Source: Litoreibacter ascidiaceicola
GTDB lineage: Bacteria > Pseudomonadota > Alphaproteobacteria > Rhodobacterales > Rhodobacteraceae
Assembly (NCBI RefSeq): GCF_900129235.1
Contig: NZ_FQUV01000002.1
Location: 434,001-498,000 of the forward strand
Length of the DNA stretch: 64,000 bases
Reading direction: 5' to 3'
Part shown: piece after piece, positions 1-64,000 of the stretch
How the letters are laid out: each line of letters begins with the position of its first letter
Numbering within the stretch: position 1 is the stretch's first letter
Notes under the pieces: model-generated
Told to the model about the DNA's origin: nothing
Seen by the model: the letters and a program-made list of their open reading frames with translations, nothing else
Databases searched by the model: none
Program-made: the position numbers and the translations under genes

Positions 1-830
1 AGGTCCATGCTTGGACATTGGGCTTCACCGAGGGTGAGAAGGCTGCCAAATACCGCGAGATGGCGAACAATATCTCCGCCGCGCTGGACTTCATGAAAGC
101 CGCTGGTGTGACGCAGGAAACGGCCCACACCCTGCAATCGGTGGACTTCTACGTGTCCCACGAGGCGCTTTTGCTGGAGTATGAAGAAGCGCTGTGTCGG
201 ATCGATAGCACCTCCGGCCTTCCGGTTGCGGGCTCTGGTCACATGATCTGGATCGGTGACCGCACTCGTCAGCCTGACGGGGCGCATGTCGAATTTGCGC
301 GCGGTGTTCAAAATCCGATCGGTCTGAAATGCGGCCCGACAACCACGCCAGAAGACCTCAAGGTTCTGATGAGCAAGCTGAACCCTGCAAACGAGGCGGG
401 TCGTCTGACGCTGATCGCACGCTTTGGCGCGGGCAATGTTGGCGAACACCTGCCGCGCCTGATCAAAACCGTGAAGGAAGAGGGGGCAAACGTCGTTTGG
501 ACTTGTGACCCGATGCACGGCAACACAATCAAATCGTCGACCGGCTACAAAACGCGGCCATTCGAATCTGTGCTGCGCGAAGTACGCGAGTTCTTCGCAA
601 TCCACGCATCCGAAGGCACGATCCCGGGTGGTGTGCATTTCGAGATGACCGGCAAGGATGTAACGGAATGCACTGGCGGTGTCCGTGCAGTCACAGACGA
701 GGACCTGTCGGATAGGTACCACACAGCTTGCGACCCGCGCCTGAACGCGTCCCAGTCTTTGGAACTTGCGTTCTTGGTGTCAGAGGAGCTGTCGTCCTTG
801 CGTGAAGCAAGAGAACGCGCAGCGGGCTAA
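1..830 (+). CDS. Class II 3-deoxy-7-phosphoheptulonate synthase, C-terminal part
   Basis: Catalyses the first step of the shikimate pathway, joining phosphoenolpyruvate and erythrose 4-phosphate into DAHP in the cytoplasm. The reading frame is already open at the window edge (it reads VHAWTLGFTEG from base 3), so the N-terminal 40% or so is missing; about 275 residues remain of a family that is usually near 450-465. Class II signatures are clear: GPTTTPEDL, RFGAGNVGEHLPRL, WTCDPMHGNT, GGVHFEMTGKDVTEC and CDPRLNASQ, which carry the PEP-binding and metal-binding His, Glu and Asp residues. It is unrelated in sequence to the E. coli AroFGH type. The gene ends at a strong hairpin shared with the convergent PAS gene. 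Confidence 0.95.
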   Translation, partial: VHAWTLGFTEGEKAAKYREMANNISAALDFMKAAGVTQETAHTLQSVDFYVSHEALLLEYEEALCRIDSTSGLPVAGSGHMIWIGDRTRQPDGAHVEFARGVQNPIGLKCGPTTTPEDLKVLMSKLNPANEAGRLTLIARFGAGNVGEHLPRLIKTVKEEGANVVWTCDPMHGNTIKSSTGYKTRPFESVLREVREFFAIHASEGTIPGGVHFEMTGKDVTECTGGVRAVTDEDLSDRYHTACDPRLNASQSLELAFLVSEELSSLREARERAAG

Positions 831-850
831 CCGCCTTTTGCCAAAAGTCT

Positions 851-881
851 AAAAAGCCGGGCCTCTGTGTCCGGCTTTTTT
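851..881. terminator. Bidirectional intrinsic terminator
   Basis: Perfect 10-bp inverted repeat AAAAAGCCGG (851-860) and CCGGCTTTTT (871-880) around a 10-nt loop. The A-run on one side and T-run on the other make it work in both directions, between the DAHP synthase gene and the convergent PAS gene, whose stop codon overlaps its right edge. Confidence 0.85.
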
Positions 882-1578
882 ATGCGTCCGGATTATCTGT
901 CACCACAAGCCGCAACTGCGGTCGGGGCTCTGCATCAAACGCTTCTTGCGTCTCGGCAAATCCGGCACGCAACGGTGCGGGCGTAACTGGCATCTCGTCA
1001 GCCTCGAACTCACGCGTTTGCGCGCCATTGATAAGGCTGGTGACACGAGTTTCCAACACTCGAAAGCGCCTTGGCGCAAGACCGACAACACCTTCAGTCG
1101 TGAAGCACCCAATCGCCCGGTCGACGGTGCCTCCATCGCTTTTCAGCGGCAGGATCAACAGACGCGCGCGCAGGCATGTCCCATTCGAATCCTCGGAGAC
1201 CATTACGTATTCATGAATTTCAGGCTGGGTGAAAACCCGCTCCAACATCGCGGAAAAACGGGCACGGCTGGTTGGCGAAATAAACGAGCGCAGCGGCATG
1301 CCACGCACCTCCATCCCCATCAGGTCACAAAGATGCATCCCCGCAAGGCGGAACCGGATCGCGCCAGGCTGAAGGCGCTCCAGAATGAAGCCGTATTCCA
1401 AAGCGCCCGTGATTTCGCGCGGGTCAATCTCGGACCTCAGGGGAACCAATCGCCCTCCACGCAGGCTTTCCCAGTAGCCGCGCATCTCGCCGATTGCGGA
1501 TATGTCGCGCTTGGCTTGATGCTGCCAAAGCGAAACGATCTCGGCGCTTGGCGATGTGGTGTTTTGGTGTTGCGTCAT
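880..1578 (-). CDS. PAS domain protein (PAS_5/DUF1371-like)
   Basis: A 232-residue soluble protein with a single PAS-like domain over about residues 20-150; the stretch LEYGFILERL, then RFRLAGMHLCDLMGMEVRGM, then a helix and strand ending in RARLLILPL is the typical pattern of the PAS_5 family common in Rhodobacterales. There is no histidine kinase, GGDEF or HTH output domain, so its partner is unknown. An in-frame start exists 15 codons upstream, but the ATG at 1578 follows a purine-rich GGGGTAGACAG at good spacing and gives a sensible N terminus (MTQHQN). It stands alone, convergent with the DAHP synthase gene and divergent from yicC. Function is not known. Confidence 0.8.
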   Translation of the reverse strand: MTQHQNTTSPSAEIVSLWQHQAKRDISAIGEMRGYWESLRGGRLVPLRSEIDPREITGALEYGFILERLQPGAIRFRLAGMHLCDLMGMEVRGMPLRSFISPTSRARFSAMLERVFTQPEIHEYVMVSEDSNGTCLRARLLILPLKSDGGTVDRAIGCFTTEGVVGLAPRRFRVLETRVTSLINGAQTREFEADEMPVTPAPLRAGFAETQEAFDAEPRPQLRLVVTDNPDA

Positions 1579-1685
1579 CTGTCTACCCCAGCAGCGGTCT
1601 GCGACATGGCCCCCCGGCCACATGGCACACCTGTACCTTTCAATCTCGTCGGTTGTTGTTGACCTCGTGGCTTGCTACCCCGAAG

Positions 1686-1713
1686 TTGCTAATCATTACC
1701 GTTGTCTTAATAT
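1686..1713 (+). promoter_or_regulatory. Candidate sigma-70 type promoter for yicC-gmk
   Basis: TTGCTA at 1686-1691 and TAATAT at 1708-1713 with a 16-nt spacer, inside an AT-rich part of the 188-bp gap between the divergent PAS and yicC genes, about 53 bases before the yicC start. Assigned by pattern only. Confidence 0.45.
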
Positions 1714-1766
1714 GGCACATAGGTTGCCCTAAGTGGGTTTCTAAAGTGTTAATAGGTTAACCCGCT

Positions 1767-2651
1767 ATGATCCGATCCATGACCGCCTTCGCCTCTGAAA
1801 CCGGCCAAGCGTCCCAAACATCTTGGGTGCTGGAGATGAGGGGCGTGAACGCCAAGGGGCTTGATATTCGTCTGCGCCTTCCCGAACGACTGATGCCGCA
1901 AGAGCAAGCGATCCGCGCGAAACTTACCAAGGCGTTTTCCCGTGGCAATATCAGCATGACCCTGCGCCTTGATGAGGATGCCTCCGCCAGTCCGGTGCAT
2001 CTGGATGAACATGTGCTGGAAAGCTACATCCTGTCCGCGATCCGCGTGCGGTCCATGGCAAAGAACAAAGGGTTGAAGCTGACGGAAGCAAGCGCGCCTG
2101 ACTATCTTGGGTTGCGCGGCGTTATGCGTACCGACATGGACAACGGCCCGCTGCCAGAGACCGAGATCATGCAAAGTCTGGATGCGGCAATCGCAGGGTT
2201 CTCGGCGATGCGGGCGTCCGAAGGAGCAGCGCTCGATGGGGTGTTGCGCCAGCAACTGGCACAGATCGCAGCGCTAACATCCGAGGCCGCACAGCGCGCG
2301 GAGGCCCGCAAAGATCAGGTTGCGGCGACCCTTAAAACGAACCTGGCGCGGATCATGGGTAATGTGGACGGTGCCGACCCGGACCGCATTGCGCAGGAAC
2401 TGGCGCTGCTGGCCGTGAAAGCGGACGTCTCGGAGGAGATCGACCGTTTGACCGCACATGTGGCTGCGGCGGAGGCTTTGCTGGGCAGTGACGGCCCCGT
2501 CGGACGAAAGCTTGACTTCCTGATGCAGGAATTCAACCGCGAGGCGAATACCTTGTGCTCTAAGTCAGGCTCGCCAGAGCTGACGCGGGTGGGCCTTGAC
2601 CTTAAAGCCCTGATCGACCAGATGCGTGAACAAGTTCAAAACGTGGAGTAG
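1767..2651 (+). CDS. yicC: YicC/YloC family endoribonuclease
   Basis: A 294-residue cytoplasmic protein of the YicC family. The N terminus MIRSMTAFA and the following [19 protein letters not shown] match the YicC_N domain; the C-terminal part (about residues 205-294: [23 protein letters not shown], then [19 protein letters not shown]) is the DUF1732 domain with its conserved acidic and histidine/asparagine residues. Family members have been described as endoribonucleases, including turnover of small RNAs in E. coli. The gene lies 2 bases upstream of gmk, a pairing seen in many alphaproteobacteria, so the two are very probably co-transcribed. Length is normal for the family. Confidence 0.93.
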
Positions 2652-2653
2652 CC

Positions 2654-3295
2654 ATGACAGCCCGGCGCGGAATTCTGATCATCCTTTCGTCGCCCTCTGG
2701 GGCAGGGAAGTCCACACTGGCTGGGCGCTTGATGAAGTGGGATGACAGCCTGTCGTTTTCGGTCTCTGCAACCACCCGTGCCCCGCGCGATGGCGAACAG
2801 GACGGTCGCGAATATTTCTTCCGCTCCCATGACGAGTTCCGTCAGATGGTTGATGATGGCGAAATGCTGGAGCACGCCGAAGTGTTCGACAACCTCTACG
2901 GCTCCCCGAAAGGACCGGTCGAGGCCGCAATCAGCGACGGGCGGGACGTCATCTTCGACATCGACTGGCAAGGCGGGCAACAGGTGCGTAACTCGGGGTT
3001 GGCCGAGGATGTGGTCTCGATCTTCATCCTGCCGCCGTCCATAGTGGAGCTTGAAAAGCGGCTGCGCTCCCGCGCGCAGGACAGCGACGAGGTGATCGCG
3101 GCCCGTATGAAAAAAAGCCGCGACGAGATCAGCCATTGGGCTGAATACGACTACTGCCTGATCAATCATGATATCGACGAAGCTGAACAAGAGCTTAAGG
3201 CGATCCTGACCGCCGAACGCCTGAAGCGGTCGCGCCAGCCGGGATTGATGACTTTGGTGCGCAAGCTGAACGATGAATACGAGGCCCGACAATGA
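2654..3295 (+). CDS. gmk: Guanylate kinase
   Basis: Phosphorylates GMP to GDP with ATP, an essential step of purine nucleotide recycling in the cytoplasm. The 213-residue product has the P-loop SGAGKST at residues 15-21, the GMP-binding stretch [21 protein letters not shown] and the [11 protein letters not shown] segment typical of Gmk, and the late arginine pair in the lid. Length is normal. It sits between yicC and a gamma carbonic anhydrase gene; the latter begins inside the last codons of gmk (ATGA, 3292-3295), which points to translational coupling. Confidence 0.97.
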
Positions 3296-3819
3296 CCCTC
3301 TACATTCTAGACGGTGTTTCACCGCAACTGCCAGAGGGCGATGACTTCTGGATCGCGCCGGACGCGAACCTAATCGGGGATATCCTGATCGAGGAGGCAG
3401 CGTCCGTCTGGTTCGGTTCAACCCTGCGGGGTGACAACGAGCGGATCACGGTCGGGCGCGGGTCCAACATTCAGGAAAACTGCGTGTTGCACACCGATAT
3501 GGGATACCCGCTGGTGATTGGCGCAAACTGCACTATTGGTCACAAGGCCATGTTGCACGGCTGCGTGATCGGCGAGGGGTCTTTGATCGGCATGGGGGCC
3601 ACGGTGCTGAACGGCGCGAAGATCGGCAAAGGCTGTCTGATTGGGGCGGGTGCCTTGATCACCGAAGGCAAAGTCATCCCTGACGGATCTTTGGTGATGG
3701 GCGCACCGGGTAAGGTCGTGCGGGAACTTGATGATCAGGCCCAGAAAGGGCTGATCAACTCGGCCTTGGGCTATCAGGCAAACATGCGGCGGTTTGGCGA
3801 TGGTTTGAAAGCGCTCTAA
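3292..3819 (+). CDS. Gamma-class carbonic anhydrase family protein
   Basis: A 175-residue left-handed beta-helix protein made of hexapeptide repeats. The three metal-ligand histidines of gamma carbonic anhydrases appear to be kept (VLHTD, then IGHKAMLHG), as do the early [11 protein letters not shown] and the NIQENCVLH segments. Members of this family (YrdA/PaaY/CaiE-like) bind zinc or a related metal; only some have measured carbonic anhydrase activity, so the activity here is inferred. Translationally coupled to gmk by a 4-base overlap. Its stop codon overlaps the stop codon of the convergent chpT gene. Confidence 0.88.
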
Positions 3820-4466
3820 AACTCGTATCGCAACGAGACTGCACTGTCGGAATGTCCAGCCAGCGCAGTTTTTCCAAGATGGGCCAATGCGTCTCGAAGC
3901 AAGATGAATTGCACTTGCGAAGGTTGAAGCTCTGATGCGTCGGGTGCTGGATTGATCAACAAATTCCACGTCGCGGGATCAAAGCGGATTTTGCTGCCAT
4001 AGGCCTGCATTTGCCATTGGCCGCGATCACAACGCAGAACGATTTTCCCACCTGCCGGAAGCGTCACTTCCAGACACAACACGGCCAGCAGCGCGATTTT
4101 GGCTTCCATGCGGCTGACATCCGATGTTGGCTCCCAGATGACTTGAATGCGTCCGGTGCCGTAACAATCGCTTAGCAATTTGACGATGTCACCGCGCGCC
4201 ATGCGCTGCCCACCGCTCGCAACCCCGAATGCCAGCCGAAACAAGCGAACGCGGGCATTGGCATTTGCGATGCTCTCCTCGATCAGGCTAAGCTCCGGAG
4301 ACGGAGGCAAACCGGACATCATGAGCAGTTCCATGCCATTGCTGATTGCGCCGATCGGGCTAATGAGGTCATGACAGATGCGGGAGGCCAGAAGAGATGC
4401 GGTGTCCCGAAGGCCTTCTGGCTGCGAAACTTGATCAACGACGTGGGGGTGAGCTTTGTCGGACAA
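3816..4466 (-). CDS. chpT: ChpT-type histidine phosphotransferase
   Basis: Phosphorelay protein that passes phosphate from the hybrid kinase CckA to CtrA and CpdR, controlling cell cycle, motility and, in Rhodobacter, gene transfer agent release. The helical hairpin contains the phospho-accepting histidine in [20 protein letters not shown] (a 20-residue run near residues 28-47), followed by a degenerate ATPase-like domain, as in Caulobacter ChpT. No ATG is available upstream; TTG codons at 4466 and 4505 are the candidates. TTG at 4466 (216 residues) is chosen because the longer form would run into the divergent DUF3553 gene. The start remains uncertain. Convergent with the carbonic anhydrase gene. 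Confidence 0.88.
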
Positions 4467-4467
4467 T

Positions 4468-4641
4468 ATGAACTCCTTGTTGGAACCCGGAATGCTGGTG
4501 CGCAATCCGGCCGAGCCTGATTGGGGCCTTGGACAAGTTCAATCTAACATAAACGGTAAACTTACGGTTAATTTTGAGAATATGGGCAAGATGACATTAG
4601 AGAGTGCCAATATTGCACTAACCCTCCAATTCAACAGTTAA
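4468..4641 (+). CDS. DUF3553 domain protein
   Basis: A 57-residue protein of the DUF3553 family, frequent in alphaproteobacteria: LEPGMLVRNPAEPDWGLGQV, then NINGKLTVNFENMGK. The core resembles the short beta-barrel found in some UvrD-type helicases, where it is thought to contact nucleic acid or partner proteins; the role of the free-standing form is unknown. ATG at 4468 is preferred over an in-frame TTG four codons earlier because it gives the usual N terminus MNSLLEPGM. Its start is back-to-back with the chpT start, so the promoter or ribosome site of each gene must lie inside the other. Confidence 0.8.
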   Translation: MNSLLEPGMLVRNPAEPDWGLGQVQSNINGKLTVNFENMGKMTLESANIALTLQFNS

Positions 4642-4720
4642 TGCATTGCCCTTGCAGCATTGCTTTGGGGGGCGGGGGCGCATATTTGCTAGAAGCACCT
4701 GAAACCAAGCAGTCTGGCAT

Positions 4721-5503
4721 ATGACCCAAGCAGCCCCGCAGTTTGAAACCCGTCTAGCCAAAGACGAAGCCGACCTGCGGGCGTCGCAACATTTGCGGTA
4801 CCAGGTTTTTGTCGAGGAACTCGGCGGCGATGGCGAGCATGTCGACCACGAAGCCCAGCTGGAACGGGACGCTTTCGATCCTCATTTCGACCATTTGATC
4901 CTGCTGGATCATGCCCGCGGCGTCAGTGCCGGGCAGGTGGTGGGCGTTTACCGGTTGCTTAGATCTGACGCGCTGCCAGAAGGCCGCTCGTTTTACAGCG
5001 AGGGCGAGTACGATCTTGGCCCCCTGAAGGCCACCGGACGCAGGCTGCTGGAGCTTGGGCGCTCCTGCGTGCATTCCGATTACCGTGGCGGAGCCGCGAT
5101 GTTCCACCTGTGGCAAGGGCTTGCCCAGTATATCGACACGCACGGGATCGAGGTGCTTTTCGGTGTGGCATCTTACCATGGAACGGATGTCGAGGCGGTC
5201 GCGCAATCCATGTCCCACCTGCATCACACGCATCTGGCCCCGCCGGACCTGCGTCCACGCGCATTGGTTCATCAACGCATGGACCTCGTCGCGCCGGACG
5301 ATATCGACCGCCCGAAGGCGATGAGGGATACGCCGGCGTTGATCAAAGCCTATCTGCGACTTGGGGGTATGGTGGGCGACGGTGCGTTTATTGATCATGA
5401 ATTCAACACGATAGATGTCTGTTTGGTGATGGACACGGCGCGCATGTCGCAAAAGCACCGAGATATCTATTCGCGTGATCGCGACAGCAAAGGTGCTTTA
5501 TGA
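4721..5503 (+). CDS. olsB: L-ornithine N-alpha-acyltransferase
   Basis: First enzyme of ornithine lipid synthesis: transfers a 3-hydroxyacyl chain from acyl carrier protein to the alpha-amino group of ornithine, giving lyso-ornithine lipid. The 260-residue protein shows the GNAT-like acyltransferase fold of the OlsB family, with HLRYQVFVEELGGDG, then LELGRSCVHSDYRGG and LWQGLAQYI, all typical. It overlaps olsA by 4 bases (ATGA), and the pair supplies the whole two-step pathway. Ornithine lipids replace phospholipids under phosphate limitation in marine alphaproteobacteria; no phosphate box was identified here. Confidence 0.92.
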   Translation: MTQAAPQFETRLAKDEADLRASQHLRYQVFVEELGGDGEHVDHEAQLERDAFDPHFDHLILLDHARGVSAGQVVGVYRLLRSDALPEGRSFYSEGEYDLGPLKATGRRLLELGRSCVHSDYRGGAAMFHLWQGLAQYIDTHGIEVLFGVASYHGTDVEAVAQSMSHLHHTHLAPPDLRPRALVHQRMDLVAPDDIDRPKAMRDTPALIKAYLRLGGMVGDGAFIDHEFNTIDVCLVMDTARMSQKHRDIYSRDRDSKGAL

Positions 5504-6351
5504 GCACGTGGGACAGCGGCGAAGCACCGCCAAACCTGCGGATAGGTTTTTTTGCGTGGATTCGGGTGATCTTGCGCGGCGTACCGCTTGCACTGCTGGT
5601 GTTTGGCGGCCTTGCGATCTTGCTTCTTGTGCGGCTGATCGAGCGTCCCATCCATGGATACCACCGCCCTTGGACACCGCATATCACCCGGATCGTCTGC
5701 CGGACGTCTTTTTTCCTGCTGGGCATCAAGTTTCGCTCCGAAGGTCAGCCGATGGCAGAGCGCGGCGCGGTCGTGTCCAACCATTGCAGCTGGCTCGACA
5801 TCTTCTCGCTGAACGCGCGAAAGCGTGTCTATTTCGTCTCCAAGTCCGAGGTGGCTCGCTGGCCCGGTATCGGCTGGCTGGCACGCTCAACGGGCACCGT
5901 GTTTATCGACCGCGACCCGCGACAGGCGCATGCTCAAAAGGAACTGTTCGAGAAACGGCTGTTGGCAGGACACAAGCTGTTGTTCTTTCCGGAAGGCACA
6001 AGCTCGGATGGAATTAGAATATTAACATTTAAATCAACGCTCTTCGCGGCGTTCTTCACGCCAGAACTGCGCGATGTTTTATATGTACAACCCGTCACGC
6101 TGTCTTATCAGGCGCCGAACGGTGCCGATCCACGGCTATACGGTTGGTGGGGCGATATGGAGTTCGCACCGCATCTTTTGCAAACGCTGGCGGCATCTCC
6201 TCAGGGACAGATTATGGTCACCTATCATGGCCCGCTTAAGGTCTCCGAGTTCGACAGCCGGAAAGACCTTGCAGCCGCGTGTGAGAAAATCGTCCGGTCT
6301 GGGCTGAAACTTAACCCAGAGGCGCAAGCAAAGCTTTCAACGCAGCGCTAG
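5500..6351 (+). CDS. olsA: Lyso-ornithine lipid O-acyltransferase (PlsC family)
   Basis: Second step of ornithine lipid synthesis: acylates the hydroxyl of the 3-hydroxyacyl chain on lyso-ornithine lipid at the inner membrane. The PlsC motifs are present: NHCSWLD (the NHX4D catalytic motif), the FIDRDPR segment and FPEGTSSDG. An N-terminal hydrophobic helix (about residues 20-46) anchors it. It is translationally coupled to olsB. Some OlsA enzymes also act as 1-acyl-glycerol-3-phosphate acyltransferases, so that activity cannot be excluded. The last 41 bases overlap, antisense, the end of the ThiE-like gene. Confidence 0.9.
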   Translation: MSTWDSGEAPPNLRIGFFAWIRVILRGVPLALLVFGGLAILLLVRLIERPIHGYHRPWTPHITRIVCRTSFFLLGIKFRSEGQPMAERGAVVSNHCSWLDIFSLNARKRVYFVSKSEVARWPGIGWLARSTGTVFIDRDPRQAHAQKELFEKRLLAGHKLLFFPEGTSSDGIRILTFKSTLFAAFFTPELRDVLYVQPVTLSYQAPNGADPRLYGWWGDMEFAPHLLQTLAASPQGQIMVTYHGPLKVSEFDSRKDLAAACEKIVRSGLKLNPEAQAKLSTQR

Positions 6352-6952
6352 GATTGTCTTCCCGCCAAATCTCTTCGCCTATGGCAAAGAAATCGGTGTA
6401 GGGGGCCAGCCGCTCGACAGCCGCGATGTTGACCGCACCTTCGGCCACGATGGGCAGTTCGATCATTTGCGACCACCATTCAAACGCCTCGGTCTCGGCA
6501 ATCTGGCCGTCGCCCAAGACAGTTTCCCCAATCGGGCCAAGAGACACATAATCAGCACCGCTTTCGCCGGCGCTCATGCCTTCGTGGCGCGATGGCCCAC
6601 AGAACGCACCGATCACCGCGTCTGGTCCGATTTCCTTGCGCACGTAGCGCACCGAGCGCGCGCCATCCAGCAGGTGAACCCCGTCAAGACCCAGCCGCTC
6701 GACCAGCAGGAAATGGCTGTCGATCACCAAGGGAATGTCACGGGCATGGGCTTGTTCGCGGATCAGATCAGCGGCGCGCGCGATCTTGTCTTCGTCCTTG
6801 GTGGCAAGGCTTAGACGTAGGCACGCGGTCTCGCAAGAATCCAGCACTCGCGACAGGGTGTCCGGAAAGCTCGACAGCTCGAATTCGGGCGGGGTGATCA
6901 GGTAAACCTGTGGGGTTTCCGGGCCCTCTTGGGCAGTTTGGTTCTGGGCCAT
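6311..6952 (-). CDS. ThiE-like (thiamine phosphate synthase family) protein, divergent
   Basis: A 213-residue TIM-barrel protein of the thiamine phosphate synthase/TenI superfamily. Recognisable segments are VYLITPP near the N terminus, DIPLVIDSH, LGLDGVHLLDG, GAFCGPSRHEGMSAGESGADYVSLGPIGET and LPIVAEGAVN. Key ThiE signatures are altered: HLGQ becomes HLLDG, and the pyrophosphate-binding GPxFxTxTK loop becomes GPIGETVLGDG with no lysine or TxT. It therefore may not make thiamine phosphate. ATG at 6952 is chosen because GGCGGAGA lies just upstream; an ATG at 6982 has no such site. No other thiamine gene is nearby. Confidence 0.75.
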   Translation of the reverse strand: MAQNQTAQEGPETPQVYLITPPEFELSSFPDTLSRVLDSCETACLRLSLATKDEDKIARAADLIREQAHARDIPLVIDSHFLLVERLGLDGVHLLDGARSVRYVRKEIGPDAVIGAFCGPSRHEGMSAGESGADYVSLGPIGETVLGDGQIAETEAFEWWSQMIELPIVAEGAVNIAAVERLAPYTDFFAIGEEIWREDNPSAALKALLAPLG

Positions 6953-7066
6953 GGTCGTCTCCGCCGTTGTTTGGCCCGTCATAGCGGGGGCTGCGGGCGC
7001 TCACAAGGGTGTTGCGGGGCAGCGCGTGCAGCCCTAAACCCTGCCTCACCTATTGATAGAGGCCAC

Positions 7067-7840
7067 ATGTCCGGTACCGACCACCAATGCCAAGCCCCGT
7101 GGGGCGGCGCGCAACCGACCGTTGTGCTGATCGCGCCGCAAATGGGCGAGAATATCGGCTCCGCCGCGCGGGCGATGTGGAACTTCGAGTTGCAACGGAT
7201 GCGGCTGGTCACCCCGCGCGATGGCTGGCCGAACCCTGCCGCCGTCGCCACGGCTTCGGGTGCGTCGCGGGTTCTGGAACATGTGCGTGTTTTCGACAGC
7301 ACAGCGGATGCATTGGCCGACATGGACTATGTTTTTGCCACCACCGCACGGTCCCGCGACCTGACCAAACCGGTGATGACGCCAGAACGCGCGATGGAGC
7401 ATGCACGGGCGATGACATCAGCGGGAAAGCAAGTGGGCATCATGTTCGGGCCAGAACGGGCAGGTTTGGAAAACGTCGACATCGCGCAGGCCAACGCGCT
7501 GATCTCGGTTCCGGTAAACCCCGGTTTTGCGTCGCTGAACCTTGCGCAATGCGTTTTGCTGGTCGCCTATGAATGGCGCCGCCAATCGGGCAAGGACGCG
7601 CCGGAGGTGGTGGAGATGGCCGGAACGGAATTCGCCACACAAGTTGAGGTCGAGAAGCTCTACGAGCACTTCGTTCAACGGCTCGACACGGCGAAATTCT
7701 TCTACCCTGATCACAAAGCGGATTCCATGCGGCTCAATCTGCGCAACATGTTGTCACGTCTGCCGATGACGCAGGCCGACATCCAAACTTTCCACGGAAT
7801 GCTGCGACAGTTTGTGCGGTGGAAAGAACGCGGCGATTGA
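7067..7840 (+). CDS. trmJ: tRNA (cytidine/uridine-2'-O-)-methyltransferase TrmJ
   Basis: SPOUT-class methyltransferase that adds a 2'-O-methyl group at position 32 of tRNAs, using S-adenosylmethionine. The 257-residue product has the SpoU motifs in order: PQMGENIGSAARAMWNF (motif 1), GIMFGPERAGLEN (motif 2) and NPGFASLNLAQCVLLVAYEW (motif 3), which form the knotted cofactor site, followed by the C-terminal helical extension usual in TrmJ. The frame is open further upstream, but ATG at 7067 has GAGG at ideal distance and gives the usual N terminus. Divergent from the ThiE-like gene. Confidence 0.92.
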   Translation: MSGTDHQCQAPWGGAQPTVVLIAPQMGENIGSAARAMWNFELQRMRLVTPRDGWPNPAAVATASGASRVLEHVRVFDSTADALADMDYVFATTARSRDLTKPVMTPERAMEHARAMTSAGKQVGIMFGPERAGLENVDIAQANALISVPVNPGFASLNLAQCVLLVAYEWRRQSGKDAPEVVEMAGTEFATQVEVEKLYEHFVQRLDTAKFFYPDHKADSMRLNLRNMLSRLPMTQADIQTFHGMLRQFVRWKERGD

Positions 7841-7894
7841 CTTGTCGGGCTGGGCCTTGCGGCCTAGGTTGATGACGAACTAACGAGGCACGAC

Positions 7895-9031
7895 ATGGCA
7901 GGCAAACGCAGCATTTTCGAAGAGGTCGAAACGGCCGAAAAACCCACAGCGCAACCGGGTGCGATTGACCGTGCGGCCAGCCGTGGAAACCGACGCGGGA
8001 TACGCGCGTGGCTGATGGTGCTGTTCGCGATGGTTGTGGTGATGATCGTCGTCGGCGGGCTGACCCGCCTGACCGATAGCGGCTTGTCCATCACCGAGTG
8101 GAAACCCGTGACGGGTGCCATGCCGCCGATGTCGGAAGCCGCATGGGAGGCGGAGCTGGAGAAGTACCGCGCGATCCCGGAATACCAGTTGCAAAACAAA
8201 GGCATGAGCCTGTCGGAATTCAAAACCATCTACTGGTGGGAATGGGGCCATCGCCAGCTTGGGCGGGTGATCGGGTTGGTCTGGGCCATGGGCTTCTTCT
8301 GGTTCCTGGTGCGCAAACAGATCCCCACAGGTTGGACGGGCCGTTTGGTCGGGATCGGGGCGCTTGGTGGGCTTCAGGGCGCAATCGGCTGGTGGATGGT
8401 GTCCTCTGGCCTGACGGGCGAGATGCTGGATGTCGCGTCCTACCGGCTTGCCACGCATCTGGGATTGGCCTTTGTCATCCTTGGTCTGATCGCGTGGTAT
8501 GTTTTCATGCTCGGGCGCACGGATGCCGAGCTGATGCAGGCCCGCCGGTCGGGGTCCCCCACACTGACAAAACTCACCAGCTGGCTTATTCCGGTTGCCT
8601 ATTTGCAGATCATCGTCGGGGCGTTGGTCGCGGGTATCGACGCGGGGCGCACCTATACCGACTGGCCTTTGATGGCCGGAGACGTCTTTCCGACCCTGGC
8701 GTTCGAATACAGCCCTGTGTGGCGGAACTTCTTCGAGAGCGAGGCGCTGGTTCAATTTAACCACCGCACGCTGGGTTACATCCTGTTCCTGTTCAGCATG
8801 TTCATCTGGTGGCGTTCGCGCAGCGCGGCCAACCGCGCGGTGAAACAGGCTTTTGACTGGGTTGCCGTGATGATGTTCGGCCAGCTGGTTCTGGGCATCG
8901 GGACGGTTCTGTATGCGGCCCCCTGGCATCTGGCGATCATTCACCAACTTGGTGCGGTGGTCCTGATTTGCCTGATCCTGCGGGCTCGGTTCTTGAGCAT
9001 TTATCCCACCGCCCAATCTGTAAGGACTTAA
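7895..9031 (+). CDS. ctaA: Heme A synthase (COX15/CtaA)
   Basis: Oxidises the C8 methyl group of heme O to make heme A for aa3-type cytochrome c oxidase; an inner-membrane protein. The 378 residues contain about eight hydrophobic segments and the COX15 type 2 features LVVGGLTRLTDSGLSITEW-like (here VVGGLTRLTDSGLSI near residues 52-66), EWGHRQLGR with a heme-ligand histidine, YRLATHLGLA, and later QFNHRTLGY and IIHQLGAV, giving the paired conserved histidines. It begins with a soluble N-terminal tail of about 35 residues. ACGAGG precedes the ATG. The M32 carboxypeptidase gene starts 4 bases after its stop. Confidence 0.95.
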   Translation: MAGKRSIFEEVETAEKPTAQPGAIDRAASRGNRRGIRAWLMVLFAMVVVMIVVGGLTRLTDSGLSITEWKPVTGAMPPMSEAAWEAELEKYRAIPEYQLQNKGMSLSEFKTIYWWEWGHRQLGRVIGLVWAMGFFWFLVRKQIPTGWTGRLVGIGALGGLQGAIGWWMVSSGLTGEMLDVASYRLATHLGLAFVILGLIAWYVFMLGRTDAELMQARRSGSPTLTKLTSWLIPVAYLQIIVGALVAGIDAGRTYTDWPLMAGDVFPTLAFEYSPVWRNFFESEALVQFNHRTLGYILFLFSMFIWWRSRSAANRAVKQAFDWVAVMMFGQLVLGIGTVLYAAPWHLAIIHQLGAVVLICLILRARFLSIYPTAQSVRT

Positions 9032-9035
9032 CTCC

Positions 9036-10505
9036 ATGTCAGCATATGAAGACCTGATGGCCCATGACCGAACGACGCAAGCCCTCGCCTCGGTCGCGGG
9101 CCGCACGGGCTGGGATCAGGAAACGGTGATGCCTGCGGGTGCCGCTGAGTTGCGTTCCGAGGAAATGGCCGCGTTAGAGGCTGTCCTGCACGCGCGGCGC
9201 ACGGATGGGCGGATCGGGGATTGGCTGTCGAAGGCTGAAGCGCCAGACGAGACCGGTGCGGCGACCCTGCGGGAGTTGAAGCGCTCCTACATGCGCAACA
9301 CCAAGGTGCCGGAGAAGCTTGCCACCGACATCGCGCGACACACCTCTGCGGGGCAGGGGATTTGGGCCAAGGCGCGGGCCGAGGACGATTTTGAAAGCTT
9401 CGCGCCAACACTTAGCCGGATGATTGATTTGAAGCGCGAAGAGGCAGCCTGCCTTGCAGGCGGTGGCGATCTCTATGACGCATTGCTGGACGATTACGAG
9501 CCCGGCATGACTGGCGCAGAACTGCAGGGCCTGTTTGATCGTATGCGCCCGCGGCTGGTCGATCTGCGCGCCCGTGTTCTTGCGGCGAAGGCGCCTGCAC
9601 CACTGGAGCATACATTTGACGAGGCGGGGCAGATGGCCTTGTCCGCCAAGCTGGCGGAGACCTTCGGATATGATCTGTCACGTGGGCGGATCGACAAAGC
9701 GGTGCACCCGTTCTCCAGTGGTTCCGGCACTGATGTGCGGATCACCACCCGCACCAGTCCGCGCGACCCGTTCAACTGCTTTTACTCCACGATTCACGAG
9801 GTGGGCCACGCCTGTTATGAGCAAGGGGTGCGGGCCGATTATGCGCTGACGCCGCTTGGGGCTGGTGTTTCGATGGGCGTGCACGAAAGCCAGTCGCGGA
9901 TATACGAGAACCAGCTTGGCCGCTCGCGCGCGTTCACAGGATGGCTCTACGGCCAGATGCGGGACCAGTTCGGCGACTTCGGGGTCGCGGATGAGGAGGC
10001 GTTTTATGCCGTCGTGAACCGTGTGGGGTCTGGCTACATCCGGACCGAGGCCGACGAGGTGCATTATAACCTGCACGTCATGTTGCGCTTTGATCTGGAG
10101 CGGCAGCTGATTTCCGGCGCATTGGACGTCGCGGATTTGGAAGATGCGTGGAATGCGCGGTTTGAAGCTGATTTCGGCGTTTCCGTCGACAAGCCGTCAA
10201 ACGGTGTTCTGCAAGATGTGCATTGGTCGTTTGGCCTTTTCGGCTATTTTCCGACTTACAGCTTGGGCAATGTCTATGCGGGGTGCCTGTATGCGTCTTT
10301 GCGCGGGGCGGTTCCATCGCTGGATCAGGACCTGTCTCGTGGGGATACATCTGCGGCAACGGCGTGGTTGAAAGATTGCTTGCAACAATATGGCGGACTG
10401 CGCGCACCGCGGGACACCATCGAATATGCTTGTGGGTTTGTGCCGACAGAGGAGCCGTTGCTGGCGTATCTCGAAGACAAATTCGGCACGCTTTACGGCG
10501 TCTGA
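9036..10505 (+). CDS. M32 family metallocarboxypeptidase
   Basis: Zinc carboxypeptidase of the Taq/Pfu family that trims peptides from the C terminus in the cytoplasm. The 489-residue protein is helix-rich, of normal length for the family (about 500) and carries HEVGH at residues 254-258 as the zinc-binding HExxH, with the downstream glutamate in GVHESQSRIYENQLGRS and the conserved YNLHVMLRFDLE and DVHWSFGLFGYFPTYSLGN segments. It follows ctaA by 4 bases and may be co-transcribed with it, although the functions are unrelated. Likely role is peptide turnover. Confidence 0.93.
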   Translation: MSAYEDLMAHDRTTQALASVAGRTGWDQETVMPAGAAELRSEEMAALEAVLHARRTDGRIGDWLSKAEAPDETGAATLRELKRSYMRNTKVPEKLATDIARHTSAGQGIWAKARAEDDFESFAPTLSRMIDLKREEAACLAGGGDLYDALLDDYEPGMTGAELQGLFDRMRPRLVDLRARVLAAKAPAPLEHTFDEAGQMALSAKLAETFGYDLSRGRIDKAVHPFSSGSGTDVRITTRTSPRDPFNCFYSTIHEVGHACYEQGVRADYALTPLGAGVSMGVHESQSRIYENQLGRSRAFTGWLYGQMRDQFGDFGVADEEAFYAVVNRVGSGYIRTEADEVHYNLHVMLRFDLERQLISGALDVADLEDAWNARFEADFGVSVDKPSNGVLQDVHWSFGLFGYFPTYSLGNVYAGCLYASLRGAVPSLDQDLSRGDTSAATAWLKDCLQQYGGLRAPRDTIEYACGFVPTEEPLLAYLEDKFGTLYGV

Positions 10506-10510
10506 GGGAG

Positions 10511-10530
10511 CCTCCGGCGGAGGTATTTTT
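10511..10530 (+). terminator. Short GC hairpin with T-run after the M32 gene
   Basis: CCTCC (10511-10515), loop GGC, GGAGG (10519-10523), followed by TATTTTT. A compact intrinsic terminator immediately after the carboxypeptidase stop codon. From memory, the CCTCCGGCGGxGG-TATTT pattern recurs in intergenic regions of Rhodobacteraceae. Confidence 0.6.
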
Positions 10531-10549
10531 GAAGCAATGATAGGGGATG

Positions 10550-10577
10550 CCGCGCCCGATTGGAGGCGCGGTATTTG
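10550..10577. terminator. Second hairpin between convergent M32 and ABC ATPase genes
   Basis: CCGCGCC (10550-10556) and GGCGCGG (10565-10571) with an 8-nt loop, then TATTTGTTTA on the plus strand. The plus side is T-rich; on the minus strand, downstream of the ATPase gene, the hairpin is not followed by a T-run, so termination in that direction is less certain. Confidence 0.5.
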
Positions 10578-10578
10578 T

Positions 10579-12666
10579 TTATTCGGCGGCGATTTTGATG
10601 ACGGGCTCCATGCGGGCCAAGATGTCATCCGCGAGGTGGCATTTGACTTGATGGCCTTCCGCCAAGGTCCGCACGGGCGGCACGTCTTTCTCGCATAGCC
10701 CGCCCGGCACCTGATCCTTCCAGCGACAGCGCGTCTGGAACGGACATCCGGGGGGCGGGTTCATGGCCGAGGGAATGTCGCCTTCCAGTACGATATGCTG
10801 TTTCTCGACAGAGGTATCCGCGATGGGCACAGCCGAGAGCAGCGCTTCGGTATAGGGGTGATAAGGCGGCTGGAAGACCTGATCTGTCGTGCCCAATTCG
10901 ACCACATGGCCAAGATACATGACCATAACGCGGTCGGCGAGATAGCGGACGATGCTCAGGTCGTGAGAGATAAAGAGCAGCGTCGTTTTGTTCTCGCGCT
11001 GGATTTCCATCAGCAGATCGGTGACCGCCGCCTGAACCGACACGTCGAGCGCGGAGACGGGTTCATCTGCCACCACAATCTTGGCGTCACCGGCAAAGGC
11101 GCGGGCGATGCCGACGCGTTGTTTTTGACCACCGGACAGTTGTCGCGGCATGCGGGTGGCAAACTCGCGGGGCAGTTTTACGAGGTCCAGCAATTCGAGC
11201 ATCCGTGTCTCGCGGGCCGCCTCGGTGTCGCCGATGCCAAAAATCTCCAGCGCCCGAATGATCTGACGCCCAACGGTCATTGATGGGTTCAGCGTATCGA
11301 ACGGATTTTGGAACACCATCTGCACGTTGGAGATTGTTTTGGTGTCGCGATCTTCAATCGAGACGTCCTGAATCTCTTTGCCATGGAGCAGGATCTTGCC
11401 TTCGGTGGCGGTCTCCAGCCCCATCAGAACTTTGGCGAAGGTGGACTTGCCGCAACCGGATTCCCCAACGATTGCAAGGGTTTCAGACTCGCGTGCCTCG
11501 AAGCTGAGGGTTTCGTTGGCCTTCACCACTTTCTTGTTCGCCCCGCCGAACAGGGCTGAGGCGGCGACCTCGTAATACTTCTTGAGGTTGTCCATCTTCA
11601 GAACGACTTCGCCAGGTTCGGGCTTTTCGGTTTGCGCCCCGATCTCGATCGGTGCGTTCCAGTCGATTTCTTCGATGCGCAGGCAGCGGGAGCCGTGGCG
11701 GTCGTTGCCTTTGATCTTCTGCATCCGAATGTCGCCCTGGTCGCAGAGACCCTCGCGGAAGTAGTCGCAGCGCGGGCCGAAATTGCAGCCCTGAGGACGC
11801 TCGTGGGGCAGGGGGAAGTTGCCGGGGATGGCGACGAGCGGGCGCGAGTTCTTGTCGGCCCCGGGCAGCGGGATCGAGCGGAACAGCGCCTGCGTGTAGG
11901 GGTGCTGCATGTCGTCGAACACATCTTCGATGGAGCCGGTCTCGACCGCCTCGCCGGAATACATCACGCAGATGCGGTCGCAGGTTTCCAGCACCAGCCC
12001 GAGGTTGTGCGAGATGAACAGCATGGACGTGCCGTATTTCTTGCCAAGGTCTTTGACCAGTTCGACCACGGCGGCCTCCACGGTCACGTCCAGCGCGGTT
12101 GTTGGCTCGTCGAGGATCAACAAGGAAGGCTTTGACATCAAGGCCATAGCGATCACGATGCGTTGTTGCTGGCCACCGGATAGCTGGTGCGGGAAGGAGT
12201 TGAGAATGCGCTTGGGGTCGGGCAGTTTTACGTCGGTGACCACTTCCAAAGCGCGCTCGTAGGCTTCCTTTTCGGAGGTGCCGAAATGGATCATCGGCAC
12301 TTCCATGAGCTGCTTGCCGATGCGCATGGCGGGGTTCAAAGACGCCATAGGCTCTTGATAGATCATGGCAATTTCGGAGCCGCGGATGTTGCGCAATTCC
12401 TCCGGACTCATCTGGCCAAGGTCCTGCCCCTTGAACTTGATGGAGCCGCCGACCACGCGGCCGTTGACGCCCAGATCTTGCATGACGCCAAGGGCCACTG
12501 TGGACTTGCCGCAACCGGACTCGCCGACAAGGCCCATGGCCTCGCCGGGTTGCACGATGCAGGAGAAATCCATCACGGCTGGGATCTCGCGAAGGCGGGT
12601 GAAGAAGGAAATCGACAATTGGTCGATCTCTAGAATCGGGCCGGAATAGGTCTCTGCGTCAGCCAT
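10579..12666 (-). CDS. Fused dipeptide/opine-type ABC transporter ATPase (two nucleotide-binding domains)
   Basis: A 695-residue fusion of the two ATPases (DppD- and DppF-like) that power a family-5 importer. Domain 1 has Walker A VGESGCGKS (about residues 47-55), signature LSGGQQQR and Walker B LLILDEP; domain 2 has a second VGESGCGKS, LSGGQKQR and IVVADEP. Each half ends in the oligopeptide-transporter C-terminal region with a cysteine cluster (GCNFGPRCDYFREGLC and GCPFQTRCRW...GLCEK). ATG at 12666 follows AGGGAGG; an in-frame start 17 codons upstream has no good site. It is the last gene of the operon, downstream of both permeases. The substrate cannot be read from the sequence. Confidence 0.93.
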   Translation of the reverse strand: MADAETYSGPILEIDQLSISFFTRLREIPAVMDFSCIVQPGEAMGLVGESGCGKSTVALGVMQDLGVNGRVVGGSIKFKGQDLGQMSPEELRNIRGSEIAMIYQEPMASLNPAMRIGKQLMEVPMIHFGTSEKEAYERALEVVTDVKLPDPKRILNSFPHQLSGGQQQRIVIAMALMSKPSLLILDEPTTALDVTVEAAVVELVKDLGKKYGTSMLFISHNLGLVLETCDRICVMYSGEAVETGSIEDVFDDMQHPYTQALFRSIPLPGADKNSRPLVAIPGNFPLPHERPQGCNFGPRCDYFREGLCDQGDIRMQKIKGNDRHGSRCLRIEEIDWNAPIEIGAQTEKPEPGEVVLKMDNLKKYYEVAASALFGGANKKVVKANETLSFEARESETLAIVGESGCGKSTFAKVLMGLETATEGKILLHGKEIQDVSIEDRDTKTISNVQMVFQNPFDTLNPSMTVGRQIIRALEIFGIGDTEAARETRMLELLDLVKLPREFATRMPRQLSGGQKQRVGIARAFAGDAKIVVADEPVSALDVSVQAAVTDLLMEIQRENKTTLLFISHDLSIVRYLADRVMVMYLGHVVELGTTDQVFQPPYHPYTEALLSAVPIADTSVEKQHIVLEGDIPSAMNPPPGCPFQTRCRWKDQVPGGLCEKDVPPVRTLAEGHQVKCHLADDILARMEPVIKIAAE

Positions 12667-12709
12667 TTTTGCGGCCTCCCTGAGTTGGTTTTTTCGGCTC
12701 TGAAGGCCG

Positions 12710-12753
12710 GTCGGCAAAGCGTCGGCAAAGTGTCGGCTTTTTGTCGGGCATGA
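12710..12753. repeat. Imperfect tandem repeat, 11-bp period
   Basis: Four successive 11-base units each begin GTCGG: GTCGGCAAAGC (12710), GTCGGCAAAGT (12721), GTCGGCTTTTT (12732) and GTCGGGCATGA (12743). The array lies in the gap between the permease stop (12756) and the ATPase start (12666). The first two units differ at one base. Confidence 0.7.
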
Positions 12754-12755
12754 TA

Positions 12756-14216
12756 TCAGTCCTTCAGGGATTCTTCGCGCAGCCCGTCGGCCAGCAGGTT
12801 CAACCCCAGAACGAGGCTCATCAAGGCGATGGCAGGCACGATCGCGGGATGCGGATAGATGCTAAGCAAGCGTCGGCCTGCGTTGATCGTCGTGCCCCAG
12901 TCGGGGCTTTCCGACGACAGCCCGAGGCCAAAGAAGCCCAAGGTACCCAGCAGGATGATGGTGTAGCCGATGCGCAGACAGAAATCGACGATCAGCGGGC
13001 CGCGTGCGTTGGGCAGGATTTCCCACAGCATAATGTACCACGGGCCTTCACCACGGGTTTGCCCCGCCGCCACGTAGTCGCGGGTTTTGATGTCGAGCAC
13101 GAGGCCGCGCACAATCCGGAACACAGTGGGGGAGTTCACGAAGACCACCGAGACGAACACGATCAGCACGCCGCCATCAATGGAGATCAGCCCGAACGGG
13201 TCTGCATCCCACGCCATGCCCAGATAGATGTATCCACCGATCAGGATGGTCAGCCCGACATAGAGGTTCCGTTTGGGGGGCTGGGTGAAGTAGCGCGAGT
13301 CGAACAGCACCACGAGGAACACCAGCGGGAACAAGAACAGGATCGAGGCGAGGATGGTTGGCACGCGCCAGATATACTCCGTTCCGGGGATCGCGATGCC
13401 GGCGGCACGGATTTCCGGTGTGACCAGCAAGAAGAACAGCAAGATCACAGGGAAGGCCAAAACCAGGTTCGCCATGAAGCTGATGATGGTGTCGAGCTTG
13501 CCGCCGAAATAGCCCGCAGGAAGCCCCAGCGTAATGCCGACCATGAAGGCGAACAATGTGGCTGCCGGTGCGATGACCAACACCACCTGAGAGCCTTTGA
13601 CCATACGCGAGAACACGTCACGCGCGAGGTTGTCGCCGCCAAGCAGGTAATGGGTGTAGTCGCCGTCTTCCGCGCCACTCAAAGGCGTGCCGGGGAGCTT
13701 GTTCTTCATGCCAGAGACCTGACCCAGCGGATCATGGGTGATGATCAGGTCCATCGCGACGAAGATCGCGGTGAAGACCCAGAACATCACAATGGCGAAG
13801 CCGAACATGCCGATTGGGCTGTCGAAGAGTTTGCCATAGAGGCCCAGCTTGCGCTTGTAGGTGATCGACAGGAAGAAGGTCACCGCAAGTGCGATCCAGA
13901 CGGGCAGGAAACGCACGCCCAGCTCGCCAAGGATACCAGCGGTTCCATAGGGCGTGACGATACCTGCGAGCAGGTAGATCATACCGAGCCCCAATGTCGC
14001 GACGGCAGTCGGTAGGATGAACCGCGCCAAGGATTCAGAATGCGGCGCACTCATCGTAACCGCACCAGAGGTGGTGGTGCTGAACGCGGCTTGTACGTTC
14101 TCGTAAGCGCTTACCAGCAAGTAGCCGGCCACGGTGAGGATTAGTCCCAACACAGCAAGTGCGAAGAGAGGGTTCAAAAGGGTGCCTAGCGCACCAGTCC
14201 AAGTGAGCGGCTCCAT
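12756..14216 (-). CDS. ABC transporter permease, DppC-like, with N-terminal extension
   Basis: Inner-membrane permease of a family-5 importer. The C-terminal half has the binding-protein-dependent transport domain, with the EAA loop EILPNARGPLIVDF and the usual LGTLGFFGLGLSSESPDWG ending. At 486 residues it is much longer than typical DppC proteins (about 290-300). The extra length is N-terminal: additional hydrophobic segments near residues 15-37, 65-88 and 100-120 before the usual first helix (GMFGFAIVMFWVFTAIFVAMDL), plus inserted hydrophobic stretches (SILFLFPLVFLVVLF and VGLTILIGGYIYLGM) in the middle. Its start overlaps the stop of the DppB-like gene by one base. Confidence 0.9.
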   Translation of the reverse strand: MEPLTWTGALGTLLNPLFALAVLGLILTVAGYLLVSAYENVQAAFSTTTSGAVTMSAPHSESLARFILPTAVATLGLGMIYLLAGIVTPYGTAGILGELGVRFLPVWIALAVTFFLSITYKRKLGLYGKLFDSPIGMFGFAIVMFWVFTAIFVAMDLIITHDPLGQVSGMKNKLPGTPLSGAEDGDYTHYLLGGDNLARDVFSRMVKGSQVVLVIAPAATLFAFMVGITLGLPAGYFGGKLDTIISFMANLVLAFPVILLFFLLVTPEIRAAGIAIPGTEYIWRVPTILASILFLFPLVFLVVLFDSRYFTQPPKRNLYVGLTILIGGYIYLGMAWDADPFGLISIDGGVLIVFVSVVFVNSPTVFRIVRGLVLDIKTRDYVAAGQTRGEGPWYIMLWEILPNARGPLIVDFCLRIGYTIILLGTLGFFGLGLSSESPDWGTTINAGRRLLSIYPHPAIVPAIALMSLVLGLNLLADGLREESLKD

Positions 14217-15265
14217 TATGAAATCCTAATGCGTGGGTTGAGGAACACGTAGCCGACATCCGAAATCAGCTGCGTTACGAGAACGACGATCACCGCGACG
14301 ACGGAGCCGCCAAGCAGAAGGTCGATATCGTTGTTCGAGGCGGCCTGAACGAGCATCCAGCCGAAGCCTTTGTAGTTGAACAAGGTCTCGGTGATGACGA
14401 CGCCGGTCAGCAGATACGGGAATTGCAGCATGATGACGGTAAACGGCGCGATCAAGGCGTTCCGCAAGGCGTGCTTGACGACGATGTTGCCGAAGCTGAC
14501 ACCTTTTAGCCGCGCGGTGCGGACATATTGCGCGGTCATGACCTCGGCCATGGAGGCGCGGGTCATGCGGGCGACATAACCGACCCCGTAGAGCGCGATC
14601 GTCGCGACAGGCAGGGTGATGTTGGCCCATGTGAAGTCCTCCATCGCGGAGGTGGCGGAGCCCTTGAACCATTTCAGGCCGAAGGCGGAAGAGGCGAACA
14701 CGGCGATGAAGATCACACCGGAGACATATTCGGGCGTCGCAGACGAGGCGATGGAGAAGGTGGACAATGTTCGATCCATCCGGCTGCCTTCGCGCATCCC
14801 TGCAAGGACGCCGATAATCAGGGCTGCGGGGATCATCACGGCGAAGGCCAGCAGGGCGAGCCATCCGGTCAGCCCCAAGCGTTTCGCGATAATCGAACCT
14901 GCGTCATCCTTGAAGACCGACGAATAGCCCCATTCACCCTGCAACACACCGCAATAGCGCGGTGCTGTCTCGGCGGTGTTGACGCCTTCGCGGATGCACT
15001 TGCCGGTGGTCACGCCCTCATCGTTGGTGGTGACATGGTTCGGCAACACACCCAGCCAGCGCCCGTATTTGACGGGCAGGGGGGCCATGTAGCCCTCGCG
15101 GGTCAGGTAGCTGACCACGGCCTCGTCGGACATGCGGAAGTTGCCTTGGGTTTTGGCGAGCTTTTCAAGGTTGGGGTAAAGATTCGTCATGAAGAACACG
15201 ATGAAGGTCAGGCAAAAAGCCGTCAGCAGCATCACGCCTACACGTCGTAGGATGAACATTCCCAT
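14216..15265 (-). CDS. ABC transporter permease, DppB-like
   Basis: Inner-membrane permease partner of the DppC-like protein. The 349-residue product starts with the family pattern MGMFILRRVGVMLLTAFCLTF, has a large periplasmic loop after helix 1 (about residues 35-125, with two cysteines at CIREG and RYCGV that could form a disulfide) and the EAA loop near HALRNALIAPFTV. About six transmembrane segments are visible. It is separated from the upstream binding-protein gene by 134 bases containing a hairpin, and overlaps the next permease by one base. Confidence 0.92.
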   Translation of the reverse strand: MGMFILRRVGVMLLTAFCLTFIVFFMTNLYPNLEKLAKTQGNFRMSDEAVVSYLTREGYMAPLPVKYGRWLGVLPNHVTTNDEGVTTGKCIREGVNTAETAPRYCGVLQGEWGYSSVFKDDAGSIIAKRLGLTGWLALLAFAVMIPAALIIGVLAGMREGSRMDRTLSTFSIASSATPEYVSGVIFIAVFASSAFGLKWFKGSATSAMEDFTWANITLPVATIALYGVGYVARMTRASMAEVMTAQYVRTARLKGVSFGNIVVKHALRNALIAPFTVIMLQFPYLLTGVVITETLFNYKGFGWMLVQAASNNDIDLLLGGSVVAVIVVLVTQLISDVGYVFLNPRIRIS

Positions 15266-15360
15266 GTGATTGGGGTCCCTGTCTGTTTGGCCGCGACATG
15301 TGCGCCCTTATGGGCGTCTGGAGCCAAGGCAGTCCTGGCAGCGCGGTTATTGAGGAAGAA

Positions 15361-15385
15361 AGGGCCGCACCCGAAGATGCGGCCC
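15361..15385 (-). terminator. Intercistronic hairpin after the binding-protein gene
   Basis: GGGCCGCA (15362-15369) and TGCGGCCC (15378-15385), 8-nt loop, followed on the minus strand by TTTCTTCC. A stable stem between a periplasmic binding-protein gene and its permease genes commonly limits read-through or stabilises the upstream mRNA, so the binding protein is made in excess. Confidence 0.65.
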
Positions 15386-15399
15386 TGACCTGAATTGAT

Positions 15400-17073
15400 T
15401 TACGCAGCGAAGCCGTATTTGTAGATTTGCGGCAGGTAAGCGATGTGCTGGTCCCCGCCGACAATACCCGGCTTGGCGTGGCGATAGAGCGACCGCCAGT
15501 AGGGCTGGATGGTCACGCCTTCGTCGCGCATGATCGTTTGCAGTTTCACCATTACCTCACGACGCTTGTCATCGTTGGCAATCGAGTTGGCTTCGGCCAA
15601 GGCTGCATCGAACTCGGCGTTCGAGAACGCAGCTTCGTTCCATGCTTCGCCGGAGCGGTAAGCAAGACCGAGGATCTGGACGCCAAGCGGGCGGTGGTTC
15701 CAGTTGGTCGACGAGAAGCCGTATTTGGTCCAGTCGTTCCAGAACGTGGTGCCCGGAATGATCGTCCGCTTGATGTTGAAGCCCGCATCACGCAGCTGAG
15801 CGCCAACGGCGTCAGTTGTGTTCTTGCGCCAGTCATCGTCGATGGAGATCAGCTCGAACTCGTAATCGGCCATGCCGGCCTCTTCGAGCAGCGCCTTGGC
15901 GGCGGCTGGATCATACTCCATGCCAGGAACATCTGCATATTCCGGGTGCATCGGGCCAACATGCGTGTTGTCCGCGACAATGCCTTGACCCGCATAGCCC
16001 AGTTCAAGGCAAACACCGCGATCAACGGCCTTGGCGATGGCCTGACGGACGCGAACGTCTGCGTAAGGCTTTACACCGTTGGCGTCTTCAGCCTGCTGGT
16101 TGGGACGGATAACGATGGTCGCGGCAGAGGCCACTTCCGACTTTTCCCAGCCCAGACCGTCCATGACGTCCACGAATTCGCCAACAGTTTCGTAGAACAT
16201 GTCGACTTCTTCGGCTTCAGCCGCTGCAACCCAAGCTGCAGGGTCAGTGCCGTAGTCGATATATTCGATGCGATCGAGATACGCGCCTTTGCCAGCGGAA
16301 TAGCCCCACCAGTCGAAGCCTTCGTTGCGTACGATGACACCTTTAACACCGACCTCCAGAGATTCTGGCTTGTAAGGGCCGGTGCCGATCGGGTTGGCCA
16401 GCATATCTTCCGGCGTTCCCGTGGCGGAGCTGTGATAGACCGCGGCAGGGTAGTCGGACATGCCTGCGATCAATGTGATGTCAGGTGCTGGCAGGTTGAG
16501 TTTGACCGTGTGGCTGTCGACAACCGTGATGCTTCCATCAACAGCTTTGTTGGTATTGGCGTCGATCATAACCGAGAAACGACCCGCCATCGAGTTGCCT
16601 TCGACGTCTTTATCACACCATGCAGCAATCATGCGCGCCACATCGTCCGCGTTGAAGTCGTCACCGTTGTTCCACTTGACGCCCTTGCGAACATTCAATG
16701 TGTACTCGGTCGCGTCGTCGTTGATTTCCCACGACTCCAGCAGCATCGGCTCGAAAGAGCCATCGGAGTTGTACTCAACCATATATTCCAGCCACCCGGC
16801 GGTGAAATATGCGATCTGCGTCCAGTCAAATGTGCGCGGATCTTTCAGCGCACGGACTTCCATTTGCATGCGCAGAGTGCCGCCTTGCTGGGCGTGCGCC
16901 GCAGCTTTCGCAGGTGTGGCACCGATCATGCCATATGCGGCTGTCGCGGTGACACCCAGCATGGTTGCGCGTGTCATGAACTCGCGGCGGTCCATCTGGC
17001 CTGCCTTGTGTTCTTTTACATACATATCGACGGCGGGGTGAACCGGTCCGCCAGTAAAGGTTTGTTTTGTCAT
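15400..17073 (-). CDS. ABC transporter substrate-binding protein, SBP family 5, Tat-type signal
   Basis: Periplasmic binding protein that captures the substrate for the permeases downstream. The 557 residues include a long N-terminal region ending in a twin-arginine signal: [10 protein letters not shown] (Arg29-Arg30), a hydrophobic stretch [15 protein letters not shown] and the likely cleavage site PAKAAAHA. The mature part has the family-5 features [24 protein letters not shown] (20-residue limit respected in the core [19 protein letters not shown]) and [10 protein letters not shown]. Tat export suggests folding before export. ATG at 17073 follows AGGGAGA; an earlier in-frame start lacks a site. 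Peptides, opines, nickel or other solutes remain possible. Confidence 0.92.
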
Positions 17074-17245
17074 AATTGTCTCCCTGTAGACTATGTCGTT
17101 TTTTTGCAGCACGTTTGACCGAGCACGCCCGGTCCAGCTGGCTTATGGCTGATTGTCTTCGGCCTTTGCGTCTCCCCTTCGACGCTCCGGCTCGCATAGC
17201 GCACCAATTTTCAGGGCGCGTCAACGGTTGGAACCGTCAGACTGG

Positions 17246-17273
17246 GGTATAAAAGCGACATTCGCAATGTCAA
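17246..17273 (-). promoter_or_regulatory. Candidate promoter of the ABC transporter operon
   Basis: On the minus strand, a perfect TTGACA (-35, bases 17273-17268) is followed after 16 nt by TATACC (-10, bases 17251-17246). Transcription would start near 17239, leaving a leader of about 165 nt before the binding-protein start. A 14-bp palindrome ACGGTTGGAACCGT (17224-17237) lies at the start of that leader. Confidence 0.6.
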
Positions 17274-17284
17274 AAAGCGACATT
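17251..17284 (-). promoter_or_regulatory. Direct-repeat operator overlapping the promoter (AraC-type candidate)
   Basis: Two identical 12-base repeats AAAAGCGACATT at 17251-17262 and 17273-17284, 22 bp (two helical turns) apart. One lies between the -35 and -10 boxes and the other abuts the -35 box. AraC-family proteins bind direct half-sites about 21-22 bp apart, and an AraC gene lies just upstream, so it is the obvious candidate regulator. An inverted repeat GACATTCGCAATGTC is nested within. Confidence 0.6.
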
Positions 17285-17347
17285 TATTGAAGCTGAATTC
17301 GGTGCGATCCGGCGAACGTATTGCAAAATCGCGATATGTCGGGAGGT

Positions 17348-18130
17348 TTACCTTGTCTTGCGAAACGCAGAAGGGCTTTTTCCCGTATGTGCCTGAAAGG
17401 CCCGCGTGAAGTAGGCGGGGCTGGAGAAACCGAGTTTCTCGGCGATGTCCTGCACAGGGCGGTCGGTGTGAAGCAAGGCCTCGCATGCGGCCTGAATCAC
17501 CCGTTCTTGCAGCAGCGCGGAGGCCGGCTTGCCGACGGCATTTTGCGTCAAGCGTGTCAGATGGGTCGGGGTGACCTGCAAGTCGGCGGCGAATTCGCCC
17601 AGCGATTTGCCATCACGGTGGCCGATGCTGACCACATGGCTGAATTTTTGCAGCACGCGTTCCGATTTCCCAAGCTCGCCCTGAGGCTGTCCGGTCAACG
17701 CGCGGTCAATCCAGACGCCAAGCATCATCACATAGGCCATGACGGCGCGGCGTTGCCCCGGGCGCAATTCACCCAACTCGCGCGACAAGGCGTCGATGAG
17801 CCCCGTGATCTCGCTTTGCATCTGCACGCTCGAAGCTTTTAGCAGCGCGGGCTTGCGCGGAAGTCCGGAGGTATCGTCGCGCGGAAGCGAGACGACCATG
17901 CCTTGCGGACTTGCAAACATCTCGTAGCTGAACAGCGTATGGGGCGGGATAAAGATCGCGGTATTCGGCCCGATGCCACGCATCCGGCAATCCACCATGA
18001 TGCGCCCCTGACCACGGGTGATCCAGAACAGGATCGGATGGTCCAACGATTGCGCCGCGTCAGTCCGCCATGCTTCAGACCGCTGGTGGGTCGCAAGGGT
18101 CTCTACTTGGGGTAGAATTTGACGGGTCAT
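17348..18130 (-). CDS. AraC family transcriptional regulator
   Basis: A 260-residue activator or repressor. An N-terminal cupin-like sensor part (about residues 25-95: ILFWITRGQGRIMVDCRMRGIGPNTAIFIPP-type pattern, here read as short strands) is followed by a C-terminal double helix-turn-helix (about residues 165-258), with SLGEFAADLQVTPTHLTRL as the first HTH and PVQDIAEKLGFSSPAYFTRAF as the second, closing with the usual HTGKSPSAFR. It lies immediately upstream of, and in the same orientation as, the ABC importer operon; the 274-bp gap holds the direct-repeat operator. The natural inference is that it controls the importer in response to the transported solute or a product of it. Confidence 0.92.
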   Translation of the reverse strand: MTRQILPQVETLATHQRSEAWRTDAAQSLDHPILFWITRGQGRIMVDCRMRGIGPNTAIFIPPHTLFSYEMFASPQGMVVSLPRDDTSGLPRKPALLKASSVQMQSEITGLIDALSRELGELRPGQRRAVMAYVMMLGVWIDRALTGQPQGELGKSERVLQKFSHVVSIGHRDGKSLGEFAADLQVTPTHLTRLTQNAVGKPASALLQERVIQAACEALLHTDRPVQDIAEKLGFSSPAYFTRAFQAHTGKSPSAFRKTR

Positions 18131-18236
18131 AAAATGTCCTGCGAATGCTGTCGTGCCGGAACGTCGAATATAGACAATCCGAGTAGTAGTTTGCCCGCCT
18201 CCAAGCTGTCAAATGTCGAATTAAGGCAATTCTGTG

Positions 18237-19115
18237 TCAGAAACGCATTTCATCGGCGGAAACCTGCGTCCAGTCTTTCATCCGGGCGCGGAACCAAGTT
18301 CGTTGACGCTTGGCATATTGACGCGAAGCGATAATCGCGCGGTCGCGGGCCTCTGACAGCGGAATTTCGCCATTTAGATGCGCCATAAGCTCAGGTCCGC
18401 CGATGGCCTTGGCGGAGGGGCGCTGGATGTCCCAATCAGATTGCAGCACCCGAACCTCGTCCAGCGCGCCCTTTTGCAGCATTTGGTCAAACCGGCGGAT
18501 GATCCGGTCGTCGAGCCACGGGACGGGGGCATTCAGCACAATCGCGGTGCAATCTTCACGGCGCAGGATGGGCGGCGGCGTTTCGGACTGCCACGCGCTG
18601 ATCGAGCGACCTGTGGCGTTCTGAACCTCCCACGCACGTTGCACACGCGCACGGTTCAGAACGTCGATGCGTCCGGTGGTCTCGGGGTCCAGATCCTGAA
18701 GCATATCTTCGCGGGTCAATTGCTCGGCCGCTGCGCGTATTTCAACAGGAATAGCGGGGATATCGGCCAAGCCTTGGGTGAGGGCTGTAAAGTTCAAACC
18801 GGTCCCCCCGACGATGATCGGACGGGACGGCTTGGCGAGTTCTGTCGTCACATCGCGGAGCCAATGTCCGGTCGAATAGGTCTCGCGGTAAGGCACGTGC
18901 CCGTAGAGCGTGTGGTCTGCCTGCGCCAATTCGCCTGCATCGGGGCGGGCCGACAAAAGCTGCCAGCAATCGAAGACCTGCAACGCATCGGCGTTGATGA
19001 TCGTGCCGCCCAGCTTGGTTGCGATCTGCAAGGCCAGCGCGGACTTGCCGGAGGCAGTTGGTCCGGCGATCAAAACCGGCTGTTCGGCTCCGATATGTTC
19101 AAGCAAAGGCAACAT
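18237..19115 (-). CDS. miaA: tRNA dimethylallyltransferase
   Basis: Transfers a dimethylallyl group from DMAPP to N6 of adenine 37 in tRNAs that read codons starting with U. The 292-residue protein has the P-loop [10 protein letters not shown] (residues 18-27), INADALQVF with the catalytic aspartate and the tRNA-recognition stretch [25 protein letters not shown] and the late [12 protein letters not shown] motif. The usual DSMQ/DSRQ motif is DALQ here, a mild variation. Same direction as the AraC gene downstream but separated by 106 bp; divergent from pyrH. Confidence 0.95.
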
Positions 19116-19250
19116 CGCGCGGTGGGTTTCCAGTTATTAACAGTTTGTCGCGGGCGGTCGGCGCTTGGCCGTTGAAACTTGCCGCGTTTTCCGACACTTT
19201 GCCACCAATTTGCAACTGCTCAAATCGTACCCCCAGAAAGGCTGCCCGCC

Positions 19251-19976
19251 ATGACCGATGCCTCCAAGACGACCTACAAACGCGTTATGTTGAAAATCTC
19301 CGGCGAGGCATTGATGGGGGATCAGGGATTCGGGCTGCATCCCCCAACGGTGGAACGGATCGCCCGCGAGGTGCAATCGGTCCACGAAATGGGCGTGGAA
19401 ATCTGCATGGTCATTGGTGGCGGCAACATTTTCCGCGGGCTTCAGGGCTCCGCGCAGGGGATGGAGCGGACGACGGCGGATTATATGGGCATGCTGGCCA
19501 CGGTGATGAATGCGCTGGCGATGCAGGGTGCGCTGGAAAGTCTAGGCATCCACACGCGGGTGATTTCGGCGATCACCATGAACGAGGTGGCCGAGCCCTA
19601 TATCCGCCGCCGCGCCGTGCGGCACTTGGAGAAGAAGCGCGTGTGCATCTTTGCCGCCGGAACGGGGAACCCTTACTTTACCACCGACACCGCCGCGACG
19701 CTGCGCGCCAACGAGATGTCGTGCGAGGCGATCTTCAAGGGCACCAAGGTCGACGGCGTTTATGACAAAGACCCCGCCAAGCATGACGACGCGGTGCGCT
19801 ATGACAAGGTCAGCTTTGATGACGTCCTGCAAAAGCGTCTTGGCGTGATGGACGCGTCCGCCATCGCACTGGCCCGCGACAACGACCTGCCGATCATCGT
19901 ATTCTCGCTGGACGAGCCGGGTGGCTTCAAAGGCATTCTGGCGGGCGAGGGGACGTATACGATCGTCGCGGATTGA
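19251..19976 (+). CDS. pyrH: Uridylate kinase (UMP kinase)
   Basis: Phosphorylates UMP to UDP, feeding pyrimidine nucleotides and UDP-sugars for cell-wall and lipid A synthesis. The 241-residue amino-acid-kinase-fold protein has [14 protein letters not shown] at the N terminus, [10 protein letters not shown], the MNEVAEPY segment, [16 protein letters not shown] and [10 protein letters not shown], all typical of bacterial PyrH. ATG at 19251 is chosen because it follows AGAAAGG and gives the standard N terminus. In most relatives frr follows directly; here 1.99 kb separate the two, filled by a toxin-immunity-like cluster. Confidence 0.97.
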
Positions 19977-20034
19977 CAGGTGATGGTCGGTCGGGACAGC
20001 ATTGCGTTATTATTTCGCGAGATTTTCCGATGCC

Positions 20035-20298
20035 ATGCTGACACTAACACCTGAGATGAAGAGTGCTTTGAATGACGAAGCACACAAAAAGAACGACCAC
20101 CAATTCGCGCTTCGGCTCAAAGATTGGTCGCCATCGCGGTTTGAGGCAATTAGCGACACGCAGCTTTCCGAGCAGGTCGGTTACGCGCGCAGGATTGCCG
20201 CATCCTTTGGCGTGCAAGCACCCTTGATGCGCGCCCGCTGGGTTATGATACACACCTGCCTTGCCCCCGACTTCTGGCGCAACGAAGCCGTGTATTGA
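20035..20298 (+). CDS. Small helical protein, possible T6SS-locus companion
   Basis: An 87-residue protein without signal peptide or membrane segment: acidic/basic N-terminal helix (LTPEMKSALNDEAHKKND), then a segment ending in SEQVGYARRIAASFGVQAPLMRAR and a short hydrophobic helix MIHTCLAPDFW. This pattern of helix, YAR/xxxYG helix and a final LGxDF-like end resembles short proteins found beside type VI secretion effectors, but the match is from memory and weak. An in-frame TTG at 20002 would lengthen it. It precedes, in the same direction, a Tox-REase-5-like gene, so a role as chaperone or adaptor is possible. Confidence 0.5.
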   Translation: MLTLTPEMKSALNDEAHKKNDHQFALRLKDWSPSRFEAISDTQLSEQVGYARRIAASFGVQAPLMRARWVMIHTCLAPDFWRNEAVY

Positions 20299-20408
20299 GA
20301 CCCTGACCGCAAAAACCGGCTCTGCCGATATCCGGTTTGGTGACGTTTGCGCATGTATGAAACTGATGCTGACCGATGCCGGTCGCGGTGCTGAGGTTTG
20401 GTGGTAGG

Positions 20409-21137
20409 ATGGCGGGACCTGCGGCAGCACGATGTATTGAAGTCCCGCTCCCCGGCGCGATCCTTGAGATTTGTGTAGGGCCGCCGCCGCCCGCGCCAGA
20501 CCTTCCGCCTGTCGAGTTTCCCGAGATCGGGCCTGACTTGCCGCCAGTGGATTTGCCGGACGTGGATGCCGGACCCGATACGGGCGCTGATATCGAGGCT
20601 CAATCATCGGCCGACACCAGAACAGAAATTTGCACCGAGGGATGCGTCGACTGCATCGCCGCACAGGCAGGCACCATCTTTCAGCGCACGTACTCCACAA
20701 CGCAGAGGACGCAAGTTCTTGGGTATAGGTACCAAAACCGGGTCATCCGTGCCAAAGGTGTAGGTCAGTTCTTCCCTCATGACCCGGCTACGGGGACTAT
20801 TTTCGAATGGATATATGCTGGCGTGAAATTCGATGGGCTAGTGCCGCATATTTGCAGGCTTCTAGAAGCCAAATGGGGCCATGATAGCTGGTTTAGGGAT
20901 GCCTTCAGCGAAGGCGGGCGCCCGACGATCCGAGACCAGTTCATCGAGAACGTACTTATGCCGAAAATCTTTGAGGAGGCTGTGCGGCACTATGGCGTCG
21001 TGCGTCCCGTTCATCCGGATGTCACGCTCGTATGGGTCTTCAGCGAAGTCGTTTTCAAAATCTTCATGTATGAGTTCTTCATTGGGCCGTTGACGCCGGG
21101 CGATATGTCGCTGGTTATCGAAACCCAAATTCTGTGA
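20409..21137 (+). CDS. Putative nuclease effector, Tox-REase-5 domain
   Basis: A 242-residue protein in three parts. Residues 1-25 are hydrophobic (MAGPAAARCIEVPLPGAI). Residues 25-60 are a proline-rich acidic linker (PPPPAPDLPPVEFPEI). Then comes a CTEGCVDC cysteine cluster and a domain matching the restriction-endonuclease-fold toxin Tox-REase-5: YRYQNRVIRAKG, EWIYAGVKFDGL and LLEAKWGHD, which supply the Asp and Glu-x-Lys of a PD-(D/E)xK nuclease site. Related proteins such as Pseudomonas TseT are type VI secretion DNase effectors. No PAAR or VgrG part is present. ATG at 20409 has GAGG ten bases upstream. Rare codons (ATA, CTA, AGG) appear in this gene, hinting at acquisition. Confidence 0.7.
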   Translation: MAGPAAARCIEVPLPGAILEICVGPPPPAPDLPPVEFPEIGPDLPPVDLPDVDAGPDTGADIEAQSSADTRTEICTEGCVDCIAAQAGTIFQRTYSTTQRTQVLGYRYQNRVIRAKGVGQFFPHDPATGTIFEWIYAGVKFDGLVPHICRLLEAKWGHDSWFRDAFSEGGRPTIRDQFIENVLMPKIFEEAVRHYGVVRPVHPDVTLVWVFSEVVFKIFMYEFFIGPLTPGDMSLVIETQIL

Positions 21138-21149
21138 TCGGAGCGCAAT

Positions 21150-21896
21150 ATGAGTATCGACCTGTCCATAAACGCCGTGTACGCGCCCTTAAGATGGGCG
21201 CTGCCTGACGCGGTATCAGCGTTCCAACAGCTATTGCAGGCGCTGAGCCAGACACCGTTTTGCGAGGATACCTGGTGGGTCGAAACGCCGCGCGGGGAAG
21301 GGGATGATGCCCGCCTTGATGCATTGGGGCAGGTGTCCGATCTGGTCGCTTGGTTCGAAGAGCGTGAAGCGATGATCTTCGATGGTGAGGACCGCGTGGG
21401 GCCGCGCACGGTCTACGCGTCGGGAGGCGCCGAAACCGCGCGACGTTACAAGCTACAACTGTCTTGGGATGCCCAGTTCGGCCAAAGTGGGCTGACCTTC
21501 GACATTTTCGCCCCACACCCTCAACGCGGACTGACCGCGGCCCTTATGAGAGATGTCTGCGCGGCGATAATTGACTGGCAACGTCCTATGCACATAAACG
21601 GAATGCCGACGCGCTACCGGGCGGAATACCATCCGCTGGATGTCGCTCGCTTGGGAGTAGGATGGCTTGGATGGGTTCCTTTTGAAGTAGCCCGAGGCAA
21701 CCTCCCAGAGGCTGAAATCATAAATGCGATGTCCTGGGGCACATTTGTGGCGTCTCAAGCAGACTATTGGGCAGCATCCGGCCCTCAAAAAAACGCGGAT
21801 GCAATTGCGCGTGCGCAAGCCTTGGACCTTCGTCTGAACCAGTTGGGGGTGTTGCCCACATCAGTGGAACTGGAACGTGGCGATTGGGGACGCTAG
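21150..21896 (+). CDS. Putative immunity protein (Imm52-like)
   Basis: A 248-residue cytoplasmic protein, no signal or membrane segment. It starts 12 bases after the toxin gene with GGAG upstream of ATG. Position, size and the recurring tryptophan/aspartate-rich pattern (FCEDTWWVETPRG near residue 36, YKLQLSWDAQFGQSGL, and GWLGWVPF) agree with Imm52, the immunity family that accompanies Tox-REase-5 toxins. The assignment rests mostly on the neighbouring toxin; sequence similarity was not tested. Its expected job is to bind and block the nuclease in the producing cell. Confidence 0.6.
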   Translation: MSIDLSINAVYAPLRWALPDAVSAFQQLLQALSQTPFCEDTWWVETPRGEGDDARLDALGQVSDLVAWFEEREAMIFDGEDRVGPRTVYASGGAETARRYKLQLSWDAQFGQSGLTFDIFAPHPQRGLTAALMRDVCAAIIDWQRPMHINGMPTRYRAEYHPLDVARLGVGWLGWVPFEVARGNLPEAEIINAMSWGTFVASQADYWAASGPQKNADAIARAQALDLRLNQLGVLPTSVELERGDWGR

Positions 21897-21965
21897 GGAC
21901 CTCTGGTCATGGCGTGTGGGTTGGTTTAGACAATTGGCAAAGAACAAATAGACGAGACCATTCCC

Positions 21966-22529
21966 ATGTCTGAAGACTTCATGCTCGACACCGACGATAT
22001 TCAACGCCGTATGGACGGCGCGATGGCATCCTTGCGGACCGAATTCGGCTCGCTGCGCACCGGGCGCGCATCGGGATCAATGCTGGAGCCGGTGATGGTC
22101 GATGCCTACGGCTCCATGACCCCGATCAACCAAGTGGGTACGGTGAACGTCCCGGAGCCGCGCATGGTGACGATCAATGTGTGGGACAAGGGACTTGTCG
22201 GAAAAGTGGAAAAAGCCATTCGGGAGAGTGGCTTGGGGATCAATCCTCAACTAAACGGCACGATTATTATGCTGCCGATCCCTGAATTGAACGAAGAGCG
22301 CCGCCGCGAGTTGACCAAGGTGGCGGGCCAATACGCAGAGCATGCCCGTGTGGCGATCCGCAACATTCGCCGTGACGCGATGGATCAGATCAAAAAGGCC
22401 AAGGCTGACGGGATGAGCGAGGACGACCAGAAATTCTGGGAGTCCGCAGTTCAGGACATGATCGACGCGCAGATCAAGCTGGTGGATCAGGCGCTAGAGA
22501 ACAAGCAAGAAGAGATCATGCAAGTTTAG
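21966..22529 (+). CDS. frr: Ribosome recycling factor
   Basis: Acts with EF-G to split post-termination ribosomes. The 187-residue protein is full length and has the RRF hallmarks LRTGRAS (domain I helix), [21 protein letters not shown] (in domain II), [24 protein letters not shown] and the long C-terminal helices ending EEIMQV. ATG at 21966 gives the expected N terminus [11 protein letters not shown]. Normally adjacent to pyrH; here displaced by the toxin-immunity insert. A hairpin follows the stop codon, so uppS may have its own promoter as well. Confidence 0.97.
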
Positions 22530-22540
22530 ATGTGAAATTC

Positions 22541-22576
22541 CCCGCAACGGATCGACTGACACGTGCGGGCATTTTT
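22541..22576 (+). terminator. Hairpin with T-run between frr and uppS
   Basis: CCCGCA (22541-22546) and TGCGGG (22564-22569), long 17-nt loop that may pair further, then CATTTTTG. A moderate intrinsic terminator; partial read-through to uppS is likely. Confidence 0.45.
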
Positions 22577-22615
22577 GATAAAGAAGATTAACGAATAATA
22601 AATTGAGGTAACGAA

Positions 22616-23341
22616 ATGAGCGCTGTGGATATCAATCCGAATGGGCCCAAACATGTTGCCATCATTATGGATGGCAACGGCAGATGGGCGACGCAGCGCA
22701 ACCGGCCCCGGCTGTTCGGCCACCAAGCGGGTGCGAAACGCGTCCGTCAGGCCGTGGAGACCTGCCCTGAATTGGGCGTCAAGTACTTGACAATGTTTGC
22801 ATTTTCGACCGAGAACTGGAAGCGCACCCAATCCGAAGTGTCGGGTTTGATGGCGCTGTTCCGTCGCTATATCCAGCGCGAGGCCAATTATCTGCACCGC
22901 CTCGGCACGCGGGTCCGCTTCATCGGGGACCGCGAAAAGCTGGACAAGAAGCTTCAAGCGTTGATGGATTACCTTGAAAAGCTGACCGAAAAGAACGACA
23001 CGACGCACCTGACGATTGCGCTGAACTACGGCGCGCGGGACGAGGTGACCCGTGCCACGCAGCGTTTGGCCGTGGAAATCGCGGAAAAGCGCCTATTGCC
23101 GGAGCAGGTGAATTCGGAAGTTCTGGCCTCGTTCCTCGATACCTATGTTTTGCCGGATCCTGATCTGGTGATCCGCACCTCCGGCGAGGCGCGTATTTCC
23201 AACTTTCTGCTATGGCAATCGGCCTATGCCGAGTATGAATTTATCGACACCCACTGGCCTGATTTCACGCCAGAGGTGTTCACCAGCGTTGTGGCCCGTT
23301 ATGGCAGTCGCGACCGTCGCTTTGGCGCTGTGAAGGCCTGA
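22616..23341 (+). CDS. uppS: Isoprenyl transferase (undecaprenyl diphosphate synthase)
   Basis: Cis-prenyltransferase that extends farnesyl diphosphate to undecaprenyl diphosphate, the lipid carrier for peptidoglycan and O-antigen. The 241-residue product has IIMDGNGRWATQR with the catalytic aspartate, FGHQAGAKRVRQ, FAFSTENWKR, LNYGARDEVTRA and the C-terminal DLVIRTSGEARISNFLLWQSAY-type substrate-binding region (core RTSGEARISNFLLWQ). GAGG lies before the ATG. It heads uppS-cdsA-dxr-rseP. In some Rhodobacterales the annotation is simply isoprenyl transferase because chain length is untested. Confidence 0.96.
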   Translation: MSAVDINPNGPKHVAIIMDGNGRWATQRNRPRLFGHQAGAKRVRQAVETCPELGVKYLTMFAFSTENWKRTQSEVSGLMALFRRYIQREANYLHRLGTRVRFIGDREKLDKKLQALMDYLEKLTEKNDTTHLTIALNYGARDEVTRATQRLAVEIAEKRLLPEQVNSEVLASFLDTYVLPDPDLVIRTSGEARISNFLLWQSAYAEYEFIDTHWPDFTPEVFTSVVARYGSRDRRFGAVKA

Positions 23342-23373
23342 AGGCCGTTCGCCTGCAATTCTAGGGAGGCGAC

Positions 23374-24168
23374 ATGAGCGCATCATCTGAAAAATTTTCT
23401 GATCTAGCGGCCCGTATGAGTTCGGCCGCTGTCATGGCCGTTGTCGGGATCGGTGCCGTCTGGGCGGGTGGCTTCTGGTTCATGGCGCTGCTGACGGTTG
23501 TGTGCGGGGCATTGGTTTGGGAACTGGTCCGCATGCTGGGGGCAGGGCAAAACCGCGCTTTGACCATGGGGGCATTGGCGGCTGGATCGTTTCTGGCGGT
23601 GAGCTTGTTGCCACCGGGCCTAGGACTGCCGTTCATTCTGGTCCCTGCAATGGCGGGCATCGCGTTGCTGTCGAGCAACCGGACGCTCTACATGGTGTTT
23701 GCTGCGTTGATCGTGATTTCGTGCTACGGGCTTGCGATCCTCCGCGTTGATTTCGGCTTTGTCTGGATGCTTTGGCTGGCCTTGGTGGTTATCGCCACCG
23801 ACGTGCTGGGCTATTTTGCGGGGCGGATATTCGGCGGCCCGAAGTTCTGGCCGCGCGTCAGCCCCAAGAAAACATGGTCCGGCACCGTAGCGGGCTGGGT
23901 TGCGGCGGCGCTGGTGGGCGCGGCATTCATGACGGTCCCGGGGGTGGGGCTCGAGATATTGGGCATATCGGTGGCCATCTCCATGGCATCGCAGATGGGG
24001 GACATCGCTGAAAGCGCTGTGAAGCGGAAGATGGGCGTGAAGGATTCGTCGAACCTGATCCCCGGTCATGGCGGCGTGTTCGACCGCTTTGACGGGATGC
24101 TGGGCGCGTCGGTGTTCTTGCTGCTGATCGAGCAAGTCGTTGATTTTCCACCGGCATTGATTGGCTGA
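23374..24168 (+). CDS. cdsA: Phosphatidate cytidylyltransferase
   Basis: Makes CDP-diacylglycerol from phosphatidic acid and CTP at the inner membrane, the branch point of phospholipid synthesis. The 264-residue polytopic protein has about seven hydrophobic segments and the CdsA signature near the C terminus: SQMGDIAESAVKRKMGVKDS followed by NLIPGHGGVFDRFD. GGGAGG precedes the ATG. It overlaps dxr by one base (TGATG), so translation of the two is coupled. Confidence 0.96.
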   Translation: MSASSEKFSDLAARMSSAAVMAVVGIGAVWAGGFWFMALLTVVCGALVWELVRMLGAGQNRALTMGALAAGSFLAVSLLPPGLGLPFILVPAMAGIALLSSNRTLYMVFAALIVISCYGLAILRVDFGFVWMLWLALVVIATDVLGYFAGRIFGGPKFWPRVSPKKTWSGTVAGWVAAALVGAAFMTVPGVGLEILGISVAISMASQMGDIAESAVKRKMGVKDSSNLIPGHGGVFDRFDGMLGASVFLLLIEQVVDFPPALIG

Positions 24169-25343
24169 TGCGCAAAGTCACGATCTTTGGCTCCACCGGC
24201 TCGATCGGGGAAAACACGGTCGATCTGATCGCGCGTGCACCTGAGCACTATGACGTGGTGGTATTAACAGGCGGGCGTAATGTGGCGCGTTTGGCAGAGC
24301 AGGCGATTTCGCTCAACGCCGAGCTTGCGGTGACGGCGTTTGACGACTGCTATGACGATTTGAAGGCCGCACTTTCCGGAACAGGGATCGAAGTTGCCGC
24401 AGGTGTAGCTGCCTTGGCGGACGCGGCGGACCGCAAGGCGGATTGGTTCATGTCGGCGATCGTCGGGGCCGCCGGTTTGGTGCCGGGGCTTCGCGCCTTG
24501 CGTCATGGCACAATTCTGGCGTTGGCCAATAAGGAATCCCTTGTCACAGCGGGGCCGTATCTGATGGCCGAGGCGCGGAAATACGGGGCGACCATTCTGC
24601 CCGTGGACAGCGAACACTCCGCCGTTTTCCAAGCCCTTGTGGGGGAGGATATGAAAGCGGTCGAGCGCATTATTATCACCGCCTCCGGCGGCGCTTTTCG
24701 CGATTGGCCCCTACAAGCGCTGGAGACGGCGACCTTGGCGGAGGCCTCCGCGCATCCGAACTGGGATATGGGGCAACGTATCACCATCGACAGCGCGTCG
24801 ATGTTTAACAAGGCGATGGAACTTATTGAGACAAAAGAGTTCTTTGGTGTCGATGCGGATAAGATTGAGGCCGTCGTGCATCCTGAAAGCCTGATCCATG
24901 CGCTGGTTGGTTTCAACGACGGGGCGCTGATGGCGCATCTTGGACCGCCCGATATGCGCCATGCCATCGGCTATGCGCTGCACTGGCCCGATCGCGGGCA
25001 TGTCCCTGTCGCGCGGCTAGATCTGGCGCAGATCGGAAGCCTGAATTTCAGACCCGCCGACGAAGACAGATATCCCGCGCTGCGCATCGCGCGCGATGTG
25101 ATGCAAACGGGCGGGTTGTCCGGCGCTGCCTTCAACGCCTCCAAAGAGGCCGCATTGGACGCGTTCATTGCGGGCAAGATCGGATTTCAGGATATGGCGC
25201 GGCTTGTTGACAAAGTTTTGAACCGTTTACAGCAGCGTAATGGTCTTAGTTGCGACATACTCACCCTTGATAAGGTGCTTGCCACGGACCATTTGGCACG
25301 CAAGACCACACAAGACATGATGCAAGACGCAACGGTGCGCTAG
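24168..25343 (+). CDS. dxr: 1-deoxy-D-xylulose 5-phosphate reductoisomerase
   Basis: NADPH-dependent second step of the MEP isoprenoid pathway, giving 2-C-methyl-D-erythritol 4-phosphate. The 391-residue protein begins with the NADPH-binding GSTGSIGENTVDL, and shows LANKESLVTAG, PVDSEHSAVFQAL with metal/substrate-binding residues, TASGGAFRDW, and HPNWDMGQRITIDSASMFNK (20 residues), all diagnostic. It is placed between cdsA and rseP, the usual order. Product feeds UppS two genes upstream. Confidence 0.97.
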   Translation: MRKVTIFGSTGSIGENTVDLIARAPEHYDVVVLTGGRNVARLAEQAISLNAELAVTAFDDCYDDLKAALSGTGIEVAAGVAALADAADRKADWFMSAIVGAAGLVPGLRALRHGTILALANKESLVTAGPYLMAEARKYGATILPVDSEHSAVFQALVGEDMKAVERIIITASGGAFRDWPLQALETATLAEASAHPNWDMGQRITIDSASMFNKAMELIETKEFFGVDADKIEAVVHPESLIHALVGFNDGALMAHLGPPDMRHAIGYALHWPDRGHVPVARLDLAQIGSLNFRPADEDRYPALRIARDVMQTGGLSGAAFNASKEAALDAFIAGKIGFQDMARLVDKVLNRLQQRNGLSCDILTLDKVLATDHLARKTTQDMMQDATVR

Positions 25344-25375
25344 ACACCGGAAAACGAGACGCGAAAGGGCGGTTT

Positions 25376-26710
25376 ATGGATATTTTGGGGATGCTTCCGT
25401 CGTTTGGCGGCTTTGTCGGCTCGTTGGTCGCCTTTGTCGTGGCGTTGAGCGTGATCGTAGCGATTCACGAATACGGCCATTACATCGTGGGCCGCTGGTG
25501 CGGCATTCATGCGGAAGTGTTCTCGTTGGGGTTCGGTCCCGTGCTGTTTTCGGGCGTCGACAAGCGCGGCACCCGTTGGCAGATCGCGGCTTTGCCGTTT
25601 GGCGGATATGTCAAATTTCTGGGGGATTCGGACGCGGCATCCGGCAAGGATGGCGACGCGATCACCGGGCTAAGCGAGACCGAGCGGAAACGCACCATGC
25701 ACGGGGCCGATCTGTGGCGACGTGCGGCGACCGTGGCGGCAGGCCCTGTCTTCAACTTTATTCTATCCATTCTGGTCTTTGCGGGCATATTCCTGTTTTC
25801 AGGCACCACGACGGATGAAGCGATCATCGGCAAACTCAAACCGCTGCCTGGCGAGGTTGAACTGTTCCAAGAAGGCGACCGAATCTTACGTGTTGGCGAC
25901 GCCGAAATCACAGATTTGGAGGGCTTCTACCTTGCGGCCCGTGACGCCGCACCCGCACCGACGGTTTCCTATGAGGTCGAACGCGACGGGCAAGTGGTGA
26001 GTTTTGACAGCGTATTCCCGTTCCCACCGGTTATTGACCAGTTGCAGCCGAAATCGGCCGCGATGGATGGTGGTTTGGAAGTGGGCGATGTCATCCAATC
26101 GGTCAACGGAACACCTGTCTTTGCGCTGAGCGAAGTGCAAGTCGCCGCCCAAAGCAACGAGGACAAGCCTTTGGACCTTCTGGTTTGGCGCAATGGGGAG
26201 GTGCTGGAGAAAACACTGACACCGCGCCAACGTGATTTGCCCACGGCTGACGGATTCGAGACGCGCTGGCTGATCGGCTTCTCCGGCGGGGCATTTTTCG
26301 AGCCGACCCGTCAGACGCTTGGGGCAGGGGACGCGCTCTGGGGTGGCGTGCGCCAGACGTGGTTCATCGCGCAATCGAGCCTGTCGGGCATGTGGCATAT
26401 GATTACGGGAGCGATCAGTTCGTGCAATATCCAGGGCCCGATTGGCATCGCACAAACCTCCGGTGATATGGCCTCGCAAGGTGCGGCCGAGTTCATCTGG
26501 TTTATTGCGGTTCTGTCCACCGCGGTTGGATTGCTTAACCTTTTCCCAATACCTGTGCTGGATGGTGGGCATCTGGTGTTCCACGCCTATGAGGCCGTTG
26601 TCGGGCGTCCGCCAAGCGACAAAGCGCTGAACGCGATGATGATGGGCGGGCTGGTTTTGCTGCTGTCTTTGATGGTGTTTGCCTTAACAAATGACTTCTT
26701 TTGCGCGTGA
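25376..26710 (+). CDS. rseP: Site-2 metalloprotease RseP
   Basis: Inner-membrane zinc protease that cuts transmembrane anti-sigma factors and leftover signal peptides. The 444-residue protein has HEYGH at residues 31-35 in the first helix, the GFGPVLFS segment, PDZ-like domains in the periplasmic middle part (about residues 130-290), and NLFPIPVLDGGH near the C terminus with the third zinc ligand. Transmembrane helices sit near residues 12-35, 120-142, 375-400 and 420-440. It lies between dxr and bamA as in most Proteobacteria. No anti-sigma factor gene is in the window. Confidence 0.96.
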   Translation: MDILGMLPSFGGFVGSLVAFVVALSVIVAIHEYGHYIVGRWCGIHAEVFSLGFGPVLFSGVDKRGTRWQIAALPFGGYVKFLGDSDAASGKDGDAITGLSETERKRTMHGADLWRRAATVAAGPVFNFILSILVFAGIFLFSGTTTDEAIIGKLKPLPGEVELFQEGDRILRVGDAEITDLEGFYLAARDAAPAPTVSYEVERDGQVVSFDSVFPFPPVIDQLQPKSAAMDGGLEVGDVIQSVNGTPVFALSEVQVAAQSNEDKPLDLLVWRNGEVLEKTLTPRQRDLPTADGFETRWLIGFSGGAFFEPTRQTLGAGDALWGGVRQTWFIAQSSLSGMWHMITGAISSCNIQGPIGIAQTSGDMASQGAAEFIWFIAVLSTAVGLLNLFPIPVLDGGHLVFHAYEAVVGRPPSDKALNAMMMGGLVLLLSLMVFALTNDFFCA

Positions 26711-26774
26711 AGCTGCCGTATTGGCGCCACAATTGAAGGGCAAAAAGGGTCCGTATTCGTGAGGGAACGGACCC

Positions 26775-26900
26775 ATGCAACACATTCAAAGCAGCTATCA
26801 AGGCCTGAGCCTTTTGATCAGCCTCAATTGGGACCGCCTGCTATGGCCGGTTGCCATCGTCGCAGCACTTGCAACAGCAGGACTGCTCGCCGGACTTTGA
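26775..26900 (+). CDS. Small single-pass membrane protein, unknown function
   Basis: A 41-codon gene in the 329-bp gap between rseP and bamA. It reads MQHIQSSYQGLSLLISLNWD, then RLLWPVAIVAALATAGLLAG and a final L: a short polar N terminus, then one hydrophobic helix of about 19 residues. GAGGGAACGG sits just before the ATG at good distance, and an intrinsic terminator follows the stop. Such roughly 40-residue WDRLLWP-helix proteins are, from memory, common in Rhodobacterales. Function unknown; membrane insertion is predicted. Confidence 0.6.
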   Translation: MQHIQSSYQGLSLLISLNWDRLLWPVAIVAALATAGLLAGL

Positions 26901-26930
26901 TCCGCTGAAATATCTGTAACAAACCGAGAT

Positions 26931-26962
26931 AAAAGACGCCTGTTTTCAGCGTGTCTTTTTTG
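26931..26962 (+). terminator. Terminator between the small membrane protein and bamA
   Basis: AAAAGACGC and GCGTGTCTTTT arms (26931-26939 and 26949-26959, one small bulge) followed by TTTTTT. This separates bamA from the upstream uppS-rseP transcript, so bamA probably has its own promoter in 26963-27039. Confidence 0.7.
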
Positions 26963-27039
26963 GGCTTCGTTTTGACAAGTGTGCAGACTCGGGCTAGACC
27001 GAACACACAATATAGAGTGTCAGAGCGGGACCCAAACAC

Positions 27040-29391
27040 ATGAAGATCGCAAAAGCGACGCAGAACGCACGTCAATTCATTCAAATTCAGTGCGTTAGGG
27101 CAGCTTTGTCCGGGCTCGCCATCGCCGCAGTCAGCAGCGCGGTGCCTTTGACGCCAGCATTTGCCCAGAGTTTCCCGATTTCCTCGATCCAGATCGACGG
27201 CAATCAGCGCATCGAAGATGCAACGATTCTGAGCTACCTGCGCTTGGAACGCGGCAAAAGTGCCACTGCGGGCGAGCTCAATGATGCGATCCAGCGTCTG
27301 CAACGCTCGGGACTGTTCGAAACCGTGGATGTGGTTCCGGTCGGGAACCGCTTGGTCGTGACGGTTACCGAATATCCGACGATCAACCGTGTGAACATTG
27401 AAGGCAACAAGCGTCTGAAGGACGCGGACCTTATTCCACTGCTGAAGTCGCAGTCACGCAGGGTGTACAGCCCCGCCACGGCAGAGGCCGACGCCGCGTT
27501 GCTGGCCGAAGGTTACAGCCAGGCCGGGCGTATCGCTGCGACCGTGACGCCGCGGATTATCCCACGTTCCAACAACCGCGTCGATCTGGTGTTCGAAGTC
27601 GCCGAAGGGGACGTCGTCGAGGTCGAGCGTATTAGCTTCATCGGCAACCGCGCGTATTCGGACCGTCGCTTGCGCCGTGTGATCGAGTCCAAACAAGCAG
27701 GGTTCCTGCGCTCGATCATTCAATCGGACACGTTTGTAGGTGATCGCATCGCGTTTGACCGCCAGCTGCTGCGGGATTTCTACCTGTCACGCGGCTACGT
27801 GGATTTTCAGGTTCTATCGTCAACACCGGAGCTGACGCGCCAGCGTGACGGGTATTTCGTGAGCTTCAAGGTCAGGGAAGGCCAGCAATTTAAAGTCGGG
27901 CGGGTGACCACCTATTCCGATTTGCCGGAAATTGATGCCGACGAATATCACAAGGTTGCCCGTCTGAAAGACGGCGAGGTGTACTCTCCGGCAAAAATCG
28001 AAAACACCATCACCCGCATGGAGCGTCTTGCGCTGCGCCAGGGGCTAAACTTCGTCCGCGTCGAGCCACGCATCACCCGCAATGACGCCGATGTCACACT
28101 GGATGTAGAATTCGCACTGATCCGCGGACCGCGTGTTTTCGTCGAGCGTATCGATATCGAGGGCAACGCGACGACGCTGGACCGCGTTGTCCGCCGTCAG
28201 TTCAATACAGTTGAGGGCGACCCCTTCAACCCACGCGAAATTCGCGACGCTGCCGAACGCATTCGCGCCTTGGGATATTTCTCGACGGCGGATGTGAACA
28301 CACGTCAAGGCAGCGGGCCGGAGCAGGTTGTCGTTGACGTTGATGTCGAAGAAACCACGACAGGATCGTTGGGTTTCGGGGTCAGCTACGGTGCCGATGC
28401 GGGCGCGTCTTTGAGTGTGAACTTCAAAGAGAGAAACTTCCTCGGACGCGGACAAACCCTTTCGTTCTCGTTTGATACCGGGTCTGACAACAAGAATACG
28501 TCGGTAGACTTTATCGAACCTTCATTCTTGGGGCGCGATCTGTCACTTGGCTTGAACGCCTATTATCGCACCACGGATAGCCAATACGCAGATTACGATA
28601 CGCAAAATGTCGGGTTTGAGCCCAGCATCGAATTCCCCGTTTCCGAAAATGGGCGTTTGCGCCTGAGCTATCGGATTTCGAAAGACTCGATCAAAAACGT
28701 CAACGCCACAACCTCTAACATCATTCGTCGTGACGAAAGCTCTGCGTTCACATCTGCACTTGGTGTTCTTTATTCCTACGACACGCGTCGTACGGGACTG
28801 AACCCGAATGGCGGGGTGCTGTTGCGGTTCGGGCAACAAATCGCTGGCGTTGGTGGCGGTTTGAAGTACCTGCAAACCACGGGTTTGGTTTCTGCGGAAA
28901 CCAGGGTTGCGCGCGAAGAAGTAACACTGCGTGCGCAGTTCGAGTTCGGGGCGAATACGCGCCTGACAGGGAACAGCCGCATTACCGAGCGGTTCTTCCT
29001 CGGGTCAAGCAAGCTGCGTGGGTTTGACGGGGCAGGTGTGGGACCTCGGGACCTCACAAGTGCCAATCAGGACGCACTTGGTGGGAATTACTTCGCAGTC
29101 GCGCGCTTGGAAGCCGATTTCCCACTGGGCTTGCCGGAAGAATACGGCATCCGAGGCGGCGTGTTCTTTGACGTAGGCTCGCTTTGGGGGCTGGATGACA
29201 CCAACACCGGAACGAATGCCGTTCCCGGGGCGGCTGTCGACGATGGCTTCAAAATCCGCTCGGTCATTGGCGTATCCCTGCTTTGGGATACTCAGATTGG
29301 TCCGTTGCGCTTTAACTTCTCCAAGGCGCTGGTCAAGGAAGACTACGACAAAGAACGGTCGTTCGATCTCACTGTCTCCACGAAGTTCTGA
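27040..29391 (+). CDS. bamA: Outer membrane protein assembly factor BamA
   Basis: Central outer-membrane protein that inserts beta-barrel proteins. The 783-residue precursor has a signal peptide (hydrophobic core LSGLAIAAVSSAVPLTPAF, cleavage after AFAQ), five POTRA repeats over about residues 45-440 (first repeat ISSIQIDGNQRIEDATILSY), and a C-terminal 16-strand barrel with the VRGF/YRGF-like motif as KLRGFDGAGVGPRD and the terminal signature ending in F (LTVSTKF). Length is typical. It is followed 2 bases later by an OmpH/Skp-like chaperone gene. Confidence 0.97.
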   Translation: MKIAKATQNARQFIQIQCVRAALSGLAIAAVSSAVPLTPAFAQSFPISSIQIDGNQRIEDATILSYLRLERGKSATAGELNDAIQRLQRSGLFETVDVVPVGNRLVVTVTEYPTINRVNIEGNKRLKDADLIPLLKSQSRRVYSPATAEADAALLAEGYSQAGRIAATVTPRIIPRSNNRVDLVFEVAEGDVVEVERISFIGNRAYSDRRLRRVIESKQAGFLRSIIQSDTFVGDRIAFDRQLLRDFYLSRGYVDFQVLSSTPELTRQRDGYFVSFKVREGQQFKVGRVTTYSDLPEIDADEYHKVARLKDGEVYSPAKIENTITRMERLALRQGLNFVRVEPRITRNDADVTLDVEFALIRGPRVFVERIDIEGNATTLDRVVRRQFNTVEGDPFNPREIRDAAERIRALGYFSTADVNTRQGSGPEQVVVDVDVEETTTGSLGFGVSYGADAGASLSVNFKERNFLGRGQTLSFSFDTGSDNKNTSVDFIEPSFLGRDLSLGLNAYYRTTDSQYADYDTQNVGFEPSIEFPVSENGRLRLSYRISKDSIKNVNATTSNIIRRDESSAFTSALGVLYSYDTRRTGLNPNGGVLLRFGQQIAGVGGGLKYLQTTGLVSAETRVAREEVTLRAQFEFGANTRLTGNSRITERFFLGSSKLRGFDGAGVGPRDLTSANQDALGGNYFAVARLEADFPLGLPEEYGIRGGVFFDVGSLWGLDDTNTGTNAVPGAAVDDGFKIRSVIGVSLLWDTQIGPLRFNFSKALVKEDYDKERSFDLTVSTKF

Positions 29392-29393
29392 TC

Positions 29394-30017
29394 ATGGTCT
29401 CGCGGCGTGCATTAAGCGCGTGTATGGTAGCGCTTTGCGCTGCCACCCCGATTGTGGCGCAGAGCATTCAGCCCAGTCCGGTCCTCACCTTGGATCAGGA
29501 CCGCGTTTATGCGGCGTCGGCTTTTGGGAAACGGGTGCAGGAGGACCTGCAAAAGCAGTCCGCGGACCTGTCGCAGGAGAACCGCAAGATCGAGGCTGCG
29601 CTTGAGGAAGAAGAGCGCCGCTTGACGGTTGAGCGCGAAGGGATGTCTGCCGAAGAATTCCAGAAGCTGGCTGTCGATTTCGATGAACGCGTTACGGGTA
29701 TCCGCCGTGCTCAGGCTGCAAAAACCGAGAGCATCCGGCGACAGGCCGAGGCTGAACGCGTCCGCTTTTTCGAGGCGGCTTTTCCGGTCTTGTTGGAGTT
29801 GGTCGAGGAAACAGGCGCAGTTGCAATTCTCAACAACTCAGCGGTTATTTTCTCGGTGCGCCAGATCGACATCACGGATGCTGCGATCGAGCGGATCGAC
29901 GCGGCCATCGGTGCATCACCAAGACCGGTTGACCCGGGCCCGCTGCCATTGCCGCGCCCAAATCCTGAAGGCGCAGAAACGATTGATGACACTGACGATA
30001 GCTCCACAGATAACTAA
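29394..30017 (+). CDS. OmpH/Skp family periplasmic chaperone
   Basis: Periplasmic holding chaperone for unfolded outer-membrane proteins. The 207-residue precursor has a short signal peptide (SACMVALCAATPIVAQ), the LTLDQDRVYAASAFGKRV start of the OmpH domain, and a long charged coiled-coil (about residues 45-125: EENRKIEAALEEEERRL-type, here QENRKIEAALEEEERRLTVE). An unusual proline-rich, then acidic tail (PRPVDPGPLPLPRPNPEG, then DDTDDSSTDN) ends the protein. Position after bamA supports the call. lpxD, which often sits here, is absent. Confidence 0.85.
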   Translation: MVSRRALSACMVALCAATPIVAQSIQPSPVLTLDQDRVYAASAFGKRVQEDLQKQSADLSQENRKIEAALEEEERRLTVEREGMSAEEFQKLAVDFDERVTGIRRAQAAKTESIRRQAEAERVRFFEAAFPVLLELVEETGAVAILNNSAVIFSVRQIDITDAAIERIDAAIGASPRPVDPGPLPLPRPNPEGAETIDDTDDSSTDN

Positions 30018-30084
30018 CCCACCAAACTTGTGCCGCGCGTAGGCTGGTGCTACCCAAATGAGCTAAAGGCCAAAGGATATATCC

Positions 30085-30540
30085 ATGACCACCACCACTG
30101 CCGATATTGACCTGATCCAGCGGATCATCCCGCACCGGTACCCGTTCCTGCTGGTTGATAAGGTCGTGGATATCAAAGCGGGCGAAAGCGCGCGTGGCAT
30201 CAAAAACGTAACGTTCAACGAGCCACATTTCCAAGGCCACTTTCCGGGGGCTCCGATCATGCCGGGGGTCACGATTATCGAAGCCATGGCGCAAACCGCC
30301 GCGGTGATGGTCGGTGTGACCATGGACATGGCTGACAAAGACCTGCTGGTCTATTTCATGGCAATCGACGGCTGCAAATTCCGCCGCAAGGTTGTTCCGG
30401 GTGACGTTCTGCACCTTGATGTGCAGGTCACACGTGGCAAGGCTGGCGCGAAGGTCTGGAAGTTCAAAGGCGTCGCAACGGTCGAGGGTGAAATGGCGGC
30501 GGAGGCCGAATTCACCGCGATGATGGACCTGCCGAAGTGA
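30085..30540 (+). CDS. fabZ: 3-hydroxyacyl-ACP dehydratase FabZ
   Basis: Removes water from 3-hydroxyacyl-ACP in fatty acid elongation. The 151-residue hot-dog-fold protein has [13 protein letters not shown], the catalytic histidine and glycine loop in [17 protein letters not shown], and the catalytic glutamate in [10 protein letters not shown]. It competes with LpxA for 3-hydroxymyristoyl-type ACP, which explains the conserved neighbourhood with lpxA. lpxA starts on a GTG inside the last codons of fabZ (overlap 4 bases). Confidence 0.97.
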
Positions 30541-31322
30541 GTGCGACAGTCCACCCTTCGGCGTTCGTTGAAGACGGCGCGCAACTTGCCGACGGGGTGA
30601 TCGTTGGCCCGTTTTGCACGGTGGGGGCGAATGTGTCGCTTGCGACTGGTGTCGAGCTGAAGAGCCATGTTGTTGTGACGGGCAAGACCTCGATCGGGGA
30701 GGGGACGGTTGTTTTTCCCTTCGCCGTGATCGGTGAGATTCCGCAGGACCTGAAATTTGACGGCGAAGAAACCCGTCTGGAAATCGGCGCCCGCAACCGC
30801 ATACGCGAAGGTGTGACGATGAATACCGGAACGTCCGGCGGCGGTGGATTGACCAAGGTCGGCGACGATTGCCTGTTTATGACCGGCGCGCATGTCGGCC
30901 ACGATGCCATTGTCGGCAATGGTGTGATTATGGCCAACCAAGCCGCATTGGCGGGGCATTGCATCATCGAAGACAAGGTGATCATCGGCGGTCTTGCAGG
31001 TATTCACCAGTTCGTGCGCATCGGGCGCGGCGCAATTATCGGCGCGGTCACCATGGTGACCAATGACGTCATTCCATACGGCCTTGTACAAGCCCCACGT
31101 GGCGAGTTGGACGGGTTGAATTACGTCGGGCTGAAGCGCGCGGGCGTCTCACGGGCGGATATCACCGCCCTTCGCGCCGCCTATCAAATGTTGCGCCAAG
31201 GCGATGGCGCATTTCAGGATCGCGCCCGCAGGCTGGCCGAAGAAACAGACAGCGAATATGTGCGCGAGGTTGTCGACTTTATTCTGGGCGACAGCGGCCG
31301 GTCGTTCCTTGCGCCGCGCTGA
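30537..31322 (+). CDS. lpxA: UDP-N-acetylglucosamine acyltransferase
   Basis: First step of lipid A synthesis: transfers a 3-hydroxyacyl chain from ACP to UDP-GlcNAc. The 261-residue trimeric left-handed beta-helix protein shows many hexapeptide repeats ([19 protein letters not shown]), the catalytic histidine region [15 protein letters not shown], and the [21 protein letters not shown] segment, then the C-terminal helices. GTG start at 30537 overlaps the fabZ stop. Overlaps lpxI by one base. Confidence 0.97.
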
Positions 31323-32185
31323 TGCTGGCACTGGTTGTAGGTGAGGGCGCGTTGCCGGAGCTTCTGTTGGAGCATCTGGCAGACACAAACACGCCCTATC
31401 ATCTGTGCCAAATGGAATGGCAAGGCTCCGACGCGCGCGGAGACCAACCGGTCCGCAAATTCCGTATCGAAACCTTGGGCAGCTTTATCACTTGGTTGAA
31501 AGACCAAGGCGTGGACCGCATTTGTTTTGCGGGCCGCGTTGACCGTCCTCCGCTTGACCCCTCAAAGATCGACCCCGAAACCATGCCCCTTGTGCCGCGC
31601 ATGATGCAGGCGTTGCAGGTGGGGGATGACGCCGCCCTCAGGTTGGTCTTGGGCTTCTTCGAGGAGGCTGGAATTCGCCCTGTTGGCGCCCACGAGATAC
31701 AGCCCGACATTTTGCCGCCTGCCGGATATCTGGGCAGTCATCGCCCGTCAGAACAACACGCGCGCGACGCCGACCGCGGCATCGAGGTGATCGCCGCAAT
31801 GGCCGCCGCCGATGTCGGGCAAGCGTGTATCGTGCATGAACGGCAGCCGTTGGTGATCGAGGCCCAGCCCGGCACGGATTTCATGATGCAAAGCCTGTTA
31901 CATGAGCGGGCTAATCTGCCTTGGGGCAAAGCCCCGCTTGGCATACTCAAAAGCCCGCGCGCGAAAGGCCTGCCACCTAAGGGCGGCGTGATGATCAAGG
32001 CGGCGAAGCCCGGGCAAGAACTGCGCATCGACATGCCGACCATCGGTCCGGATACCATCCTGCGCGCCGTTCAGGTCGGGCTGGACGGCATCGTGGTGGA
32101 AGCAGGCCGTGTCATCGTGTTGCAGTCCGCTCTTTGCACCAAACTAGCCGAAAAGCACGGCCTGTTCATCTGGGTGCGCGAGTGA
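31322..32185 (+). CDS. lpxI: UDP-2,3-diacylglucosamine diphosphatase LpxI
   Basis: Hydrolyses UDP-2,3-diacylglucosamine to lipid X, the alphaproteobacterial alternative to LpxH. The 287-residue protein (formerly DUF1009) has the N-terminal half with LCFAGRV-like ICFAGRVDRPPLDP and the C-terminal half with GQACIVHERQPLVIEAQPGTD, then KGGVMIKAAKPGQELRIDMPTIG (core VMIKAAKPGQELRIDMPTIG, 20 residues) typical of LpxI. Located exactly between lpxA and lpxB, with overlapping ends, in line with its job between the two enzymes. Confidence 0.95.
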   Translation: MLALVVGEGALPELLLEHLADTNTPYHLCQMEWQGSDARGDQPVRKFRIETLGSFITWLKDQGVDRICFAGRVDRPPLDPSKIDPETMPLVPRMMQALQVGDDAALRLVLGFFEEAGIRPVGAHEIQPDILPPAGYLGSHRPSEQHARDADRGIEVIAAMAAADVGQACIVHERQPLVIEAQPGTDFMMQSLLHERANLPWGKAPLGILKSPRAKGLPPKGGVMIKAAKPGQELRIDMPTIGPDTILRAVQVGLDGIVVEAGRVIVLQSALCTKLAEKHGLFIWVRE

Positions 32186-33360
32186 AGGTCTACCTCATCG
32201 CGGGCGAGCCGTCGGGCGACAAGCTTGGTGGGGCCTTGATGGAGGGCCTGAAACAGCTGAACCCGAATGTGCGGTTTCAAGGGGTCGGCGGCCCGTTGAT
32301 GGAGGCGCAAGGCATGACCTCCCTGTTTCCCATGGACGAATTGTCGGTCATGGGGCTGGCGGAGGTGCTGCCAAAATTGCGCGGCCTGTTCAAACGCCGT
32401 GATGAGACGGTTGAGGATATTATCGGCTCGGGCGCGGATGTGGTTGTAACAATCGACAGCCCCGATTTTTGCCTGCGGGTCTTGCGTAAACTGCGCGAGC
32501 TGTCTGCGGTTCCGACGGTTCACTACGTGGCACCTTCGGTTTGGGCTTGGCGCCCGAAACGCACGGAGCGGATGATCGGGATCGTCGATCATGTGATGGC
32601 GCTTCTTCCGTTCGAGCCACCCTATATGGAGGGGGCAGGGCTGCCTTGCGACTTCGTTGGGCACCCCGTTGTGGCGGAACCACTGGCCGAGGCGTCGGAT
32701 GCGTCGGCCTTTCGCACCACCCATGGTCTAAGCGATGCGCCGGTTGTTCTTACCTTGCCCGGATCCCGGCGGGGCGAGGTGTCACGGTTGGCGAGCATAT
32801 TCGGTGAAAGCCTGCACAAACTTGCCGCTCAACGTCCAGACATCCGTGTGGTTATTCCGGCTGCGGCTCCGGTTGCGGGATTGGTCTATGATCAGACCCG
32901 TGGCTGGCCGGGGCAGCCGGTTATCCTTGACCCACGCGGCATGAATCCAGACGCGGCACTGGCTGAAAAACGCGCGGCCTTTGCTGCGGCGGACGTGGCA
33001 TTGGCGGCGTCCGGCACGGTGTCATTGGAGCTTGCGGCGAACACCGTGCCGATGGTGATTGCCTATGACATGAACTGGTTTTCACGCAAACTGATCCGCG
33101 CGATGTTGCAGATTGATACGGTAACTCTGGTCAATCTGGTGTCCGAAACCCGCACCGTGCCAGAGTTTCTGGGGGATGCGTGCAAGCCCGTTGATATTGC
33201 GCGGGCGCTGGAACAGGTGCTCAAGCCCGGACCAGAGCGGTCGGCCCAAGCTGCGGCGGCAGAGATCACCATGGAGCGGCTTGGCCGCGGCGACGAACCA
33301 CCGGGCTTGCGGGCGGCTAAAGTGGTCGCGCGGATCGCCGGGTTTGAAGATCAGGTGTAA
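32182..33360 (+). CDS. lpxB: Lipid-A-disaccharide synthase
   Basis: GT-B glycosyltransferase that condenses lipid X with UDP-2,3-diacylglucosamine. The 392-residue protein starts VKVYLIAGEPSGDKLGGALM on a GTG at 32182 that overlaps the lpxI stop, and shows FQGVGGPLMEAQGM, TIDSPDFCLRV, HYVAPSVWAWRPKR, LPGSRRGEVSRL and AASGTVSLELAAN, all conserved in LpxB. Upstream in-frame codons exist but belong to lpxI. It is the last gene of the envelope block and is convergent with the ybaK-type gene. Confidence 0.96.
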   Translation: MKVYLIAGEPSGDKLGGALMEGLKQLNPNVRFQGVGGPLMEAQGMTSLFPMDELSVMGLAEVLPKLRGLFKRRDETVEDIIGSGADVVVTIDSPDFCLRVLRKLRELSAVPTVHYVAPSVWAWRPKRTERMIGIVDHVMALLPFEPPYMEGAGLPCDFVGHPVVAEPLAEASDASAFRTTHGLSDAPVVLTLPGSRRGEVSRLASIFGESLHKLAAQRPDIRVVIPAAAPVAGLVYDQTRGWPGQPVILDPRGMNPDAALAEKRAAFAAADVALAASGTVSLELAANTVPMVIAYDMNWFSRKLIRAMLQIDTVTLVNLVSETRTVPEFLGDACKPVDIARALEQVLKPGPERSAQAAAAEITMERLGRGDEPPGLRAAKVVARIAGFEDQV

Positions 33361-33367
33361 TCGCGGA

Positions 33368-33838
33368 TCAACCTGTGAAGTCAGCCAACTGGCCGTTTGT
33401 CAGGGCGATCAAATCAGAAGGCGCGAGCGAGAAGATGTGCCTTGGCGTTCCGGCGGCGGCCCAGATCACATCGAATTCCGTCAAGCGCGGGTCGATGAAT
33501 GTGCGGATGGGGTTGAGGTGCCCGACAGGTGACACCCCGCCAATGGCAAATCCGGTCTGGGCGCGAATGAGAACTGCATCTGCCTTTCCCAACACCTCGC
33601 CCGCGACGGTGCTGGCCTTGGCCGCATCCACCTGATTACCGCCGGCGGTGATGAAAAGCACAGCCAGATTGCTGTCTTCACCTTTGAAAATAATGGACTT
33701 CGCGATCTGATCCACCACGCAGCCAGCCTGCGCGGCGGCTTGTTCTGCGGTGCGGGTTTGATCCGAGGTTTCAACAATCTGCGCGTCGATCCCCGCATCG
33801 GCGAGGGCCTTGGTCACGCGTTTTAGGCTTTTACTCAT
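33368..33838 (-). CDS. YbaK/EbsC family aminoacyl-tRNA deacylase
   Basis: Small editing protein (156 residues) that hydrolyses misacylated tRNA, for example Cys-tRNA(Pro) or Ala-tRNA(Pro) in relatives. It has SIIFKGED with the conserved lysine, LAVLFITAGGNQVD, and FAIGGVSPVGHLNPIRTFID with the GxxPxGH loop that contacts the tRNA end. Start ATG at 33838. The same frame stays open far upstream over glnE, but that extension is antisense to glnE and is not coding. Divergent from glnE by 78 bp. Confidence 0.9.
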   Translation of the reverse strand: MSKSLKRVTKALADAGIDAQIVETSDQTRTAEQAAAQAGCVVDQIAKSIIFKGEDSNLAVLFITAGGNQVDAAKASTVAGEVLGKADAVLIRAQTGFAIGGVSPVGHLNPIRTFIDPRLTEFDVIWAAAGTPRHIFSLAPSDLIALTNGQLADFTG

Positions 33839-33916
33839 GGGGTGCGACCTTACGCATAGCGGGCATTGCTGCAAGCGCTTGTTGACGGCGGACGCTGGGC
33901 CTTTCATCGTGGCGAT

Positions 33917-36691
33917 ATGGCATTTCATGATCGCATCACCCGTCACCCGCTTCCCCATAACACCGAACGGTGTGCACACGTGCGTCGCCTGTTTGGGGAA
34001 CTGCCTGAGGCGTTGGTAACGCTTCTGGAAACCACGGCAGGATGCAGCCCGTATCTGGCGGGGCTGATGGAGCGCGAAGCGGACTGGATTGCCCAGCTTG
34101 CAACCCGTGAGGCAGAAGACCTGCGCGACGGGGTTTGGCAGGATATCGAGCAGAGCGAAGGGGATATGAAAGTCGTCTTTCGGCAGGCCAAGCGCCGGAT
34201 TGCATTGCTGGCAGCTGTTGCGGACATTGGCGGTGTCTGGCCGCTTGAGATGGTGACCCATGCCCTCACGGAGCTGGCAGATCGGTGTTTGCAGCGTGGC
34301 TTGACCGAGTTGACCGCCGCGCAAATCGCACGCGGGAAGCTGCCCGGCCAAACTGAAGCCGATGCCAAAATCGGGGCGGGTATGTGTATCTTGGCGATGG
34401 GGAAGATGGGGGCCTACGAGCTTAATTATTCGTCCGACATCGACATGATTTGTCTGTTTGACGAAACCCGTTTCCAGCCTGACGACTACCTTGAGGCGCG
34501 GACGACCTTTATAAAAATCACTCGCGCCTTGATGAGCCTGATGTCGGATGTCACGGCTGACGGGTACGTGTTCCGCTCGGACTTGCGACTTCGCCCCGAT
34601 GCGTCGGTGACGCCCGTCTGTATCGCGATGGAAACAGCGGAGCGGTATTACGAGAGCGTTGGCCGGACATGGGAGCGCGCGGCATTCATCAAAGCGCGGC
34701 CTTGTGCGGGTGATCTGGAGGCGGGAGAGCGGTTCCTTGATCGCCTGAGCCCGTTCATCTGGCGCAAACATCTGGATTTCGCAGCCATCGAGGATGCTCA
34801 TGACATGCGGCTGAAGATCCGCAGCCATAAAGGGCTTGGTGGGCAAATGCAGCTTGATGGGCACAACATGAAACTGGGGGCAGGCGGTATTCGCGAGATC
34901 GAGTTCTTTACGCAAACCCGGCAGCTTATCGCGGGGGGCCGCGACCCGCATCTTCGGGTCCGCGGCACGCGGGAGGGTTTGGATCAACTGGTTGAAGCGG
35001 GCTGGGTGCCCAAAGACGCCTCGGACCGGTTGCAGGCAGCTTATGTGGCGCATCGCGAGGTGGAACATCGGCTGCAAATGATTGGCGACAGCCAAACCCA
35101 TGAATTGCCCAAGAACGAAGAAGGGTTCCAGCGGTTGGCGCGCTTCATGGGGGAAGAGGACATCGCGAAGTTTCGCGCGGGCTTGCTTGCACGGCTTGAA
35201 GAAGTTGCAGAAGTCACCGACAGCTTTTTCGCCCCCGACGACGCCGAAGAAGCGCCGGAGACTGAAGGGCTGGCACCGCCCAGCACATATCTGGAGCAAT
35301 GGCGCAGCTTGCCTGCCTTGCGCTCGGAGCGCTCGGTCTCGCTGTTCAAACGGGTGTTCCCGACCATCCTGCGACAGATGGGGCAGGCGACACGTCCCGC
35401 CGAGGCGATGGCCGAATTCGAGCGCTTCCTGTCGGGGTTGCCCGCAGGTGTTCAGGTCTTCTCGTTGTTCGACTCCAACCCGCAACTCACCAAGCTGATC
35501 GTGGATATCTGCGCCACGTCTCCTGCGTTGGCGACCTATCTGTCGCGGAACGCAGGCGTGCTGGACGCGGTGATCGGGGGGGATTTCTTCGCTGATTGGC
35601 CAGATGTGGAGAGCCTCACGGAACACCTGATCGAAAAGATGCAGGAAATCGGCGATTACGAAGGGCAGTTGGATGCAGCGCGGCGCTGGCAGAAGGAATG
35701 GCATTTCCGCGTTGGTGTGCATCATCTGCAAGGATTGCTCAGCCCTGAAGACGCGAGCGCTCAATATGCCGACTTGGCTCAGGCGACCTTGGCAGCACTA
35801 TTGCCCGTGGTCGAAGCGGAGTTCGCCCGCAAACATGGACCAGCACCCGGGCGCGGGGCTGTTGTGTTGGGAATGGGCTCTGTTGGTGCGGCGTCCTTAA
35901 CGGCGGATTCGGACCTTGATCTTATCGTCATCTATGACCCCGAAGGCGTCGAGCAAAGTGAGGGTCGCCGCCCGCTGGAAACGCGCACCTATTTTGCCCG
36001 CCTGACACAGGCCTTTGTGACGGCTTTGACGGCCCCGATGGCGGAAGGGCGGTTATACGAGGTCGACCTGCGTTTGCGTCCGTCCGGCCAGTCTGGGCCC
36101 GTCGCGACGTCGCTGGAGGCATTCAGAAACTACCAAATGAACGATGCATGGGTGTGGGAACATCTGGCGCTGACTCGCGCACGGGCGGTTGCTGGTAATG
36201 CGTCGCTACAAGCGGATGTGGAGGCAGTGCGCTGTCAGGCACTCGCCAGCAAATTTGAAGCAGAGCAGGTGAAACGCGAAACCCGGGAGATGCGGGTGAG
36301 GCTGGCCGAGGCGTCTGGCGCGCCCCAGCCTTGGGATGTGAAATCAGGCGCTGGCGGGCGGCAGGATATCGAACTGCTCAGTCAGGCGCTCAGTCTCATT
36401 AGCCATGGCACCGCGCGCAAGATTGACCTGCAATTGAGCGATGCCAAACAGGCGGGATTACTATCGGACGAGCAGTATGAGCATCTTCTGAGCGCCCACG
36501 CGCTGTTCTCCAAAATCCAGATGGCCGCACGTTTGATGTCCACCAAATCACTGACACCGGAAGACATGGGCGCAGGCGGGATTGCCATGCTTTTGCGCGA
36601 TTGTAACCGCGAGACGGTAGATATTCTTGCTGACGACGTCGCCGAGTGTCGCAAAAGAGCCGCCGAAGTCGTAGAACAGCTTCTGCAATGA
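33917..36691 (+). CDS. glnE: Bifunctional glutamine synthetase adenylyltransferase/deadenylyltransferase
   Basis: Controls glutamine synthetase by adding or removing AMP in response to PII. The 924-residue protein has two nucleotidyltransferase domains, each followed by a helical GlnD-UR-type domain. The N-terminal (deadenylylating) domain keeps GMGKMGAYELNYSSDIDMI; the C-terminal (adenylylating) domain has GMGSVGAASLTADSDLDLI, where the usual Lys of GMGKLGG is serine, though the DxD metal pair is intact. ATG at 33917 matches the usual N terminus (MAFHDRITRHP); an in-frame start 17 codons earlier is less likely. Length agrees with E. coli GlnE (946). Confidence 0.94.
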   Translation: MAFHDRITRHPLPHNTERCAHVRRLFGELPEALVTLLETTAGCSPYLAGLMEREADWIAQLATREAEDLRDGVWQDIEQSEGDMKVVFRQAKRRIALLAAVADIGGVWPLEMVTHALTELADRCLQRGLTELTAAQIARGKLPGQTEADAKIGAGMCILAMGKMGAYELNYSSDIDMICLFDETRFQPDDYLEARTTFIKITRALMSLMSDVTADGYVFRSDLRLRPDASVTPVCIAMETAERYYESVGRTWERAAFIKARPCAGDLEAGERFLDRLSPFIWRKHLDFAAIEDAHDMRLKIRSHKGLGGQMQLDGHNMKLGAGGIREIEFFTQTRQLIAGGRDPHLRVRGTREGLDQLVEAGWVPKDASDRLQAAYVAHREVEHRLQMIGDSQTHELPKNEEGFQRLARFMGEEDIAKFRAGLLARLEEVAEVTDSFFAPDDAEEAPETEGLAPPSTYLEQWRSLPALRSERSVSLFKRVFPTILRQMGQATRPAEAMAEFERFLSGLPAGVQVFSLFDSNPQLTKLIVDICATSPALATYLSRNAGVLDAVIGGDFFADWPDVESLTEHLIEKMQEIGDYEGQLDAARRWQKEWHFRVGVHHLQGLLSPEDASAQYADLAQATLAALLPVVEAEFARKHGPAPGRGAVVLGMGSVGAASLTADSDLDLIVIYDPEGVEQSEGRRPLETRTYFARLTQAFVTALTAPMAEGRLYEVDLRLRPSGQSGPVATSLEAFRNYQMNDAWVWEHLALTRARAVAGNASLQADVEAVRCQALASKFEAEQVKRETREMRVRLAEASGAPQPWDVKSGAGGRQDIELLSQALSLISHGTARKIDLQLSDAKQAGLLSDEQYEHLLSAHALFSKIQMAARLMSTKSLTPEDMGAGGIAMLLRDCNRETVDILADDVAECRKRAAEVVEQLLQ

Positions 36692-36741
36692 CGCAGGTTT
36701 CGGGTTAACTGGGCGTTACCAATGATCTGATGGAGCACCAG

Positions 36742-37014
36742 ATGGATTTGAAAATGATCGACCGGAAGGGCCTGATCCGCGAGGCCTACCGGATCGAGGG
36801 GATCACCGAAAGCGAGTGCCGCTCGATCTTTCTGGACTGGGCACTCAACTTGCCTGACGGGCAAGACAGCTCCGCCGCGATTGCCGGACTGCTGGATGCC
36901 TATAGCGCCATGCCGGAGACGCACCCGATGACGCTCGTCCTTCGTGAAGGACTGGCGGCAAAGCCGGAAGCGAAGCGGCGGGGTGGTCGAAAGGCACGGC
37001 TGAAAGAAACGTAG
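36742..37014 (+). CDS. Conserved small protein of unknown function
   Basis: A 90-residue soluble protein: MDLKMIDRKGLIREAYRIEG, then ITESECRSIFLDWALNLPDG, then a helix over DSSAAIAGLLDAYSAMPETH and a basic tail KPEAKRRGGRKARLKE. I believe close relatives occur across Rhodobacterales, but I do not know a function. ATG at 36742 is preferred over an in-frame ATG at 36730 because GGAG lies six bases before it. It follows glnE by 50 bases in the same direction and ends before a strong terminator, so co-transcription with glnE is likely. The basic tail might contact nucleic acid; that is speculation. Confidence 0.65.
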   Translation: MDLKMIDRKGLIREAYRIEGITESECRSIFLDWALNLPDGQDSSAAIAGLLDAYSAMPETHPMTLVLREGLAAKPEAKRRGGRKARLKET

Positions 37015-37037
37015 GCCGACACGCACGGCCCAAAAGA

Positions 37038-37078
37038 AAACGCCGCTGCTCCAGTCCGGAGCGGCGGCGTTTCAGTTT
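37038..37078. terminator. Strong bidirectional terminator
   Basis: Arms 37038-37052 and 37058-37072 form a 15-bp stem with one G-U pair and a 5-nt loop (AGTCC), flanked by an A-rich run before and CAGTTTTT after. It lies between the convergent glnE-linked small gene and the IalB gene. Confidence 0.85.
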
Positions 37079-37095
37079 TTCAGATGATCTGGCGA

Positions 37096-37782
37096 TCACT
37101 CAGCTTCGGTTGCGGCTTTCACAGCGTCGAAACCAGCGGTGAACCCGCTCAGGGACATGGTCAGCTCTACACGTTGGTCTGGCGCTTGTGCCGGAACCAC
37201 AACAATTTTCGCGGAGTTGCCTGCCTTGAAGGCCGCGACATCACCAGCCGTGAAGCCAACGCGAGAGAAGCAGCCAATCGTGGTGCAGAAGGTGAACGGG
37301 TAGACCTTGGCCTTGCCACCATCCACCGACAGCAGAACATTTTGCGTCAGCAGGGTTTCAAGAGGCGTCACAATCGTTGCACCCGCGGCGAGCTTGTCGT
37401 CATCGGGCAGGTTGAACAGATTGATCTCGGCCACCGAGTTGCCTTGCTGGTCTTCCAGCAGCTGGTACAGCTGGCAAGGGTCTTTGGTGCCTTCGGGGGC
37501 TTTGATGCAGCGAAGTTCCCAATCACCGTGATCGGAGATTTTATAGGTCTTGCCAACTTCCACCACTTCGGAACCCGTATTCAGGCCGTCAGCACGCGGG
37601 GTCTCGGCCTCAGCTTCGGCCGCCGGGGCGTCAGTTGCCGGAGCTTCGGTTGCGGGGGCCTCGGTCGCAGTTTCTTCTGCGGCTTCGGTGGTTGTATCGG
37701 TTGCAGTCTGCGCCAACGCGCCGCCAGCAACAAAAGCGCTCAATGCGGCGCCAATCATCAGGGATTTCAAATACTCAGACAT
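37096..37782 (-). CDS. Invasion-associated locus B (IalB) family secreted protein
   Basis: A 228-residue exported protein: signal peptide (LMIGAALSAFVAGGALAQ), a low-complexity linker of repeated A-T-E-A-P units (residues 26-62, for example ATEAPATEAPATDAPAAEAE), and the IalB domain from about residue 75 with paired cysteines (WELRCIK, DPCQLYQ, FTFCTTIGCFSRVGF). Named after a Bartonella protein needed for erythrocyte invasion; in free-living Rhodobacterales its role is unknown, probably periplasmic. Upstream lie two candidate small-RNA genes on the same strand. Confidence 0.9.
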   Translation of the reverse strand: MSEYLKSLMIGAALSAFVAGGALAQTATDTTTEAAEETATEAPATEAPATDAPAAEAEAETPRADGLNTGSEVVEVGKTYKISDHGDWELRCIKAPEGTKDPCQLYQLLEDQQGNSVAEINLFNLPDDDKLAAGATIVTPLETLLTQNVLLSVDGGKAKVYPFTFCTTIGCFSRVGFTAGDVAAFKAGNSAKIVVVPAQAPDQRVELTMSLSGFTAGFDAVKAATEAE

Positions 37783-37902
37783 GTGATCCTGCTACTCAAT
37801 TTTGATATTGGCAGGGGTTTAACACGCGCGTGCAGGGGTGTCAGGTCGGAAAACGCAATTCTGCCTCTGAGCAGGGGAATTTCCGCCGAGAATCAGCGCC
37901 AA

Positions 37903-37970
37903 TGAAAAAAGGGCCCGCAAGCAGGCCCTTCTTCCGAATTTTTCTCCCCGTCGGACTAGGCCGACTTATG
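37903..37970 (-). ncRNA. Candidate small RNA A (promoter, hairpin, intrinsic terminator)
   Basis: Within the 425-bp gap between the IalB and HerA-like genes. On the minus strand a promoter-like pair (see separate entry) would start a transcript near 37970 of about 68 nt. It holds a 5-bp hairpin GTCGG-CCTAGT-CCGAC (37965-37950), a purine-rich stretch, and a terminator AAGGGCC-TGCTTGCG-GGCCCTT followed by TTTT (stem 37930-37909). No ORF with a ribosome site is seen. It could instead be the leader and attenuator of the IalB gene, which starts about 120 bases further on. Confidence 0.5.
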
Positions 37971-37976
37971 AGGCAA

Positions 37977-38005
37977 ACTTTAGGCGTCCAAAGCGCTTCG
38001 GTCAA
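37977..38005 (-). promoter_or_regulatory. Candidate promoter of small RNA A
   Basis: Minus-strand TTGACC (38005-38000), exactly 17 nt, then TAAAGT (37982-37977). Placement fits the start of the 68-nt candidate RNA. Confidence 0.5.
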
Positions 38006-38042
38006 CTGTAAACCTGCGACAATTTGTTCACATTCCTATCGG

Positions 38043-38126
38043 CAAAAAAAGGCCGTGTCGCGAAGACACGGCCCAGTCGACAGGGAGGAAGTCATGCAAT
38101 GTGCTGCCAAGACAGCCACATCAGCA
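38043..38126 (-). ncRNA. Candidate small RNA B with anti-Shine-Dalgarno motif
   Basis: Minus-strand element of about 84 nt. In order: a hairpin ATGTGGCTG-TCTTGG-CAGCACAT (one bulge), the motif CTTCCTCCC (38091-38083) complementary to ribosome-binding sites, and a terminator with a perfect 9-bp stem GGCCGTGTC/GACACGGCC (38073-38051), loop TTCGC, then seven T. Short alphaproteobacterial sRNAs such as CcsR (Rhodobacter) and the alpha-r15 family carry similar CCTCC motifs. The same bases on the plus strand look like a Shine-Dalgarno site before an 11-codon reading frame, and the minus strand also has an 11-codon frame beginning near the expected start; neither is convincing as a gene. Confidence 0.55.
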
Positions 38127-38131
38127 TGACG

Positions 38132-38158
38132 ATGATACTGGCACATAGACGTTAACAA
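38132..38158 (-). promoter_or_regulatory. Candidate promoter of small RNA B
   Basis: Minus-strand TTGTTA (38158-38153) and TATCAT (38137-38132) separated by 15 nt, shorter than the optimum. It lies back-to-back with the HerA-like gene, which starts at 38208 on the plus strand. A stress sigma factor is possible but not shown. Confidence 0.35.
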
Positions 38159-38207
38159 GCTATTGTGGCACGACATAAAAACCGATCGAGTGCAGTTAGG
38201 GGCGAAC

Positions 38208-39764
38208 ATGGCAGAAACGAGTAGCATTTTTGTAGGCGGTGGCGGCGAGAGTTACGCGGATCCGCAAGAGCTTTTGCTGAAATACGCCAACCGCCATGGC
38301 CTCATCGCGGGCGCCACGGGGACGGGCAAAACCGTGACTTTGCAGATTTTGGCGGAAAGCCTGTCCAACGCAGGTGTTCCGGTTTTCATGTCCGATGTAA
38401 AAGGGGACCTGTCCGGTCTGGCGGTTGCAGGAAAAGACACTCACAAGCTGCATGGTGCGTTCATGGAACGTGCAGCCAAGATCGGCTTCTCGGATTTTAG
38501 CTACGATTCCTTCCCGGTGACTTTTTGGGACATGTATGGTGAAAGTGGGCATCCTGTTCGCACAACGGTCAGCGAAATGGGCCCGCTGCTCTTGTCCCGC
38601 CTTTTGGAGCTTTCGGAGGCGCAGGAAGGCATTTTGAACATTGCCTTTCGCGTGGCCGATGAAGAAGGTCTGCCATTGTTGGACCTCAAGGATTTGCAGT
38701 CCTTACTGGTCTGGATCGGGCAGAATGCGAAATCGCTGGCGCTGCGCTATGGCTTCGTTTCCTCGCGATCGGTTGGCGCGATCCAGCGTCGACTGTTGGT
38801 ATTGGAAAACCAGGGCGCTGCCGATTTCTTCGGGGAGCCAGCTTTGGACCTTGAGGACATGTTCCATGTCGACGCGGACGGGCGCGGGCAGATCAACATC
38901 CTTGCCGCCGACAAGCTGATGTCCGCCCCGAAACTGTACGCAACCTTCCTGCTCTGGATGCTGTCGGAACTGTTCGAGACGCTTCCGGAAATCGGGGATC
39001 CCGACAAGCCGAAATTCGTCTTTTTCTTTGACGAGGCGCATTTGTTGTTTGACGGCGCGCCGAAAGCTTTGGTCGACAAGGTCGAGCAAGTCGCGCGCCT
39101 GATCCGCTCCAAGGGCGTAGGGGTCTATTTTATCACGCAAAAGCCCGCCGATGTGCCGGAAGATATTCTGGGGCAGCTGGGCAACCGCGTGCAGCATGCA
39201 TTGAGGGCTTTTACCCGCAAGGATCAAAAAGATTTGCGGTTGGCAGCGGATACGTATCGCGAAAATCCGCGTTTTGATGTCGAGGATGCGATCAAGGAAG
39301 TTGGGGTCGGTGAAGCCGTGACCTCGTTCCTGATCAAAAAAGGCGTTCCGGGCGTGGTGGAGCGCACCTTGATCCGCCCACCGTCCTCGCAACTTGGACC
39401 GATCACCAGCAAAGAGCGTCGCGCGATCCTCTCGGCTTCCCCAGTCGCAGGAAAATACGAGACTGCATTGGACCGTGAATCAGCGTTCGAGATGTTGGCA
39501 CAACGCGCAGAAGCGGCAGCAAAAGCCGCTGAAGAGGCCGAGGCCAAAGAAGACGAGTTGGAAGCCCGCGAGCGGGAATATCAAACAGGTCGCCGGTATT
39601 CGGGCACGCGCGTCAAAAGGTCCACCTCCAAGACGAAAACGCGAAAGCGCCGCGGCGACAGTGTGGGGGAGGCGTTTGCCAAATCCATGATGCGCTCGCT
39701 TGGGACAAAGACCGGCACAGCACTTGTGCGCGGGATTATGGGAAGCCTGTTCAAGGCACGATAA
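38208..39764 (+). CDS. HerA-like ATPase (DUF853 family)
   Basis: A 518-residue cytoplasmic ATPase of the DUF853/YjgR family, related to HerA-type DNA translocases. Walker A is GATGTGKT at residues 35-42 and Walker B is [39 protein letters not shown] carries the arginine-finger region. The C-terminal 110 residues are an alanine/glutamate-rich coiled-coil ([20 protein letters not shown]) and a basic tail ([17 protein letters not shown]). The physiological role is unknown. ATG at 38208 is preceded by AGGGG; an in-frame start 15 codons earlier is rejected. It ends base-to-base with the convergent mazG. Confidence 0.9.
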
Positions 39765-40574
39765 CTACCGTCTGCTTTCCGCCTTCACTTCGTCCCACAG
39801 GGCGTCCATTTCGGACAAGTCCGACTGGGACGGGGTTTTGCCACGCGCTGCCAGCTTCGCCTCGACCGCTTCAAACCGGCGGGTGAATTTCGCGTTTGCG
39901 GCCCGCAAAGCTGCTTCGGGGTCCAGCCCCAGATGGCGGCCAAGATTTGCCATGACAAAGAGTAAATCCCCGAACTCTTCCTCGACTTCGGTTTGGGTGA
40001 AGGTATCGCGTGCTTCGACCAATTCGCGGGCCTCCTCGACAATCTTGTCGAGCACTTCATCCGTTGAAGGCCAATCGAAGCCGACCCGTGCGGCCCGCTT
40101 TTGCAACTTCAAAGCCCGCAACAAGGCGGGAAGGCCCACAGCGACGCCATCCAGCGTGCCGCCTTGCGCTTTGCCCGCGCGCTCCGCAGCTTTGATCTGC
40201 TCCCAGTCCGCCACTTGTTGTTCGGCGGATTTATCACGGCTTTCATCGCCAAAAACGTGGGGATGGCGGGCAATCATCTTGTCCGAAATCGCGTTGGCGA
40301 CGGAGGCGAAGTCAAACAGCCCTGCCTCGGTGCCCATTTGAGTGTGGTAAACCGTCTGGAGCAGCAGATCGCCCAACTCCCCCTCCAGTTCTTTCCAGTC
40401 ACTGCGTTCGATGGCGTCAGCGACCTCATAGGCTTCTTCGATGGTGTAGGGCGCGATGGAAGCGAAGTCCTGTTCGATGTCCCAAGGACAGCCCGATTTC
40501 GGGTCCCGCAGACGGCGCATGATTTCAATCAGGCGGGGCATGGGCTGTGAGGCGTCATGGACAAGATCAGGCAT
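39765..40574 (-). CDS. mazG: Nucleoside triphosphate pyrophosphohydrolase MazG
   Basis: Hydrolyses NTPs to NMP and pyrophosphate, cleaning noncanonical nucleotides and lowering ppGpp-related signals in relatives. The 269-residue protein has two MazG domains: the first with CPWDIEQDFASIAPYTIEEA and the EExxE/ExxD metal motif (ELEGELGDLLLQ), the second with KIVEEARELVEA and VEEEFGDLLFVMAN. ATG at 40574 gives the normal N terminus; a longer in-frame version would overlap the upstream M20 gene. Divergent from the M20 amidohydrolase gene. Confidence 0.95.
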   Translation of the reverse strand: MPDLVHDASQPMPRLIEIMRRLRDPKSGCPWDIEQDFASIAPYTIEEAYEVADAIERSDWKELEGELGDLLLQTVYHTQMGTEAGLFDFASVANAISDKMIARHPHVFGDESRDKSAEQQVADWEQIKAAERAGKAQGGTLDGVAVGLPALLRALKLQKRAARVGFDWPSTDEVLDKIVEEARELVEARDTFTQTEVEEEFGDLLFVMANLGRHLGLDPEAALRAANAKFTRRFEAVEAKLAARGKTPSQSDLSEMDALWDEVKAESRR

Positions 40575-40632
40575 TGCAGTGTCTTTACGTTTGGAGGATC
40601 GTTGCGCGCAGATAACCAGAAGGAACGCCCGC

Positions 40633-41793
40633 ATGCCACCCGTGAACCGCATCGCCGACTACGCTGAAGATATGAAAGCCTGGCGCCGATGGATGCACCA
40701 GCATCCCGAATTGCAGTTCGAGTGCCACGAAACGGCGGCGTTCGTGGTGGCGCGCCTGAAAGAGTTCGGGATCACGGAAATTCACGAAGGCATCGCGCAA
40801 AGCGGCGTCGTGGCGATCATCGAAGGGCAGGGTGACGGTCCAACGATTGGACTACGCGCAGACATGGATGCTTTGCCGATGCAGGAAGCCACGGGGCTGG
40901 ACTATGCGTCTACCGTAGAAGGCAAAATGCACGCCTGTGGTCACGACGGGCATACGACGATGCTTCTTGGGGCGGCGCGGTATCTGGCCGAGACGCGGAA
41001 TTTCAAGGGCCGAGTCGCGTTAATCTTCCAGCCTGCGGAGGAAGGCGGCGGCGGTGCGGGCGTCATGGTCGAGGAAGGCATCATGGAGCGCTTTGACATC
41101 AGCGAAGTCTACGCGCTGCACAACAACCCCGGCGTTCCGTTTGGCGAGTTTGTGACAACGCCCGGCCCGATCATGGCGGCGGTTGATACGTTCCACATTC
41201 ATATCGACGGCGTTGGCGGGCACGGCGCTTACCCGCATGAGACGAAAGACCCTGTGGTCGCGACATTGGGCATCTGCAACGCAATCCAGACCATCGTATC
41301 GCGGAACCATAAGTCGCTAGATGATCTGGTGGTCTCGGTGACGCAAATCCACACTGGCTCGGCTGACAATGTCATTCCAGATACAGCCTATATCAACGGC
41401 ACCGTGCGTACCTTCGATCCAACCGTGCAGGATATGGTCGAGCGTCGCTTGACAGAGATCGTGGCCGGGCAGGCGGCAAGCTATGGTGTGGCGGCGCGTC
41501 TGACATATGAACGCGGCTATCCTGCGACGGTAAATGATGCGCGCAAAACTGCGTTTGCTGCAGATGTTGCGCGCCAGATCGCGGGCGATACGGCGGTGAA
41601 TGACGAAGGCGGTCGCGAGATGGGGGCTGAGGATTTTTCCTACATGCTGGAAAAACGCTCCGGAGCTTACCTGTTCCTTGGCCAAGGCACCGACGCAGGT
41701 CTGCACAACCCCAACTACAATTTCAACGACGAGGTCGCCCCGATCGGTGCGTCCTTCTTTGCGAAACTGGTGGAAACCGCACAGCCGCTTTAG
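40633..41793 (+). CDS. M20 family amidohydrolase (hippurate hydrolase-like)
   Basis: A 386-residue dinuclear metallo-hydrolase that cleaves N-acyl amino acids or similar amides. Motifs: WMHQHPELQFECHETA, GLRADMDALPMQE, MHACGHDGHTTMLLGAA with zinc-binding Cys/His residues, QPAEEGGGGA with the catalytic glutamate pair, and GHGAYPHETKDPV in the dimerisation domain. Substrate cannot be told; hippurate, N-acetyl amino acids and indole-acetyl amino acids are all used by relatives. ATG at 40633 follows AGAAGGA. The convergent flavin reductase gene ends 4 bases inside its 3' end. Confidence 0.92.
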   Translation: MPPVNRIADYAEDMKAWRRWMHQHPELQFECHETAAFVVARLKEFGITEIHEGIAQSGVVAIIEGQGDGPTIGLRADMDALPMQEATGLDYASTVEGKMHACGHDGHTTMLLGAARYLAETRNFKGRVALIFQPAEEGGGGAGVMVEEGIMERFDISEVYALHNNPGVPFGEFVTTPGPIMAAVDTFHIHIDGVGGHGAYPHETKDPVVATLGICNAIQTIVSRNHKSLDDLVVSVTQIHTGSADNVIPDTAYINGTVRTFDPTVQDMVERRLTEIVAGQAASYGVAARLTYERGYPATVNDARKTAFAADVARQIAGDTAVNDEGGREMGAEDFSYMLEKRSGAYLFLGQGTDAGLHNPNYNFNDEVAPIGASFFAKLVETAQPL

Positions 41794-42293
41794 GCGAGGT
41801 TTTGATACGCCCGATTGCCGTATAACAAAGGTGGCCCGTCAAGGCAGGCCACCTGCAAGACCGAGCCGATCATGACGTGATGGGTGCCGATACGCTCGTC
41901 TGACAGCAGTTTGCAATCGAAGCGTGCCAATGCTGTGACCAACCCCGGCGCGCCGCTCCGCATAGGTTCGAACTGTCCGGCGGTGAACTTGTCACCGCCC
42001 GGCGCAGGGGTGCGGCTGGCAAAGACATTGGCGATGTCGGTCTGATCCGCCCCCAAGAGGTTTATGCAAAAACAGCGGTTGTTCAGGATGGCAGGTGCCG
42101 CGGTGGTTTCGTGGTGCAAACACACCAGCATGGTCGGCGCATCCCCGTCCGCGGACACGGATGTCATCGCCGAAACGGTCGCCCCAGCGGGACCAACAGG
42201 ACCATCGGTCGTCACGATTGTCACCGAGGAGACCAGCTGGCTCATCGCATCCACAAACTTGTCGCGAAGTTGGAGTCGTTCAGGTGTTGTCAT
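41790..42293 (-). CDS. Flavin reductase domain protein
   Basis: A 167-residue FMN-binding split-barrel protein of the flavin reductase-like family, which reduces free flavin with NAD(P)H, often for a partner monooxygenase. Conserved stretches: FVDAMSQLVSSVTIVTTDG, GATVSAMTSVSADGDAPTML, NNRCFCINLLGADQTDIANV and FDCKLLSDERIGTHHVMIGS (20 residues). ATG at 42293 has AAGAAGG upstream; longer frames run antisense into the aminotransferase gene. No monooxygenase gene is adjacent, so the partner is unknown. Divergent from the aminotransferase operon. Confidence 0.88.
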   Translation of the reverse strand: MTTPERLQLRDKFVDAMSQLVSSVTIVTTDGPVGPAGATVSAMTSVSADGDAPTMLVCLHHETTAAPAILNNRCFCINLLGADQTDIANVFASRTPAPGGDKFTAGQFEPMRSGAPGLVTALARFDCKLLSDERIGTHHVMIGSVLQVACLDGPPLLYGNRAYQNLA

Positions 42294-42411
42294 GGTCGCC
42301 TTCTTGGTTCGCGCTGTAGTTCCTGTCTGCCTGTGCATGAACTTAGGCGCAAGTCTTGCATTGTCACGAACGCGGGGGCAGGTTGGCGATATAATTGACG
42401 AAGGAGCGATC

Positions 42412-43794
42412 ATGAGCGCTGACACCAACCTCGACATTGCAGCGCTGGACAAGGCCCACGCGCTGCATCCTTGGACCCATTTCGAGAGCTTCGTCCGCGA
42501 CGGACCCTTGGTGATCGAGCGCGGATCCGGCTGTTCCCTGTGGGATAGCGATGGACGGGAATATCTGGATGCGGTCGGTGGGCTTTGGTGCACAAATATC
42601 GGTTTGGGTCGCCGCGAAATGGCCGAAACCATCGCCGCACAGGCCGAGAAACTGGCCTTCTCCAACACCTTCGTGGACATGACCAACGGACCGTCCGCCT
42701 TGCTAAGCGCCAAGCTGGCGGAACTGGCTCCGGGTGATTTGAACCACGTCCATCTGACAACTGGCGGCTCCACCGCTGTCGACAGCGCCTACCGCATGGT
42801 TGCGTATTATCAGCGCTGCTCCGGTCGGCCGGACAAAACCCATGTCATCGCGCGTGACAGTTCTTACCACGGCTCCAGCTTTGCGACGATTTCAATCGGC
42901 AAACGGTCCGGCGACAAGATGCCGGAGTTTGAATACCTATCAGAGGGAATTCACCACGTCAGCGCACCAGACTGCTACCGCGCGATAGGGGAGCGGAGCG
43001 AGGCGGAGTTCTGCGATGATCTGGTTGTGGAGTTCGAAGCCAAGATTAACGAAATCGGCCCCGACAAAGTGGGTGGTTTCTTCGCGGAACCCATTCAAGC
43101 GTCCGGAGGCGTCGTGGTGCCGCCCAAAGGCTACCTGAAACGCATGGCAGAGGTTTGCCAGAAGCACGATATTCTGTTCATCGCGGATGAGGTGGTAACG
43201 GGGTTCGGGCGCTTGGGTCACTGGTTCGCGTCGTGGGACGAATTCGGGGTGCAGCCGGACATCATTTGCTGCGCCAAGGGCCTTAGCTCCGGCTACCAAC
43301 CCATTGGTGCCATGATCTTTTCCGACCGGATATGGGACGCGATGCAAGGGGATCGCTGGTACGCATCCGGCTTTACCTATGCGGGGCATCCGGTAGCCTG
43401 TGCGGCGGCGCTGAAGAATATCGAGATTATCGAGCGCGAGGGCCTTCTCGCGCATGCCACAAAGGTCGGCCAGTATTTCGAAGATCGCTTAGGGCAACTG
43501 GAAAACCTGCCGATGGTTGGCGATGTTCGCGGGCGCAAGCTGATGCTGTGTGTCGAAAACGTAGCTGACAAAGCCACAAAAGCATTGTTGCCGGACGATC
43601 TTGACGTGGGCAAGCGCATCGCTGACGCCGCAGAGGCGCGCGGGTTGATGGTGCGCCCGATGGGGCATCTGAATGTCATGTCACCGCCATTGGTGATCAC
43701 GCAATCGCAGGTGGACTTCGTCGCGGAAACCCTTGAATTGGCGATCAAAGAAGTGACGGACCAGCTGGTGCGCGATGGGATAAGGATCGGATAA
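42412..43794 (+). CDS. Class III aminotransferase (omega-amino acid/polyamine type)
   Basis: A 460-residue PLP-dependent enzyme that moves an amino group from an omega-amine or diamine to a keto acid. PLP lysine is K289 in CCAKGLSSGYQP; other motifs are DAVGGLWCTNIGLGRREMAE, LTTGGSTAVDSAYRM, RDSSYHGSS and LFIADEVVTGFGRLG. It starts after GAAGGAGC. It overlaps the first ureohydrolase gene by one base, which in turn overlaps the second, so all three form one operon. With agmatinase-type partners, putrescine or a guanidino compound is a plausible substrate, but beta-alanine or taurine types have the same motifs. Confidence 0.88.
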   Translation: MSADTNLDIAALDKAHALHPWTHFESFVRDGPLVIERGSGCSLWDSDGREYLDAVGGLWCTNIGLGRREMAETIAAQAEKLAFSNTFVDMTNGPSALLSAKLAELAPGDLNHVHLTTGGSTAVDSAYRMVAYYQRCSGRPDKTHVIARDSSYHGSSFATISIGKRSGDKMPEFEYLSEGIHHVSAPDCYRAIGERSEAEFCDDLVVEFEAKINEIGPDKVGGFFAEPIQASGGVVVPPKGYLKRMAEVCQKHDILFIADEVVTGFGRLGHWFASWDEFGVQPDIICCAKGLSSGYQPIGAMIFSDRIWDAMQGDRWYASGFTYAGHPVACAAALKNIEIIEREGLLAHATKVGQYFEDRLGQLENLPMVGDVRGRKLMLCVENVADKATKALLPDDLDVGKRIADAAEARGLMVRPMGHLNVMSPPLVITQSQVDFVAETLELAIKEVTDQLVRDGIRIG

Positions 43795-44762
43795 TGGCAC
43801 TTACTGATGCAGCAAACGACGTAGACAATGCGTTAACGCGCGACGGTTTTCGGGGGCATAGCTTCGAGAACGCCTTTGGCGGTGCGCTCAGCTTCCTGCG
43901 CCGAACCTATAGCAAGGACCTCACGGATGTTGACCTAGCCGTAACAGGAATTCCGTTCGACCAAGCCGTCACGCACCGTCCCGGCACGCGTCTTGGGCCG
44001 CGCGCCATTCGGGAGGTCTCGACGTTGCAGGCCTGCGATCCGCCTTATGGCTGGGACATTGATCCAATGGTGGATTTCAATGTTGCAGACTACGGAGATT
44101 TAGCGTTTGATTACGCAGACATACCTGCCTTTCCTAAAGCAGTTACAAACCACATATCCGGTATTCTTGACGCAGGAGCAGGTTCTCTGTGTCTTGGTGG
44201 CGATCACTACATCACATTCCCGATTTTGCGGGCCTATGTGAAGAAATTCGGGCCTCTATCCTTGTTGCAGTTCGATGCCCATTCCGACACCTGGCCCGAC
44301 TATGACATGGCCCGTGTTGACCACGGGACCATGTTTTATAAGGCGGTGAAGGAAGGTCTGATCGTGCCGGAACGCTCGGTGCAGGTCGGCATCCGGACCG
44401 TTTGCGAGGACTATATGGGCGTGAACGTCATAGATGCCCGCGAAGTGCATGAAGACGGGACGGCGGCTGTGGTGAAGAAGATCAAATCCATCATCGGTGA
44501 CCATCAAACCTATCTGACCTTCGATATTGATTGCCTCGACCCTGCCTTCGCGCCGGGAACCGGTACGCCTGTCTCGGGCGGGTTGAGTTCGGCGCAAGCG
44601 CTTCACATCCTGCGCGACCTTAAGGGTTTGAATATGGTCGGCGGCGATGTCGTGGAGGTTTCCCCACCGTTCGACGTTGGCAACGCCACCGCTGTTGCGG
44701 GTGCACATGTGGCGACCGAATTGATGTGCCTTTACTGCTATAACAAACGGGAGCGCGCGTGA
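43794..44762 (+). CDS. speB: Agmatinase-family ureohydrolase
   Basis: A 322-residue manganese enzyme that splits urea from a guanidino compound such as agmatine (giving putrescine). The metal ligands are in GGDHYITFP, FDAHSDTWPDY and DIDCLDPAFAPGTGTP; RPGTRLGPRAIREVS is the usual N-terminal substrate loop. Overlaps the aminotransferase stop and the next ureohydrolase start by one base each. Its sequence differs clearly from its neighbour (for example DAHSDTWPDY against [10 protein letters not shown]), so the two probably use different guanidino substrates. Confidence 0.88.
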   Translation: MALTDAANDVDNALTRDGFRGHSFENAFGGALSFLRRTYSKDLTDVDLAVTGIPFDQAVTHRPGTRLGPRAIREVSTLQACDPPYGWDIDPMVDFNVADYGDLAFDYADIPAFPKAVTNHISGILDAGAGSLCLGGDHYITFPILRAYVKKFGPLSLLQFDAHSDTWPDYDMARVDHGTMFYKAVKEGLIVPERSVQVGIRTVCEDYMGVNVIDAREVHEDGTAAVVKKIKSIIGDHQTYLTFDIDCLDPAFAPGTGTPVSGGLSSAQALHILRDLKGLNMVGGDVVEVSPPFDVGNATAVAGAHVATELMCLYCYNKRERA

Positions 44763-45703
44763 TGCCAAACCAACCGGTTTCAGGGAACGACCTTGCGCGT
44801 TTTGCCGGACAGGGCACATTTATGCGTCTTCCAAAGGTTGAAAATGCCGAAGGGCTCGACGTGGCGTTTGTTGGCATCCCAATGGATCACGGCTCCAGCT
44901 GGCGATCCGGTACGCGGTTCGGACCGGCCCAAGTTCGAAACGAAAGTTCGATGATCCGGCCCTATGCGGTCCAGACGGGTGCCGCCCCGTTTGATGCGCT
45001 GCAATGTGCGGATATTGGTGATGTGGCCATCAACACATTCAACCTTCGCGAAAGTATTCGTATTATTACAGAGTATTACGACGCACTCTTGAAGCAAGAT
45101 GTCATTCCAATGACCATCGGCGGGGATCATACGATCACCCTGCCAATCCTGCGCGCCATCGCCAAGAAACACGGGCCAGTGGGCCTTGTACACGTGGATG
45201 CCCATGCGGATGTAAATGACGAGATGTTTGGCGAGCGCGAGTGCCATGGAACGGTGTTCCGCCGGGCCTATGAAGAAGGGCTGCTTCGCCCAACGGACGT
45301 CTACCAGATCGGTCTGAGGGGAACAGGCTACACCGCCGAAGATTTCGACGAGCCGCGCGAATGGGGTTTCAACCTAACGCTCGCGCAGGAGGTTTGGCAT
45401 AAATCAACGGTGCCGCTGGCGGCGCAGATCAGAAAGAACATGGGCGCGGGGCCGGTATACATCACCTATGATATCGACAGTCTTGACCCCTCCATCGCAC
45501 CGGGCACAGGCACGCCTGAAATAGGGGGGCTGACAACGCCGCAAGCGTTGGAGTTGATCCGGGGGCTGCGCGGGTTGCCCATTGTGGGCTGCGATCTGGT
45601 CGAAGTTGCACCACCTTACGACACTTCCGGCAACACCGCGCTAACCGCGGCGAATATCATGTTCGAGATGCTGTCGGTGTTGCCCGGAGTTCCGTATCGC
45701 TAA
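44762..45703 (+). CDS. Second ureohydrolase (agmatinase/guanidinobutyrase-like)
   Basis: A 313-residue manganese enzyme. Metal-binding motifs: [24 protein letters not shown] and [18 protein letters not shown]. The N-terminal stretch FMRLPKVEN and [18 protein letters not shown] resemble guanidinobutyrase and related enzymes more than E. coli SpeB. Known members of this branch split agmatine, 4-guanidinobutanoate, 3-guanidinopropanoate or guanidine; specificity cannot be fixed here. ATG at 44762 overlaps the preceding stop (TGATG). Last gene of the aminotransferase operon. Confidence 0.85.
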
Positions 45704-45774
45704 CCACAAATCGCAGTGGACTATGGGCGAGAATTGAACGACAACGTGGCAAATCGTGGAAATGGCGCAGACGA

Positions 45775-46587
45775 ATGGCAGTAGGTATCTTTGATAGCGG
45801 GTTGGGCGGTTTGACCGTTTATGACCAGATCGCGGCTGATATGCCCGATCTGCCAGTATGCTATTTTGCCGATAGTGCGAACACACCTTACGGCGTGCGC
45901 ACCGCTGACGACATCTACAACCTCACCTGTGCGGCCACGCAGTCGCTGTTCGATGCGGGCTGTGATCTGGTGATCCTTGCGTGCAACACCGCCTCTGCTG
46001 CGGCTTTGCGGCGGATGCAGGAAAACTGGGTACCAACCGACAAGCGCGTGCTTGGTGTGTTCGTGCCGATGATCGAAGCCCTGACCGAGCGCAACTGGGG
46101 CGACAATTCCCCGCCGCGTGAAGTGGACGTGCGGGACGTGGCCCTATTCGCCACCCCTGCGACCGTTGCGTCGCGGGCGTTCCAGCGTGAACTGGCGTTC
46201 CGTGCCATTGGCGTCGATGTCGAAACGCAGCCCTGTGGCGGTCTGGTGGATGCGCTTGAAGACGGCGACGAGATGCTGGCGGAGGCCTTGGTACGCTCGC
46301 ATGTCGACGCGCTGAAGCGGCGGATGCCCCATCCGCAGGCGGCGATCTTGGGCTGCACGCATTATCCGTTGATGCAAAAGGCGTTTCAGGATGCTTTGGG
46401 AGAAGACGTAAAGGTATTTTCGCAAGCCAATCTGGTTTCGGCGAGCCTTGCTGATTATCTCAAGCGGCACCCTAATATGCTGGGCCAAGGGTCCGAGACC
46501 AAGTTCCTGACCACGGGCGATCCGGCACAGGTCACCGACCGCGCCACGCAGTTCCTGCGACGAAAGATCCAGTTCGAAGCGGCATGA
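45775..46587 (+). CDS. murI: Glutamate racemase
   Basis: Makes D-glutamate for peptidoglycan. The 270-residue protein has the two catalytic cysteines C70 (LILACNTAS) and C194 ([12 protein letters not shown]), the N-terminal [13 protein letters not shown] and ANTPYGVR. The N-terminal Asp and the later HYP histidine that assist the cysteines are kept. Length is normal. It follows the ureohydrolase operon by 71 bases and precedes argC by 55 bases on the same strand. Confidence 0.95.
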
Positions 46588-46642
46588 TTGCCGCGCGCCT
46601 GTCTTTCTTCTAAACCATCTGTGAATTCAAACGGAGTCTGTC

Positions 46643-47674
46643 ATGACCCATAAAATCGCCATCCTTGGTGCGTCCGGTTATACCGGAGCGGAACTCGTCC
46701 GGTTGATTGCAACGCACCCCTCTCTTTCCATCGCGGCCCTGTCGGCTGACCGCAAAGCAGGCATGGAGATGGCCGAGGTGTTCCCCCATCTTCGGCATCT
46801 GGACCTGCCCACTTTGGTGACCATCGACGAGATCGACTTCTCGGACATTGACCTATGCTTTTGCGCCTTACCACACAAGACGTCGCAAGAGGTCATCGCC
46901 AAATTGTTGCCTAAGACCCTGAAAATTGTCGACCTGTCCGCTGATTTCCGGCTGCGCGACCCTGAGGCCTATAAGACATGGTACGGAAACGACCACGCAG
47001 CGCTGGATATGCAGGGCGAAGCGGTCTACGGCCTGACGGAATTCTACCGCGATGATATCGCCAAGGCACGGCTCGTGGCCGGCACCGGCTGTAATGCGGC
47101 GACGGGCCAGTTCGCCCTGCGGCCGCTGATTGCGGGCGGGGTGATTGATCTGGACGACATCATCCTTGACCTTAAAGTCGGTGTGTCTGGGGCAGGTCGG
47201 TCCTTGAAGGAAAACCTGCTGCATGCGGAACTGTCCGAGGGTAGCAACGCCTATGCAATCGGTGGCACGCACCGGCATCTGGGCGAGTTCGACCAAGAGT
47301 TCTCTGCCATCTCCGGTCGGTCTGTTAAGGTGCAGTTTACCCCGCATCTGGTGCCAATGAACCGCGGTATTCTTGCGACCGTTTATGTCAAAGGTGACGC
47401 CGCAGAAATTCACGCGACGCTGGCCGAGGCTTATAGCGACGAGCCCTTCATCGAGGTTCTGCCCTTTGGGCAAGCGCCATCGACCCATGAGACACGCGGC
47501 TCCAACTTCGTGCATATCGGCGTCACTGGTGACAGGATAGAAGGCCGCGCCATTGTGATCGCAGCCCTTGATAACCTTACGAAAGGGTCATCCGGTCAGG
47601 CGTTGCAAAATGCTAATCTGATGTTAGGTCTAGAAGAGACCGAGGGGCTGATGATGGCCCCGCTGTTCCCGTAA
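46643..47674 (+). CDS. argC: N-acetyl-gamma-glutamyl-phosphate reductase
   Basis: NADPH-dependent third step of arginine synthesis, giving N-acetylglutamate semialdehyde. The 343-residue protein starts with the dinucleotide-binding [15 protein letters not shown], has the catalytic Cys150 in [12 protein letters not shown], the [20 protein letters not shown] loop (20 residues), and [10 protein letters not shown]. The C-terminal [19 protein letters not shown] is typical of ArgC. GGAG precedes the ATG. No other arg gene is adjacent. Confidence 0.96.
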
Positions 47675-47686
47675 AGGATCCGCGCC

Positions 47687-48133
47687 ATGAAAGGCCTCAA
47701 GAAAAAACGCCGCATTCAGGTCATCGCAGTCGCTGCGGTGGCGCTGCTCGTGTCTACCGCGTTGATCGGATACGCCCTGCGAGACGGGATCAACTTCTTC
47801 CGCTCGCCCACGGAAGTTGTCGAAACCCCGCCGCGCGAGAGCGAGACGTTTCGTATTGGCGGGTTGGTCGAAGACGGCAGCCTGAAAGTCAACGAGTCGC
47901 AAGAGATCACCTTTAATGTGACCGATGGAAACGCGGTTGTCGCGGTCACCTACAAGGGTATCTTGCCTGACCTGTTCGAAGAAGGTCAGGGGATGGTCGG
48001 CACCGGACGCTACATTGAAGGCGTCTTCCAAGCCTCGGAAATCCTTGCCAAACATGACGAAAAATACATGCCGGTCGAAGTCATCGACGCGTTGAAAGAA
48101 CAAGGCGTGTATAAAGAGGCGAACGGTAGCTAG
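47687..48133 (+). CDS. ccmE: Cytochrome c maturation heme chaperone CcmE
   Basis: Periplasmic, membrane-anchored protein that carries heme covalently to apocytochrome c via a conserved histidine. The 148-residue protein has one N-terminal transmembrane segment (VIAVAAVALLVSTALIGYAL), an OB-fold domain (FRIGGLVEDGSL, VTYKGILPDLFEEGQGMVG) and the heme-binding His123 in LAKHDEKYMP. The rest of the ccm system is not in the window, although ccmE is often separate in Rhodobacterales. It lies between argC and the endolysin gene. Confidence 0.95.
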   Translation: MKGLKKKRRIQVIAVAAVALLVSTALIGYALRDGINFFRSPTEVVETPPRESETFRIGGLVEDGSLKVNESQEITFNVTDGNAVVAVTYKGILPDLFEEGQGMVGTGRYIEGVFQASEILAKHDEKYMPVEVIDALKEQGVYKEANGS

Positions 48134-48190
48134 AGGCTCCGTTAACCAAATAAGCGCAACTTTGGCCCCGTGTTGCAGCGGAGGCCAAAG

Positions 48191-48802
48191 ATGCAAACAG
48201 TTCTCGAAATTGCGCAAGACATTGTTCGCCGTGAAGGCGGCTATGTGAACGATCCCGACGATCCCGGTGGCCCAACCAATCACGGTGTTACCATTCACAC
48301 CATGCGCCGGCTGGGCCTTGATCTGAATGGCGACGGGACCGTAACCCGCGCAGATGTGCGGGCGTTAACGCAGGCTCAGGCGGTCGAGATCTTCATTGAC
48401 CACTACTTTCGTGAGCCGCGCATCGACGCCCTGCCGCAACCGCTACAGGCGAGCGTGTTCGATATGAATGTGAACGCAGGGGCAAATGCCATCAAACTGC
48501 TGCAACGCCTGCTGAACGACATGGGGCAGGACGTGTCGGTTGATGGCAGGATCGGACCGCACACGATCCGCGCGACCTATGCCGCCTTTCAGGATGCGCC
48601 TGACCACATGGCTGACGCCTATGGCATCGCGCGGCGCGACTACTATTACGCGCTAGCAGATCGCCGACCTGCCTCGCGAAAATACGCGCGCAGACGGGAC
48701 GGCAGCAAAGGCGGCTGGATCAAGCGGGCCGAGGAGTTCTTGTCACCGCATTACCGCCTGTCGGCCACCGAACACCGCAAACGGGTGGCGGCATGGGGCT
48801 GA
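48191..48802 (+). CDS. GH108 family peptidoglycan hydrolase (GTA-type endolysin)
   Basis: A 203-residue lysozyme-like protein of glycoside hydrolase family 108 (TtsA/secretion activator family). The catalytic motif is REGGYVNDPDDPGGPTNHGV with Glu15, followed by the C-terminal peptidoglycan-binding part (NAGANAIKLLQRLLNDM, VDGRIGPHTIRA). No signal peptide is seen, so a holin is needed for release. A holin-like gene overlaps it by 10 bases. In Rhodobacter capsulatus a similar endolysin/holin pair, away from the main cluster, lyses cells to release gene transfer agent particles. GGAGG precedes the ATG. Confidence 0.85.
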   Translation: MQTVLEIAQDIVRREGGYVNDPDDPGGPTNHGVTIHTMRRLGLDLNGDGTVTRADVRALTQAQAVEIFIDHYFREPRIDALPQPLQASVFDMNVNAGANAIKLLQRLLNDMGQDVSVDGRIGPHTIRATYAAFQDAPDHMADAYGIARRDYYYALADRRPASRKYARRRDGSKGGWIKRAEEFLSPHYRLSATEHRKRVAAWG

Positions 48803-49269
48803 TCTCGCAAGTGCTCAGGGGTGGCGTCACTGGGGTCGCTGGTGCGGTCGTGGACGTGGCCGAAGTGTTTCGCCCCAATGCGACCCGCCAGATGGAGCTT
48901 GGCCATGAGGCGTTCACCGCAGCCCTGACGCAACACGGGGCGGAGTTTCAATACGGGCGGCTCGGATGGTTCGACCGAGCCATGAACGGCTTGAACCGTT
49001 TGCCGCGCCCGATGCTGGCTCTCGGAACTTTGGGATTGTTCATCTACGCGATGGTGAATCCGCTGGAATTTGCCGAGCGTATGCGTGGGCTAGCCTATGT
49101 GCCGGAACCGCTTTGGTGGCTTTTGGGGGCCATTGTGAGTTTCTATTTCGGCGCACGGGAATTGCACTACCGGCGCGCGCCGCTTGTACCACCGAAACCC
49201 GCCACGCGACCGCAGCGGCCCAGCACGAATCCGGCACTGGAGGCATGGCGGGCAAAGCGCGGTGGATAA
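48793..49269 (+). CDS. Holin family protein
   Basis: A 158-residue protein with two clear hydrophobic segments (MLALGTLGLFIYAMVNPL near residues 77-94 and LWWLLGAIVSFYFGAREL near 110-128), an amphipathic N terminus (LISQVLRGGVTGVAGAVVDV) and a proline/arginine-rich cytoplasmic tail. This layout matches the 3TM-type holin family that partners GH108 endolysins. It overlaps the endolysin gene by 10 bases, so the two are co-translated. Expected job: to make holes in the inner membrane so the endolysin reaches peptidoglycan. Confidence 0.8.
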   Translation: MGLISQVLRGGVTGVAGAVVDVAEVFRPNATRQMELGHEAFTAALTQHGAEFQYGRLGWFDRAMNGLNRLPRPMLALGTLGLFIYAMVNPLEFAERMRGLAYVPEPLWWLLGAIVSFYFGARELHYRRAPLVPPKPATRPQRPSTNPALEAWRAKRGG

Positions 49270-49353
49270 AAGTCTGAAATGACGGCGCGTTTCGCTTTTC
49301 TAAACTGACCGGTTCGTTATCGTGTCGCTCAACACGCGAATTGGAGACCAGCG

Positions 49354-50130
49354 ATGCAATACGAAACCCTGCGACTGACTGTCAGCAACAACGTGGCGGT
49401 GATCGAGTTCACCCGCGACGAGGTGATGAACGCGCTTAACACGCAAATGCGCGCCGAAATATTGCATGCCGTTAAAGCCGCAGAGGCAAGCGCACGGGTC
49501 TTGGTTCTGACCGGAAAGGGGCGGGCCTTCTGTTCCGGTCAGGACCTTGGCGACCGTGCCAGTGTTGCGTCGACCGATTTGGAGCGAACTTTGCGCGACG
49601 AATATGTGCCGATGCTGATGGCCATCTACAATTGCCGCATCCCGACGATTTCCGCTGTAAACGGTCCGGCCGCCGGGGCAGGGGCCAATCTGGCACTGGC
49701 CGCCGACGTCGTGATAGCCACAAAATCCGCGGTGTTCTTACAGGCGTTCACTCGCATCGGGCTTATTCCTGATGCAGGCGGCAGCTACTTCCTTCCGCGA
49801 CAGGTGGGTATGGCCAAAGCGATGGGGGCCGCATTGTTTGCAGAGCCGATAACGGCGGATCAGGCCAGCGCAATGGGAATGATTTGGGAGGCCGTTGCCG
49901 ACGAGGAGTTTGCCCAGCATTGGCTGGACCGCGCAACTTATCTGGCGAATGGTCCAACCGAGGCCTACACGCGGGTTAAAAAGATCATTCGCTCCAGCTT
50001 CGAGAACGACTTGGAAAAGCAGCTTCTATTAGAGGCCAAGCTCCAAGGTGAATGCGGAAAGACCCATGATTTTCGGGAGGGTGTTCTGGCATTTCTGGAC
50101 AAGCGTGCCGCGAATTACGAAGGGCGTTAA
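49354..50130 (+). CDS. Enoyl-CoA hydratase/isomerase family protein (PaaG-like)
   Basis: A 258-residue crotonase-fold enzyme. It has LTGKGRAFCSGQDLGDRA and VNGPAAGAGANLALAADVVI (the oxyanion-hole and CoA-binding regions) and FTRIGLIPDAGGSYFLPRQVG with the catalytic acid. The closest annotated type is PaaG, 2-(1,2-epoxy-1,2-dihydrophenyl)acetyl-CoA isomerase of the phenylacetate pathway, based on GQDLGDR and DAGGSYFLPR; no other paa gene is present, so the substrate is uncertain. It stands alone, ending at a bidirectional terminator. Confidence 0.82.
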   Translation: MQYETLRLTVSNNVAVIEFTRDEVMNALNTQMRAEILHAVKAAEASARVLVLTGKGRAFCSGQDLGDRASVASTDLERTLRDEYVPMLMAIYNCRIPTISAVNGPAAGAGANLALAADVVIATKSAVFLQAFTRIGLIPDAGGSYFLPRQVGMAKAMGAALFAEPITADQASAMGMIWEAVADEEFAQHWLDRATYLANGPTEAYTRVKKIIRSSFENDLEKQLLLEAKLQGECGKTHDFREGVLAFLDKRAANYEGR

Positions 50131-50161
50131 AGGGGGAATGCTTTAAACCGCGTTTGTTAAG

Positions 50162-50190
50162 AAAAAGGCCACCCGAGGGTGGCCTTTTTT
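50162..50190. terminator. Bidirectional intrinsic terminator
   Basis: AAAAAGGCCACC and GGTGGCCTTTTT (50162-50173 and 50178-50189) around CGAG, a perfect 12-bp stem with an A-run and a T-run. It sits between the convergent enoyl-CoA hydratase-like and gltA genes. Confidence 0.88.
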
Positions 50191-50191
50191 G

Positions 50192-51481
50192 TTAGCGGTT
50201 TTCGATGTCTGTGTAATCACGCTTCGTCGCACCTGTATACAACTGGCGCGGACGCCCGATTTTCAGGTTCGGGTCCGAAATCTGCTCTTTCCATTGCGAA
50301 ATCCACCCGACGGTCCGTGCAAGGGCAAAGATCGGGGTGAACATCGAGGTCGGGAAACCCATCGCTTCCAGAATAATACCCGAATAGAAATCGACATTCG
50401 GGAACAATTTCTTCTCTGCAAAATACGGGTCATTCAGGGCTTGTTTTTCAAGCTCTTTGGCGACCTGCAACAGCGGGTTGTTTTCAACGCCCAGCAACTC
50501 AAGAACTTCATCGGCGGATTGCTTAAGTACTGTCGCGCGCGGGTCGAAGTTTTTGTAAACGCGGTGGCCAAAGCCCATCAGGCGATAGCTGTCATTCTTG
50601 TCCTTAGCGCGCGCGATAAACTCGGGGATGCGGTCAACCGTGCCGATCTCTTTAAGCATTTCCAAGCAAGCCTGGTTCGCGCCGCCATGTGCGGGACCCC
50701 ACAAGCACGCAATGCCAGCCGCGATACACGCAAATGGGTTTGCACCGGATGATGATGCCAGACGAACCGTCGATGTCGACGCGTTCTGCTCGTGGTCGGC
50801 ATGCAAAGTGAAGATACGGTCCATTGCGCGGGCAAGGATCGGATCAACCTCGTATTTCTCGGCTGGAACCGAGAAGCACATGTGCAGGAAGTTCGCGGCA
50901 TAATCGAGGTCATTGCGCGGATAGACGAAGGGCTGGCCCACCGAATACTTGTAAGCCATCGCAGCAATTGTTGGCAATTTTGCGATCAGTCGGATGGCGG
51001 CCACTTCACGCTGCCAGTCATCATTGATGTCGGTGCTGTCGTGATAGAATGCGGACATGGCACCCACGACGCCCACAAGCGTCGCCATTGGATGCGCATC
51101 ACGCCGGAAACCACGAAAGAAGTTGTGCATTTGTTCGTGCACCATCGTGTGATTGGTAACACGGGCTTCGAAGTCTTCCAGCTCGGTTGCCGATGGCAGT
51201 TCACCGTAAAGCAACAGGTAGCAGACTTCGAGGAAGTGGGATTTTTCAGCCAATTGGTCGATCGGATAGCCGCGGTGCAGCAATTCACCCTTGATACCGT
51301 CGATGAAGGTGATCGTGCTGTCGCAAGCCGCCGTGGAGGTGAAGCCCGGATCATAGGTAAACACATCGCCTTGGGCGTAGAGTTTGGTGATGTCGATGAC
51401 ATCGGGTCCAGCAGTCGGGGTATGGATTGGCAACTCGATTTCCTTGTTGCCAATAATCAGTCGTGCGGATTTGTCGGACAT
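50192..51481 (-). CDS. gltA: Citrate synthase
   Basis: Condenses acetyl-CoA and oxaloacetate at the entry of the citric acid cycle. The 429-residue type II (hexameric, NADH-sensitive family) protein has [19 protein letters not shown] at the N terminus, the catalytic histidine region [20 protein letters not shown] (20 residues), and [14 protein letters not shown] with the second His and binding arginine, plus the aspartate in [14 protein letters not shown]-adjacent sequence. AAAGGTGA precedes the ATG. A palindrome overlaps the promoter region upstream. Confidence 0.97.
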
Positions 51482-51535
51482 ACATTCACCTTTCGTGTGT
51501 CTGGAGGGTAACGCGGTCGTAACCTCCTGTTATAT

Positions 51536-51552
51536 ATGGCATGATATGCCAT
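51536..51552. promoter_or_regulatory. Palindrome upstream of gltA, candidate operator
   Basis: ATGGCATGATATGCCAT: 7-bp arms around GAT, 55 bases before the gltA start. On the minus strand it abuts TATATA (51536-51531), a likely -10 box with only a weak -35 match, so a regulator binding here would sit in the promoter spacer. No known operator was recognised. Confidence 0.45.
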
Positions 51553-51597
51553 GTCGTTTTGTTCTTTTAAGCTCCCGGCCGCGGCGCGGCGAGGGTA

Positions 51598-53001
51598 TTA
51601 ACCGACGACATGCGCCAGCCTCGCGAGGGTCTCGTCACGTCCGATGATCATCATCATGTCAAAGACGCTGGGTGAAACTGCACGGCCTGAAAGCACGACC
51701 CGTAGGGGGCCAGCAAGTTTCCCGAATTTGAGATCTTGCGCCTCGGCGAACTCCATCACGGTTTGCTCCAACGCTTCACGGTTCCAGCTAGCAGTTTGCA
51801 ACTGCGGCGTCAATTGCGTCAGTATACCACGGGATACCGGATCAAGCAGTTTTTCCGCTTTTTCATCCAAGGTGAACGGTGGCTTATCGAGCACAAACGC
51901 AAATTTTGCCAGTAAATCCCCCACGGTTTTGTCCGTGACGTCGAGTTTATCAAACGCATCTGCAAACGCCTTTGCCTCGTCATCCGACAACACGGGCTGA
52001 CCAACTGCAGTCAGATAGCTTTGTACGTCTCGCACCATGGTTTCAGAATCGCTTATCCCGATCTGATGACGGTTAATGTTTTCCATTTTCTTAAAATCGA
52101 GCCGCGCAGGCGCTTTGCCGATGCCGTCCAGATCGAACCATTCCAGAGCCTGCTTGGTGGTGAACACCTCGTCATCGCCATGGCTCCAGCCCAGACGCGC
52201 CAGATAATTGCGCATTCCGGCGGGCGTGTAGCCCATGGCTGCGTATTCCATGACCCCCAACGCCCCGTGACGTTTGGAGAGTTTTTTGCCATCTGGTCCA
52301 TGGATTAACGGAATATGGGCGAAGACAGGCAAGTCCCAACCCATCGCCGTGTAAATCATCGATTGACGCGCCGCGTTCGCAAGGTGGTCATCGCCGCGAA
52401 TGACGTGGGTGACGCCCATGTCGTGGTCATCAACCACAACGGCCAGCATATAAACGGGGCTGCCGTCAGAACGTAGCAAAACCATGTCATCCAGCGCGTC
52501 AGCCTTCCAGGTCACGTCGCCCTGCACGGCATCCTGAATGGTGATATCGCCTTCCTGCGGCGCTTTTATCCGGATGGCGAAAGGCGCGTCGGGATGTTCA
52601 CTTTCAGGCACGTCGCGCCACGGGGAGCGGTACAGGGTCGAGCGCCCGTCTGCCCGTGCGGCCTCACGAAACGCCTCGATTTCGTCTTGCGAGGCGAAAC
52701 ACTTATACGCCGTCCCCGCAGCTAACATTTCATGCGCAACAGCGGCATGCCGGTCGGCGCTTTCAAACTGGCTCACTGCGTCGCCGTCCCAATCCAGCCC
52801 CAGCCATGTCAGGCCATCCAGAATGGCTTGCGTCGCCTCAGGCGTGTAGCGCGCGCGGTCGGTGTCCTCGATCCGAAGCAGAAACTTCCCGCCACGTCCG
52901 CGTGCATAGAGCCAATTGAACAGCGCGGTGCGTGCGCCACCGATGTGCAGGTATCCGGTCGGAGAAGGGGCGAAGCGGGTGACCACAGGGGCGTCTGTCA
53001 T
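51598..53001 (-). CDS. gltX: Glutamyl-tRNA synthetase
   Basis: Charges tRNA(Glu), and in many alphaproteobacteria also tRNA(Gln), with glutamate. The 467-residue class I enzyme has the HIGH-like motif [19 protein letters not shown] and the KMSKS-like motif [11 protein letters not shown], with the anticodon-binding helical domain in the C-terminal third. Alphaproteobacteria often carry two gltX copies; this may be one of them. It lies 116 bp upstream of gltA on the same strand, and diverges from comEC. Confidence 0.95.
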
Positions 53002-53105
53002 AGGATGTTTAACCTTTTGGAAAGCATGTTCGGGCAGGATCGGCCCAATTCAGGCTGGACCAGTCGTACTGGCCCATTTGCGCTCAGGTTTAGGCAATCA
53101 CAGTG

Positions 53106-55223
53106 ATGGAGACAAGGGCGGGTAACGTCAGGGCAGAGCCCAAATCACCGCGCCTAGGGCCAGCTGTTTTCGCGACCTTTGCACGGCAGCAATCGCATTT
53201 GTTTCCATGGGTGCCCGTATGTTTAGGCGCAGGGATCGGGCTGTATTTCGCGGCCTCGTCAGAGCCGGTGACGTGGCACCTGATAATGCTCGCCGCAACC
53301 TTAAGCGCGCTGTGGCTTGTAGCCTACGCTTTCGGCCAACACAGAGGCCGCTGGGTATCCGTCACGCTCTGGCTGCTGACCTTGGTCCTCGTTGGAACCA
53401 CGGTTGCAAGCCTTCGGGCAAAAGCCGTGGCCGCTCCGGTGCTGTCCTATCGCTATTACGGGCCGATCGAGGGGCGCATTGTCTCGATCGACAAATCCGC
53501 GTCAGAGAAAATGCGCCTGACGCTTGATCACGTCCGTCTGTCACGGGTGCCGCCGCACCGCACACCACTCCGCGTCCGCGTGTCGCTTCACGGGGATGAT
53601 CTTGGGATCGACTTTGCGCCCGGCGACACGGTGCTTACGACCGGACATCTGGGGCCACCCGCCGGGCCGGTGGAGCCCGGTGGCTTCGACTTCCAGCGGC
53701 ATCTGTGGTTCCAGCAACTCGGCGCGCTCGGCTACACCCGCAATCCCATGTTGCGACTGGAACCCGCAGGGCGCGCACAAGGATTTTCACTGTGGCTATA
53801 CACCTTTAGATTGAGCCTCTCCGCCGCGATCAAGGCCCGAATGTCCGACGAAGAAGGGCCGTTTGCCGCCGCGATCATTACCGGGGATCGGGCCGATCTT
53901 GATCCCCAGTTGCTAGACCGCCTTCGGGCGTCAAATCTGGCACATCTTCTGGCCATCTCCGGCCTGCATATGGGGTTGTTGACGGGCGCGGTATTCGCGT
54001 TGATCCGCATTGGTCTGTCCACGGTGCCTCAACTGGCTGTCCGGCTCAATCTTCGAAAGGTTGCGGCTGTAGGCGCGTTGTTCGCCGCCGTGCTTTACCT
54101 CGGAGTATCCGGCGCAAATGTCGCAACGCAGCGGGCGTTCATCATGGTCACCGTCATGTTGCTCGCGATCTGCGTGGAGCGGCCTGCATTGTCCCTCAGG
54201 GCGGTTGCGATCGCGGCGTTTATCGTTCTGATCATCACGCCAGAGGCACTTGTCGGCCCGGGATTTCAAATGTCGTTCGCGGCGACCACAGCCTTGGTTG
54301 CTGTCTTCGCTGTGATCCGCGATCGGGGGCTGTTCCTGATACTCCCGAAATGGCTCTCGGGCGCGGCGGCCTTGCTGCTATCGTCGTTTATTGCAGGGGC
54401 TGCGACCGCACCTTACGGGGCGGCGCATTTCAACCAAGTGGCACAGTACGGCCTTTTGGCGAACTTGCTGTCGGTGCCGGTGATGGGACTTGTCGTGATG
54501 CCCGGCGCGCTTCTGGCCGGATGTCTGGCGCCCTTGGGACTGGAGGGCATCGGTCTATGGGGAATGGAGCTTGGTTTGGCGTGGATACTGCGCGTCGCGG
54601 ACTTGGTATCAGGTTTGGACGGCAGCACCCGCGCGATTGTCGCGCCGGGTCCGGCAGTGCTCCCCTTGGTGACGCTGGGCGGCTTGATGCTTTGCATCTG
54701 GCAAGGAGCAGGGCGATTGGTCGGGCTTGTGCCCGTTATCGTGGCGTTCGGTCTTTGGCAAAATGTTGAGCGCCCTGAGGTGCTCATCTCCGAAACTGGC
54801 CGCCTGATTGGGATCGTGCAAAATGAGGAACGGGCCTTGAACAAGCCCAAGGGTGACGGGTTTTCTGCCAGAGTTTGGCTGGAAAACGATGGAGATACTG
54901 CTGATCAGGCACAAGCCGCAACGCGCGCAGGGTTTAGCCCCAATCACATTCGCACGCAGGTCGCGGGAAGCACGTTGGGTTTTAACGCCGCCAACCCCGA
55001 GAAAATCGACATCTCGGAGGCCTGCGCGTCACATGACATCGTTGTGCTGCCACGTGTCGAATCCAAGCTGCCGGAAGATTGCGCGGGCTGGACCGCCCTA
55101 GATTTCAGCGAAGGCGGGGCTGTCGCGATTTACACGACCGAAACGGGTCTCAGATACGAAAACAGCCGATCGCGACAAGGCAACCGGCTGTGGGTCTCAC
55201 ATCAGCGCAAACGCACTCAGTAA
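53106..55223 (+). CDS. comEC: ComEC/Rec2 family competence protein
   Basis: Inner-membrane channel for single-stranded DNA uptake. The 705-residue protein has an N-terminal pair of hydrophobic helices, a soluble OB-type domain (about residues 120-215: [21 protein letters not shown]) and the Competence domain with ten or so helices starting at [20 protein letters not shown]. The C-terminal metallo-beta-lactamase domain of Bacillus ComEC is missing; about 130 soluble residues follow the last helix instead, as in other alphaproteobacteria. ATG at 53106 overlaps an in-frame GTG. In Rhodobacter capsulatus ComEC is needed for uptake of GTA-delivered DNA. Overlaps the end of lexA by 7 bases. Confidence 0.9.
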
Positions 55224-55903
55224 GAGCGGATCAATCCGACCAGACGACCTTGGACCTTCACCATATGGTCCGGCAAAACCCGCGTCTCGTAGGCAGAGTT
55301 CGCGGGCTCCAGCGCGATGGAGGCGCCATGCCGCCGGAAGCGTTTCAGCGTGGCTTCCTGATCTTCGACCAATGCCACAACGATATCGCCATTATTTGCA
55401 GTGATTTGCTCGCGGATCACAACGACGTCGCCGTCATTGATGCCCGCTTCAATCATCGAATCACCCTTCACCTCAAGCGCGTAGTGGTGACCACTGCCCG
55501 CAAGCATCGAGCCCGGAACAGCCACATGGTGTGACACTTCGCTGATCGCCTCGATCGGTGTACCGGCGGCGATCCGTCCCATCACAGGCAATTCCAGTGC
55601 GTGAACCCCTTCAAGCGCCATGGCGGCAGGGTTCGGGGCAGGGCGGTCGCCCTCAATCACACGCGGTCTAAAGCCGCTATTCTCCATCGCGTCAGGCAGC
55701 TTCACGATCTCCAGCGCCCGCGCCTTGTGGGCCAGCCGTTGGATGAAGCCACGTTCTTCCAACGCCGTAATCAGGCGGTGAATGCCTGACTTGGAACGCA
55801 AATCCAGCGCATCCTTCATTTCATCGAACGAGGGCGGCACCCCGTCACGCTGAATACGTCCGTGAATGAATTTCAACAGGTCCAGCTGTTTCTTGGTCAG
55901 CAT
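55217..55903 (-). CDS. lexA: LexA repressor
   Basis: SOS response repressor that cleaves itself when RecA is activated by DNA damage. The 228-residue protein has an N-terminal winged HTH ([39 protein letters not shown]) and a C-terminal protease domain with the cleavage site Ala113-Gly114 (GRIAAGTP), catalytic Ser149 (VKGDSM) and Lys187 (EATLKRF). The start ATG at 55903 gives the standard N terminus. An SOS box overlaps its promoter, so it is autoregulated. Converges with comEC, 7-base overlap of the ends. Confidence 0.97.
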
Positions 55904-55954
55904 CGGCTAAGAACTCCCTGATGGCGGCGCATTATTCGCGCCATGTTCTCCGAT

Positions 55955-55983
55955 GTTCTACCGCTGTTCCTGTTTTGTGTCAA
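55955..55983 (-). promoter_or_regulatory. lexA promoter with SOS box
   Basis: Minus-strand -35 TTGACA (55983-55978), 17-nt spacer, -10 TAGAAC (55960-55955). The alphaproteobacterial SOS operator GAACAGCGGTAGAAC (GTTC-N7-GTTC read on the plus strand, 55955-55969) overlaps the -10 box and part of the spacer. A third GTTC lies at 55945-55948 with a 6-base gap, not a proper site. LexA bound here would block its own transcription. Confidence 0.85.
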
Positions 55984-55986
55984 CGC

Positions 55987-57159
55987 TTAGAGCGCAATGA
56001 CCTCGGTCCGCTCACCCGCCGCACGGGCCGGATCATTCGGTGGCCGGACAATCAGGGCGTTGGCTTGGGCCAGAACAGTCAGCAACGAACTGTCTTGGCG
56101 ATCAAAAGCCCGCACCGCGCCGTCTTCGATGTTCGCACGCATATAATGCTCCCTCTGGCTGTTGGCGTCGAGCGGCTGAGCCAAGGGCAAACTGATCCGT
56201 GCTCGTGGTCCTGCGGGCAAGCCGAGGAAGTGATCCAGCAAGGGGCGAATGAAAAGCTCCCCGCACACCATGGACGAGACCGGATTGCCCGGCAGACCGA
56301 TCATCGCCATTTTGCCGATACGCCCGGCCATCAAGGGCTTTCCGGGCCGCATCGCGACCTTATAGAAATCCCGCTCAAGCCCCATCGTTCCGGCAACTTC
56401 GGCCACGATATCACGGTCACCGACAGACGCACCGCCAATGGTCACCAACAGGTCAGCGCCTTCGGCCAGTGACAGGTCCATTTCCAGTGAGGAGGCGGTG
56501 TCTTTCGCGATTGGAAGCAACCGCGTCTGCGCGCCCGCGCGGCGGAACATCGCGGCGAGGCCAAGCGAATTGGAGGCAATGATCTGGTCGTCGCGCGGTG
56601 TCTCTCCGGGGCTAACCAATTCGTCCCCCGTGGCGATGATCGCCACAACAGGGCGGCGGCGCACGGGGACTAGGGCGACATTCATCGACGCCAGCAATGC
56701 CACATCCGACGGGCCAAGACGGCGCGGGGCGGTTAGCAGATCACCGACTTTGAAGTCGCCGCCGGAAGGCCGGATGTGGTGGCCCTTGTCGATATTCTCC
56801 CTCAACGTTATCGACGATCCTGCGCGGGTGACGTCTTCTTGAATGATAACCCGCTGGGCACCAACGGGCAGCGGGGCGCCGGTGAATATCCGCACGGCTT
56901 GCCCGTCGTCGATCTTGCCGTCAAAGCGGTGGCCCGCCGCGGCTTCTCCAATCACCGTGAAGGTATCTCCCGCGGCGACATCAACGGTCGAGATTGCGTA
57001 GCCATCCATTGCGGAGGCGGAAAAGGGGGGCTGGTCCCGTGTCGCAGCGACGTCTTGCGCCAACACGCGCCCGTCAGCATCAATGAGCGGGACAAGTTCA
57101 ACGTCAACGGGCGATCCGAGTTTCAGCACCGCTGCCAAAGCATCAGCAACCGAAATCAT
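55987..57159 (-). CDS. moeA: Molybdopterin molybdotransferase MoeA
   Basis: Inserts molybdate into adenylated molybdopterin in molybdenum cofactor synthesis. The 390-residue protein shows [62 protein letters not shown], and [20 protein letters not shown] (20 residues), in the family order. It overlaps moaC by 4 bases. Molybdoenzymes (nitrate, CO, xanthine or sulfite oxidoreductases) are not in the window. Its stop lies 4 bases from the lexA promoter. Confidence 0.95.
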
Positions 57160-57638
57160 CCGCGCGGGGCCTCGAACAAGCCTGACTTGCCACCATCTTT
57201 CAGAACCAGCCGTATATCACTGATTTCCATGGTTTTCTCGGCAGCCTTCACCATGTCATAGATCGTCAGCGCAGCGGTAGACACAGCGGTAAGCGCCTCC
57301 ATTTCCACACCGGTCTGACCCGTCGTCTTGACCGTCGCTTCAATGCGAATGCCCGGCAAGGACGCATCAGGCGTCAGCTCGACGGCGACCTTGGTGATGG
57401 GCAAGGGATGGCACAGCGGGATCAGCTCAGAGCATTTCTTCGCCCCCATGATCCCCGCCAGCCGTGAAACGCTGAGAACATCGCCCTTCTTGGCGCGACC
57501 TTCGGTGATCAGATCAAACGTCTCGCGCTGCATTTTCACACAGCCTTCTGCCACCGCAACACGAGAGGTCACAGGCTTGTCGGATACGTCCACCATATGC
57601 GCATGGCCGTCGCCGTCGAAATGGGTCAGCTCCGACAT
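57156..57638 (-). CDS. moaC: Cyclic pyranopterin monophosphate synthase MoaC
   Basis: Second enzyme of the molybdenum cofactor pathway, making cyclic pyranopterin monophosphate. The 160-residue protein has the usual [39 protein letters not shown] (with catalytic lysine and histidines) and [20 protein letters not shown]. The 4-base overlap with moeA and direct abutment to trpC (trpC ends at 57639) suggest one transcript trpG-trpD-trpC-moaC-moeA, an arrangement seen widely in alphaproteobacteria. Confidence 0.96.
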
Positions 57639-58454
57639 TTAAAGCCCGCCAGTCATTGGTTTATCACTGAGGATGTGGCGTGTTGCGGCAGTCACGTCTT
57701 CCTGCCGCATCAGGCTTTCGCCGATCAGGAAACAGCGTGCGCCATAGCGGGCCAGATCGGACAGGTCGGTTGGCTCGAACAAACCGCTCTCGGCCACGAT
57801 CAGCTTGTCCTCCGGCACTTGGCGCGCCAGCTTTCGGGTGGTGTCCAAGGTTACATCAAAGGTGTGCAGGTCACGGTTGTTGATCCCCAGAAGCGGGCTT
57901 TTCAAATGCAAGGCGCGCTGGAGTTCTTCGTCATTATGGACTTCAACCAACACATCCATGCCCAGCCGGATCGCCGTGTCTTCCAACTCGTGAGCCAGAC
58001 TGTCATCGACAGAGGCCATGATGATCAGGATGCAATCGGCACCAAGCGCGCGGGATTCGACAACCTGATACGGGTCATAAAGGAAATCCTTGCGCAAGAC
58101 GGGCAGGGAGCAGGCTTCGCGCGCTTGCACCAGATAGTCGTCAGCCCCTTGGAACGAGGGCCCGTCGGTCAGCACACTCAGGCAGGTCGCCCCGCCATCC
58201 GCATAGGCTTTGGCCAAGGCCGGGACGTCGAAATCTTCGCGGATCACGCCTTTTGACGGGCTGGCTTTCTTGATTTCCGCAATCAAGCCGTACCCGCTGA
58301 TAGCCGCGTCGGTTAAGGCGTCGGCAAAGCCGCGCGGTGCCGGGGCGTTTGCCGCGTCGGCCTCAAGGTCAGCGAGGCTCCGCTCGGCTTTGCGCGCCGC
58401 GATTTCCTCCAGCTTGTAGGCCTTGATCTTTTCCAGAACGGTTGGGGTGCTCAT
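57639..58454 (-). CDS. trpC: Indole-3-glycerol phosphate synthase
   Basis: Fourth step of tryptophan synthesis, closing the indole ring. The 271-residue TIM-barrel protein has [40 protein letters not shown] (20 residues), [31 protein letters not shown] and [10 protein letters not shown], all standard with catalytic Lys and Glu residues. It has no PRAI domain fused. Its start overlaps the end of trpD by 4 bases. Confidence 0.97.
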
Positions 58455-59470
58455 ACGGCCTCCGATGTCAGTTTTGCCAAGGCATTAACCTTGGCTTTGG
58501 CTGCGCCACTGTCGATGCTGGCGCGGGCCATGTCCACACCTTCGCGCAGGTTGGCCGCTTTGTCAGCCACGACCAAAGCCGCGGCGGAGTTTAGGAGCAC
58601 CGCGTCACGGTATGCGGACTTCTCGCCTTCAAGAAGCGCACGGAACTCGATGGCGTTCTCGGACGGCGAGCCGCCAAGGATGTCCTCGAACGGGTGTGGC
58701 GTCAGGCCTGCGTCTTCAGGGGCGATTTCCATCTCGTGCACTGCGCCATTTTCCAGCACCGCAACCTTCGACGGCGCAGAGATGGCCAGCTCGTCGGTTC
58801 CGTCGCCACCATGGACCAGCCACGCTTTCTCGGAGCCGAGCGCCAACAGTGTTTCCGCCATGGGTCGGATCAAATCAGCCGAAAACGCGCCGGTGAGTTG
58901 ACGTTTGACCCCTGCAGGGTTGGTCAATGGCCCAAGGATGTTGAAGATCGTCCGCGTGCCAAGCTCTGCACGGGTTGGCATCACATGCGCGATGGCGGGG
59001 TGGTGCATTGGCGCCATCATAAAGCCGATACCAATCTCGCGGATCGCGCGGGTTACAACATTGGCGCCCACCATGACGTTGATCCCCATGGCCCCAAGCG
59101 CATCCGCAGCACCGGATTTGGACGACAGGTTTCGGTTGCCATGCTTGGCCACAATCACGCCCGCACCAGCCACGACAAACGCAGTCGCAGTCGAGATGTT
59201 CAGCGTGCCCTTCCCGTCACCGCCTGTGCCGACGATATCCATTGCGCCCTCGGGTGCGACGACAGGGTTGCATTTGGACCGCATCACAGCCGCCGCGGCC
59301 GAATATTCCTCGACCGTTTCGCCCCGCGTGCGCAGCGCCATCAAAAATCCGCCGATCTGGCTGGGCGTCGCGCGGCCCTCGAACAGCGCTTGGAAAGCGA
59401 CCTCCGCTTCGTCGCGGGTCAATGCGCGCTCGGCGGCAATTCCGATCAGTGGTTTCAGCCTCTCACTCAT
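58451..59470 (-). CDS. trpD: Anthranilate phosphoribosyltransferase
   Basis: Joins anthranilate with phosphoribosyl pyrophosphate. The 339-residue protein has [20 protein letters not shown] (PRPP-binding loop), [35 protein letters not shown] and [13 protein letters not shown], the four family signatures. Metal-binding Asp and Glu are kept in the DGTDE motif. It overlaps trpC by 4 bases on one side and trpG by 4 bases on the other, so all three are translated together. Confidence 0.97.
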
Positions 59471-60060
59471 GCGGCAACTCCTGTTTTGCTGGGCAAAACA
59501 TCAAGGAAGTTTTGCAGCATCTGATGCCCGTGTTGCGAGGCGATGCTCTCGGGGTGGAACTGGACACCATGGATGGGCAATTCGCGATGTTGCAATCCCA
59601 TGATTGTCCCGTTTTCCAGTGCTGCCGTCACCTCCAGACAGTCCGGCAGCGTGTCTTTCTCGACCACCAGTGAATGATAGCGCGTCGCGTCGAAGGGAGA
59701 GGGTAAGCCTTTGAAAACGCTTTTGCCTTCATGAATGTAGCTGCCCATTTTCCCGTGAACGATTTCGGTATGCCGAACCACCTTGCCGCCAAAGGCCTCG
59801 CCAATGGTCTGGTGCCCCAGACACACCCCGAACAGCGGGGTTCGGGTCTCTGCGGCCGCCGCCGTCAGCGCCAGACAAATACCCGCGTCAGTAGGCGTCT
59901 TGGGGCCGGGGCTTAGAACAATACCCTCGGGATTCAGAGCCATCGCAGCTTGCACATCAATGGCGTCATTGCGCACAACCTTCATATCCGCGCCCAGTTC
60001 GCCGAAGAAATGCACCAGATTGTAGGTGAAACTGTCGTAATTATCGATCAATAGCAGCAT
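59467..60060 (-). CDS. trpG: Anthranilate synthase component II (glutamine amidotransferase)
   Basis: Supplies ammonia from glutamine to TrpE. The 197-residue class I amidotransferase begins [15 protein letters not shown] and has Cys80 in [17 protein letters not shown] with the catalytic His and Glu in FHPES. ATG at 60060 is preferred to the one at 60063 because AAAGGG then lies at better distance. It may also serve as PabA in folate synthesis. TrpE is not adjacent: a plus-strand gene lies between. Confidence 0.95.
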
Positions 60061-60243
60061 CATCTTACCCTTTGCTCCGAAAGGGCTTTCCACCGCCTTC
60101 CGTGTCGCGGTATAAATGCCCAGAGCTGCGCGCCGGGGTCAAGGCCGCTTATCTGGACCCCACATACAACAAGACGGGCAAAAGCCTCGTAAGAAGTGCG
60201 CTTTGGGGTGAAAACGACAAGTGGTCGGGCGAGGATCAGAACG

Positions 60244-61785
60244 ATGGGCAAAGGTATAGGCGCGGGTATTGTGTCAGGTGGGTTTGTAGGCGTGGTGGTG
60301 ATGACGATGTTGTCGCTTTATGCGCCGCTGCCGCAGGACCGGATTGACGCCGCCCCGAAACTCGAGGTTGAAACCACGCCCTCGGAGGCCGTCACTCCGC
60401 AAGTAACCGAGACCACTCCGCAAGCAAATGAAGTGCCGTCAGTCGCCGCAACTACCACCAGTTCCGACACTGTAACTCCTGTCACGGAGAACAGCGCCGT
60501 TACCGAAAGCGAAAGCGTCACTGTCCCCGAACAGCAGCAAGACGCGCCCGTCGTGCAAGCAACCACGCCGCAGCTGGACAGCAGCAGCGCAGTTGATACC
60601 GACAGCCCCACCGCCGAGATCGCGACCTCCGACGCTCAGGTGGCCCAGCTTATCCCGCAAGCGCCAACCGTTCAGGCCGAAGGCAATGACGAAATTATCA
60701 TTGCCAGCGCCGATCCCATGCCGGAGCCGGTCACTCAGGTGAATCCCGGGGTTCAGACCCCAACCGCGGATGCGTCGCCGAATGTAGAGCCGACCGTCGA
60801 CGCGGAAACAACAACCGTGCAGCCGTCTGAACTCCCCTCGCCAACGATCACCGGTACCGAAAAGGTCGTGGACAGCGAAGCGCCTGCAAAACCGCGCGTG
60901 TCCAGCCTGCCAACGATTGGCAACGCCCAAGAGGAAGCGGTCGAAGTGGCCTCCGCAGACACGCCCATCACGCTGCCGCAGGTTGATGCGGGCGTGGTGA
61001 CAAACCGTCTTCCAAGCGTTGGCACTGGCGGGGCAACATCGCTTGTCACACCCGCCCCGCAAGACGACACCCCGACCGAGCCCGCCGCCGCGCCGACCGA
61101 TCTTGGCGCATTGCAGGCGTTTGGCACCAAGGTTGAAGGGGCAGAGGGTAAATCCCTTTTCGGCGTTATCCTGATTGATAGCGGTGAGGACGGCATCCCG
61201 CGCGCGGACCTGATGAAATTGTCCATTCCCGTGACCATCGCGCTAGACCCCACAGCGCCTGACGCCGCCCGCATCATGGCGGACTACCGCGCGGCCGGAA
61301 TAGAAGTCATCGCGATTGCCAACGAGCTGCCCACAGCCTCGTCGCCAAGCGATGTCGCGGTAGCGGTCGAGGCGTATTTCTCGATTCTGGATCAGGCGGT
61401 CGGCCTGATGGATCCGCTCGACGGGCGCATCCAGTCCAACCGATCCTTGCTGCAACCGGTCCTTGGGGCCATCCGCAACAGCGGCCACGGCTTGGTCACA
61501 TATGATCGCGGGCTGAATACCGCGCAACAAGCCGCCCGCCGCGAGGATATTCCTGCCGCCACGGTTTTCCGCGTGCTGGACGCAGAGCTGGAAGAAAGCC
61601 CCAGAATAAAACGCTATCTGGATCGCGCCGCCTTTAATGCCAACCGCGATGGCGCGGTCGTGGTTGTCGGGCGCAGCTACCCCGAAACGATCAAAGGGCT
61701 GGTGGAATGGGTGCTCGAGAAGAAAGAGGCGGGGATCGCCATGGTTCCGGTCTCGGCTGTGATGCTGGCGGGTGAAGGCTCGTAG
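60244..61785 (+). CDS. Divergent polysaccharide deacetylase family protein
   Basis: A 513-residue protein with one N-terminal membrane segment (GIGAGIVSGGFVGVVVMTML), a low-complexity periplasmic linker rich in T, E, P, V and Q (residues 38-270), and a C-terminal domain of the YibQ/DUF610 divergent deacetylase family (LFGVILIDSGEDGIPRADLM, then VTIALDPTAPDAARIMADY). Residues expected for catalysis look altered: the IIIDDxG start is LIDSGE, and the expected histidine stretch LLHLPM is AIANELP, so it may not be enzymatic. It sits on the opposite strand between trpG and trpE. ATG at 60244 follows GAGGATC. Confidence 0.78.
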   Translation: MGKGIGAGIVSGGFVGVVVMTMLSLYAPLPQDRIDAAPKLEVETTPSEAVTPQVTETTPQANEVPSVAATTTSSDTVTPVTENSAVTESESVTVPEQQQDAPVVQATTPQLDSSSAVDTDSPTAEIATSDAQVAQLIPQAPTVQAEGNDEIIIASADPMPEPVTQVNPGVQTPTADASPNVEPTVDAETTTVQPSELPSPTITGTEKVVDSEAPAKPRVSSLPTIGNAQEEAVEVASADTPITLPQVDAGVVTNRLPSVGTGGATSLVTPAPQDDTPTEPAAAPTDLGALQAFGTKVEGAEGKSLFGVILIDSGEDGIPRADLMKLSIPVTIALDPTAPDAARIMADYRAAGIEVIAIANELPTASSPSDVAVAVEAYFSILDQAVGLMDPLDGRIQSNRSLLQPVLGAIRNSGHGLVTYDRGLNTAQQAARREDIPAATVFRVLDAELEESPRIKRYLDRAAFNANRDGAVVVVGRSYPETIKGLVEWVLEKKEAGIAMVPVSAVMLAGEGS

Positions 61786-61803
61786 GGCTTAAGTCCCTAA
61801 AGG

Positions 61804-63315
61804 TTAGCCATTGCCGTCGCGCAGGAACAATCCGGCTTCTTTCGCCGCCATAAGTAGTGCCTTGGACTTGTTGACGGTCTCCTGAAACTCCGCCTCCGGG
61901 TCACTGTCATACACAACACCACCGCCCGCTTGGATATAGAGCTTCTCGTCCTTCACGATGCCCGTGCGCAGCGCGATACAGATATCCATGTCACCATTGG
62001 CCGAGAAATATCCGCAGCCGCCGCCATAGATGCCGCGCTTCTCCGGCTCTAACTCGTCGATGATCTCCATCGCACGTACCTTCGGCGCACCGGACACGGT
62101 GCCCGCAGGCAGTCCTGACAGCAGCGCAGACAGGGCGTCTTGGTCGTCAGCCAGCTCTCCGGTGACGTTGGAGACGATGTGCATCACGTGGCTATAGCGC
62201 TCGATGATGAATTTTTCTGTAGGTGTCACCGTGCCGATCTTCGAGACCTTGCCGGTATCGTTGCGCCCAAGGTCCAACAGCATCAGATGCTCTGCACATT
62301 CTTTCGGATCACCTAACAAATCGGCTTCCAACGCGCGGTCTTCCTCCGGCGTGGCTCCGCGCGGTCGCGTACCTGCGATCGGTCGGATGGTCACCTCGCG
62401 CCCGAAGACCCGCACCAGAATTTCAGGGCTGGCCCCGACGATCTGGAACCCGCCCATGTTGAAGTAGAACATGAAGGGCGACGGGTTGGTGCGCCGCAAC
62501 GCGCGGTACAGCGAAAACGGCGGCAGCGGGAAATCCTGCGTCCAGCGCTGTGACGGGACAACCTGGAAAATATCGCCCGCGCGGATGTAATCCTTGGCCT
62601 TCTCGACCGCATCCAGATAGCCGCTATGGGTGAAGTTCGAGACCGGATCAGCGACCGCAGTCTCCTCGCCCAGATCGCGCGCATCTGTGGGCACCGCGCG
62701 GTCCAGATCACGCACCGCATCCATCACCCGTTCAGCCGCTTGCGCGTAGGCTGCGCGCGCGGACAAGCCGGAGGCCACCCACGCAGGGCTGACGACGATC
62801 ACTTCGCCTTTGACACCGTCCAACACCACCACGACCGACGGGCGCTGCATCACCGCGTCGGGCAGCCCCAACGGATCGGGGTTCACATCGGGCAGATGTT
62901 CGACCAACCGGATCATGTCATAGCCCAGATAGCCGAACAGCCCTGCAGAGGCCGCAGGCAAACCTTCCGGCAGATCAATCCGGCTTTCGGCCAGCACTTC
63001 GCGCAACGCGGTCAACGGATCGCTTGCGCATGGCTCGAACGCATCGGGGTCGAAGCGGGCGGAGCGGTTCAGCTCGCTCGTCTCGCCACGACAACGCCAG
63101 ATCAGGTCGGGCTTCATGCCGATAATCGAATACCGTCCGCGCACCTCGCCGCCAGTCACCGATTCCAGCACGAAACTGTCGGGCTGCGCAGCGGTCAGCT
63201 TCAGCATCAAAGAGACCGGCGTATCCAGATCAGCGGCAAGCCGCGTGTAGACCACCTGATTTTCGCCTGCCTCGTACCGCTCGGCGAAACCGTCATATTC
63301 CGGAAACAAGGCCAT
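61804..63315 (-). CDS. trpE: Anthranilate synthase component I
   Basis: Makes anthranilate from chorismate with ammonia from TrpG. The 503-residue protein has the feedback-inhibition region LESVTGGEVRGRYSIIGMKP (20 residues), IFQVVPSQRW, FNMGGFQIVGASPEILVRV, IRPIAGTRPRG, LGRNDTGKVSK and AGTVSGAPKVRAMEIIDELE (20 residues) typical of TrpE. It is not fused to trpG, unlike in some rhizobia. Its start lies 2 bases after the stop of the PpiD-type gene upstream, so expression may be linked to that gene. Confidence 0.97.
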   Translation of the reverse strand: MALFPEYDGFAERYEAGENQVVYTRLAADLDTPVSLMLKLTAAQPDSFVLESVTGGEVRGRYSIIGMKPDLIWRCRGETSELNRSARFDPDAFEPCASDPLTALREVLAESRIDLPEGLPAASAGLFGYLGYDMIRLVEHLPDVNPDPLGLPDAVMQRPSVVVVLDGVKGEVIVVSPAWVASGLSARAAYAQAAERVMDAVRDLDRAVPTDARDLGEETAVADPVSNFTHSGYLDAVEKAKDYIRAGDIFQVVPSQRWTQDFPLPPFSLYRALRRTNPSPFMFYFNMGGFQIVGASPEILVRVFGREVTIRPIAGTRPRGATPEEDRALEADLLGDPKECAEHLMLLDLGRNDTGKVSKIGTVTPTEKFIIERYSHVMHIVSNVTGELADDQDALSALLSGLPAGTVSGAPKVRAMEIIDELEPEKRGIYGGGCGYFSANGDMDICIALRTGIVKDEKLYIQAGGGVVYDSDPEAEFQETVNKSKALLMAAKEAGLFLRDGNG

Positions 63316-63317
63316 GC

Positions 63318-64000
63318 TTAGCGCATGCTCGCGTTCACGGCATTGATCGCAACTTGGTCAAGGCTCAGGCCGTGGCGTGCTTGCACCGCTTGACCGTACA
63401 ACTCGAACACATCCGCCGCGAGGCCCGCGCTGCCCTGTTGGGACAGCTGTGTTAGGAAGTTTTGCGCCTCATCAGCCGAAAGGTCGGCAGCCGAGATGTC
63501 CAGCAGCTCCACCAATATCGCGCCATCATCCGTCGGGATCAGGGCCGTGTCGGAGGCTTTTTCCAGATCAAACGCAGTGACCAGCAAAGCTGGGGGCGTG
63601 CCTTCGATGAACTCTGTGCGGCCACGGTCGGTTTCTGTGCGGCCCACAAGGCCCAAAGCTTCCATCGCGGTGCCTGCATCCAGTTGCGCTTTCAAGCTCT
63701 CGCCCAACTCGCTCAACCGGCGCTTGGTTTCCGCCGCATCCCAAGCCGCCGCAACATCGTCACGGATATCGGCCAACGGGGGTAGGGCGGGTGGCACCAC
63801 CTCGTCCAGACGCGCAGCAAAGATGCCGCCATCAGACAGCTCGCGCGCCTCGGGGAAGTCACCTTCGCGCAACAACAAAGCCTCTTCGCGGAAGTTGTCG
63901 TAGCCCGCGATCCCTTCGTGTTCGTCGTCAGAGAAGTTGATTTGGCCAAACTCAAGTTCCGTATCCGTGCCCAGTTCTTCCAAAGTCGCACCACCGGCCA
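63318..64000 (-). CDS. Peptidyl-prolyl isomerase (PpiD/SurA-type), C-terminal part
   Basis: The frame is open at the right edge of the window, so the N-terminal part of the gene lies outside. The 226 residues present match the C-terminal part of PpiD-like periplasmic folding factors: a PpiC-type end (LEFGQINFSDDEHEGIAGYD), then charged helices and DEVVPPALPPLADIRDDVAA, a PpiD pattern. A transmembrane anchor and SurA-like N-terminal domain are expected outside. It lies upstream of trpE on the same strand, a known arrangement in Rhodobacterales. Confidence 0.82.
   Translation of the reverse strand, partial: AGGATLEELGTDTELEFGQINFSDDEHEGIAGYDNFREEALLLREGDFPEARELSDGGIFAARLDEVVPPALPPLADIRDDVAAAWDAAETKRRLSELGESLKAQLDAGTAMEALGLVGRTETDRGRTEFIEGTPPALLVTAFDLEKASDTALIPTDDGAILVELLDISAADLSADEAQNFLTQLSQQGSAGLAADVFELYGQAVQARHGLSLDQVAINAVNASMR

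Follow-up and report, generated by a model that had tools for sequence, protein, structure and literature searches.

A predicted Tox-REase-5 nuclease and its putative immunity protein in the variable pyrH-frr gap of Litoreibacter ascidiaceicola

Introduction

What is a toxin gene with its putative antidote doing between the core genes pyrH and frr of a bacterium in which markers of the type VI secretion system (T6SS) were not found? The locus lies in a stretch of 64,000 nucleotides, here called the window (G000:C11:434001-498000). G000 is the window's own genome, that of Litoreibacter ascidiaceicola (3.74 Mb in 22 contigs, 99.98% complete). The parts of the locus are ordinary, and the place is unusual. 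This site was not found in searches of open-licence PMC papers. One fixed chromosomal address, followed through 19 genomes of one genus, presents the cassette, a decayed copy, alternative toxin tips and empty sites. It lets one ask what becomes of an effector-immunity pair after the loss of its secretion system, and whether defence is what preserves the antidote.

Gene content of the pyrH-frr gap

The gap is bounded upstream by pyrH (UMP kinase, positions 19251..19976; Pfam AA_kinase, 4.5e-31) and downstream by frr (ribosome recycling factor, 21966..22529; Pfam RRF, 5.8e-61); 148 of the 149 family genomes searched have a match to each of the two. In the window, the pyrH and frr matches lie 1992 bp apart, whereas the median gap of 146 genomes is 96.5 bp. 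All genes of the locus are on the plus strand: a frameshifted small gene, the gene of the predicted nuclease effector (242 aa, 20409..21137) and, after a spacing of 12 bases, the gene of the putative immunity protein (248 aa, 21150..21896). A first-pass annotation of the sequence had noted the odd core location and the lack of a secretion gene nearby. The location and, for the gap itself, the lack of such a gene are supported; the coordinates, gene order and motifs (a proline-rich linker, CTEGCVDC, KFDGL and LLEAKWGHD) are as it described them. Of its three-gene cluster, the toxin and immunity ORFs stand as intact, but the first ORF is the N-terminal piece of a gene whose frameshift had been overlooked. 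Three-frame translation places the N-terminal part of this small gene (87 aa, 20035..20298) and its C-terminal part (20299..20407, start approximate; DIRFGDVCA...EVWW) in different frames, and the latter stops 1 base before the ATG of the toxin. The small gene is the sole broken cassette gene in the window, with a frameshift that rests on one assembly, and the toxin and immunity frames are open. The GC3 of the toxin (0.624) and immunity (0.613) genes lies at the low end for the window, at ranks 2 and 0 of 54 ORFs with a GC3 of 0.695 +- 0.043. Such codon use fits foreign or weakly expressed genes.

The nuclease and its partner

The 242-aa protein is a predicted Tox-REase-5 nuclease effector, the identity that it had been given at first pass. 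The HMM search called for there yielded 36.4 bits against Pfam Tox-REase-5 (PF15648), above the cut-off of 25, with an E-value of 7.7e-9. Residues 1-82 hold the linker and the CxxC motif, and residues 107-213, the span of the Pfam match, the nuclease domain. PF15648 matches 10 of 10 members of the toxin alignment, including that of the window, at E <= 0.01. The toxin family profile (10 sequences) matched 7dym_A at 2.5e-17, over the proline-rich linker, the CxxC motif and the nuclease domain, and 9oz0_B at 3e-13. PD-(D/E)xK nucleases have a catalytic Asp and an E/D-x-K motif. The active-site candidates in the window toxin are D142, E153 and K155. D142 and K155 are invariant in all 10 aligned toxins, and position 153 is Glu in seven, Asp in two and Gln in one. 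The last is a Tox-REase-5 relative in G063:C1 (L029:7107-8114), with Gln for the Glu of the E-x-K motif. AlphaFold2 models were poor, with a mean pLDDT of 46.4 (4 sequences) and 46.6 (5 sequences).

The 248-aa protein matched no Pfam family. It is called Imm52-like because the Imm52 model of Pfam matches 0 of 10 members of the immunity alignment. The immunity family profile (10 sequences) matched the solved Imm52 proteins 7dym_B, 9owg_A and 6jdp_A at 2.5e-8 to 3e-8, in the C-terminal half only, and the uncharacterized 4rho_A at 4.1e-12. We take 7dym and 6jdp to be TseT/TsiT structures; the database listing names only Tox-REase-5 and Imm52. The 248-aa protein is thus a putative immunity protein, distantly Imm52-like. 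The original label holds up against the solved structures, though not in the Pfam search.

The locus resembles TseT-TsiT of Pseudomonas aeruginosa in its Tox-REase-5 nuclease, proline-rich linker, CxxC motif and Imm52-type immunity protein. The gene order, with a further small gene ahead of the toxin, is presumably also shared. Unlike TseT-TsiT, the gap of the window contains neither a PAAR gene nor a DUF4123 adaptor gene, the small gene is frameshifted, and the genome has no match to TssB or to Phage_GPD, the Pfam family matched by VgrG and used here as a VgrG marker. According to PMC11925235, TseT depends on PAAR4, on the chaperone TecT and on a co-chaperone.

The small gene and T6SS adaptors

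A Pfam search of the 87-aa ORF gave no match. The small gene is one continuous ORF in the congener G411 and in G081 (Nereida sp. MMG025), and in G147, from another genus, it is covered by two overlapping contig ends together. Over 90 residues, the window small protein shares 50% identity with the uninterrupted G411 protein. A homologue makes up the C-terminal part of DUF4123 proteins of 335-352 aa (L034, L031 and L033; DUF4123 matches of 1.4e-17 to 4.5e-24), and this fused form directly precedes Tox-REase-5 and immunity genes in G147:C70, G310:C3 and G364:C5. DUF4123 proteins are T6SS adaptors. We infer that the small gene encodes a T6SS loading partner, co-chaperone-like in function. DUF4123 itself was not found by Pfam among the ORFs of the window gap. 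A frameshift common to the window and G063 was considered and rejected, as the shift from one frame to the other is not the same in the two decayed genes.

Because of the family profiles and the DUF4123-fused homologues of the small gene, the locus is read as a TseT-like T6SS cargo cassette that has no PAAR or adaptor gene with it. The cassette is probably TseT-type T6SS cargo, lodged in a variable pyrH-frr pocket and stranded in its own genome. In a T6SS-bearing host, a DUF4123 adaptor would act with the partner domain to place the toxin on PAAR/VgrG for injection into a rival, whose nucleic acid the nuclease would cut. In the producer and its kin, the toxin would be bound by the immunity protein.

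T6SS markers and delivery

The absence of a T6SS from the own genome is judged from two markers, TssB and Phage_GPD, neither of which was found. The genome has a single PAAR, at C11:196091-196297, about 258 kb from the cassette, which adjoins a 146-aa ORF resembling DUF2345 below its cut-off. The PAAR profile also matches control genomes of Synechococcus and Methanosarcina, and the own PAAR is therefore no proof of a T6SS. The proposal of the first-pass annotation that the toxin is delivered by a system elsewhere in the genome is left unsupported by these results; the genome search that it suggested gave no VgrG (Phage_GPD), and one PAAR, distant from the cassette. This lone PAAR (L027:1471-2214, minus strand) and the DUF2345-like ORF upstream of it form an isolated spike-tip-like pair. 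It is scarcely probable that the toxin works as an effector, brought out via the lone PAAR and the DUF2345-like ORF by a contractile system that escaped detection. That the two adjoin speaks for it. Against it stand the failure to find the sheath subunit TssB or Phage_GPD, the lack of a PAAR beside the toxin, the frameshifted loading gene and the PAAR matches in the control genomes. A T6SS missed by the 22-contig assembly is unlikely. In its own genome, the cassette would thus be stranded, with no TssB/VgrG found, PAAR and adaptor not adjoining and the loading gene frameshifted. The toxin is probably no longer injected from its own strain, and delivery looks lost.

The other carriers differ from the own genome in this respect. 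The immunity profile detected the family in 7 of 394 family genomes, own included, and a search with the toxin sequence detected relatives in 5 of 295, one of them a weak match in G270. TssB is present in six of the six immunity carriers other than the own genome, a count that leaves out G270 and the congeners G411 and G394, which were found later. The base rate of TssB is 34 of 149 family genomes, and three of the six carriers are among the 34. At this rate, six of six would occur with a probability of about 1.4e-4, uncorrected for relatedness. G270 has a toxin match of 3.7e-4 with three stops inside, and neither an immunity match nor TssB. G171, a congener that lacks the cassette, has no TssB.

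The intact toxin and immunity frames, kept despite the missing TssB/Phage_GPD matches and the broken loading gene, could also point to a domesticated, non-secreted pair that acts inside the cell as a toxin-antitoxin or anti-phage module. We think this unlikely. None of the three cassette proteins was matched by PADLOC, which searches with anti-phage defence profiles, and all six other carriers in the 394 family genomes have TssB. Moreover, the small, toxin and immunity genes have all decayed at the same site in the congener G394, which speaks for loss of use.

The pyrH-frr gap as a variable pocket

Although pyrH-frr is among the most conserved gene pairs, it is not closed to insertion in the family. 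The survey took one genome from each of 146 genera, in which pyrH and frr share a contig and a strand; G102 and G147 (pyrH and frr on different contigs) and G033 (no match) were left out. The gap is at most 410 bp long in 124 of the 146 and at least 876 bp in 22, the window included. The long gaps elsewhere house unrelated cargo in those read. Twenty of the 22 were fetched and the ORFs of 19 were read. The 133.8-kb gap of G043 was not among the 20, and the 15.2-kb gap of G002 was searched by tblastn, outside the ORF listing. Related AraC-type regulators occupy the gap in five other genera (L042, L044, L045, L047 and L048), and the further cargo includes one Hint protein, RTX-like and Trk-like ORFs (labelled by eye) and others.

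Within the genus, 20 of 21 genomes were matched, and 19, own included, have both genes on one contig. The cassette is found in three of these 19 (G000, G394 and G411), a Hint gene only in six, a radical-SAM gene in two and another ORF in one; seven gaps are empty, at 82-171 bp. Hint_2 is the commonest insert at the site in the genus; the six Hint-only gaps were assigned to it by Pfam for G396 and by homology for the rest. A Hint_2-type protein is encoded on the minus strand in the gaps of G396, G397, G399, G402, G406, G410, G394 and G134, that is, in seven congeners and one other genus, and the copies are 37-45% identical to that of G396. The radical-SAM gene, of the B12-binding type, is found in G404 and G171 (L089:1247-2932 and L091:9455-11134). 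The G171 gap has about 8 kb of further genes as well, among them a transposase-like ORF recognized by eye. In G401, pyrH and frr are on different contigs with a piece of a radical-SAM gene beside each (L096/L097). A cassette-specific insertion site was rejected because the pocket also houses Hint, radical-SAM, AraC-type and other genes.

The cassette at this site is not confined to the genus. In G147, pyrH, the small gene, toxin, immunity gene and frr follow one another over two contigs with overlapping ends. In G063, from another genus, a remnant consists of the small gene in two frames and the C-terminus of the immunity protein. The gap of G063 has no toxin match, and a further cassette lies elsewhere in the genome. 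The spacing in the window is thus unusual, as had been expected, but not unique, since congeners and two other genera have the same gene order or a remnant. Nor is it general: the three genes are far from being shared by all Rhodobacterales, with the cassette at the site in 3 of the 19 genomes of the genus, one of the three copies decayed, and, whole or as a remnant, in two other genera.

The first interpretation of the locus was one horizontal gain into a locked gene pair. The 22 of 146 genera with long gaps and the variable pocket in the genus lend it no support. An ordinary one-off insertion with no further history would agree with the low GC3 of the toxin and immunity genes, and with the pyrH+frr tree, in which the two nearest branches differ in pocket content (G398 empty, G396 Hint). 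We hold it to be very unlikely, given the same order at the site in G411, G394 and G147, the remnant in G063 and a toxin front common to the congeners.

Phage and plasmid records

A phage or plasmid origin of the cassette was rejected on the absence of relatives in phage and plasmid records. By tblastn, neither the toxin nor the immunity protein had a match in 50,697 phage and 72,556 plasmid records, collections that may leave out the own genome. The L023 immunity protein and the L025 small protein also found nothing in the plasmid records. Searching IMG/VR with the toxin produced seven pattern stretches, none of them a relative. The toxin (1.2e-12) and the immunity protein (5e-5) do match PHROG families of unknown function, and distant phage relatives therefore exist.

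A possible vehicle is seen in G081:C13 (L037), a contig of 6,835 bp with the order small gene, toxin, immunity gene, PAAR and DUF4123. This contig also bears a Mob_Pre relaxase and a further ORF whose helix-turn-helix matches are weak and do not reach their cut-offs. No overlap was found between its ends, and it cannot therefore be called a circular plasmid. PAAR adjoins the cassette in G081 and not in the window. T6SS orphan islands on plasmids are described in PMC13098142. G081:C13 is like them in its cargo set next to a relaxase, whereas the window copy lies between chromosomal core genes and has no PAAR, VgrG or Hcp.

Exchange of toxin tips and antidotes

The window toxin is a mosaic: its front is like that of the same-site congeners, and its nuclease tip is like that of a distant relative. 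For residues 1-40, 40-77 and 150-242, its identity is 51, 73 and 30% to the toxin of G411 and 53, 49 and 29% to that of G147; G394 gives 70% over residues 40-77 and 29% over residues 150-242. The toxin of G166:C343, from another site, shows the reverse, with 32, 27 and 47%. At the sites that distinguish G411 from G166, the window toxin sides with G411 in 30 cases and with G166 in 4 as far as residue 100, and in 10 and 30 cases, respectively, beyond it (Fisher p 3.4e-8 for cut 100; the four cuts tried span 5.3e-6 to 3.4e-8). Replacing G411 by G147 gives p values of 3.2e-4 to 7.4e-5. Four controls gave 0.089, 1, 0.0018 and 1. The 0.0018, obtained with G081, is in the opposite direction, and because of it low-complexity linkers are taken to distort the test somewhat. 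At the same site, toxin tips therefore differ between G000 and G411/G394.

The immunity genes tell a similar story. G411 has two at the site, the only genome with a retained second one. Over residues 1-115, the second is 41-47% identical to the window immunity protein and the first 17-20%, and over residues 180-248 both are similar to it (57 and 59%). The immunity mosaic has p 0.00055 at cut 115 (0.0075 to 0.00017 over four cuts), and its three controls gave 0.35, 0.04 and 0.26. The simplest history would be that one toxin tip and its antidote were replaced by another, with the older antidote left in G411. The present toxin would have arisen by such a tip exchange, in which the front remained that of the same-site congeners, and another type supplied the nuclease tip together with the N-terminal half of the immunity gene.

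In G394, the small gene contains stops, the toxin has one at codon 11, the immunity gene is frameshifted, and behind the decayed cassette lies a Hint gene. The idea that G394 also retains part of a second immunity gene was rejected, as the 105-bp match lies in the C-terminal end of its only immunity gene.

In Vibrio cholerae, effectors are sequentially displaced and orphan immunity genes are retained (PMC5361080). G411 is similar in that its fixed site holds a pair of a different type, with a foreign-type immunity gene downstream, and in its mosaic genes. The pyrH-frr locus is unlike it in its site, in the lack of a T6SS gene seen in the gap and in the unrelated genes, or nothing, found there elsewhere.

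These genes bear on a further reading, in which the immunity gene is the selected part, a defence against the T6SS of relatives, and the toxin is passive baggage. The second immunity gene of G411 is of the window type and stands at a site that lacks the corresponding toxin tip, and the orphan immunity genes retained in V. cholerae (PMC5361080) are a parallel. At the own site, however, the toxin is also kept open and no orphan immunity gene is present. We consider this reading possible and rather doubtful; it overlaps with that of a stranded T6SS cargo cassette, and the two are not exclusive. For the stranded cassette, the window immunity protein presumably still neutralises the toxin, and it may give protection from relatives that have a T6SS and share the tip.

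A more speculative extension, improbable as a whole, is that the pocket is a long-lived exchange site where cassettes outlive the T6SS and swap tips or keep antidotes through recombination in the flanking core genes. In species lacking a T6SS, the intact pair would then be a stand-alone module of self-addiction or defence.

Another nuclease with two immunity proteins is described in PMC13392607. In G310:C22 (L032:4908-5941), two tandem immunity-like matches lie behind a Tox-REase-5-like match, possibly an antidote array.
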